DNA of 36,576 bases from Methanosarcinaceae archaeon (lineage in GTDB: Archaea; Halobacteriota; Methanosarcinia; Methanosarcinales; Methanosarcinaceae): the NCBI GenBank assembly GCA_003565715.1, contig PXAV01000098.1, positions 1 through 36,576 on the forward strand, written 5' to 3'. The notes beneath the pieces were generated by a model that ran no database searches, was not told the origin of the DNA, and saw only the letters and a list, made by a program, of their open reading frames with translations. The stretch's first letter is position 1; every line of letters starts with the position of its first letter. Both the position numbers and the translations under genes were made by a program. Of the stretch, positions 1 through 36,576 are shown piece by piece.

Positions 1-61
1 CCTCTGTATCATATGAGATCACAGAGTCCACAAGTTCTTTGATCACTTCTTCTTTGTCCAT
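1..61 (-). CDS. Probable corrinoid (methyltransferase) protein, N-terminal fragment
   Basis: Only the first 20 codons are inside the window; the gene runs off the left edge. The reading from the ATG at 59-61 is MDKEEVIKELVDSVISYDTE. This acidic helical start resembles the N-terminal four-helix cap of the MtmC/MtbC/MttC-type corrinoid proteins that carry methyl groups in methylotrophic methanogenesis. An AAAGGT ribosome binding site lies about 9 nt upstream. The cobalamin-binding motif (DxHxxG) would lie outside the window, so the call rests on the N-terminus and on the Msr-like regulator 2 kb away. It could be another helical protein. Confidence 0.45.
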   Translation of the reverse strand, partial: MDKEEVIKELVDSVISYDTE

Positions 62-393
62 TAAATACCATACCTTTGCTTCATACACCTATGTAAAACC
101 ATATATAATCTGAAAAAAACAAATCCTTCCGTTAAACCTGTTTTTGAAGAATCTTTCAGCAATAAGGACATACCAGAAGGATATATCATACTTGTATAGG
201 TCTTACTCATAATGAGGATATATGCTTTACCATAGCATGTCTTTTTGTCACCCATCGAAATAATATGCCAAGTTCTTTAAAGAAAAGATTGAATCCTCCC
301 GATTGAAATTACAATACCGTTTTAAAATATGACTATATGAGATATTGCAATTGCGTTAGAAAAAACAGGAACGATACAATTTTTAAGAAATCA
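62..393. other. AT-rich intergenic region, upstream of the corrinoid-type gene
   Basis: I see no convincing gene here. A 64-codon minus-strand frame covers most of it but lacks a recognisable product or binding site. The region probably holds the promoter and leader of the minus-strand gene starting at 61. Long 5' leaders are known for methyltransferase genes in Methanosarcina, so a long leader here is plausible but not shown. Confidence 0.4.
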
Positions 394-600
394 TTTATAA
401 ATACCAGCAACAACACATGGATAGTTTGTATGGGACATTGTTCCCATTACAATGCGTGCGGGTGGAAATGGGGGTTTCTCAGCACACATGAGCGTGGAAG
501 CTGGTCGTTCAAGAAAGGAGAGTGGAGTTACTCCGTTTGTAAGGGAAGAAGGAAGGATGGTGCATATACCCCATCCTTCTTTCTGACCAAAAAAAATGAA
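394..600 (+). ncRNA. Putative structured RNA or leader with its own promoter
   Basis: A TATA box TTTATAAATA at 394-403, preceded by a purine-rich BRE-like GAAA, predicts transcription from about 425-430. The following stretch is more G-rich than its surroundings and folds well by eye. ATGGGA (430-435) pairs with TCCCAT (442-447). Alternatively CATTGT (436-441) pairs with ACAATG (449-454), which excludes the first hairpin. A GGAG-TTA-CTCC hairpin sits at 524-534. A 14-bp stem with one G-U pair (547-560 with 571-584, 10-nt loop) closes the element. The stem is followed by an A-run, not a T-run, so it is not a classical terminator. A zinc-ribbon ORF begins 55 nt later, so this may be that gene's leader. 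It does not resemble RNase P or SRP RNA. Confidence 0.4.
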
Positions 601-638
601 TAATAGCATTTGAAGAGCTAAAGGATTTGGGGATATAT

Positions 639-779
639 ATGGGTCTGTTGAAAAGATGTCCAAGATGTCAAAATGAATTGTACACAGATGATTCCATAAA
701 TATGCAAGTATGTAAAGTATGTGCTTACTGGACAAAGAAGAACACTGCAAGATTAGGGTCGATGATGTTCTACGAGTGA
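639..779 (+). CDS. Small zinc-ribbon protein (46 aa)
   Basis: This short gene starts at ATG 639 and reads MGLLKRCPRCQNELYTDD in its first 18 residues. Two CxxC pairs (Cys7/Cys10 and Cys25/Cys28) form a four-cysteine zinc-ribbon or rubredoxin-like knuckle, followed by a basic stretch and a short tail. A purine-rich GGATTTGGGG lies before the start. It follows the structured element at 394-600 and is probably on the same transcript. Small zinc-finger proteins of this type are common in methanogens and are usually of unknown role; nucleic-acid binding or a metal-dependent contact are both possible. The regular paired cysteines argue against a chance ORF. Confidence 0.6.
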   Translation: MGLLKRCPRCQNELYTDDSINMQVCKVCAYWTKKNTARLGSMMFYE

Positions 780-1207
780 TTAACATGGGGAAAGAAAGAA
801 GGTCAATGTCATGATCGAAACATACATGGTTATCGTCTTTATTTTTTATAGTAAGAGTAATATTCAGAGGGATTTTTTAAAATTTTGAACTATTATAATA
901 ATAAAAAGTAATAATTATGGTGATTATAAGAAAAAATCAGTTTTCTAAAGAAAAGAAACATAATCCACAGTCTTTATTTTAAGTTTTGAACTTAAATTAT
1001 AATACAATGATTAGCTAGAATAGCTTCTTTTGAAGGGATAGATATAAATATAATCCTTGCCGTTCATAGGGTGCTTTAAGAGTTTGAAACTAATTTGCTG
1101 AATTATAAGTTTAGATAGTATTACTTTCACCGTATTTACTGTTTTTTCGTATTTTCAACCAAATGGTTATATTTCTTTTTAAGCTGATAAATTAGGAAGT
1201 GAAATAT
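780..1207. other. AT-rich intergenic region before the TRAM gene
   Basis: No gene is supported. The stretch contains a perfect 8-bp palindrome TTTAAGTT-ttg-AACTTAAA at 978-996, which could be an operator or a weak hairpin. TTATATTT near 1168 is a plausible TATA element for the TRAM gene. Confidence 0.4.
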
Positions 1208-1411
1208 TTGTTTGACAATATGAATTCAACTGCCCCGGTAGAAGCTGGGCTTAATTATGATGTAACAATTGAAGACATTGCAAGAGAAGGAGACGGAATC
1301 GCAAGAGTTAGCGGTTTTGTAATCTTTGTCCCTAACACAGAAGTTGGAGATGAAGTAAATATTAAAATTAGTAAGGTAATGAGTAAATTCGCATTTGGCG
1401 AAGTTGCTTAA
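1208..1411 (+). CDS. TRAM domain protein (small RNA-binding protein)
   Basis: This is a single TRAM domain of about 60 residues with the hallmark segments YDVTIEDIAREGDGIAR, FVIFVPNTEVGD and KISKVMSKFAFGEV. Stand-alone TRAM proteins fold as a small beta-barrel, bind RNA, and act as RNA chaperones or cold-response proteins in methanogenic archaea. I place the start at TTG 1208 (fMet-FDNMNSTAPVEAG) because AGGAAGTG at 1194-1201 lies 6 nt upstream and homologues begin in this way. GTG 1199 and ATG 1220 are alternatives. The gene is monocistronic, followed 27 nt later by a strong terminator. Confidence 0.85.
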   Translation: MFDNMNSTAPVEAGLNYDVTIEDIAREGDGIARVSGFVIFVPNTEVGDEVNIKISKVMSKFAFGEVA

Positions 1412-1438
1412 ATCTTAAAATTGATAAAACATACCATA

Positions 1439-1490
1439 GGAAAATCAATCTTTTGATTTTCCATTTTTTCATTCTTTTTTTATTTTGTTT
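1439..1490 (+). terminator. Hairpin terminator of the TRAM gene
   Basis: A perfect 10-bp stem GGAAAATCAA (1439-1448) and TTGATTTTCC (1453-1462) encloses the loop TCTT. It is followed by a long T-rich tail up to about 1490. It lies just after the TRAM stop codon. Confidence 0.8.
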
Positions 1491-1872
1491 TCTTTGAATT
1501 AAAACATTCTGGGAGCTACTTAAAACAAATTATCATAGGCTCATCTGATCATTTACTTACAAAGAACTACGTTAAAGTGGATAATATCAATTCAGACTTC
1601 TTTAAATATAAAGGTCTCAAAAACACAGGCAACAACCTCTATCAAAGATAGATATTGAAAAATACAATCACCTTGTAATTTGAAATAACTTTGAAATATT
1701 TACCCCGTTTAAGTTATATCTTCAAAAACCCAAAGGCCTTTAGAGGAAGTAAAAAGATGATGTCCATCACATGAATGTTCATTATTGGAATATGGGAGTT
1801 TCTGATAGTGTTGAGAAAGAAATCACAATTTATTGATATTTTGCAGTATTAAGAGTTATAGGAGGGGTTTAA
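1491..1872. other. Intergenic region without a recognised gene
   Basis: The stretch is AT-rich. One frame is open on the plus strand to a TAG at about 1650 but has no start codon or binding site and no family I recognise; it may be a gene remnant. The right end carries the strong GGAGGGG binding site of the next small ORF. Confidence 0.35.
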
Positions 1873-2022
1873 GTGGGCTGGAAACTATCAAGAAGAACAC
1901 ACCAACGTTTCAGACGTTTCAGAGTCTGGAAAGAAGGTCATTTAGAGGATATGCCTATAGATAAGATTTTCAATATTAAGGAGTATTTCATATGTGAAAA
2001 CTATTTTAAGTTTGAGCATTAG
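1873..2022 (+). CDS. Possible small basic protein (49 aa), unknown
   Basis: A GTG-started frame of 49 codons lies 5 nt downstream of the exceptionally strong site AGGAGGGG. Its N-terminal third is rich in Arg, with LSRRTHQRFRRFRVWKEG at residues 5-22. It then becomes more acidic and aromatic and ends EYFICENYFKFEH. I do not recognise the family. The case for a real gene rests on the binding site and the unusual arginine-rich segment, which would suit nucleic-acid binding. It could also be the surviving start of a longer broken gene. Confidence 0.35.
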   Translation: MGWKLSRRTHQRFRRFRVWKEGHLEDMPIDKIFNIKEYFICENYFKFEH

Positions 2023-2158
2023 CTATACCAACTTTTAATGTAAGTTCTTTTTCACATCATATTGATCCGGTTTTCAGTTTAATATAAATAACATTACTGT
2101 CCTCTTTTTGTTGGTTTGGGAAACAATATTGATTTTTAGTTATCAGGGGAAAAAATAG

Positions 2159-2944
2159 ATGAAAAAGAAATTACTTGATGTATTGTGCATGTCAGAAAAG
2201 AGAAAACAGGTTATGATATTGCTAAGTGATGGAGCAAAGGAAATGGAATATCTCCTAAGGTCCATAGATACAACAAGACAGGCATTACTTCCCCAGGTAA
2301 AGATATTAGAGCAACACCATCTTGTAAGGCATTATGAAGACACCTATGAACTGACACAGATAGGAAAGCTGATAGTAGATGAGATGCGTCCTTTACTTGA
2401 AACCATAGAGGTTTTAGACACTGATGTTGCATACTGGGGAGAGCTTAACCTGGATTTCATCCCTGCTCATATGTTAAAGAGAGTAGGAGATTTGGGAGAG
2501 TGCAGAATAAAGATCCCGCATATAACAGAAGTTTTTGAGATAAACAGGGAGTTCCATGAAGCTTCCAAAGTTTCCAGATACCACTATACTGTCACCACAT
2601 TATTTCACTCAAATTTTCCAAGTCTGGTCTTTGAGCTGATAAATAATAACGTAGAGATGTATTTCATAATCTCAGGTGATCTTTTTGAAAAGCTGAAAAA
2701 GCAGAAATATGAAGATCTATCAAAGCTTCTCCAGAGTGATCTGGTTCACTTTTTTGTTTATCCTGATGAAATGAAGTTCCAGTGCATTTCCTACAATGAT
2801 AGCTATATAATTCTCAACCTGCTAAAGAATAATGATGAACCTGAGACAAAGAGCATGCTGTGTAAAGGAAAAAATGCTATTCAATGGGGAAAGGACTTTT
2901 TTGAGCATTATATGAAAATATCTACACCTATAGATGAACTGTGA
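2159..2944 (+). CDS. Winged-helix regulator with FilR1 (DUF1724) domain, Msr-like
   Basis: The N-terminal ~80 residues form an ArsR-like winged helix: recognition-helix region SIDTTRQALLPQVKILEQHHLV, then the wing YEDTYELTQIGKLIVDEM. The remainder matches the filR1/DUF1724 sensor domain, with the landmark segments LGECRIKIP and YFIISGDLFEKL. In Methanosarcina, proteins of this architecture (Msr family) activate or repress methyltransferase/corrinoid genes for methanol and methylamines. That fits the corrinoid-type gene at the left edge. The start ATG follows a GGGGA site. TTTAATATAAATA at 2079-2090 is a plausible TATA box giving a leader of about 45 nt. The actual target and effector cannot be read from the sequence. 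Confidence 0.85.
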   Translation: MKKKLLDVLCMSEKRKQVMILLSDGAKEMEYLLRSIDTTRQALLPQVKILEQHHLVRHYEDTYELTQIGKLIVDEMRPLLETIEVLDTDVAYWGELNLDFIPAHMLKRVGDLGECRIKIPHITEVFEINREFHEASKVSRYHYTVTTLFHSNFPSLVFELINNNVEMYFIISGDLFEKLKKQKYEDLSKLLQSDLVHFFVYPDEMKFQCISYNDSYIILNLLKNNDEPETKSMLCKGKNAIQWGKDFFEHYMKISTPIDEL

Positions 2945-2945
2945 A

Positions 2946-3398
2946 CTATACAAGACTTTTCACTGCAATCCCGACAGCATCTGCAGGATCCTTTGCTTTG
3001 ATAGTTCCCTCTATATCCCATTTAGAATCAAGTGTGATTACCTTCTTTCCTATCTTGAGTGAGTGGGCGATCTCAGAGAGTGTGCCATACTCACCACCAA
3101 CGGCTATAAGGACATCTGAGCTATGGGCTATTATCACATTCCTTGCATGACCCATGTCTGTGACTATAGCTATGTCTATATAGGGATTAGCACTCCTGCG
3201 GTCATCCCCGGACAGTATGCCAACTGTCGTGCCACCTTCCCTTTTTGCACCTGCTGAGCATGCCTCCATTACCCCGCCAAGCCCTCCACATACAAGTATG
3301 GCACCACGCTTTGCAATTTCAGCACCAACGCTATCTGCCCTTTCCCTCAGATCAGCATCACATGAACCTGCTCCAATAACCCCTATCTGCAACATCAT
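2946..3398 (-). CDS. TIGR00725/LOG-family Rossmann-fold nucleotide-binding protein
   Basis: The protein starts with a beta-strand and glycine-rich turn (IGVIGAGSC). It contains the LOG-like motifs CGGLGGVMEACSAGAKREGG and GGEYGTLSEI, which form the nucleotide-binding pocket. The length of about 150 residues is normal for TIGR00725 proteins. Related LOG proteins are nucleotide 5'-monophosphate ribosyl hydrolases or lysine-decarboxylase-like, but the substrate of this subgroup is not settled. I choose the ATG at 3398 because GGATGG lies 5-6 nt upstream; ATG 3395 is equally possible. It is the last gene of a minus-strand run after pfkB and glgP, 57 nt from glgP. It converges with the Msr-like gene, leaving a single base between the stop codons. 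Confidence 0.8.
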   Translation of the reverse strand: MMLQIGVIGAGSCDADLRERADSVGAEIAKRGAILVCGGLGGVMEACSAGAKREGGTTVGILSGDDRRSANPYIDIAIVTDMGHARNVIIAHSSDVLIAVGGEYGTLSEIAHSLKIGKKVITLDSKWDIEGTIKAKDPADAVGIAVKSLV

Positions 3399-3455
3399 AT
3401 ATACCATCCTTCAAAAATGCCTTAAACCACCATCATTCAAAATATAAATTGTTGA

Positions 3456-5168
3456 TCAGCAGCAAAAATATGCATTCAGCACATATTCCTGTACCATCCT
3501 GTGAGTATTGAAGAACGAACCATTGATAGCTATAGAACTACGCATGATATCAATGAACCTGTGGCGGTCATTGTAATACATTGGAATTATCGTATTTTCA
3601 AGCTTATTATACATGGATGCTGCATCCTGAGAATGGTCGTATTCACCTGTTCTTCTGTTGTTACCATTTCCGATTGCCCAGCCGGTTACTCCTTCTATAT
3701 AACCTTCCAGCCACCATCCGTCCAGAACACTTAAATTTGGAACACCGTTTAAGGCCGCTTTCATCCCACTTGTACCAGATGCTTCCTTGGGTGGTTCCGG
3801 GGTGTTCAGCCATATATCACAACCAGATGTCAATAGAGCCCCTATCTTCATGTTATAGTTCTCAAGGTAAACTATTTTTATATCACTGCCAAGAGTGTTC
3901 TTTGCATCGAATATGTTTTTTATGATCTCCTTGCCCCGGTGGTCACGGGGATGTGCCTTACCTGCAAATATAACCTGGAACTTGCCTTTATCCTTAGATA
4001 TCATTCTCAGACGCTCGATGTCTTTGAACAAAAGATCGGCTCTTTTGTAGTTAGCTGCCCTCCTGGCAAAACCAATGGTCATCACATCCTCATCCATTTG
4101 TTCCCCGGTCTGACTGCTGACATATTCCAGCATTTTTCTCTTGGCATGCATATGTGCTTCCCAAATATCATCCCTTGGGATATTAAGTGCATAACGCAGA
4201 CTGAAATTATCCTTCTGCCACATAGGTATATAATGATCGAAAAGTTCCCTGAAGGGGGCGGATATCCAAGTATCCGTATGCACACCGTTAGTTATGGAAT
4301 TGATAACATGGCCTGAAAAAAGCTCCCTGGATGCCTGACCATGACTTTTGGCCACTCCATTTACATAGCGACTTAAATTAAGGGCCAGCATAGTCATATT
4401 TAGTCTGTTGCCATTATGCAGGACCCCTTTTAGTCCAAAGAAATCGTCCCTTTTACCAATGACGTTCTCTGCTGTCTCCCGACTAAAAGAATCATGTGCT
4501 GCAGGTACAATAGTATGGGTTGTAAAAATACAGCTTTTCTTGACCTGATTACAATCCTCCTTGGTCACATAATCTCTGCCTGCCTTTTTTGCTTCCTCAT
4601 CAAGTAGTTCCATAGTAAGCAGTGCAGAATGTCCTTCGTTCATATGAAAACTGCGGACTTTGTTGTATCCAAGCTTTCTGAGCATACGGGTACCACCAAC
4701 ACCCAGTACCAGTTCCTGGCATAATCTGTAATAATTATCCCCTCCATACAGATGATGAGTAATGGACCTGTCCCATTGAGAATTCTCCTCAAGGTCTGAG
4801 TCAAGGAAAAATACAGGAACTTCAAAGCCACCGATACCCTTTACATCATATTTCCAAGCTCTTAGTTGAACTGTTCGCCCATGAACATTAACACTTACCC
4901 TTGCAGGCATCTCCTGCATGAATTCTTCTACTGGCCAGGGATCAGGACCTTCATGTTGCCACCCATCCTCTCCAAGTTCCTGATGGAAATATCCTTTCCT
5001 GTAGAGCAGACTGACTGCAACAATAGGTACTTTTAGGTCAGCTGCAGAGCGTATAGTGTCGCCTGCAAGGATACCAAGCCCTCCACTATAGGTATGTATA
5101 CGCTCGTCAATACCTATCTCCATTGAAAAGTATGCCACAATCCTTCTATCATTTAGTAAATCCTGCAT
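3456..5168 (-). CDS. glgP: Alpha-glucan (glycogen) phosphorylase, short form
   Basis: A family GT35 phosphorylase that would release glucose 1-phosphate from stored glycogen using phosphate and pyridoxal phosphate. Landmarks in order: YFSMEIGIDERIHTYSGGLGILAGD near the N-terminus, FHMNEGHSALL at ~174, NSITNGVHTDTW at ~290, GFARRAANYKR at ~366, and EASGTSGMKAALNG, in which Lys470 is the expected PLP lysine. The length of 570 residues matches the short archaeal/bacterial TIGR02094 type, well below the ~800 of classical enzymes. I choose ATG 5168 because GGAG lies 7 nt upstream; the in-frame TTG at 5174 is too close to it. It lies 47 nt downstream of pfkB, so the two are almost certainly cotranscribed. 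Confidence 0.92.
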   Translation of the reverse strand: MQDLLNDRRIVAYFSMEIGIDERIHTYSGGLGILAGDTIRSAADLKVPIVAVSLLYRKGYFHQELGEDGWQHEGPDPWPVEEFMQEMPARVSVNVHGRTVQLRAWKYDVKGIGGFEVPVFFLDSDLEENSQWDRSITHHLYGGDNYYRLCQELVLGVGGTRMLRKLGYNKVRSFHMNEGHSALLTMELLDEEAKKAGRDYVTKEDCNQVKKSCIFTTHTIVPAAHDSFSRETAENVIGKRDDFFGLKGVLHNGNRLNMTMLALNLSRYVNGVAKSHGQASRELFSGHVINSITNGVHTDTWISAPFRELFDHYIPMWQKDNFSLRYALNIPRDDIWEAHMHAKRKMLEYVSSQTGEQMDEDVMTIGFARRAANYKRADLLFKDIERLRMISKDKGKFQVIFAGKAHPRDHRGKEIIKNIFDAKNTLGSDIKIVYLENYNMKIGALLTSGCDIWLNTPEPPKEASGTSGMKAALNGVPNLSVLDGWWLEGYIEGVTGWAIGNGNNRRTGEYDHSQDAASMYNKLENTIIPMYYNDRHRFIDIMRSSIAINGSFFNTHRMVQEYVLNAYFCC

Positions 5169-5215
5169 AGTCAATCTCCTTTCTCATGCTATATCTTAGT
5201 TTATCTTTCAAGCAA

Positions 5216-6142
5216 TTATAGCATTTTTGCATATATCCTTTCAGTATCCTCTTTACGGCATAGTTCGGTCCCTGGTGTCATCACTGCAGCAGAACCTGCG
5301 GCTATTCCATACAGTGCAGCTTCACGTAACCCTTTACCATTTGAAAGGCTTAGTACAATGCCTGCGACCATACTGTCACCTGCACCTACCTTACTGAGAA
5401 TGGGGACTGTTGGGGGAACGATATGTTCAGCGCTATCCCTGGTTACCAGTAGGGCACCAGCTGCTCCAAGAGATATTAACATAACCTCGCTCTTTCCTTC
5501 ATGTACCATCTGCCGGGCAGCCTCACATATCTGGGACTCCTCACTGATACTCTCACCTGCAAGGTCTTTAAATTCCCGGACATTGGGCTTGACAAGATAA
5601 ACACCCTCATCCAGGGCCTGTGCAAGGGCTTTACCGGATGTGTCAATGATAACCCGAGCCCCCATCTTCTTTCCAATGCGTGCCACGCGGGCATAAAAAT
5701 CAGAAGGTACACCTAAAGGAAGACTTCCGCTTGCTACAATAAATTCAGGAACAGGGGTTGTACGGGATACAGCATCAAGGCACATATCCCACTCCTCTCT
5801 ACCAAGCTCAGGTCCAGGTAAACCAAAACGGAACTGTCGGCCGGTGGCCTGCTCCAGTACAATAAGATTCTCCCGGGTTATACCAGCAACTGGTATCTGT
5901 TGCTGCTCAACACCTTGCTTATCCAGAAGTTCATTGAGCATCCTTCCTGACATGCCTCCAGCCGGATAGATAAGCTTTGAATCACCACCAAGTTTTTTGA
6001 TAGCCCTTGAAACATTCACACCACCACCACCAGGCTCATAGCTTGCGTGCCCGCAGTACAGTTTGCGCTCAGCTATAACGTGCTCAGTAGAAGTGCTCTT
6101 GTCTATTGCAGGATTCATGTTAAGAGTTATTATCGTACTCAT
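5216..6142 (-). CDS. pfkB: PfkB-family phosphofructokinase (Pfk-2-like)
   Basis: A ribokinase-fold sugar kinase that should phosphorylate fructose 6-phosphate (or 1-phosphate) with ATP. It shows the substrate motif EPGGGGVNVSRAI (36-48), an SGSLPLGVP strand (138-146), DTSGKAL (167-173), VKPNVREF (184-191) and the anion-hole/catalytic motif KVGAGDSMVAGI, with Asp256 as the expected base. The C-terminal PGTELCRKEDTERIYAKML strongly recalls E. coli Pfk-2. ATG 6142 is chosen because GGAGG is 5 nt upstream. It is the first gene of the pfkB-glgP-LOG run, preceded by a 15-bp palindrome. Methanogens with a known glycolytic kinase usually use the unrelated ADP-dependent enzyme, so bacterial origin is likely. 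Confidence 0.88.
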   Translation of the reverse strand: MSTIITLNMNPAIDKSTSTEHVIAERKLYCGHASYEPGGGGVNVSRAIKKLGGDSKLIYPAGGMSGRMLNELLDKQGVEQQQIPVAGITRENLIVLEQATGRQFRFGLPGPELGREEWDMCLDAVSRTTPVPEFIVASGSLPLGVPSDFYARVARIGKKMGARVIIDTSGKALAQALDEGVYLVKPNVREFKDLAGESISEESQICEAARQMVHEGKSEVMLISLGAAGALLVTRDSAEHIVPPTVPILSKVGAGDSMVAGIVLSLSNGKGLREAALYGIAAGSAAVMTPGTELCRKEDTERIYAKML

Positions 6143-6174
6143 GGATGCCTCCATATTCTGATATAATACAGATG

Positions 6175-6189
6175 TTATACTAGGTATAA
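6175..6189. promoter_or_regulatory. Perfect palindrome, candidate operator of the pfkB-glgP operon
   Basis: TTATAC-tag-GTATAA is a perfect inverted repeat centred about 40 bp upstream of the pfkB start codon. Its position near the expected transcription start suits a repressor site. No regulator is identified. Confidence 0.35.
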
Positions 6190-6370
6190 GGGCAATAATG
6201 AACTCTCTTTACTAAATAGTTTTTTATGAGTTGCACATTTGTTTGAATATCAAATTATAGCTGTGTGAATAATTTCAGCAATATAAAGTGATATAAAATA
6301 TATAATTGACATTGTATTTTTTTGATGAGTTTGTATCTAATTGCATAAGTATTAAGATGATATTGTTGTA

Positions 6371-7003
6371 CTACATAGAAGAACGTTCAATACATGCAAC
6401 ATCACGACCACCTATTGTGAACACCCGAATATCCCTTCCTTTACTGATCCAATGAACTCTTTAAGTATTATATTGATATTGCTTTTTGTTGCCTGTATAA
6501 GTTCCATAAGGTCAACAAAGTTGTACCTGTTCTCCGAAAGGAAAACACCACTAACTTTTGAGCCTGATACTGTCTTAAAAACAAGAGGAAAACTATCTGA
6601 CCCTCGACCAGATCAAAATCTATTGAATATTGTGCAAGCATTGTCTTTGGTACAGGAAGATTAGTCTCAGCCAGTATATGATGGGAACACAGTTTATCCT
6701 TTACGATATCTATGCTTGCACCTGAGTTTATTGGTAGACCCTAAGCTTCTCAAGATTGCGGATGAACGCAAGTGCAAAATATGTTGTGTCAGCCCCATTC
6801 TCGGCAAGAGGAAATAGAGAAGATTAACCACCTTACCATAAAGGAGAACGCTGCTTCTGTCATCCCGGGTAACAATCAGCTCAAATTGCTCAGGTCTTAG
6901 AACTTTTACATCAATTCCGTTCTCTTCTGCATCCTTTCAAAATCGATTTATTTCAGGATTCTCAGGCGTGATTTCCTTCTGAGACTCCCTGTATAATATC
7001 CAT
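6371..7003 (-). pseudogene. RimK-type ATP-grasp ligase, frameshifted and 3'-truncated
   Basis: Read on the minus strand from ATG 7003, successive frames give a recognisable RimK/alpha-L-glutamate ligase-like protein. Segments in order are ENGIDVKVLRPEQFELIVT with RDDRSSVLLYGKVV, then TTYFALAFIRNLEKL, then SIDIVKDKLCSHHILAETN with LPVPKTMLA. These are followed by FKTVSGSKVSGVFLSENRYN, FVDLMELIQATKSNINIIL and GRDIRVFTIGGRDVACIERS. At least four frame changes and two in-frame stops separate them. The homologous part ends after about 210 residues, so the C-terminal third, with metal-binding residues of the ATP-grasp fold, is missing. Intact relatives add glutamate to a protein or cofactor. It is a clear decayed gene, not a functional product. 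Confidence 0.85.
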
Positions 7004-7175
7004 CCTTATGCCTATATCCCCTGAATATTTTCATATGAGGCTTATGGTTTTTATTCATTTATATCTAACCAATGATGATTCAGAAGTCAAGAATATGTAA
7101 AACAGAATATAAATTACCCGCCATACAATAAAAATACATATTTACCGGAGATACGGTCACAAAAATAGGTTTTCC

Positions 7176-7358
7176 TCATTCAGATGGGGCATAGTAGCAT
7201 CTTTTAGGAGAGCAGACAGTTCCCGCTTCCCGGAGAGATTTTATAATCTTGCTGACCTCTTTACTTTCAAGACCAGTTGCCTCTGCAATATCACCAGGTC
7301 TTAGTGGTTTTCCTGCATCCTTCAGTGCATCAAGTACTTTATGCTCGTTATCTGCCAT
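7176..7358 (-). CDS. Small winged-helix DNA-binding protein (60 aa)
   Basis: A complete winged-helix fold in 60 residues: helix 1 HKVLDALKDAGKPL, helices 2-3 RPGDIAEATGLESKEVSKIIKSLREAG, then a short wing TVCSPKRCYYAPSE with two cysteines seven residues apart. Proteins of this size, MarR/ArsR-like but with no sensor domain, are common in methanogens. AAAGGAG lies 8 nt before the ATG. The gene stands alone between the RimK pseudogene and the HIT gene, which has the same orientation 92 nt upstream. The target is unknown. Confidence 0.8.
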   Translation of the reverse strand: MADNEHKVLDALKDAGKPLRPGDIAEATGLESKEVSKIIKSLREAGTVCSPKRCYYAPSE

Positions 7359-7450
7359 CTTTATACTCCTTTGAATTTCTTTTTAAGCTACCCATATATT
7401 TTATTTGAATACTTTTGGATTTTAAATTCGATATATCTCATCATTAATTT

Positions 7451-7864
7451 TTAAAAAAAATTTCTTATAGACTCGGCCAATTCTGCCAGACCATTAAGTT
7501 GAGGATTTGTTTCAACAATTGTGTGCATTGATCCACCATGGTCACCCTCACGCCGGGGTATGATATGAACGTGTACATGCGGCACAGATTGACCGGCTAT
7601 CTCACCATTGTTAATCCCGACATTCATCCCTTCAAGTCCAAGTGCCTCCTCCAGTTTCCGTGCGATCTTGTTCACAGAAACAAAGAGATTCGCAACATCG
7701 TCCCCGGACATTTCAGTGAATCTTCTGAAATGTTTTTTTGGAAGAACTATAGTATGTCCTTCAGAGCAGGGATATATGTCAAGAAAGGAGTAAACGAAGT
7801 CATCTTCATAGACCTTGTGGGAAGGTACATCACCGGCAATGATCTTACAGAACAGACAATCCAT
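7451..7864 (-). CDS. HIT-family nucleotide hydrolase/transferase
   Basis: A histidine-triad protein of normal length (137 residues). It has the N-terminal CLFCKIIAGDVPSHKVYEDD, the middle GHTIVLPKKHFRRFTEM and the signature HVHVHIIPRR, with the triad histidines at 96, 98 and 100. HIT proteins hydrolyse nucleotide phosphoramidates or dinucleoside polyphosphates in the cytoplasm. Cys3 and Cys6 with His residues suggest the structural zinc found in some members. The exact substrate is unknown. It lies 92 nt upstream of the small HTH gene, so cotranscription is possible. Confidence 0.9.
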   Translation of the reverse strand: MDCLFCKIIAGDVPSHKVYEDDFVYSFLDIYPCSEGHTIVLPKKHFRRFTEMSGDDVANLFVSVNKIARKLEEALGLEGMNVGINNGEIAGQSVPHVHVHIIPRREGDHGGSMHTIVETNPQLNGLAELAESIRNFF

Positions 7865-7950
7865 TTTATCACTGTTCCTTCTTTGATGTTCTCATTATTT
7901 AATCATTTTGTTGGAATCTAGGCCCTTCATATTCGCCTATAGTCTTTAAT

Positions 7951-7986
7951 ATACTCTGCACTAACATTATACTCTACACTAACATT
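7951..7986. repeat. Two tandem 18-bp direct repeats
   Basis: ATACTCTGCACTAACATT is followed immediately by ATACTCTACACTAACATT, differing at one position. The pair lies in the divergent intergenic region between the HIT gene (minus) and the membrane-anchored protein (plus), and could be a regulator binding site. Confidence 0.6.
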
Positions 7987-8156
7987 TTTTGGTGGAGAGA
8001 AGTAAAACACACTTACTATCTTTCAAAAGCAGATATCTTTATGGCATATAGGTCTTACTATAATGTAAGCAAAGATCATCAATAGTATGTGAATGTCTGA
8101 AAGTCATATGCACCACGATATCCTCTATGATAAATATAAAATATAGGAATATAAAT

Positions 8157-8765
8157 ATGTCCAAAACAAATAAATCAATAACTATAGCAGCAATAGTGTT
8201 GTTGCTTATTCTTGCTTTTGCATTCCTTGACTCAGGCATAAGAACAAGTGCCACATACTCTGATTCTGTTGTGAGCTCTTATTCCATAGGAAGCCCTGAG
8301 GGTATAATGAGAAATGATATTACCCTTTATGTACACCAGGAAGAGCCACTTGACGGACTGCTTCAAAAAGAGCTTCATGATGCACTTGAAGATGCAGGCT
8401 TTTCAGTGACCATAGCAGACGATATACTGGATAGATACGATTCTCAGTTTGTATTTGTAAGGATAATTGATACAAAGAAGATGTATACCCCTATATACTC
8501 CGGGACAGAGATGGATATACGTTTTGGCTTTTCATCAACTGGGAAGACACGGTATATGAATATTGAAGGTGAGGAAATTGACAGACCTATAGTATTCACA
8601 TCAGATGATACAGGTGATAAAGAATTGCTCATAATTGGAAGGATCAGCATGGAGGATAGGACAAAAGGTCTTTTCACTTACAGAGCTTATGACAATCACA
8701 TATCAGCCGAGATAGCAAAAAGCGTTGCTTCTGAGCTTGATCCACATACAAAGACAGGCATCTGA
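8157..8765 (+). CDS. Membrane-anchored protein of unknown function (202 aa)
   Basis: The N-terminus MSKTNKSITIAAIVLLLILAF is a short basic head followed by one hydrophobic segment (about residues 8-25), that is, a signal anchor or signal peptide. The rest is a soluble mixed alpha/beta domain, likely extracytoplasmic, ending in HISAEIAKSVASELDPHTKTG. I recognise no catalytic motif. I prefer ATG 8157, which has TAGGA 7 nt upstream, over the in-frame ATG at 8127, which has no site. The gene is followed 35 nt later by sfsA and is probably cotranscribed. Confidence 0.7.
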   Translation: MSKTNKSITIAAIVLLLILAFAFLDSGIRTSATYSDSVVSSYSIGSPEGIMRNDITLYVHQEEPLDGLLQKELHDALEDAGFSVTIADDILDRYDSQFVFVRIIDTKKMYTPIYSGTEMDIRFGFSSTGKTRYMNIEGEEIDRPIVFTSDDTGDKELLIIGRISMEDRTKGLFTYRAYDNHISAEIAKSVASELDPHTKTGI

Positions 8766-8800
8766 GTATAGTTAAAAGGATATGTAATGGGATAGAAGAG

Positions 8801-9553
8801 ATGGAAAAAGGCAACATACCTGGAAATAAAAGGCCTTTAAAGGTCCTCCAGATACGTACAGATGTACAGGGCACGGTCATAGAAAGGCCAAATAGGTTCC
8901 TTGCTATTGTAGAAATACTGGATAATGGAATGTTTAAACATGAAAAGGTACATGTGCATGATCCCGGAAGGCTCATTGATATAATATATCCTGGTAACAG
9001 AGTGCTTTTGCGCAAAGCTGAGAACAAAAAACGCAAAACTACCTGGGACATGATAGCTGGAAGGTTCTCCGGAGAATGGATACTCATAAACTCTTCATTC
9101 CACAGGCAGATATCCACCTGGATCATTGATAATGGTATAATTGATTACCTGAGCAATGCAGATATTTTACTTCCAGAACAAAAATATGGAGATAGCAGAC
9201 TGGATTATCTTCTGGAAAAACAGGGAAGAAAGATATGGATAGAGGTCAAAGGCTGTACCCTTGCAGAAGGCAACATAGCCTCTTTTCCAGACGCACCCAC
9301 AATAAGAGGAAAGCGTCATGTTGAAGAGCTTATAAAAGCAGTGTCTGAAGGTTATGAAGCTGCAGTCATTGTACTTGTGTTCAGACCGCATTCCAGGTGT
9401 TTTAAGGCAAACGAAATAATAGATCCTGCGTTTGCACAGGTTTTCAACAGAGCTTTGGAAGCAGGAGTGAAAATATTCCCTGTGATGTTTTCATTTGAGA
9501 AAGGGAACATATGCTATCAAAAACAAATACCACTCTGTAATATCTGCAAATGA
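8801..9553 (+). CDS. sfsA: SfsA family protein (sugar fermentation stimulation homologue)
   Basis: The family landmarks are all present: VHVHDPGRL (50-58), GDSRLDYLL (~131), IWIEVKGCTL (~147) and FPDAPTIRGKRHVEEL (~163). The GDSRLDYLL...EVKGCTL arrangement is the PD-(D/E)XK nuclease-like core with the expected Asp, Glu and Lys. Length is typical (about 230-250). SfsA was named from an E. coli maltose phenotype, but its biochemical role is unresolved; DNA or nucleotide binding is often proposed. The C-terminal tail ends in a CNICK sequence. A weak purine-rich GAAGAG precedes the ATG. Confidence 0.9.
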   Translation: MEKGNIPGNKRPLKVLQIRTDVQGTVIERPNRFLAIVEILDNGMFKHEKVHVHDPGRLIDIIYPGNRVLLRKAENKKRKTTWDMIAGRFSGEWILINSSFHRQISTWIIDNGIIDYLSNADILLPEQKYGDSRLDYLLEKQGRKIWIEVKGCTLAEGNIASFPDAPTIRGKRHVEELIKAVSEGYEAAVIVLVFRPHSRCFKANEIIDPAFAQVFNRALEAGVKIFPVMFSFEKGNICYQKQIPLCNICK

Positions 9554-9650
9554 ATAGCCTGTGCGCATGAGGGTCCTACATTAGAAGACATAATCATACG
9601 CAAAGTTATAAGCTCTTAAAGGCAACTTAATATACAGCGACCATCAAAGC

Positions 9651-9842
9651 TCACCTTTTTTTCTTTTTTAACTCCTCTTCTGTTGACAGGTTATCGCACC
9701 AGGCATCTATTTCAAGATCGGCTGCACTTTTATCATCTTCATTACCCTGCGGGGCTGCACACCAGGCACCTATCTGGTCATCAAGTTCATCGATTTCAAC
9801 ATCCTTTTCGTTCTTATCCTTTGTTTCTTTTTTCTTATCCAT
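9651..9842 (-). CDS. Small charged protein with duplicated AWC motif (63 aa)
   Basis: The protein is highly charged, with a lysine-rich head MDKKKETKDKNEKD and tail EEELKKKKR. Two short similar segments, QIGAWCAAP (residues 23-31) and EIDAWCDNL (44-52), place the only two cysteines (28 and 49) in the same context 21 residues apart. Predicted to be disordered apart from these. ATG 9842 is chosen because AAGGGGG lies about 6 nt upstream. I do not recognise the family. The paired Trp-Cys motifs could be metal or redox ligands or a short binding motif. It converges with sfsA. Confidence 0.6.
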   Translation of the reverse strand: MDKKKETKDKNEKDVEIDELDDQIGAWCAAPQGNEDDKSAADLEIDAWCDNLSTEEELKKKKR

Positions 9843-9974
9843 ACTGTTCCCCCTTATCAATAATTGCTAATTTTTCTGTATCCATCAATATATTACATCC
9901 ATATATTAGATATACATATTGAAACCACATATACATGCAGTTATCTGTGTGCTTTGGGCATGTGGTCAGAGTAA

Positions 9975-10490
9975 ATGAAAGAATTTCCAAGACCAACAAT
10001 TCTTGTTAGTAGATGTTTGGAGTTTGATAATGTTAGATATGACGGTAAGCTCATACCTTCAAAGATAGTTAAAGACTTTGAACCTTATGTTGATTATATC
10101 AAAATATGCCCCGAAGTTGAGATCGGGCTATGTATACCACGAGATCCTATCAGAATAGTGAAAACTCATGGTGAATACAAATTAATGCAACCCAAAACTA
10201 ACCGCAATGTGACTAAAGAGATGGATGAGTTCACTGATAAATTTATCACCGACCTTCCAGAAGTTGACGGTTTCATCTTTAAATCGGGATCACCTACTAT
10301 AGGTATTCGTAACATCGAGGTCTATTCGGGTATAAAAGATGCACCCGTGATCGAAAAAGATAGTGGATTCTTTGCTAACAAAGTATTAGAGAAACATCCG
10401 GGATATCCTATTGAAGAGGATGATAGGTTAAGGAACGATAAGATCAGGCACGATTTCCTGACATACCTTTTCAAATTCACACTATTTTGA
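9975..10490 (+). CDS. DUF523 domain protein, N-terminal half of a broken DUF523-DUF1722 gene
   Basis: Residues ~8-150 are a DUF523 domain: ILVSRCLEFDNVRYDG with conserved Cys and NVRYDG, KICPEVEIGLCIPRDPIRIV, then VDGFIFKSGSPTIGI. In full-length relatives DUF523 is followed by a DUF1722 (YbgA-like) domain. Here the frame ends at TGA 10488, just where the linker LRNDKIRHDFLTYLFKFTLF should continue. The DUF1722 part follows in another frame at 10550-10801. Because DUF523 can exist alone, this half may still be made and fold. Function of the family is unknown; conserved cysteines suggest metal or thiol chemistry. Confidence 0.75.
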   Translation: MKEFPRPTILVSRCLEFDNVRYDGKLIPSKIVKDFEPYVDYIKICPEVEIGLCIPRDPIRIVKTHGEYKLMQPKTNRNVTKEMDEFTDKFITDLPEVDGFIFKSGSPTIGIRNIEVYSGIKDAPVIEKDSGFFANKVLEKHPGYPIEEDDRLRNDKIRHDFLTYLFKFTLF

Positions 10491-10801
10491 AGGTTGGCAA
10501 GGGATGCGTGCTTTCTGACTTAAAAAGGTTCCATTCTTAAAACCGGTTCATGTTCTCATCATACAATGAAGAGATTTTTAATGAACTTGACTCTATAATT
10601 GATGGACATAATAATGAGAATTCGCCTGATTCCTTGTATTCTGGTTATGAAAAGTTACTTAAACAGTTGTTCACGTATCATCCAAGTTCACAATCTTATA
10701 TTAGAGTGGCAACCAAACTGTTCTCAAACTTTTCAGAAACTCTTCCTGATAATGAAAAAGAACATTTTTATCACATGTTGAAAAAATATGAGAATAATTG
10801 A
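10491..10801 (+). pseudogene. DUF1722 (YbgA-like) remnant, separated from DUF523 by frameshift and stop
   Basis: Downstream of the DUF523 stop codon another frame reads SDLKRFHS, a TAA codon, NRFMFSSYNEEIFNELDSII, and then YEKLLKQLF and KEHFYHMLKKYENN. This is the usual DUF1722 order (LxxFHxxxKxxxxxYN...YxxxL...). The TAA replaces one codon in the FHS(K)N motif. ATG 10550 can start an 83-residue fragment, but that lacks the conserved head of the domain. It is best read as the decayed second half of the gene starting at 9975. Confidence 0.75.
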
Positions 10802-10985
10802 ATTGGAATCCAGGGTTTACTTGAAGTACTCCAACTATACACCATGAGATACGATACAAACAATATTATCAATTATAGACTTTTCAAAGCTTATCCACCA
10901 GAACTTCAGCCCGTGATAAAAGACAAGAGAGATAAAGATTGTTGGAAATGATATTGATATTTAATTTATATTAATGTTGAAAACA

Positions 10986-12809
10986 TCAAGCTTGTTTCCT
11001 ATCCTTCTCATTTGCTAATAATTGGAACCTGCTGTTGGAATCTAGAAGTTCAGCATATGTTCCTACAGCTGTGATCCGGCCTTTCTCTAACATATATATC
11101 TTATCACAGTTCTGTATTGTATTGAACCTATGAGCTATTATTATCAATGTTTTCACTTTAGCTAACTTGTTAAGTGCATCAACAAACGCTTTCTCAGTCA
11201 TACCATCAAGTGAACTTGTAGCCTCGTCCAGAACAAGTACTTCCGGATCATGGTAAAGTGCACGTGCAATACCTACCCTCTGTCTTTGCCCTCCGCTCAA
11301 CCTCACACCGCGTTCACCAACGATAGTATCATATCCTTCCTGCATTTCCTCCATTACAAAATCATGGATATTAGCTATCTTTGCAGAATGTATAACTTGT
11401 TCCACATCAATCTGTTCTTCAGGTATTCCAAAAGCGATATTGTTCTTAACAGAACTGTTCGCAAGATAGATATTTTGTGGGACATACCCCAAGTTTTTCT
11501 GCCACCCTCTAAGATTATATTCGGTTATCACGGTATCATCCACATAGATAGTGCCTTCTTGGGGTAATAATAAACCTAATATCACATCAACTATAGTTGT
11601 CTTCCCTGCACCAGTAGTACCCACAACAGCTACTGAAGTACCCTTTTCAATAGAAAGATTAACTCCGTCAAGAGAATTATGGTCACTGTTAGGATAATTA
11701 TACTTAACGTCAACTAACCGAATCTCTTTCTCCAGCTCAATCGTTTCAGATGGTACATCATCAATGTTCATGTTCTGGTACTGAAAAATATTTTGTGCAT
11801 TCGCCATTTCTTTCCTGATATTATCAAGTGTATAATAATTGAACTTGACCTTCGTTACACCATCATACACTTTCTGAAGTGATGGCATTAATCTATAACC
11901 AGCAAATGCGAACAGGCTTGCGATTGGTATCACATTACCTACATCTCCATATAATAAATAGAGTATAAGTATAAATGCAATTATACCACCGAATGCGAAT
12001 GTCTCCAATAAGAATTTAGGTATTTCACCAATTGCTCTATGTTTTGCCATAGTGTCCGCATAAACCTTTGATGGTTTGGAATACATGTTAAGATAAAACA
12101 GTTCATTTCCTTTCAATTTAATGTCCTTGATACCACCAAACGCTTCATTGACTACACTAAACCTTTCACGGTTAGCATTCAATCGACTTTTACCACTTTT
12201 CCTGAGCTTATTTCTAAAAAAAGTGTATATCAATCCATAAATAGCACCAAAGATCAGTATAGCAAAAAGTGTAGCATATGGACTAATAATAAATATACTA
12301 ACAATGATAGTAAGTGAGATGATAACACCACTGATAGCGTGGAGCAGAGGTATCATGTATCCTGTGGTTAGTAACTGTACCTCAGATAATATGTTCTTAC
12401 TCACATCAGCACTGTTCTTGCTTAAGAAAAAAGGGTAGTTCTGGCGAAGATATATATCCAATAATCTTTTCGAGATCGAATGATTATTATTCCACACAAA
12501 CCTAAACTTATACCAAATAGTAAAGGCAGATATTGTATTACTCACAATTAGTAGAGTTAATGTTGCAAGTCCTAAAAAGATAATAAAATCCGAACTCGAA
12601 GTGAACCCGAGTTCAGTATATATTAAGTTCAACCAATAATTCTCCTCAATAATGTTCGGATTTGTGATTACGTCCATAAAAGGGAATATTGAAACAACAC
12701 TTACCGCCTGGGATATACCTGTAGCTATTGTCAAGAGTAATAAGATGAAAAAATCTCTAAGTTCCTTTGGTGTGAAAATATCTTTCATTTTATTAACAAA
12801 ATTGAACAT
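10986..12809 (-). CDS. ABC exporter, fused permease and ATPase (MsbA/PglK-like)
   Basis: A half-transporter of 607 residues. The N-terminal ~330 residues carry about six membrane segments (for example 20-38, 75-99, 150-176, 178-198, 268-287 and 294-308). The ATPase domain has Walker A GTTGAGKTT (397-405), Q-loop YVPQNIYLA, signature LSGGQRQR (504-511), Walker B VLVLDEATSSLD (524-535) and H-loop AHR at about 560. The overall form resembles PglK/MsbA flippases for lipid-linked oligosaccharides or lipids; the cargo is not shown. It stands alone between two decayed genes with AT-rich codon use, so acquisition by transfer is possible. The start ATG is preceded by AGGTAACC-type purines on the minus strand. 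Confidence 0.9.
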   Translation of the reverse strand: MFNFVNKMKDIFTPKELRDFFILLLLTIATGISQAVSVVSIFPFMDVITNPNIIEENYWLNLIYTELGFTSSSDFIIFLGLATLTLLIVSNTISAFTIWYKFRFVWNNNHSISKRLLDIYLRQNYPFFLSKNSADVSKNILSEVQLLTTGYMIPLLHAISGVIISLTIIVSIFIISPYATLFAILIFGAIYGLIYTFFRNKLRKSGKSRLNANRERFSVVNEAFGGIKDIKLKGNELFYLNMYSKPSKVYADTMAKHRAIGEIPKFLLETFAFGGIIAFILILYLLYGDVGNVIPIASLFAFAGYRLMPSLQKVYDGVTKVKFNYYTLDNIRKEMANAQNIFQYQNMNIDDVPSETIELEKEIRLVDVKYNYPNSDHNSLDGVNLSIEKGTSVAVVGTTGAGKTTIVDVILGLLLPQEGTIYVDDTVITEYNLRGWQKNLGYVPQNIYLANSSVKNNIAFGIPEEQIDVEQVIHSAKIANIHDFVMEEMQEGYDTIVGERGVRLSGGQRQRVGIARALYHDPEVLVLDEATSSLDGMTEKAFVDALNKLAKVKTLIIIAHRFNTIQNCDKIYMLEKGRITAVGTYAELLDSNSRFQLLANEKDRKQA

Positions 12810-12987
12810 CTTAAAGGTTACCTCATCTCATATACCATAAATTCTTGGATTTAAATAATATTGAATCGATTGACTGGATTTTTTGTGTGTTCTAATTCAC
12901 AGTAGCCCATAAAAAGGTATTTGTTAGTTTTGAGATCAATATATGCAATATTTGATATACTGTTAATATTCTCATTGTACAATAACC

Positions 12988-13572
12988 ATGTCCTCTGATA
13001 AGTGGCAGTTCTGGACTGATAGGGGCGGCACTTTCATAGACATTGTTGCAATGGAACCCAACAAGCAAATCACTAAACATAAACTCCTCTCAAACAACCC
13101 TGAAAAGTACCAAGATGCTGCAGTCCAAGGAATTAGAGATATATTAGTAATTGGTGATAATGATATTATCCCTTCATATAATACCAGTACAATCAAAATG
13201 GGACAACTGTTGGGACTAACGCATTTTATTAGAACGCAAAGGTAAACCTACAGTCTTTGTCACCACAAAAGGATTCAAGAGATTGTTAGAGATAGGTACC
13301 AGAACAGACCCTCTATTTTCGCGCTTAATATAAAAAAGCCTAGACAGCTCTATAAGCATGTGATAGAAGTTGACGAGAGGTATGATAGTAACGGTACTGA
13401 ACTTGTTGGAATAAATGAGCGTAAAGTACACGATGACCTCAAAACAATATTCGATTTTGGTATTATGTCAGTTGCTATATCTTTCATTCATGGTTACAAG
13501 TATCAAAATATACCTATTCAACGTAAAAGTGAAGGTCTAACTAATAAAGCCAGATATTATGGGACTTTATAG
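12988..13572 (+). pseudogene. Hydantoinase A/5-oxoprolinase N-terminal remnant
   Basis: Three frames read in order give a clear match to the N-terminal domain of HyuA/5-oxoprolinase. They are KWQFWTDRGGTFIDIVAMEP with HKLLSNNPEKYQDAAVQGIR, then ERKGKPTVFVTTKGFKRLLE and IGTRTDP, then KHVIEVDERYDSNGTELVGI with SVAISFIHGYKYQ. Stops and frame changes lie near 13215-13245 and 13325-13335, and the match ends at about 13540. Intact enzymes are over 500 residues and open 5-oxoproline or hydantoin rings using ATP. This fragment of ~195 codons is non-functional. Such genes are typical of bacteria, so it is probably a transferred gene in decay. Confidence 0.85.
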
Positions 13573-13678
13573 TTATCTATGATAGAAAAATTGGAATTGT
13601 CGGACAGCCTGTAAAGCAGTGGGCTTTCTCTACCCCTACACCTCGTTAATCGTAAAACAATCCATAGAACAAAACTGC

Positions 13679-14185
13679 TCATTCAAGTACTGAAACACTC
13701 AGATTGAATATGCTTTCATTTCCGGTACTATCCTCCCATGGGCGTAGGTACACCGCAGATATATTGTGTTCACCAGCTTCTGTCACCTCGAATATCCACT
13801 GACGTATACCTGCGGCACCTACAATATTCTCAGTCACTGTATCCTGCTTATATGTATCATCCAGAAGTTCAAACCCTTTGCTGAATGTAATATCCCAGGA
13901 GTGACCAGTACCCGGGTTTTCCCTTAGTTTTACAGCTATGATATCCCCAGTTGTGGCATAAACCACCTTTCGGTCGTCTGCTTCGGAATATGTGGCACCA
14001 TACACACAATCGAGTGGTACTGGACTTTTATTGGATATATCAGACATGTCCTTTGTTGCATTAACATCAGTTTCTGGTACATCACAATTCCGCTCATATG
14101 GATCTGTAGCCACACATCCAGAAACCTGGATAAACATAATGAACAATAGAACAAAGTAAAGTTTGGTTATGCTTTTTGGGCTCAA
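13679..14185 (-). CDS. Chagasin-like (inhibitor family I42) lipoprotein
   Basis: A signal peptide (SITKLYFVLLFIMFIQ) ends in the lipobox VSGC, so the mature protein would be lipid-anchored at Cys24 outside the membrane. After a Thr/Asp-rich spacer comes a chagasin fold with the three inhibitor loops NPGTGHSWD, GAAGIRQW and YLRPWE. These loops insert into the active site of papain-like cysteine proteases. I prefer the TTG at 14185, because GGTGATG lies 5 nt upstream and this gives a compact signal peptide; ATG 14209 and 14248 are in frame. It may protect the cell against external cysteine proteases or regulate its own. Confidence 0.8.
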   Translation of the reverse strand: MSPKSITKLYFVLLFIMFIQVSGCVATDPYERNCDVPETDVNATKDMSDISNKSPVPLDCVYGATYSEADDRKVVYATTGDIIAVKLRENPGTGHSWDITFSKGFELLDDTYKQDTVTENIVGAAGIRQWIFEVTEAGEHNISAVYLRPWEDSTGNESIFNLSVSVLE

Positions 14186-14318
14186 TTTATCATCACCAAC
14201 CAAATGCATGCAGCACACATGTGAGCCTGCCGATGGCTTATAGGTCAAGAGGCCATGAGTGATCTATCGTGTTGTGTATAGTACTGGTCAATATGGTCAT
14301 TAAAGGTTCTAGCAATGA

Positions 14319-14639
14319 TCATTCATCAAACTCTATACTGACCCTCTCAGACTTCTTTGCCAGACTCTTGGACAGCATACCTGATTCCATCCTGCAGACA
14401 TGAAGCACACCAGCTGGAACCAGACATATTGGAGTGCATTGTACCTCTTTTGCCTTGTCCATAACAAAGTTATCTTTTATATCCATTGTCTCCATCATAG
14501 GAATTTCCATGTGTGACATCTCTTTTATTTTCTGACATGGTGATTCTATATCTATGATGATGTTCTTTCCATTGAGCTCTCCGGTTATTTTGTGGGTAAA
14601 ACCACATACTGACGAATTAACTTTAACTTTTGTTGTCAT
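14319..14639 (-). CDS. Conserved cysteine-containing protein, possibly DUF6951-like (106 aa)
   Basis: The protein starts KVKVNSSVCGFTHKITG and has five cysteines at 12, 35, 68, 72 and 82, the latter in CTPICLVPAGVLHVC. I recall a family (DUF6951) in methanogens and clostridia with the same VCGF start and a C-terminal Cys pair, but this assignment is from memory. No enzyme motif is visible; metal binding is plausible. GGGAG lies 8 nt before the ATG. Methionine is unusually frequent in the middle (MSHMEIPMMETMDIKD). Confidence 0.65.
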   Translation of the reverse strand: MTTKVKVNSSVCGFTHKITGELNGKNIIIDIESPCQKIKEMSHMEIPMMETMDIKDNFVMDKAKEVQCTPICLVPAGVLHVCRMESGMLSKSLAKKSERVSIEFDE

Positions 14640-15002
14640 TTTTATACTCCCTTATATTGATTCTCAGGTGCATTTCCATTTGTTAGATAATTAGCCACTA
14701 TTGCTGAGATATTTACTATGTTTTAGGCTGCTAAAATAAACAATATATAGGTGATAACCTTCTTTCTCTAAAACTTTCCGGTTATTTTGTGATTACAGTG
14801 TGGATCATTTTAACTTCTAAAGCGAAAATCCCCTCCACCGGCTGCTAAGCAGGCAGATAGGAGTATTTCACCTTATATGTACGTAAATATGTGTGATATT
14901 AATAAATAAATAAATACATTAGAAGTTCACTTTATATCAGTGTGAACTGATTTGTTAAAAAATATATTTAAACAATACATTTGAGCAGCCCCAGAATCAT
15001 GT
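14640..15002. other. Intergenic region with a partial gene echo and a palindrome
   Basis: No gene is supported. A run at about 14794-14830 repeats part of the start of the adjacent Cys-containing gene (TCCGGTTATTTTGTG is identical), as though a duplicated copy had decayed. An inverted repeat AGTTCAC...GTGAACT at 14934-14958 lies just after the end of the carboxymuconolactone-type gene on the minus strand and may be its terminator hairpin. Confidence 0.4.
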
Positions 15003-15380
15003 TCAATTATCTTCATCGCCTGGACAGTTGCATGAAACATTTCCCTTCAGGATCTCTTTCCAGTCACCTAGCACATCATGTGTCCAGCAGTCATCTGCTC
15101 CTGCTGCCTCCCTCATTGTGAGTGCCAGGATATATGATAGTTCCGTTACAGTTGCTCCCGCATCCAATGCACCTTTAAAATGTTTCAGCACACATGGTTT
15201 GGACCTTGCTTTGATCGACAGGGCAAAGCACAGGAACTGATATGTTTTTTCATCCACCGGTCTTTTCTCTGAATACAACTTATCTATCTCATCGAGTTTT
15301 TCAGTAAACTCCGGGAAGAACTCTTCAAGCATCCTCATGGTTATAGCTCCTTGTATTAGGTTAAAGGCATTTACATGCAT
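15003..15380 (-). CDS. Carboxymuconolactone decarboxylase (AhpD-like) family protein
   Basis: The core KARSKPCVLKHFKGALDAG, ATVTELSYILALTMREAAGA and DDCW matches the CMD/AhpD helical domain. The classical CxxC is reduced to one cysteine followed three residues later by His (CVLKH), so peroxidase-type disulphide chemistry would differ. The C-terminus has a CNCPGDEDN tail with two more cysteines. I choose ATG 15380 since AGGT is nearby; an in-frame TTG at 15407 has no site. Length (125) is normal. The likely role is thiol- or oxidative-stress-related, but it is unproven. Confidence 0.75.
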   Translation of the reverse strand: MHVNAFNLIQGAITMRMLEEFFPEFTEKLDEIDKLYSEKRPVDEKTYQFLCFALSIKARSKPCVLKHFKGALDAGATVTELSYILALTMREAAGADDCWTHDVLGDWKEILKGNVSCNCPGDEDN

Positions 15381-15512
15381 CTGACCTGGATCAGCCAGGT
15401 AATTCAAATTATGTTGAAATGTCTATTTAAAGTTGTTTATAGTTCAGAACTTTTTATTGTAAATTAACTCCAATAACAAATAACTTATAAATCGTCTAAG
15501 CTCTTTCCTATT

Positions 15513-15795
15513 TTAAAAATATAGGCATCTGATAAGTTCAACTATCACCCTATGAATTTGTTGGCTTCTTGTTTCATTCTTCTGACCACTCCCAGTAAAT
15601 CCACAAACGCTTCCCGTAGTTCCTACGGTGCTAATACCTATCATGTTTTGCTTATCCAAAACAAACGTTTTGATATTAATAGCGGCATTAATATCCCTGT
15701 CGTGATTGACTTCACATTCAGGGCATTTCCATTCCCTATCTGCTAATGTTAACTTTCAATTGTAGTAGCCACAGATATTACATATGGGACCAGTT
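15513..15795 (-). pseudogene. TnpB (IS200/IS605 OrfB) C-terminal remnant
   Basis: Read on the minus strand, one frame gives CNICGYYN, a TGA codon, [28 protein letters not shown] and then a tail [18 protein letters not shown]. This is the TnpB zinc ribbon (CxxC...CxxC) plus the final RuvC motif HDRDINAA with its catalytic Asp. The N-terminal ~75% is missing and one in-frame stop interrupts the zinc ribbon. A short hairpin CCTAT...ATAGG at the end may be the element's right end. The remnant abuts the HTH-CBS gene, whose stop codon is at the junction. Confidence 0.8.
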
Positions 15796-16353
15796 TCACT
15801 CACTTAAAAGTTTTAATATATCATATTTGGTCACAACCCCTGTAACCTTACCTTTTTCCATTACAAGCACTGCAGGATGATTCTCCAGCATATAGGATGC
15901 GGTCTTTATATCGGTTTTGGGAGGTAGGGTTGGAAAAGAATCACCCATCATATCACCTATTTTCATGTGTGATATGAATGAAGCCTTTTTACCAGCCATC
16001 GATCGTACTATCACATCTTCTGATATACTCCCAACTGAATTACCATTCTGAATAACAGGTATCTGTGAGATATTATGTTTTTCCATTATATGCACAGCAG
16101 TATCAATACTCTCCTCAGGGGACACAGATATTAGATCCATGTTCATTATATCCCTGATAAAGATATCCTCTTTTTCTATATCATTGAACACATCGATTAT
16201 CTTCTTAAGTGTAGAGAGCCGGGGGTCAACATCCCCGGCCTCTATCCTTGCTATGAGGGGCTGGCTTACACCTGCCCTTTTTGCAAGATTGCTTTGAGTA
16301 AGGCCAAGAGCTATCCTTTTATGTTTTAATTCATCGGGAGAGGGAATTTGCAT
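15796..16353 (-). CDS. HTH (XRE) regulator with two CBS domains
   Basis: Residues 8-58 form an XRE helix-turn-helix (KRIALGLTQSNLAKRAGVSQ, PLIARIEAGDVDPRLSTLKK). Residues ~65-185 hold a CBS pair (DIMNMDLISVSPEESIDTA, SQIPVIQNGNSVGSISED; then MGDSFPTLPPKTDIKTA and KGKVTGVVTKYDILKLL). CBS pairs bind adenosine nucleotides, so this is probably a ligand-controlled DNA-binding protein; the family is widespread in methanogens. There is no clear binding site before the ATG, and a TATA-like TTTAAATAAT lies 28-38 bp upstream, so translation may be near-leaderless. Two ATTGCAAT copies upstream suggest autoregulation. Confidence 0.9.
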   Translation of the reverse strand: MQIPSPDELKHKRIALGLTQSNLAKRAGVSQPLIARIEAGDVDPRLSTLKKIIDVFNDIEKEDIFIRDIMNMDLISVSPEESIDTAVHIMEKHNISQIPVIQNGNSVGSISEDVIVRSMAGKKASFISHMKIGDMMGDSFPTLPPKTDIKTASYMLENHPAVLVMEKGKVTGVVTKYDILKLLSE

Positions 16354-16398
16354 ATGTATTACTGATGGTAATTATATTATTTAAATCCAATTCCAAAA

Positions 16399-16423
16399 AT
16401 TGCAATAAATCTAAAATTGCAAT
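16399..16423. promoter_or_regulatory. Paired ATTGCAAT palindromes, candidate operator
   Basis: Two copies of the 8-bp palindrome ATTGCAAT start at 16399 and 16416, 17 bp apart, between the divergent HTH-CBS gene and the antiporter gene. They sit just upstream of the TATA-like element of the HTH-CBS gene. Confidence 0.4.
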
Positions 16424-16506
16424 ATGATGTCGCTTTTTTTTGATATGATATAAGTTCATAGCATACCATGCAGCTTTAAATCCAATAATGGTATATACAA
16501 ACGATT

Positions 16507-17451
16507 ATGCTTTTGACTGTTGCGTTATTGATACTAAGCATACTTATGATCACAAAGGGTGCTGACTGGTTTGTGGGATCCTCTGTTTCAATATCAAGTA
16601 AAAGTGGTATACCAAAGGTTATTGTAGGGGCCACAATCGTCAGTTTTGCAACAACAGCACCCGAATTTACAGTCTCTGTAATGGCTGCTTACCTTGATCA
16701 TGTAGAGCTGACCGTAGGAAATGCAGTTGGTTCGGTATTATGCAATATTGGACTCGTTCTTGGTTCAATAGTGGCTATAAAGGCAATACCTCTTGAACTT
16801 CACGGTTTCATACGCAAGGGGGCCTTCATGCTGGCATCAGCATTGGTCCTCATAGCTTTTGCATATGACAGGGTAATATCATCGTTTAACGGGCTTGTGC
16901 TTCTGTTGGTTTTTGTAGGTTTTATGTACTATAATATCAATGCCCACCGTTTTACAGCAAGAACCAGCAGACAGGAGAAAAAACGTGTTCCTATCAGTCA
17001 TTTAAAGAACGATATAAGACTTTTTATTGCAGGTGGCTTGCTTGTAATTACAGGAAGTCGTATCCTGGTCCATTCCGCAACAGGCATTGCTCAGTGGATG
17101 GGGGTTCCGGAGATGCTTATAGCCCTTACAATTGTTGCCCTGGGTACATCCCTTCCGGAACTTATCACCGCCATATCATCTACCCTAAAAGGACATCAGG
17201 ATATATCTATAGGCAACATACTTGGCGCCAATGTAATGAACATAGCACTGATACTTGGCCTCTCATCCCAGATAAGGCCACTTGCTATATTGCCCCAGTC
17301 CCTGGCATATGACCTCCCTTTTATGATAGTGCTCATAATGCTCCTGCTATTGTTGGGAATTACAGGAAAGAAACTTCAAAGATGGCATGGAGGGCTTATA
17401 CTTGGTGTATATATTGGCTACCTTGCAGGTCTGTTAAATGTTTACTTATGA
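16507..17451 (+). CDS. Calcium/sodium antiporter (CaCA family)
   Basis: An integral membrane protein of 314 residues with about ten hydrophobic segments and the two inverted alpha-repeats of the family. The first is VGATIVSFATTAPEFTVSVMAA, followed by VGNAVGSVLCNIGLVLG. The second is ALTIVALGTSLPELITAISS, followed by IGNILGANVMNIALILG. The paired acidic residues (APE and LPE) coordinate the cation. It should exchange Ca2+ for Na+ (or H+) across the membrane, like YrbG. There is no ribosome binding site, and TTTAAAT lies at 16475-16481, so the mRNA is probably near-leaderless. It is divergent from the HTH-CBS gene, which may regulate it. Confidence 0.92.
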   Translation: MLLTVALLILSILMITKGADWFVGSSVSISSKSGIPKVIVGATIVSFATTAPEFTVSVMAAYLDHVELTVGNAVGSVLCNIGLVLGSIVAIKAIPLELHGFIRKGAFMLASALVLIAFAYDRVISSFNGLVLLLVFVGFMYYNINAHRFTARTSRQEKKRVPISHLKNDIRLFIAGGLLVITGSRILVHSATGIAQWMGVPEMLIALTIVALGTSLPELITAISSTLKGHQDISIGNILGANVMNIALILGLSSQIRPLAILPQSLAYDLPFMIVLIMLLLLLGITGKKLQRWHGGLILGVYIGYLAGLLNVYL

Positions 17452-17550
17452 CCTTGATATTTTTTTTATAATATGTCTTTAGATGCTTTAGGCAAACCTT
17501 ATTGCACATGATAAAAATACAGAGCAGATAACCTATACAGGAATGGTCCG

Positions 17551-18426
17551 ATGAAAGTTCACCCAAGATGTTCATATTGCCTGCTGTCCAGGGTCCACCT
17601 AGAAGCAAAGCTTTCTACAGATGATGAAGAATTAATGCACAAAGCCATACTTGGTGGCATAGAAGTCCTTAGGGAAAAATACATGCCAGGTATGCCGGCA
17701 GCTGAATTGGCCACCCCGATGCACAGGAAGGCTTACGAGATACTCAACGACAACGACCCATATATCAAAATGAAGGAACTTAGCAACAAAGCAGCTGCTA
17801 AGGTGCTTCCCATAATACGCTCTCATGTTTATAATGGACATGGAAACGACAACGACCTGTTCAAACGTGCTATCCTTGCAGCAGTCATTGGTAACTATTT
17901 TGATTATGGTGTCATGGGATTGGATGTTCCAATAGATGTATTTGAAGAAACTTTCATAGAACATTTCAGACGTGGCCTGGATATAGATGACACTGACAGA
18001 ATGCTGGATAAGCTTAGCAATGTGGTCTATCTGGCCGATAACTGCGGTGAGATACTCATAGACACCCTTGTTCTTGAAGCTATTAAAAGAATGGGGGGCA
18101 GGATAACCCTGGTTGTCAGAGGTGCACCAATACTGAACGATGTTACACTAGAAGATATAAAAGATGACAATATATTTGAAATGGCAGACCGTGTAATGAC
18201 AACAGGATCAAATGCTATTGGCATACGTTTTGAAGAAGCACCACTGGAACTTAAAGAGGCACTTGAAAATGCCTCATTGATAATAAGTAAAGGAATGGCA
18301 AATTATGAGACCCTCTCGGAAGAGAATTATAGACCCATAGCATATCTACTAAAGGTGAAGTGTGATCCAGTAGGGGAAGATATAGGAGCAAATAAAGGGT
18401 CATCAGTAGCTAAGTTATTAGAATAG
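17551..18426 (+). CDS. DUF89/ARMT1-like damage-control phosphatase
   Basis: A protein of about 290 residues with N-terminal RCSYCLL (CxxC) typical of the archaeal subfamily. It has the core motif VVYLADNCGEILIDTLVLE (about 162-180), where Asp and Asn bind the metal, then ITLVVRGAPILNDVT and the C-terminal ISKGMANYETLSE, which closes the active site. DUF89 proteins are metal-dependent phosphatases thought to remove damaged sugar phosphates or related metabolites. It heads a run with the CooT-like gene (11 nt later), gap, the IMPase/FBPase and nadK, which suits a role in cleaning up sugar phosphates. Confidence 0.88.
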   Translation: MKVHPRCSYCLLSRVHLEAKLSTDDEELMHKAILGGIEVLREKYMPGMPAAELATPMHRKAYEILNDNDPYIKMKELSNKAAAKVLPIIRSHVYNGHGNDNDLFKRAILAAVIGNYFDYGVMGLDVPIDVFEETFIEHFRRGLDIDDTDRMLDKLSNVVYLADNCGEILIDTLVLEAIKRMGGRITLVVRGAPILNDVTLEDIKDDNIFEMADRVMTTGSNAIGIRFEEAPLELKEALENASLIISKGMANYETLSEENYRPIAYLLKVKCDPVGEDIGANKGSSVAKLLE

Positions 18427-18437
18427 GGTGATATAAT

Positions 18438-18626
18438 ATGTGTGAGCTGAAAGTTGTTCTTGTAAGCGAGGGAACAAAGAGCGTGGTGATGGAATCCGTC
18501 ACACGGATGATTGTTGATGGGGACAGTATCCACCTTAACGGATTACTTGGAGATAGAGAGGTCGTAAAAGGATCTATAAAAGAAATAGACTTTGGTACAG
18601 GAGAAGCCATAATAATTCAAGGATGA
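18438..18626 (+). CDS. cooT: CooT-like nickel-binding protein
   Basis: A 62-residue beta-barrel-like protein starting MCELKVVLVSEGTKSVVMES and containing LNGLLGDREVVKGSIKEIDF. It matches the small CooT family, in which Cys2 binds Ni(II) and which is linked to maturation of CO dehydrogenase in Rhodospirillum. The strong site GGTGAT lies 6 nt before the ATG. It is 11 nt after the DUF89 gene and 79 nt before gap, so it is not in the cdh operon, but that operon starts 7 kb downstream on the same strand. A role in nickel supply to CdhA is inferred from family knowledge. Confidence 0.8.
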   Translation: MCELKVVLVSEGTKSVVMESVTRMIVDGDSIHLNGLLGDREVVKGSIKEIDFGTGEAIIIQG

Positions 18627-18705
18627 ATAATTGAATGCCTGTTTATCCATATAATTAAAATGATTAAGATTTTAGTTTGTATAAAAAATATCAGAGGAAA
18701 TAAGT

Positions 18706-19713
18706 ATGTCAAAAGTCAAAGTTGCCATAAACGGATATGGTACCATCGGCAAAAGAGTAGCTGATGCTGTTACTATGCAGGATGATATGAAGATAGTGGG
18801 CGTATCCAAGACCAGGCCCAATTATGAGGCCTTTGTTGCACATGATAGGGGATATGATGTATACACCCCCATGGATAAGCTGGAATCCATGAAAAAAGCA
18901 GGCATACCTGCTGCAGGGTCTATTGAGGACATGATAGAAAAAGCAGATCTCATCATTGACTGTACACCTGGAGGTGTGGGGGAGAAGAACAAGGCCCTCT
19001 ATGAAAAAGCTGGTGTTAAAGCCATATGGCAGGGTGGTGAGGACCATGAACTTGCAGGTTTTTCTTTCAACTCCCAGGCAAACTACTCAGAAGCACTTGG
19101 CAGGGATTTCGTAAGAGTGGTTTCCTGTAATACAACCGGACTTTGCAGAGTGATCTATCCTCTTGACCAGGAATATGGAGTAAAGAAAGTAAGAGTGACT
19201 CTTATGAGAAGGGCTGCAGATCCAAATGATATAAAGACGGGGCCTATTAACGCCATTATACCAAATCCAGTAAAACTTCCTTCACATCATGGACCAGATG
19301 TTAAATCCGTAATGCCGAATATAAACATAACATCAACGGCTGTAAAACTTCCAACGACACTGATGCATCTTCACACTCTTAACATAGAGCTTGAGAAGGA
19401 TTGCACCTCAAATGAAATAAAGGAGTTGTTCTCAAAACAGTCACGAATAAGATTTGTTGGACAGGGCATAAGCTCAACAGCAGAAATAATGGAGCTTGCA
19501 AAGGATATTGGGCGTCCGAGGGGAGATATGTGGGAGAACTGCATATGGGATGAGTCAATAAGTATGTATGAAGGTGAACTTTACTTCTTCCAGGCTATCC
19601 ATCAGGAATCCGATGTGATCCCCGAGAACATCGATGCCATACGTGCAATGATGGAACTTGAGAGCGATGGCTCAAAGTCTATCAAGAAGACTAACAAAGC
19701 AATGGGAATATGA
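18706..19713 (+). CDS. gap: Glyceraldehyde-3-phosphate dehydrogenase, archaeal type
   Basis: The N-terminal Rossmann motif is [15 protein letters not shown]. The catalytic cysteine is Cys141 in [11 protein letters not shown], followed by [19 protein letters not shown] and PSHHGPDV. These are hallmarks of the archaeal type II (phosphorylating, NAD(P)-dependent) enzyme. Length is exactly as expected (335). It interconverts glyceraldehyde 3-phosphate and 1,3-bisphosphoglycerate, mostly in the gluconeogenic direction in methanogens. AGAGGAAA precedes the ATG. It is followed 15 nt later by the IMPase/FBPase gene, so two gluconeogenic steps are adjacent. Confidence 0.97.
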
Positions 19714-19728
19714 TTTTTTTCGGTTCCC

Positions 19729-20547
19729 ATGCCTTTTACAAGTGTTTTCCTGGATATTAGTGAAAAGATAGCCAGTGCAGTACAGGAAAGGATAAGAGAA
19801 CTTGTCGGTACAAATGATGCCGGCAAGATCCTTTATATAGGAGCAGATGGAACTCCCACCAAACTGATAGATGATGTTTCAGAGAATGTCATTTTTGAAA
19901 TTCTGGAAAAAGAGCAGATGAATTTCAGGATAATCAGTGAAGAGGCTGGAGAAAGACTAACCGGAAAAAAACCTGAGTATGTACTTATTATTGATCCTAT
20001 AGACGGTACATACAATGCATGTTCAGGAATACCTTTTTACAGTCTGTCAATTGCAGTTGCAACAATCGAAAATGATGCTGTTTTCTTTGGATATGTAAAG
20101 AATCTTGCAACAGGAGATACTTTTTACGCCGAGACAGGTAAGGGGTCTTATCTAAACGGTTCAAGGATAGGCACGTCTATAAACAATGATTTAAGTAGCT
20201 TTTGCATGAGTATTTATGGTTACAGGGATAATATAAGAGGTGCCGCCACCCTGGCAAGAAGTGTACGCCGGATAAGAGAGTTTGGAAGCGTTGCACTTGA
20301 GCTTTGCTATGTTGCTTCAGGAATGATCGATGCATTTGCAGATGTAAGAGGGACAATGCGTATGACAGATGTTGCTGCAGGCAAGCTTATCATTGAGGAA
20401 GCAGGAGGCATTATCACCAATGAATACGGTGAAGCTTTAAAGTTAGAGGATAAAATAATGAGCAGGGTTAGTGTGATAGCATCCAACGGGTATTCACATG
20501 AAATGATTCTAAAACTTTCAGCAGGGATAGTGAATGAAGGTCAGTAA
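19729..20547 (+). CDS. Inositol monophosphatase/fructose-1,6-bisphosphatase family protein
   Basis: The metal-binding motifs are RIISEEAGE (Glu71/Glu72), IIDPIDGTYN (Asp89, Asp92, GT) and, near the C-terminus, RMTDVAAGKLIIEEAGG with the third Asp. Archaeal members have dual IMPase and FBPase (and sometimes NADP phosphatase) activity. The position after gap suggests an FBPase role in gluconeogenesis. In Methanocaldococcus the homologous domain is fused to NAD kinase; here NAD kinase is the next gene and overlaps this one by 14 nt. There is no binding site before the ATG, so translation may depend on the upstream gap gene. Confidence 0.93.
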   Translation: MPFTSVFLDISEKIASAVQERIRELVGTNDAGKILYIGADGTPTKLIDDVSENVIFEILEKEQMNFRIISEEAGERLTGKKPEYVLIIDPIDGTYNACSGIPFYSLSIAVATIENDAVFFGYVKNLATGDTFYAETGKGSYLNGSRIGTSINNDLSSFCMSIYGYRDNIRGAATLARSVRRIREFGSVALELCYVASGMIDAFADVRGTMRMTDVAAGKLIIEEAGGIITNEYGEALKLEDKIMSRVSVIASNGYSHEMILKLSAGIVNEGQ

Positions 20548-21367
20548 AATAGGAATCGTATCACGTTTTGATAGGCAAGATGCACTTGATATGGTAAAGA
20601 AGATACATGACGAGTTCAATTCAAAGGTCGACATATACTTATCCCCTGGAACCGGTGAACGTCTGAAAATAAGTTCTAATTTGCTACCAGTGTATAAAAT
20701 GAGAGATGCAGGAGTACAGCTAATAATATCGGTTGGCGGTGACGGAACGGCTCTTCGCAATATTTCAAAAATGAAAGATCCTCTTCCAGTCCTTGGAATT
20801 AATCTTGGTAACCTGGGTTTTCTTGTTGATGTGCCCCCCGAGGATGCAATTGAAGATATAGAAGATGTCCTAAAAGGTTTCACATATACTGAAAGATCAC
20901 GGCTTAGTGTCTCACTTGGGAATAAAAATCTTCCTGATGCCACAAATGAGATAGTTCTCATAACAGCAAGACCAGCAAAGATACTGACCTTCAGAATATC
21001 CATAGATGGAACAGAAATAGAAGACATCAGAGCTGATGGAGTTGTCTTTGCAACACCCACAGGGTCAACTGCATATGCCATGAGTGCAGGAGGACCGATA
21101 GTCGACCCCAGGGTAGATGCTTCAATAATAGTTCCCCTTGCACCGTTTAAACTTTCTGCAAGACCTTTGATAATTCCGGGAAGCAGTACTATAAATGTAG
21201 AGATGATAATTCCTGAAAAGGAAGCTGCAGTTGTTATAGACGGACAGCACACATACAGCATGAAAGAAAATGACATTGTGACAATAACAAAGGCACAGAA
21301 TCCTGCAAGATTTGTAAGCAGCTCAATAAACGGTTTTTATGAAAAGGTCCAAAGCAAGCTTGCCTGA
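20534..21367 (+). CDS. nadK: NAD kinase
   Basis: The signature GGDGTALR (68-75) is followed by GINLGNLGFLVDV (~86-98), and later DGVVFATPTGSTAYAMSAGGPIVDP in two parts (DGVVFATPTGSTAY and SAGGPIVDP), all diagnostic of NADK. It phosphorylates NAD to NADP with ATP or polyphosphate. Its start lies inside the 3' end of the IMPase/FBPase gene (14-nt overlap), which implies translational coupling. The length of 277 is normal for an unfused enzyme. NADP feeds the NADP-linked GAPDH and biosynthesis. Confidence 0.95.
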   Translation: MKVSKIGIVSRFDRQDALDMVKKIHDEFNSKVDIYLSPGTGERLKISSNLLPVYKMRDAGVQLIISVGGDGTALRNISKMKDPLPVLGINLGNLGFLVDVPPEDAIEDIEDVLKGFTYTERSRLSVSLGNKNLPDATNEIVLITARPAKILTFRISIDGTEIEDIRADGVVFATPTGSTAYAMSAGGPIVDPRVDASIIVPLAPFKLSARPLIIPGSSTINVEMIIPEKEAAVVIDGQHTYSMKENDIVTITKAQNPARFVSSSINGFYEKVQSKLA

Positions 21368-21569
21368 GGAGAAAAGCCCTAATAGGCGCGACATATGTTC
21401 GATCATTTCCTGATGGGAACTTGAAGAAATATAGTTGGATTTCCTTATCGCAAATAAATAAAACTTGTTATTATTTAAAGTTCAATTAATGGAAAAATAA
21501 AAAATACTGAATCAAAATAAATAACTCTTATATAATTGGATATGACCACATACCACAGGAGAAAGCAGT

Positions 21570-22748
21570 ATGTCAGAGAACAAGGATTATTCAAGGAACA
21601 ACCTTATAGATCGTTTGAACTTACCACCTTTAGATGTTGAGATATGTGACGTGACATTACGTGACGGTGAACAGACACCAGGCGTTGTATTCAACAAAGA
21701 GGAAAAAATAGCAATGGCAAGGAAGCTTGATTCTGTGGGTATTGAGATAATTGAGACCGGATTCCCGGTGGTCTCTGCTGCTGAAAAGGAAACCGTGAAA
21801 CATATCGCAAATATGGGTATGGATGCCCGGACATGTTGCCTTTCAAGGTCAAAGATAAGCGACGTTGAAACTGCTGTTGACTGTGATGTCGATATAATAA
21901 GCATTTTTATTGCCATGTCCGACCTTCACCTGAGACACAAGTATCACAAAAGCTGCCATGAAATGTTCCAGGCTGCCATGGAAACCGTACAGTATGCCAA
22001 AGATCATGGTGTTGGTGTTCGTTTTGCAGCAGAGGATGGCAGCAGAACCGATATAGAAGTTCTAAAGACAGCATTTAAGGCAGCAGAGGAGTACAAGGTA
22101 GACTATGTAAGTATTGCTGACACTGTAGGTATATTGAACCCAAGCACCACATCTTTTCTTGTAAGTGAGATAAAAAAAGAGATAAAGACACCTGTGTGTA
22201 TACATTGTCACAACGACCTTGGAATGGCAACCGCTAACACACTTGCAGCAGCAGAGGCAGGTGCCAGACAGTTGCATACAACGGTGAATTCCATAGGGGA
22301 GCGTGCAGGCAATGCTGCACTGGAAGAAGTGCTGGTTTCACTTCGTATTCAGTATGGTATTGACCGATACAACACCAGTCAACTTGTGAACCTTTCAGAG
22401 ATGGTTAACGATTTCTCCGGGCTTAAAATAGCTGTCAATAAACCAATAGTAGGTAAACATGCCTTTTCCCATGAATCTGGCATCCATGTATGCCCAATCC
22501 TTGAAGAACCAAGAACTTATGAGCTCTTCAGTCCCGAAATGGTCGGAGGAAGACGTAACCTCATTGTTGGTAAACATACTGGCACCAAGGCACTGAAAGG
22601 AATTGTAAGGAGTATGGGTTATGATCTTGCAGATGAAGAATACGCTAAAATCCTTGACAGAATAAAGAACTGCAACGATACAAAAAGAGGTATCTCCTCA
22701 ACAAAACTTGAAGAAATGATAGCTGATGTGAAAAACCAATTGTCCTGA
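21570..22748 (+). CDS. aksA: Homocitrate synthase, AksA-type (coenzyme B biosynthesis)
   Basis: A DRE-TIM enzyme with the metal/substrate motif VTLRDGEQTPGVVF (28-41) and the metal-binding HCHNDLGMATANT near 211, followed by GERAGNAALEEVL. The second part, KHAFSHESGIHV and NLIVGKHTGTKAL, matches the NifV/AksA/LeuA linker region. There is no C-terminal LeuA regulatory domain (length 392), which favours AksA over isopropylmalate synthase. It condenses acetyl-CoA and 2-oxoglutarate, the first step towards the 7-mercaptoheptanoyl chain of coenzyme B. AGGAG lies 8 nt before ATG; TTATATAAT at 21528-21536 is a good TATA box. It is monocistronic. Confidence 0.9.
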   Translation: MSENKDYSRNNLIDRLNLPPLDVEICDVTLRDGEQTPGVVFNKEEKIAMARKLDSVGIEIIETGFPVVSAAEKETVKHIANMGMDARTCCLSRSKISDVETAVDCDVDIISIFIAMSDLHLRHKYHKSCHEMFQAAMETVQYAKDHGVGVRFAAEDGSRTDIEVLKTAFKAAEEYKVDYVSIADTVGILNPSTTSFLVSEIKKEIKTPVCIHCHNDLGMATANTLAAAEAGARQLHTTVNSIGERAGNAALEEVLVSLRIQYGIDRYNTSQLVNLSEMVNDFSGLKIAVNKPIVGKHAFSHESGIHVCPILEEPRTYELFSPEMVGGRRNLIVGKHTGTKALKGIVRSMGYDLADEEYAKILDRIKNCNDTKRGISSTKLEEMIADVKNQLS

Positions 22749-22805
22749 AATTAATAGTATGAAAGAAACAATAATAGTAATAATAGCAAATATGTTCAGC
22801 AGGAA

Positions 22806-23342
22806 TTACTTGATTTCCTGCCCATCGGCTTTTTCAGAGTTCATATCATCGTAATGGTTCATCTCTTCATTATCAAGTATAATGACATAGTCAGCAGAGT
22901 TTCTTAAAGATGTGGAAAAACCAGGCTCCACACCAAATATGATTGTCTCTTTACCATGCTCATTAGCCTTGTTGAGCAGAGGCTTAAAGTCAGCATCCCT
23001 TGTTACAAGTGCCATTGTATCGATGTTTGGATTGTAGACAATCTCCATCCCTTCCACGGCAAGTCTTACATCAACATCACTTGAGCAGATTATTGGCTCA
23101 AATCCGTTATTCTCAATGGCCTCAACAAGTTTATCAGATGCATACTGATTGAGGAATACGCGCCCTATCTTGACATTACCATATTCTTTAAGTACATCCC
23201 GTATCTCTTCAAGGTTCACATTGAATTCCTTGCGCAACACATTTGGACCATCCACAAGAAGACCAATGCTTCTTCTTCCTGTCTCTTTTTTTGTACTCAG
23301 ATATTTAACTATGGAATTAAGTCCGGTTTTCACATTAGCCAT
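22806..23342 (-). CDS. NYN-domain (TIGR00288-type) putative nuclease
   Basis: The PIN-like NYN fold shows SIGLLVDGPNVLRKEFNV (first Asp/Asn), DVDVRLAVEGMEI (second acidic pair) and MALVTRDADFKPLLNKANEHG (third acidic motif), then PGFSTSLRNSADYVIIL. The archaeal TIGR00288 group is predicted to be an RNase of the LabA/DUF88 class acting on structured RNA. The acidic tail after about residue 155 is likely disordered. GAGG precedes the ATG. It converges with aksA, with 57 nt between them. Confidence 0.88.
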   Translation of the reverse strand: MANVKTGLNSIVKYLSTKKETGRRSIGLLVDGPNVLRKEFNVNLEEIRDVLKEYGNVKIGRVFLNQYASDKLVEAIENNGFEPIICSSDVDVRLAVEGMEIVYNPNIDTMALVTRDADFKPLLNKANEHGKETIIFGVEPGFSTSLRNSADYVIILDNEEMNHYDDMNSEKADGQEIK

Positions 23343-23717
23343 GGTGCCTCACTATAATGATCATAAATAGGACCAAAGTATAGATATCTGGTCCCCCAAT
23401 AACATTTGATTGAACCTATATACAATTGCTATGTATACCCAATGCATATGATGAATAGCATAAATATTTTAAATATTTATATAAGTATTTATTTATTTAT
23501 TTATTTATTTAGTTATTTATTTATACATATTGCTTTTTATAATATAGTCCAGCCATTGATGCGTAACAAATGATGGATATAACATAACACCAGCTCAAAT
23601 TGTGTTATATGGATCATGTTTATCATGTTTATTTATTGGAAATCAGGTTCTAAGACCATATGTATTGGATAAAAGTCCACACTCATAAAGTCCGCCAATT
23701 CGTGTTAGCTGATATAA
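23343..23717. other. AT-rich intergenic region with ATTT tandem repeat
   Basis: No gene is supported. The region holds the promoter of the NYN gene on one side and the end of the minus-strand unknown gene on the other. A 4-bp microsatellite lies at 23486-23524. Confidence 0.5.
23486..23524. repeat. ATTT microsatellite
   Basis: Six perfect ATTT copies (23487-23510) continue imperfectly after an AG interruption to 23524. It is in non-coding DNA. Confidence 0.8.
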
Positions 23718-24155
23718 CTAATATTCATTGGTGTTATCCAGCATCTCAGCAAGTGTTCTCATATCTATACGTTTATTTGATAGAGGTGCATCTTTCAGAA
23801 TGAAATGATTTACCTTCCTTCCATCAACCGTTATTCTTGTAAAATGTATTTCCCCACCATATTTTATAAAAGTATCCATAACCTCTTCAAATGTGCGTCT
23901 TTCCATTTCAGAAAGCTCAATAAAGCTCGTCCCACCCAGTATCCAGTTATAGACCTTTAAAAGTGTGACCTCTCTGACCCTTTTCAGTCCTTCGGTATTT
24001 CTGAAATCGTCAACATATACAGAGCGTTTCTGCTCAGGACACCAACCAGCCAGTTTATACTGCATATCTATGAATTGTACAGGGATGGTTTCCCCTTCTT
24101 CAGGTTTGGGAAACAATTTTGCAAGATGGGATTGGCTTCCTGCCAGATAGATCAC
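23718..24155 (-). CDS. Conserved protein of unknown function (145 aa)
   Basis: A soluble mixed alpha/beta protein with CPEQKRSVYVDDFRNTEG near the middle and a C-terminal basic segment GGEIHFTRITVDGRKVNHF. I do not recognise the family. GTG 24155 starts within the stop codon of the upstream rhomboid gene (GTGA overlap), so the two are translationally coupled. That suggests a role tied to the rhomboid protease, but no interaction can be read from sequence. Confidence 0.7.
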   Translation of the reverse strand: MIYLAGSQSHLAKLFPKPEEGETIPVQFIDMQYKLAGWCPEQKRSVYVDDFRNTEGLKRVREVTLLKVYNWILGGTSFIELSEMERRTFEEVMDTFIKYGGEIHFTRITVDGRKVNHFILKDAPLSNKRIDMRTLAEMLDNTNEY

Positions 24156-25042
24156 CTTCGGTTAGTGCGAGCGTATGACCCATATTTGACCTGAGAGCGT
24201 TTTATCCTCATGCCCATAAGCACCCCGACAAGTATACCACTAAGATGGGCAGTGTGAGCTATCATATCGTCAGCACCGATGAATATGAAGTCTATGAATG
24301 CAAAGAGCACAAGAGCATGAACTATCTTCATGGGTATGAAATATACATATACCCTTATATCAGGGGCTATTACAGCAAGTGCTGCAAAAACTCCAAGGAT
24401 GGCACCACTTGCCCCTACCATCGGTATAAAGAGGGAGCTGCTTGTCACAGAATAGCCTATTGCTGCAACTATGCCTGAGGTGAAGTACACTACAAGGAAT
24501 ATCTTCTTCCCTGCGCGCCTTTCCAGTTCAGGCCCAAAGAAGAACAGCACAAGCATATTGAAGAACAGGTGTATCAGGTTTACATGAAGGAACATATGAG
24601 TGATAATTGTCCATGGTCGCATCATTATCTCATTTGGTATGAGCATGAAATACGCAAAATAACCAGGAACTGCCTGCAGTAAGTAAGAAATGATACATAT
24701 GAAGATGATGGCTATTGATGGACTGTTCTTAATAGAATTACCGATATTTCTGCCAACACCTGTTGCGGCGTTCTTTGCAGCATATTTTGCTGTATCCTTC
24801 AGTACATCTTTTACCATGTTATCACTGCTGCTACCCTGTCCACTCCTTTTACCATAGAAGCGGCCATTTTTATTAAGGTCATCAAGACCCTCACACGCAT
24901 GCTGTTCAGGGAGACGGTGAAGCGAGCAGAACACTTTTCCACAAAATCGACACTTAAAAGGTAGGTTCTCTTCCCTGCCGCATATCCAGCATTTCTTATC
25001 CAAGTCATTCACCATGATGTAAGCTTCTCTATGAGTAGACAT
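24152..25042 (-). CDS. Rhomboid-family intramembrane serine protease with N-terminal AN1-type zinc finger
   Basis: Residues 18-50 form an AN1-like zinc finger with Cys18, 21, 31, 34, 39, His42, His48 and Cys50. A linker rich in charge and Ser (about 60-105) follows, then six or so membrane segments from about 108. The catalytic Ser212 is in VGASGAILG and His266 in AHLSGILVG, with the conserved HVNLIHLFFN of rhomboids at ~153. Rhomboids cut transmembrane proteins. The AN1 head points to a recognition or ubiquitin-like/protein-binding function on the cytoplasmic side. The in-frame ATG at 25015 (MVNDLDKKC) is an equally likely start. It is coupled to the next gene by a GTGA overlap. Confidence 0.9.
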   Translation of the reverse strand: MSTHREAYIMVNDLDKKCWICGREENLPFKCRFCGKVFCSLHRLPEQHACEGLDDLNKNGRFYGKRSGQGSSSDNMVKDVLKDTAKYAAKNAATGVGRNIGNSIKNSPSIAIIFICIISYLLQAVPGYFAYFMLIPNEIMMRPWTIITHMFLHVNLIHLFFNMLVLFFFGPELERRAGKKIFLVVYFTSGIVAAIGYSVTSSSLFIPMVGASGAILGVFAALAVIAPDIRVYVYFIPMKIVHALVLFAFIDFIFIGADDMIAHTAHLSGILVGVLMGMRIKRSQVKYGSYARTNRR

Positions 25043-25299
25043 GCATCAAATAAAACTATTTCTAAGAAGAATATCCCCCCGATAACATAATATCTGGTGT
25101 TTAATGGTATTTATGGGGTTTGCCCATATTTATGGCAAAGCTTATATTTGAAAAAAAATCTATTGCTGATATTTGACCAAGGATGAAAACAACATTATAT
25201 ACTGGTTGACCTGGAAGTTTAAATTAGCTACTGTATTTGAATAAAAAAGCTTATTGATAAACAGTTAAATAATAGTCACAAATAATCGTGATAGATTAT

Positions 25300-25317
25300 G
25301 GAAACTTTTTTATACAT
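25300..25317 (+). promoter_or_regulatory. Candidate promoter of the cdh operon
   Basis: GGAAACTTTTTTATACAT reads as a BRE-like purine stretch (GGAAAC) followed by a TATA element. It predicts a start near 25340 and a leader of ~105 nt. A second, weaker candidate near 25045-25055 would give a leader of about 370 nt, close to the long leader reported for a Methanosarcina cdh operon. Confidence 0.45.
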
Positions 25318-25339
25318 GGTAAGTTAATAAAGACGTCCT

Positions 25340-25416
25340 ACACAACAGTTATAAAATTGTTACTGTTTTGGGGAATGATAATAACAAGTTATATTTTGGT
25401 GTTTTTTTGTAACACC
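25340..25416 (+). promoter_or_regulatory. Hairpin-rich leader of cdhA
   Basis: Three inverted repeats follow each other: AACAGT/ACTGTT (25340-25363), ATAAC-aa-GTTAT (25381-25392) and GGTGTT/AACACC with a T-rich loop (25398-25416). The last ends 14 nt before the AAAGGAGG binding site. An attenuation or translational-control role is inferred; leader control of cdh has been described in Methanosarcina. Confidence 0.4.
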
Positions 25417-25446
25417 CAGTGACCTATAAAGGAGGATAAAACAGAC

Positions 25447-27858
25447 ATGACCGACATAAAGACTGGACAAATTTCCATAGATGACCTGGAAAACGTTCAA
25501 ATCACAATCGGCAAAATAGTAGGCGCCATTGAGAAAAAAGCAAAAGATGAAGGAGTAAAAGTAGGTCCTACACCAAAACCCGGTATATCGACCCTAAGGA
25601 GCTGGGATCATAAGATCCTATCCCGCTACCATCCAGTCTATACACCGGCCTGTGACCAATGTTGTTACTGTACATATGGAAAATGCGACCTTTCCGGAAA
25701 CAAGGAAGGAGCATGCGGTATAAATATGGCAGCTCATAATGCGAGGGAAACACTACTTAGAGTAATTACCGGAGCCGCTGCACACTCTGCACACGGACGC
25801 CATATTCTCCACCACCTTATAGACCTTTACGGAAATGACAAAACCATAGACATGGGACCATCAAACCTGCTTGCACCCAACACCCTAGCTGTAACCGGCA
25901 TCAAGCCTGAGACACTTGGCGACCTGGAAGAAGTCCTTGATTATGTTGAAGAGCAGATAACACAGCTTCTTGCCACTATACAGGTTGGACAGGAGGGGGG
26001 AGCTATTGATTTTGAGTCAAAGATCCTCCATGGAGGAATGCTTGACCACGTTGGTATGGAAGTATCTGAACTTGCCCAGGTATCGTCCATGCAAATGCCA
26101 AAATCTGACCCTGATACACCACTGGTTGAAATTGGCATGGGTTGTATCGATGCAAGCAAACCAGTACTTCTAGTCATAGGGCATAACGTTGCCGGTGTTA
26201 CCTATATTATGGATTATATACATGATCACGAACTTGATGACAAGATAGAGGTTGCTGGACTGTGCTGTACTGCCATTGACATGACACGTTATAAGGTAGA
26301 GAATGGAGGGAAACCACGTGCAAAGATCGTTGGTACAATGGCAAAGGAACTGAAGATGATACGCTCAGGTGTTGCAGACCTTATCGTTGTTGATGAGCAG
26401 TGTGTCAGGGCAGATGTTCTGGATGAAGCAAAGAAGCTCTCTATCCCTGTTATAGCAACAAATGAGAAAATAATGTATGGTCTACCCGACAGATCAGCTG
26501 ATGATCCAAAGGATATTATTGATGACCTTGCAAGCCGGAAGGAAGATGGTGCACTTATCCTTGATTTCCATGTGCTTGGGCAGGTTGGGCCCGAACTTGC
26601 TATAAAGATGTCAAAGATACGCGATGAGATGGGAATAAAGGCACTTCCAAAAGAAGAAGATATGCAGGGACTTGCATCAAAGTGCATATATTGTGGTGCA
26701 TGTGAGATGGATTGTCCTGATAACCTGCCGATAATGGAAGCCATGAAAGCCGGAGTTGACAGTGATCTCAGCAAGTTTGAATATTTGCACGACAAGTGTA
26801 TAGCATGTGGAAGGTGTGACCAGGCATGTCCAAAGGAGATACCCATACTCAACCTTATAGAGAAAGCTTCACAGAAGCTCATACGTGAGGAAAAGGGATA
26901 TGTGCGTGCAGGCAGAGGACAGATAAGTGATCCTGAGATCAGAGAGGAAGGAGTGAACCTTGTACTTGGTACAACACCAGGTATCATTGCAATGGTTGGT
27001 TGTTCCAATTACGCGGATGGAACAAGGGATTATTTTAAAGTTGCAGATGAAATGCTAAAGCGTAATTATATAGTAGTTACTTCCGGATGTGCTGCAATGG
27101 ACCTTGGTATGTATAAGAATGAGGAAGGTGAAACCCTTTATGAAAAATATCCGGCAAAGTTCCTTGCAGGTAACCTCATAAACGTGGGATCATGTGTATC
27201 GAACTCACATATCACAGGAACAGCTATAAAGGTAGCAGCAATATTTGCCCAGAGACAGGTTGCCGGTAATTATGAAGAGATAGCTGACTATATAGCAAAC
27301 CGTATCGGTGCTGTTGGTGTTGCATGGGGAGCATATTCCCAAAAGGCAGTTGCTATCGGCTCGGGGTGCAACAGACTGGGAATACCGGTTGTTGTCGGGC
27401 CTCACGGATCAAAATATAGAAGAGCCCTTATTGGAAAACCCTATGAAGAAGAGGAATGGAAGGTATATGATGCAAGGAATGGTGAACAGATGCCAATACC
27501 TACATCACCCGAGTTCATGCTTACTACTGTGGAATCTGTTGAGGAGCTTCTCCCAATACTTGCTAAAAACTGCATAAGGCCTTCAGATAACAACATGGGC
27601 AGGATGATCAAACTGACCCACTATATAGAGCTTAGTCAGAAGTACCTCGGTCATATGCCCTATGATTGGTATAACTTTGTAAGGACAGAGACGGACCTGC
27701 CACTTGCAAAACGTGAAGAGCTGCTCAAGATACTTGAAAAGGAACATGGATGGGAAATCGACTGGAAACGTAAGAAGATACTTTCCGGACCTTCAATGAA
27801 ATCTGATGTATCAGCACAACCCACAAATGTAAAGAGACTCTGCAAGGGGGAATGCTGA
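25447..27858 (+). CDS. cdhA: Acetyl-CoA decarbonylase/synthase alpha subunit (CO dehydrogenase)
   Basis: The CO-oxidising/CO2-reducing subunit of the Cdh complex (803 residues, full length). The cluster B/D-type cysteines are at the N-terminus ([12 protein letters not shown] from Cys69). Two ferredoxin-like 4Fe-4S motifs, [12 protein letters not shown] (from Cys413) and [12 protein letters not shown] (from Cys451), are specific to the archaeal alpha subunit. C-cluster (Ni-4Fe-5S) ligands lie in [10 protein letters not shown] (Cys at ~583), [10 protein letters not shown] and AIGSGCNR. An AAAGGAGG site lies 10 nt before the ATG. The complex cleaves acetyl-CoA in acetate growth or builds it for biosynthesis. 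The next gene, cdhB, follows after one base. Confidence 0.98.
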
Positions 27859-27859
27859 A

Positions 27860-28372
27860 ATGGTCGATACCACCAAGAACACACAGATATATGAGACATG
27901 GGGAAGAAATGTCGCAAAGCCTGTTAACCCAAATGTAGCAGGCAAGGTGATAACAAAAGCCAAAAGACCCCTTTTAGTGGTTGCTTCTGAGTTACTAAAG
28001 GATGAAAAGCTTGTGGAAAAGGCAATAGCTATTGCAAAGAAAGGAATTCCGGTAGCTGCTACCGGACATTCCATAACTGCACTTATGGACAAGGGAATAG
28101 ATGCAAAGTATATCAATATACATTCACTGGCAACCTTTCTTGGTGACGCAAGGTGGAGTGGCCTGGATGGTAAAGGGTCCTATGATACGATAGTGTTCCT
28201 TGGACACAAAAAATATTACCTTAATCAGGTTCTTGCAGGTCTGAAGAACTTCACAGATCTTAAGACCCTGTGCATTGAAAGACATTATATGCAGAATTCA
28301 TCATTGTCCTTTGGGAACCTCAAAGCAGATGTTCACTTTGAGGCACTTGATGAACTTATTGATAATTTGTAA
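27860..28372 (+). CDS. cdhB: Acetyl-CoA decarbonylase/synthase epsilon subunit
   Basis: A Rossmann-like protein of 170 residues that forms the alpha2-epsilon2 CO dehydrogenase component with CdhA. It reads [21 protein letters not shown] near residue 34, then [12 protein letters not shown] and [23 protein letters not shown] in two parts. The epsilon subunit may help electron transfer and stabilise alpha; it has no metal cluster of its own. A GGGGGA binding site inside the end of cdhA and the single-base spacing imply tight coupling. Confidence 0.97.
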
Positions 28373-28400
28373 TTAATGATCATAATACGGAGAACTAATA

Positions 28401-29810
28401 ATGGCAGATGAATTTCCTTTTGAAATATCTCCAATGTTTGAAGGAGAAAGGATCAGAAAAGATGGTATGTATGTAGAACTTGCAGGCCCAAAATCCAAAG
28501 GTTTCGAACTTGTAAGGGCAGCCGACATAAACGATATTGAGGACGATAAGTTTACACTGATTGGCCCGGACCTCTCTGATATGGAAGAAGGCTCACGCCA
28601 CCCCATCGCAATGATCTATAAGATTGCAGGAGAGCTTGTGGAAACTGACCTTGAGTCAATTGTCGAGAGGAGGAACCATGAGTTCCAGAACTATATTCAG
28701 GGCCTTATGCACCTTAACCAGAGAGATGACGTGTGGCTCAGGCTGGGAACAGATGCTGTTAACAAAGGACTGACATCCTTTGAATATATTGCAAAGGCCA
28801 TAATGATGCTCTTTAAAAATGAGCTTCCATTCATAGAGAAGGTCGAAGCTATATATATCACAGATATACAGGAAGTGGAAAAGGAACTTGATAGTGCAAA
28901 GGAAGTCTACAAAGCAAGGGATGAGAGGACACGCAATCTGCATGATGAGGATGTTGACACTTTCTATGGATGTACCCTCTGTGCATCATTCGCTCCAACA
29001 AATGTCTGTGTGGTCACACCTGACAGGATATCACTCTGTGGTGCCATAAACTGGTTCGATGGAAGAGCCGCAGCAAAGGTCGATCCTGAAGGTCCCCAGT
29101 TCGCGATTCCAAAAGGAGAGCTCATAGATTCTGAATCAGGAGAGTACAGTGGGGTCAACGAAGCTGCAAAGAGATTATCAAGTGGCGAGTATGACCGAAT
29201 AAAACTTCACTCTTTCTTTGAGTACCCACACACCTCATGTGGATGTTTTGAAGTCGTAGGTTTCTACATTCCAGAGGTAGATGGCATCGGATGGATTGAC
29301 AGGGACTTTGCAGGCACAGCACCAAATGGCCTTCAGTTCTCGACCATGGCAGGTCAGACAGGCGGTGGTAAACAGGTTGCTGGTTTCCTTGGAGTTGGAA
29401 TAAACTACTTCCGTTCACCCAAGTTCATTCAGTCCGATGGTGGCTGGAATAGGGTAGTATGGATGCCAAAGATACTAAAGGAAAAGATCCTCAATGACAT
29501 ACCTGAAGACATCCGTGACAAGATAGCAACAGAAGAAGAGACATCTGACATCGAAAGCCTAAAAAACTTCCTTAGTGAAAAGGAGCATCCTATAGTCGTA
29601 AGATGGAACGAGGAAGAAGAAGAAAATGATGTTCAAGAAACACCTTCCCCACAACAGCAAGGTTATGAAGCTCCCCAGATGATGCAGATGCCCTCAAACT
29701 TTATGCCTTCTATACCAATGGGTAGTAGCGGAGGTTCTGCTGGTATGAAGATAATACTGAAGAATGCAAAGGTCAGTATTGAAAAGATAATAATCAAAAA
29801 AGATGAATAA
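28401..29810 (+). CDS. cdhC: Acetyl-CoA decarbonylase/synthase beta subunit (acetyl-CoA synthase)
   Basis: The beta subunit carries the A-cluster that joins CO, a methyl group and CoA. Its cysteine ligands are visible in CTLCASF (Cys191, Cys194) and CGCF (Cys280, Cys282), matching the known beta-subunit pattern. The C-terminus has an acidic/Gln-Pro-Met-rich linker (ETPSPQQQGYEAPQMMQMPS) and then GMKIILKNAKVSIEKIIIKK. Length 469 is normal for the archaeal subunit, which lacks the N-terminal domain of bacterial AcsB. GGAG precedes the ATG. cooC follows three bases after the stop. Confidence 0.97.
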   Translation: MADEFPFEISPMFEGERIRKDGMYVELAGPKSKGFELVRAADINDIEDDKFTLIGPDLSDMEEGSRHPIAMIYKIAGELVETDLESIVERRNHEFQNYIQGLMHLNQRDDVWLRLGTDAVNKGLTSFEYIAKAIMMLFKNELPFIEKVEAIYITDIQEVEKELDSAKEVYKARDERTRNLHDEDVDTFYGCTLCASFAPTNVCVVTPDRISLCGAINWFDGRAAAKVDPEGPQFAIPKGELIDSESGEYSGVNEAAKRLSSGEYDRIKLHSFFEYPHTSCGCFEVVGFYIPEVDGIGWIDRDFAGTAPNGLQFSTMAGQTGGGKQVAGFLGVGINYFRSPKFIQSDGGWNRVVWMPKILKEKILNDIPEDIRDKIATEEETSDIESLKNFLSEKEHPIVVRWNEEEEENDVQETPSPQQQGYEAPQMMQMPSNFMPSIPMGSSGGSAGMKIILKNAKVSIEKIIIKKDE

Positions 29811-29813
29811 GAG

Positions 29814-30575
29814 ATGTTTTCTGTGACGAAGATAATTGCAGTGACAGGGAAAGGAGGAACTGGGAAGACTGTAACTACCAGTCTTCTCATCCGCCACCTC
29901 ACAAAAACTGATAACCTCGTCCTTGCCGTAGATGCTGATCCGGATACCAATCTTCCGGAGACACTGGGATGTAATAGCAGCAGAACGATTGGTGATATAA
30001 AAGAATACATGCATGAAGAGCGTGACAACCTTCCCCCTGACATCAACAAGGAATCCATATTGGAATCAAAGATATATGAGATCCTTGAAGAGATGCCAGG
30101 TTATGACCTTATAGTCATGGGAAGGCCAGAAGGTTCTGGATGTTACTGCTATGTGAACAATCTGCTAAGAGGTATCATGAACAAGCTTGTAAGCAATTAT
30201 GATGTACTTATCATTGATACAGAGGCAGGCCTTGAACATTTTAGCAGAAAGATATTCAAGGATGTTGATGAGCTTATAGTTGTCACAGATGGTTCACGCC
30301 GAGGATTAAGGACTGCAGAACGTATACGGGAACTTGTAGGTGAGCTTGAGACTGAGGTGTCAAATATATATGTCATTGCAAACAAGGTCACAGATACAAA
30401 CCGTGAAATAATTACCAGTACTGCTAAAGAACTTGATCTTGAGCTAATAGGAATGATACCCGTTGATGAGATGATAGTTGAACGTGATATGGCTGGTAAA
30501 CCTTTGTTCGATCTGCCGGATGATTCAACTGCAGTACAGGAAATAGAGAGAATCGCCCAGAAACTTGGTTTGTAA
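29814..30575 (+). CDS. cooC: CooC/AcsF-type nickel-insertion ATPase
   Basis: A MinD/SIMIBI ATPase with the deviant P-loop VTGKGGTGKT (residues 10-19), the conserved GSGCYCYVNNLLR (Cys110 and Cys112, a dimer-bridging metal site) and the Walker B-like VLIIDTEAGLEHFSR. CooC proteins use ATP to load nickel into CO dehydrogenase or acetyl-CoA synthase clusters. Location between cdhC and cdhD matches the usual Methanosarcina order. The in-frame GTG at 29823 (VTKIIAVTGKGG) is an alternative start that matches homologues more closely. Confidence 0.93.
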   Translation: MFSVTKIIAVTGKGGTGKTVTTSLLIRHLTKTDNLVLAVDADPDTNLPETLGCNSSRTIGDIKEYMHEERDNLPPDINKESILESKIYEILEEMPGYDLIVMGRPEGSGCYCYVNNLLRGIMNKLVSNYDVLIIDTEAGLEHFSRKIFKDVDELIVVTDGSRRGLRTAERIRELVGELETEVSNIYVIANKVTDTNREIITSTAKELDLELIGMIPVDEMIVERDMAGKPLFDLPDDSTAVQEIERIAQKLGL

Positions 30576-30602
30576 CAAACATTATCATATGGTGGAATGC
30601 AC

Positions 30603-31928
30603 ATGACAAATAAAATGAAATTGAAGGAACTCAGTGATATTTTGCAGGACCTCAATGTGGAATCCCTGGAAGGGGTGACCATTGAGGGTGACATTGAGCT
30701 CAATATCTCAGGCGGAGGGGGACTTAACCCTGCACTTGCCTATGCTCTGGGTAATGAGATATCCCAGATATCCCTGCACATGGCCAATATCGGAAGAATG
30801 CTTGGATTTCCTGCTGAACAGTTGTTCGCATCTGCTTTTCAGTCCGGTGAGATGCCACAGACAGATAAATTTACAACTTCACCGAAACTACAGGAACTTC
30901 TTGATAGCAAATTTGAGGTTTCAAAGATAGATAGCTGGAAGAATACCATACAGGAGGTCACACTCGGTGCGAGTTCCGCAGATGGTGGTTCAAGGAAAAG
31001 CACAGTGACACTTGGTGGTGAGAATGCATTGCCATATTATTTCGATGCAGAGATGCCTCATAGGAACTACATTACCATGGATGTTTTTGATATGCCAATT
31101 GGTATGGCAAAAGCTGTAAAGGGCAATTATGAGGATGTGATCAATGATCCTGCGGAATGGGCAAAAAAAGTAGTGCGTGATTTTAACGCTGATATGGTTA
31201 CCATCCACCTGATATCCACCGATCCGCTCATAAACGATACCTCTGCCAGAGAAGCAGCAAAAATAGTGGAAGATGTGCTGCAAGCAGTTGATGTTCCAAT
31301 TGTTATCGGTGGTTCTGGAAATCCAGAAAAGGACCCAGAGGTACTTGAAAAAGCAGCCGAGGTTGCAGAAGGTGAAAGGGTACTGCTTGCATCAGCAAGT
31401 CTGAACCTGGATTATGAGAGAGTAGCAAAGGCAGCCATTGATCATGGACATGTGGTGCTTTCCTGGACACAGCTTGAGATAAATGCCCAGAAGGAACTTA
31501 ACAGAAAGCTCATGAAGCAATGTAACCTTCCAAGAGAAAGCATTATAATGGATCCTACAACCGCAGCTTTGGGCTATGGTCTTGATTATGCATACACTAA
31601 TATGGAGCGCATAAGGCTTGCAGGTCTTATGGGCGATGATGAGCTTACATTCCCCATGTCATCCGGTACCACCAATGCCTGGGGTGCCCGTGAAGCTTGG
31701 ATGGTCGCATCTCCACTTAAACAGGATTCAGACTGGGGACCAAGAGAGTACCGTGGACCCATATGGGAAATCGTCACCGGTCTTGCACTTTCACTTGCCG
31801 GGAACGATATGTTCATGATGATGCACCCAACATCAGTACAGGTACTTAAGGAACTTACACAAACACTATATGGCTCCATTGATGCCGAGGAGCTGGATAT
31901 CAGCAACTGGATAGGTATGGAGGTGTGA
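30603..31928 (+). CDS. cdhD: Acetyl-CoA decarbonylase/synthase delta subunit (corrinoid protein)
   Basis: The delta subunit, with gamma (CdhE), makes the corrinoid Fe-S protein that passes methyl groups between tetrahydrosarcinapterin and the A-cluster. It has the [16 protein letters not shown] start region and a TIM-barrel body with [20 protein letters not shown] and [20 protein letters not shown]. The length of about 441 fits. I use ATG 30603 because GGTGG is 7 nt upstream; ATG 30597 is in frame. Its overlap with cdhE is nil, with three bases between. Confidence 0.97.
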
Positions 31929-31931
31929 CAG

Positions 31932-33341
31932 ATGAAGATAAACAGTCCACTTGAAGCTTATAAGTACCTGCCTGCAACAAATTGTGGAAAATGCGGTGAA
32001 CAGACTTGCATGGCATTTGCGGCACATCTTATAGATAGGTCAATGAAGCTTACAGATTGTACGCCGTTACTTGAAGAGAAATTCAAAAAGAAGTTTAAAG
32101 AACTTGATAAACTCCTGGAACCTGAGATAAGGGAGATAGAGATAGGAGTTGGAGAAAAGATAGCAAAGATAGGCGGGGATGATGTACTTTATCGTCATAA
32201 ACTAACTTTCTTCAACCAGACAAAATTCGCATATGATGTATGGGACACCATGGATGAGGAAGAACTTGTTGAAAGGGTAAATTATATACAGAATTTCAAA
32301 AAGTTCTATGTAGGTAATTTCCTCACGGTGGATATGATTGCCATACGCAGTGTATCTGATGATCCAGAGAGGTTTGCATCTACTGTTAAGAAGGTACTGG
32401 AAACAACAGAGCTGCCAGTAATACTCTGTTCGTTCAACCACAATGTGCTCAAAGCAGGTCTTGAGTTGGCAAAAGATAGGAATCCTCTGCTCTATGCAGC
32501 TAACAAAAATAACTGGAAGGAGGTCGCAGAGCTTGCATTAAAATACGACGTACCTGTTACGCTCTTTGCACCAGATGACCTTGACCTTCTCAAGTCCATG
32601 GCAAAGACCTTTGCAGAAATGGGTACTGAAAAACTTGTGCTTGATCCGGGAACTTTCCCAACAGGAAAACAGCTGAAACAGACCTTCACAAATTTCACCA
32701 AGGTACGCAGGGCTGGTATCGATGGCGACCGTGAAATAGCCTACCCTATAATGGCTGTTCCTTTCACAGCCTGGATGGCCCATGATGACCCTGTAAGTGC
32801 ATCCTACTGGGAAACTGTGGTAGCTTCTGTGTTAACTGTAAAATATGGTGACATAATGATACTCCACAGTACTGAGCCTTATGCAATGTTACCTGAACTG
32901 CATATCAGGGACACTATATATACAGATCCGCGGAAACCTGTTACAGTTGACCCTGGAATGTATAAGGTAGGCAGTCCGGACAAGGACTCTCCAGTACTGG
33001 TCACAACAAACTTTGCCCTCACATATTACACCGTTGAGAGCGATATAGCATCAAACAAGATAGATTGTTATCTCTGGGCAATTGATACAGATGGTATCGG
33101 TGTGGAAGCTGCAGTGGCAGGTGGCCAGCTTACAGCAGCCAAGGTCAAAAAGGGTATCGATGAATCAGGCTTTGATCTTAAGAAGGACACATCACACAAC
33201 ACCATCGTCCTTCCCGGACTTGCAGCACGTCTTCAGGGTGATGTAGAGGATGAGACAGGTGCCAGTGTACTTATAGGACCAGCTGATTCCGGCAGAATTC
33301 CTGGCTGGATGGAAAAGAACTGGCCTCCACAGAAGAAGTAG
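31932..33341 (+). CDS. cdhE: Acetyl-CoA decarbonylase/synthase gamma subunit (corrinoid Fe-S protein)
   Basis: The N-terminal 4Fe-4S domain has the cysteines Cys18, Cys21, Cys26 and Cys43 (NCGKCGEQTC...TDC), which bind the low-potential cluster used to keep Co(I) reduced. A TIM-barrel domain and a C-terminal cobalamin-binding domain follow (PGLAARLQGDVEDETG near residue 425). Length 469 is normal. GGAGGTG precedes the ATG by 6 nt. It ends the cdh operon, just before a perfect terminator. Confidence 0.98.
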   Translation: MKINSPLEAYKYLPATNCGKCGEQTCMAFAAHLIDRSMKLTDCTPLLEEKFKKKFKELDKLLEPEIREIEIGVGEKIAKIGGDDVLYRHKLTFFNQTKFAYDVWDTMDEEELVERVNYIQNFKKFYVGNFLTVDMIAIRSVSDDPERFASTVKKVLETTELPVILCSFNHNVLKAGLELAKDRNPLLYAANKNNWKEVAELALKYDVPVTLFAPDDLDLLKSMAKTFAEMGTEKLVLDPGTFPTGKQLKQTFTNFTKVRRAGIDGDREIAYPIMAVPFTAWMAHDDPVSASYWETVVASVLTVKYGDIMILHSTEPYAMLPELHIRDTIYTDPRKPVTVDPGMYKVGSPDKDSPVLVTTNFALTYYTVESDIASNKIDCYLWAIDTDGIGVEAAVAGGQLTAAKVKKGIDESGFDLKKDTSHNTIVLPGLAARLQGDVEDETGASVLIGPADSGRIPGWMEKNWPPQKK

Positions 33342-33347
33342 GTATAC

Positions 33348-33380
33348 AAAAAAGATGCTATTCTTAATAGCATCTTTTTT
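33348..33380 (+). terminator. Terminator of the cdh operon
   Basis: A perfect 15-bp stem AAAAAAGATGCTATT (33348-33362) and AATAGCATCTTTTTT (33366-33380) with a three-base loop ends in a T6 run. It lies six bases after the cdhE stop codon. Confidence 0.9.
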
Positions 33381-33487
33381 CCATTATGAAGAAATATGCT
33401 AGTGTTCAAGAATTTTTTTACTTTGAAGCTTTGTTTTGAACAAAAAATTATTATACTATCTGCATATCGTTTTACCATGGGGATAAG

Positions 33488-33835
33488 ATGGATATTATTA
33501 TACGGCGTAACAATAGTATTGAGCTAACAAAAAATGGAAAGCACTGTGTGATTGTTGGTGATATAGAAGATATCTCCGATGAGCATATGGAAAAAATGGC
33601 AGAGTGGGCAACATGTTTGTGGGACTATGATAAAATAACTATGTGGAAGAAATCTGACTCGATGACCCCGGGTTATTTTATACGCAATAGTGAAGAAGGA
33701 AAGTATAAAGTACATGTCCTTGACATGGACCAGAAGGCCGGGCTTTTTGGAGGGACACACAAAGACAGCCCTGCAAGGATCAATGGATGGGAACAAAAGG
33801 AACTTCTGGCCTACATTGAATGGTTCATTGAATGA
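33488..33835 (+). CDS. Conserved protein of unknown function (115 aa)
   Basis: A small soluble protein with a beta-rich N-terminus (MDIIIRRNNSIELTKNGKHC), an acidic helix (DEHMEKMAEWATCLWDYDKI) and a C-terminal helix ending WEQKELLAYIEWFIE. I do not recognise a family or a catalytic motif. GGGGATAAG precedes the ATG. It lies 108 nt after the cdh terminator and so has its own promoter. A hairpin-forming inverted repeat at 33838-33916 follows it. Confidence 0.7.
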   Translation: MDIIIRRNNSIELTKNGKHCVIVGDIEDISDEHMEKMAEWATCLWDYDKITMWKKSDSMTPGYFIRNSEEGKYKVHVLDMDQKAGLFGGTHKDSPARINGWEQKELLAYIEWFIE

Positions 33836-33837
33836 CC

Positions 33838-33916
33838 TACAAAAATAAATAGAAATTATCAGATGCATCAGGAAACAGGACCATTGAATATATTTTTCTA
33901 TTCATTTATTTTTGTA
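33838..33916. repeat. Long inverted repeat after the unknown 115-aa gene
   Basis: TACAAAAATAAAT (33838-33850) and ATTTATTTTTGTA (33904-33916) are perfect inverted copies enclosing 53 bases. Five more bases (AGAAA/TTTCT) can pair further in, with a bulge. It could be a terminator-like hairpin or a small mobile hairpin. Confidence 0.6.
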
Positions 33917-34102
33917 TGTTGAAATATGCACCGGATAATGCCGGATATGATCCGGCTGGATATACTTCAGCAACTCATATTTTCCTGTTCTCAAATAAAT
34001 AATGCAACTGCTTCAATAGGTCCTTTTGTTATTTTTAGAATAACTTATTTCCTACCTATCACCCATCTTTTTCAACCCTGAAAAATATACAGCGGATCTA
34101 CA

Positions 34103-34255
34103 TTATTTTGCGTTGATCCCACCTATCATAAAACGAACAATTTCCAAATCTTCTTCGCTGATTTTACCCTCATATTTCTCATGTGAAAATATCTGCATAC
34201 ACATGTCTGCTGATTCATTTGTATATTTCTTTTTTGTTTTTTGAATGTAGCACAT
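34103..34255 (-). CDS. Small protein of unknown function (50 aa)
   Basis: A 50-codon gene with the strong site AAAGGAGAT 5 nt before ATG 34255. It reads MCYIQKTKKKYTNESADM at the start and ends EEDLEIVRFMIGGINAK. It is charged, probably mostly helical, with cysteines at 2 and 19. I do not recognise it. A TTTATATAC element near 34315 suits as its promoter, and an imperfect palindrome (GTAAATACTACTTAC, 34284-34298) lies between the two. The strong binding site and continuous frame support a real gene. Confidence 0.5.
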   Translation of the reverse strand: MCYIQKTKKKYTNESADMCMQIFSHEKYEGKISEEDLEIVRFMIGGINAK

Positions 34256-34644
<389 letters not shown>

Positions 34645-35706
34645 ATGAATGAAGTCTTTTTTAAATCAGTTGAAGATATTGGTCCGGAGAATACCCAGAT
34701 AGATCAGGTAATTGATCTTTTCCAAAAAGTATGCCCCGTAAGCAAAGGTGATATAGTTGCTATCAAGATACACCCTGGTGAGCTGGGTAACACTACCTAC
34801 ATACGCCCCGTGATAGTAAAAATTGTAGTAGACCTTGTAAGGGAGGCAGGAGGTTTACCTTTTGTTACAGATACAACTGTACTTTATAGCGGAAAGAGGT
34901 TCAATGCTGCAGATATGCTTTATACCGCTGCAGCAAATGGTTTTACCCATGCAGGCATGGGTGCACCCATGATCTGTGCCGACGGGATGATTGGAGATGA
35001 TTCTGTTACAGTGAAAATAGATGGACATGTATTGGACCACATAACTGTAGCCTCAGCTATTGCAAAGGCAGATGCTATGATAATGATATCACATTGTAAA
35101 GGACACCCTGCATCAGGGTTTGGAGGAGCTGTTAAAAACCTTGGAATGGGCTGCCTGGATAAAAAGGGTAAGACCTCTGTGCATGAAGTTGCAAAGCCTG
35201 ATATTGATGTTGACAGATGCGTTGGGTGTAAAAATTGCATGAAGCATTGTCCATGGAATGCAATAACAGTTAACAATGGTAAAGCTAATGTAAAAAAGAG
35301 ATTATGCAAAGGTGAACTTTCCTGTATAGGCAGCTGCAACTATCAGGCAATCATACCCCCAAAAGATGCATCATTAAGGATGCAGGAGAGACTTGGAGAG
35401 GCTGCCATGGGCCCTGTAAAACTGTTATCTGAAAAGATAGCGTACATTAACTGGATATTTGATCTTACACCGGGATGTGACTGTTTTAACTTCTCGGGCC
35501 CTACTTTTGTAGAAGATGTAGGTATTATGGCTTCAAATGATCCGGTTGCCATTGATATGGCAAGTATTGAACTTATAAATGAGAAAATGTATGCTCATAA
35601 AAGAGGGAATATAAATGATGTATGGGGCATAGATCCGGTCATACATCTACAACATGCGCAAAATATAGGTGCAGGCAGTATGAGCTATAAATTTATACGT
35701 ATGTGA
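34645..35706 (+). CDS. DUF362 domain protein with ferredoxin-type cluster
   Basis: The DUF362 domain is present in the N-terminal part (VAIKIHPGELGNTTYIRPV, TDTTVLYSGKRFNAADM, ISHCKGHPASGFGGAVKNLG). It is followed by a 4Fe-4S motif CVGCKNCMKHCPWNAI (~189-204), a second Cys group (LCKGELSCIGSC), and the DUF362 C-terminal segment SNDPVAIDMASIELI. DUF362 proteins with 4Fe-4S centres are common in methanogens; their exact redox partner is unknown. It is preceded by a near-leaderless TATA at 34602-34612. The NMD3-family frame follows closely. Confidence 0.88.
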   Translation: MNEVFFKSVEDIGPENTQIDQVIDLFQKVCPVSKGDIVAIKIHPGELGNTTYIRPVIVKIVVDLVREAGGLPFVTDTTVLYSGKRFNAADMLYTAAANGFTHAGMGAPMICADGMIGDDSVTVKIDGHVLDHITVASAIAKADAMIMISHCKGHPASGFGGAVKNLGMGCLDKKGKTSVHEVAKPDIDVDRCVGCKNCMKHCPWNAITVNNGKANVKKRLCKGELSCIGSCNYQAIIPPKDASLRMQERLGEAAMGPVKLLSEKIAYINWIFDLTPGCDCFNFSGPTFVEDVGIMASNDPVAIDMASIELINEKMYAHKRGNINDVWGIDPVIHLQHAQNIGAGSMSYKFIRM

Positions 35707-35774
35707 ATACAAGATATTATGAATAAAAGCTACATAAAGATACAAAAAAAGGAACAATACCAGGAGCGATAAAT

Positions 35775-36576
35775 ATTACCATCTGCCCAAAATGTGGAAA
35801 AGAAGCAAAAAAACTTTATGAAGGACGTTGTAAGATTTGTTATTTTGATGATCTTGCCCTTGCAGAGATAGCTCCTGTGTTGCAAGCAAATATGTGCTCC
35901 GGATGCGGAGCACGGTATACAAGAGGGAAATGGGAAGATTTCGGCAATATCGATGATATTGTGATCAAAACAACAGAAGATGCACTTTTGGTGCACCAGA
36001 GCGCCCAGGAGATTGAGATATACATTGAGCCCAGAGCACTTACACCTTACCTTTACAGAGCACGTGTTGAAGTAGATGCTATAGTTATTGACCGGCTATT
36101 CCATAAGGAACTTGAAACAGAAGTACGCATCATACGTGAAGCCTGTGATATGTGCAGTCGCATATCCGGAGGATATTTTGAAGCTATCGTACAGATAAGA
36201 GCCACAGACAGGAATCCCGAGGATAATGAAAAAAAAAGATGTGAAGAAATAGCAGATGATGTACTAAAAAGAATGCGTCTAAAAGGTGATCGCATGGCTT
36301 TCATATCCAACACAGCAGAGGTAAAGGAGGGTATTGATCTTTACATAGGCTCGGCAAATGCAGCCAGACATATATGCAAGGAAGTGAACTCCCAGCTTGG
36401 GGGGCGTTTCAGTGAATCAGAGACACTGCAGGGAAGAAAGGATGGAAAAGATATGTATCGTGTAACTTTTTCATTAAGGCTCCCAAAATTCATGAAGTCT
36501 GACATCATCGAATACAAGGACAAGATAATAGAGATACGAAAGTTTGGAAAAAAGGTCACTGGTACAGATATACAGA
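35775..36576 (+). CDS. NMD3-family protein, 3' end outside window; abnormal start
   Basis: A continuous frame to the window edge matches the archaeal NMD3 family (ribosome/mRNA quality-control type). It has two zinc knuckles, ICPKCGKE...CKIC and MCSGCGARYTRGKWED. They are followed by EIEIYIEPRALTPYLYRARV, ACDMCSRISGGYFEAIVQI and NAARHICKEVNSQLGGRF. No ATG, GTG or TTG lies before the first zinc knuckle. The codon at 35775 is ATT, 8 nt after the strong site AGGAG. Alternatively ATG 35719 would read into this frame if the A7 run at 35744-35750 had eight As. The start is therefore uncertain and the protein is 3' partial. Confidence 0.8.
   Translation, partial: MTICPKCGKEAKKLYEGRCKICYFDDLALAEIAPVLQANMCSGCGARYTRGKWEDFGNIDDIVIKTTEDALLVHQSAQEIEIYIEPRALTPYLYRARVEVDAIVIDRLFHKELETEVRIIREACDMCSRISGGYFEAIVQIRATDRNPEDNEKKRCEEIADDVLKRMRLKGDRMAFISNTAEVKEGIDLYIGSANAARHICKEVNSQLGGRFSESETLQGRKDGKDMYRVTFSLRLPKFMKSDIIEYKDKIIEIRKFGKKVTGTDIQ

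Follow-up and report, generated by a model that had tools for sequence, protein, structure and literature searches.

A candidate family of structured leader RNAs with a shared palindromic operator upstream of zinc-ribbon microprotein genes and other small genes in Methanolobus and a second methanogen genus

Between a promoter and the gene of a 46-aa zinc-ribbon (ZnR) microprotein, the genome of a probable Methanolobus carries a long stretch rich in hairpins, which raises the question whether this stretch is the leader of the ZnR transcript, an RNA in its own right, or no RNA element at all. The window, by which we mean the whole stretch of 36,576 nucleotides that was analysed, corresponds to contig C31 in a genome of 2.06 Mb; on its forward strand a promoter is followed by a hairpin at the 5′ end, a second, G-rich one, a terminal hairpin with a 14-bp stem and the ZnR gene. 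The TATA box TTTATAAATA is read directly at 395-404, and its position predicts an RNA start near 425. The 5′ hairpin SL1 (427-451), which contains the directly legible hairpin ATGGGA..TCCCAT at 430-447, is given by the minimum-free-energy (MFE) fold, the predicted ensemble and the covariation of its homologues. SL2 (452-489), a stem with the conserved core GCGGGTGGAAATGGGGGTTTCTCAG (458-482) and an inner hairpin with a GGGG loop, is defined by homologues, covariation and a covariance model (R1, below). A small hairpin at 520-533, found in the MFE fold, includes the motif AGUGGA (521-526), and the terminal hairpin (543-588, with its 14-bp stem at 547-560/571-584) is drawn from the fold and from covariation over 19 chosen loci. 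The ZnR gene (639-779, with the pattern CPxC..CxxCxYWT), recognized as an open reading frame with homologues, has its ATG at 639, 55 nt past the end of the 14-bp stem at 584. The first-pass annotation had placed the TATA box, the 430-447 hairpin, the 547-584 stem and the ZnR start correctly, and its description of a G-rich element in an AT-rich setting, ending in a 14-bp stem with a 46-aa zinc-ribbon gene 55 nt on, agrees with our reading: the G+C content of the element reaches 0.51 in 70-nt blocks, against 0.26-0.30 immediately upstream.

Folding energy says little about the nature of this element. The region 394-600 folds with -64.4 kcal/mol and a z-score of -2.99, a value equalled by 2 of 200 dinucleotide shuffles, and the region 425-590 gives a z-score of -2.87, with an MFE structure made of SL1 (427-451), SL2 (452-489) and the hairpins at 520-533 and 543-588. 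Taken alone, the 5′ 104 nt (425-528) are no better than their shuffles (z-score of -0.28, with 70 of 200 shuffles equally good), so that the excess found by this check, which the first-pass annotation had proposed, must be attributed to the terminal hairpin. The opposite strand of the element reaches a z-score of -4.79, lower than that of the forward strand, and energy cannot therefore assign the strand of the RNA. Folding energy is thus weak evidence for a structured RNA, and the strong evidence is comparative. That the hairpins arose by chance in an intergenic patch rich in G, as the stability of the 5′ part would allow, is hardly credible, since it is contradicted by the covariation, the multi-copy homology and the co-occurrence with an operator that are described below.

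The predicted ensemble also bears on the mechanism that had been proposed first, a switch between two mutually exclusive hairpins at 430-447 and 436-454. In the ensemble of 425-590 the pairs of the former have probabilities of 0.49-0.996; the latter can be drawn, but its pair probability is 0.000 in the window, and the switch was rejected because the alternative hairpin is not populated. A small-molecule riboswitch or an RNA thermometer governing a stress-type gene set would explain why a single structured core is found in front of small genes of different kinds, and one of the hosts is named psychrotolerans; we nevertheless consider it unlikely, since besides the unpopulated hairpin the conserved unpaired sequence is short and the downstream genes point to no metabolite. 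For a riboswitch in the small-molecule sense, nothing speaks positively.

The comparative evidence comes from a family of homologous RNAs. Plain BLASTN with the element found, in the 111 genomes of the taxonomic family, only the window and a second copy in the same genome (contig C15), and gave no match in plasmids; in Methanolobus sp. M17C-73-03, a third copy (L004) stands directly 5′ of a ZnR gene. Fifteen sequences aligned without structure (alignment A2) served as the basis of the covariance model R1, which covers SL1 and SL2. Searching the 111 genomes with R1 gave 55 matches at E≤0.1 in 33 genomes, and the 20 with E<1e-7 (15 training sequences and five new ones) lie in Methanolobus and in a second genus, g11, whose named members are of the Methanomethylovorans type. 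Across the order, 26 of 185 genomes gave a match at E≤0.01 under strict filters, which may miss weak matches, and E<1e-7 was again reached in these two genera only. The window itself, whose copy is a training sequence, matches at 409-504 with 44.5 bits, the runner-up within it scoring 11.7. Three R1 copies are present in this genome (C31, C15 and C116), together with a fourth operator-led ZnR leader (C158) that lacks a clear SL2 core; R1 found no match in L158, L159 and L183. As a separate observation, three tandem copies of a 66-bp repeat, potentially able to fold, lie at L002:2247-2444 (G000:C15), 5′ of a gene that by eye resembles hisG.

Covariation within the family exceeds that of controls. 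In A2, 84.9% of the cells are paired versus 76.5% after shuffling, a level reached by none of 500 shuffles; 10 of the 15 pairs (eight in SL1, two in SL2) have changed on both sides, as in 6 of 500 shuffles, and A2 scores 0.448 for covariation, where shuffled alignments score 0.285 and slid partners do not exceed 0.241. The 34-match alignment A4, which leans to R1, has 79.8% of its cells paired, a score of 0.361 and 11 pairs with double changes, a number reached by 38 of 500 shuffles. By eye, the SL2 core is kept despite a length difference of 1 nt. A covariance model from relatives, which had been suggested at the outset, thus shows pairs that covary. A coding origin, through the reading frames 337-603 (+), 452-586 (+) or 391-786 (-), was rejected for the core, since any given frame is open in at most 5 of the 15 core sequences; one pattern match (L005, from G083) was discarded because its flanks resemble, by eye, zinc-ribbon coding DNA. 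The earlier failure to match the element to a known RNA class was borne out: no Rfam 15 family reached its gathering cut-off in the window, in 14 related loci (one tRNA only) or in 13 further loci, and at E≤5 the best candidate in window positions 300-900 was ar35, with 23.2 bits versus a cut-off of 45. To our knowledge, few families of structured leader RNAs are known in archaea. Of the original proposal of a structured, riboswitch-like leader, the structured leader is consequently supported, by its ZnR-linked homologues, its covariation and its lack of an Rfam counterpart, and the switching part is not.

Substitution patterns indicate the strand. G-U pairs outnumber A-C oppositions 18:6 in SL1 and 21:5 in SL2 of A2, 34:21 and 45:7, respectively, in A4, and 17:5 in the terminal hairpin; the excess in all three hairpins favours the forward strand as RNA, although the G-richness of SL2 may inflate its ratio. 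These counts also speak against a promoter-proximal DNA element, in which a protein would sit on the G-rich duplex and no RNA would be involved. Such an element would suit the closeness of the members to the same operator and TATA box, but it is very unlikely given the G-U excess on the transcribed strand (only 34:21, however, for SL1 in A4) and a terminal hairpin that in the window begins more than 50 bp past SL2.

The operator is an AT-rich palindrome upstream of family members, with the consensus GAAATTATAAYGSCRTTATAATTT. With at most three mismatches it was found in 26 of the 111 genomes, against seven matches in six genomes for a reversed control pattern. When 51 of the 55 R1 matches were tested (G039:C4, G075, G016 and G063 being left out), 32 had an operator with five mismatches or fewer, the other 19 had at least eight, and none fell between; all 27 of the best matches (E≤4.8e-4) carry it upstream with at most five. 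R1 matches without operator, whose E-values start at 5.2e-4, were excluded from the members, and 10 of these 19 represent a separate G-rich element. The R1 match of G063 adjoins an operator with three mismatches; the best match in genus g13 (probably Methanosarcina), with an E-value of 1.7e-3, has none. A C-free, G-rich stretch that hardly varies, TTGGGGAGTGGGGGTTAGTGTGGGAGT, with a stem of the GTGAGCGGG/CCCGCTCAC type closing it in most cases (e.g., G000:C156:425-451, L207), was noticed in 34 of the 111 genomes (26 of 27 Methanolobus, 6 of 6 g11, 2 of 3 g12), usually once per genome and in at least two genomes 5′ of a gene that by eye is Sua5/TsaC-like; it is similar to the SL2 core, and a G-quadruplex could form in it.

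The spacing between operator and promoter is nearly fixed. Of the 34 R1 matches, 31 were surveyed (L089, L114 and L157 left out): 25 of them have the operator 32 bp and five have it 30 bp before a TATA-like box, the window being the one exception. The TATA pattern of this survey was permissive and matched other positions too; the downstream distances used in it were nominal values where a locus is gene-less or non-ZnR, and an approximation at L088. In the window, a pattern search found a decayed copy, GAAATTACAATACCGTTTTAAAAT, at 305-328 (+), with five mismatches to GAAATTATAAYGSCRTTATAATTT and 65-66 bp before the TATA box. It is the only site with five mismatches or fewer in the 36.6 kb, and 20 block-shuffled windows gave two such sites in total. 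Judged from the family comparison, this palindrome, which lies outside the span first annotated, probably belongs with the element. A possible second copy, GATATTGCAATTGCGTTAGAAAAA, very degenerate with eight mismatches, can be made out by eye at 341-364 (+), where it would have the canonical 30-bp spacing. Elsewhere, at G044:C1:393793-393814 (L167, L187), a variant of the operator stands before an intergenic stretch rich in hairpins, and similar sites occur in G047, G049 and G056. Genome G044, which may be M. psychrophilus R15, has no R1 match at E≤0.1 and just this kind of site, a variant with three mismatches.

Inspection of the DNA upstream of 60 of the ZnR matches listed located the long leader in Methanolobus and g11, and in other species, too, the homologous RNA lies directly 5′ of ZnR. 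Other genes also follow the module. Behind it we found ZnR-A, often succeeded by a second zinc ribbon, ZnR-B (ZnR-B alone at L124), phasin-like proteins of 113 aa (L108, L109), DUF1328 proteins (L111-L115), a PRC-barrel-type protein, winged-helix proteins, a secreted protein and others. Gene names were given by eye except DUF1328, which was checked in Pfam for L113; the phasin-like protein had no Pfam match at cut-off. The set appears to be of a stress type, and the hosts include M. psychrotolerans YSF-03, M. bombayensis DSM 7082 and M. vulcani PL 12/M. At 1873-2022 the window also holds a 49-aa open reading frame (MGWKLSRRTHQRF..) with no operator nearby, whose likely homologue in L160 sits behind an operator-led leader.

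In ZnR loci the leader has a regular end. For the terminal hairpin we aligned 19 hand-chosen spans out of 31 leaders and predicted the structure from this very alignment; 153 of 171 cells are paired in it, and double changes occur at 7 of the 9 pairs. The choice of spans, the shared alignment and several rows shifted against the others (the window copy, L088, L125 and L087) make these counts approximate. In 15 of the 18 loci of the ZnR class, the distance from the end of a strong hairpin to the ZnR start is 34-62 nt; the exceptions are L082 (no terminal hairpin), L171 (a weak one) and L124 (a hairpin ending 31 nt before the gene). This regular spacing suggests a leader.

Three copies, however, have no recognisable intact gene behind them (C15/L088, L107 and L118), the C15 copy preceding what by eye is a decayed ZnR-B, and all three retain the operator, SL1, SL2 and a late hairpin. 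They fit equally well a stand-alone, trans-acting small RNA that would run from about 425 to the terminal hairpin or beyond and would pair with or bind its targets through the GGGG loop or the AGUGG motifs, ZnR being only a neighbour or reached by read-through; they weigh against the reading as a ZnR leader. The stand-alone RNA also has a possible precedent in the cold-induced intergenic sRNAs, with a common motif upstream of their promoters, that are reported for Methanolobus psychrophilus (PMC5378194). We regard it as a serious though less probable rival, given that most copies lie immediately 5′ of a gene on the same strand, that the ZnR class has its regular hairpin-gene spacing and that, by eye, the window has no TATA box between hairpin and gene and the T-tracts behind the hairpin are inconsistent.

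What distinguishes the ZnR leaders is a short repeated motif. Outside the core, GUGGA occurs 23 times in the 19 ZnR-linked or gene-less leaders, where 5.2-5.5 would be expected, and is present in 15 of them. In the 12 other leaders (11 non-ZnR ones and L171, before ZnR-A), GTGGA occurs once versus 3.3 expected and AGTGG three times versus 3.1; a role of AGUGG in non-ZnR leaders was therefore rejected, and the motif goes mainly with ZnR genes and gives no hint of a co-control of the others. Upstream of ZnR genes without operator, AGTGG is likewise frequent (23 of 42 versus 33 of 212 control genes, p 2.7e-7), part of which may be ribosome-binding sequence, since 9 of 38 GTGG[AG] sites are no more than 15 nt away from the start; GAGTGG alone is not significantly enriched there (8 of 42 versus 19 of 212, p 0.095). 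Together, the motif enrichment and the hairpin spacing favour a leader bound by a protein, with ZnR as the candidate binder in its own leaders.

ZnR itself has homologues in 96 of the 111 genomes. The protein of the window stays below the Pfam cut-offs, and its AlphaFold2 model, of modest quality (mean pLDDT of 71.5), has no match in the PDB at E 0.001; polymerase-associated zinc ribbons are among the structures that it weakly resembles. The ZnR locus of the window is adjoined by a stand-alone TRAM-domain gene (1199-1411, Pfam PF01938), and a TRAM-like gene apparently also lies beside the C158 locus, by eye. At several loci among L042-L056, from another Methanolobus group, a different short structured leader (TGTCAGGATG..GTTCCC..GGGTGGGGAAC..TTTCCTGA) is found 5′ of ZnR genes with probable TTG starts.

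Known systems offer partial parallels. In CsrA/CsrB circuits, repeated GGA-containing motifs in a multi-hairpin RNA combine with an autoregulated leader and decoy RNAs. The leader family resembles them in its repeated GGA-containing motifs, its multiple hairpins and a possible combination of autoregulated leader and decoys; it differs in its motif, AGUGG(A/G), which is not clearly in loops. A short motif repeated above expectation is indeed found in the 19 ZnR-linked or gene-less leaders, but in predicted ensembles the GTGG motifs are unpaired no more often than the average of the leaders (0.34 versus 0.39). L7Ae autoregulates through its own leader. The regulation of archaeal mRNAs by L7Ae (PMC5539422) likewise sets an archaeal RNA-binding protein on structured RNA, the protein being different from ZnR. 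The one-domain zinc-finger micro-proteins of Haloferax volcanii (PMC6562870) are similarly tiny and, by the title, stress-related, and the parts of that report seen mention no structured leader family; sRNA154 and sRNA162 of M. mazei (PMC11456600) are regulatory RNAs of a related methanogen. A further parallel comes from M. psychrophilus R15, for which nine conserved sRNAs induced by cold are reported, with a 'cold box' upstream (PMC5378194); they share with our family the genus, the occurrence of several conserved intergenic RNAs and one common motif upstream of promoters. The likeness is one of description, and the leader family may be partly known already as the cold-box family. In the titles and abstract beginnings of the open-licence literature searched, no description of this leader RNA or of its operator was found.

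We give about an even chance to the reading that the ZnR transcript begins with this element as its long, structured 5′ leader, one of a multi-copy leader family of Methanolobus and g11. At the level of sequence, the family combines a homologous SL1 and SL2 core, a terminal hairpin that covaries in the ZnR class, an operator at fixed distance and varied downstream genes. On this reading as a leader, a transcription factor would bind the palindrome, perhaps under stress, and RNA polymerase would then transcribe the leader; a trans-acting factor would bind the G-rich core and, in ZnR leaders, also the repeated AGUGG(A/G) motifs, and once bound would set translation or read-through beyond the terminal hairpin. 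Copies without a gene might act as decoys or as regulators in their own right, or they might be relics. For the factor that would bind ZnR leaders, the ZnR microprotein itself is the likeliest, though unproven, candidate; the AGUGG repeats of these leaders, which the other leaders do not share, hint at such an autoregulation. Rather doubtful is the fuller scheme in which ZnR microproteins would bind AGUGG(A/G) RNAs, autoregulate through their own leaders and be titrated by the gene-less copies, the wider family forming one palindrome-controlled gene set whose SL2 core would be read by another factor. Together, these observations place one RNA module and one palindromic site at fixed spacing before several kinds of small genes in methylotrophic methanogens, and they make the gene set, the predicted transcription factor and a possible function of orphan zinc-ribbon microproteins directly testable.
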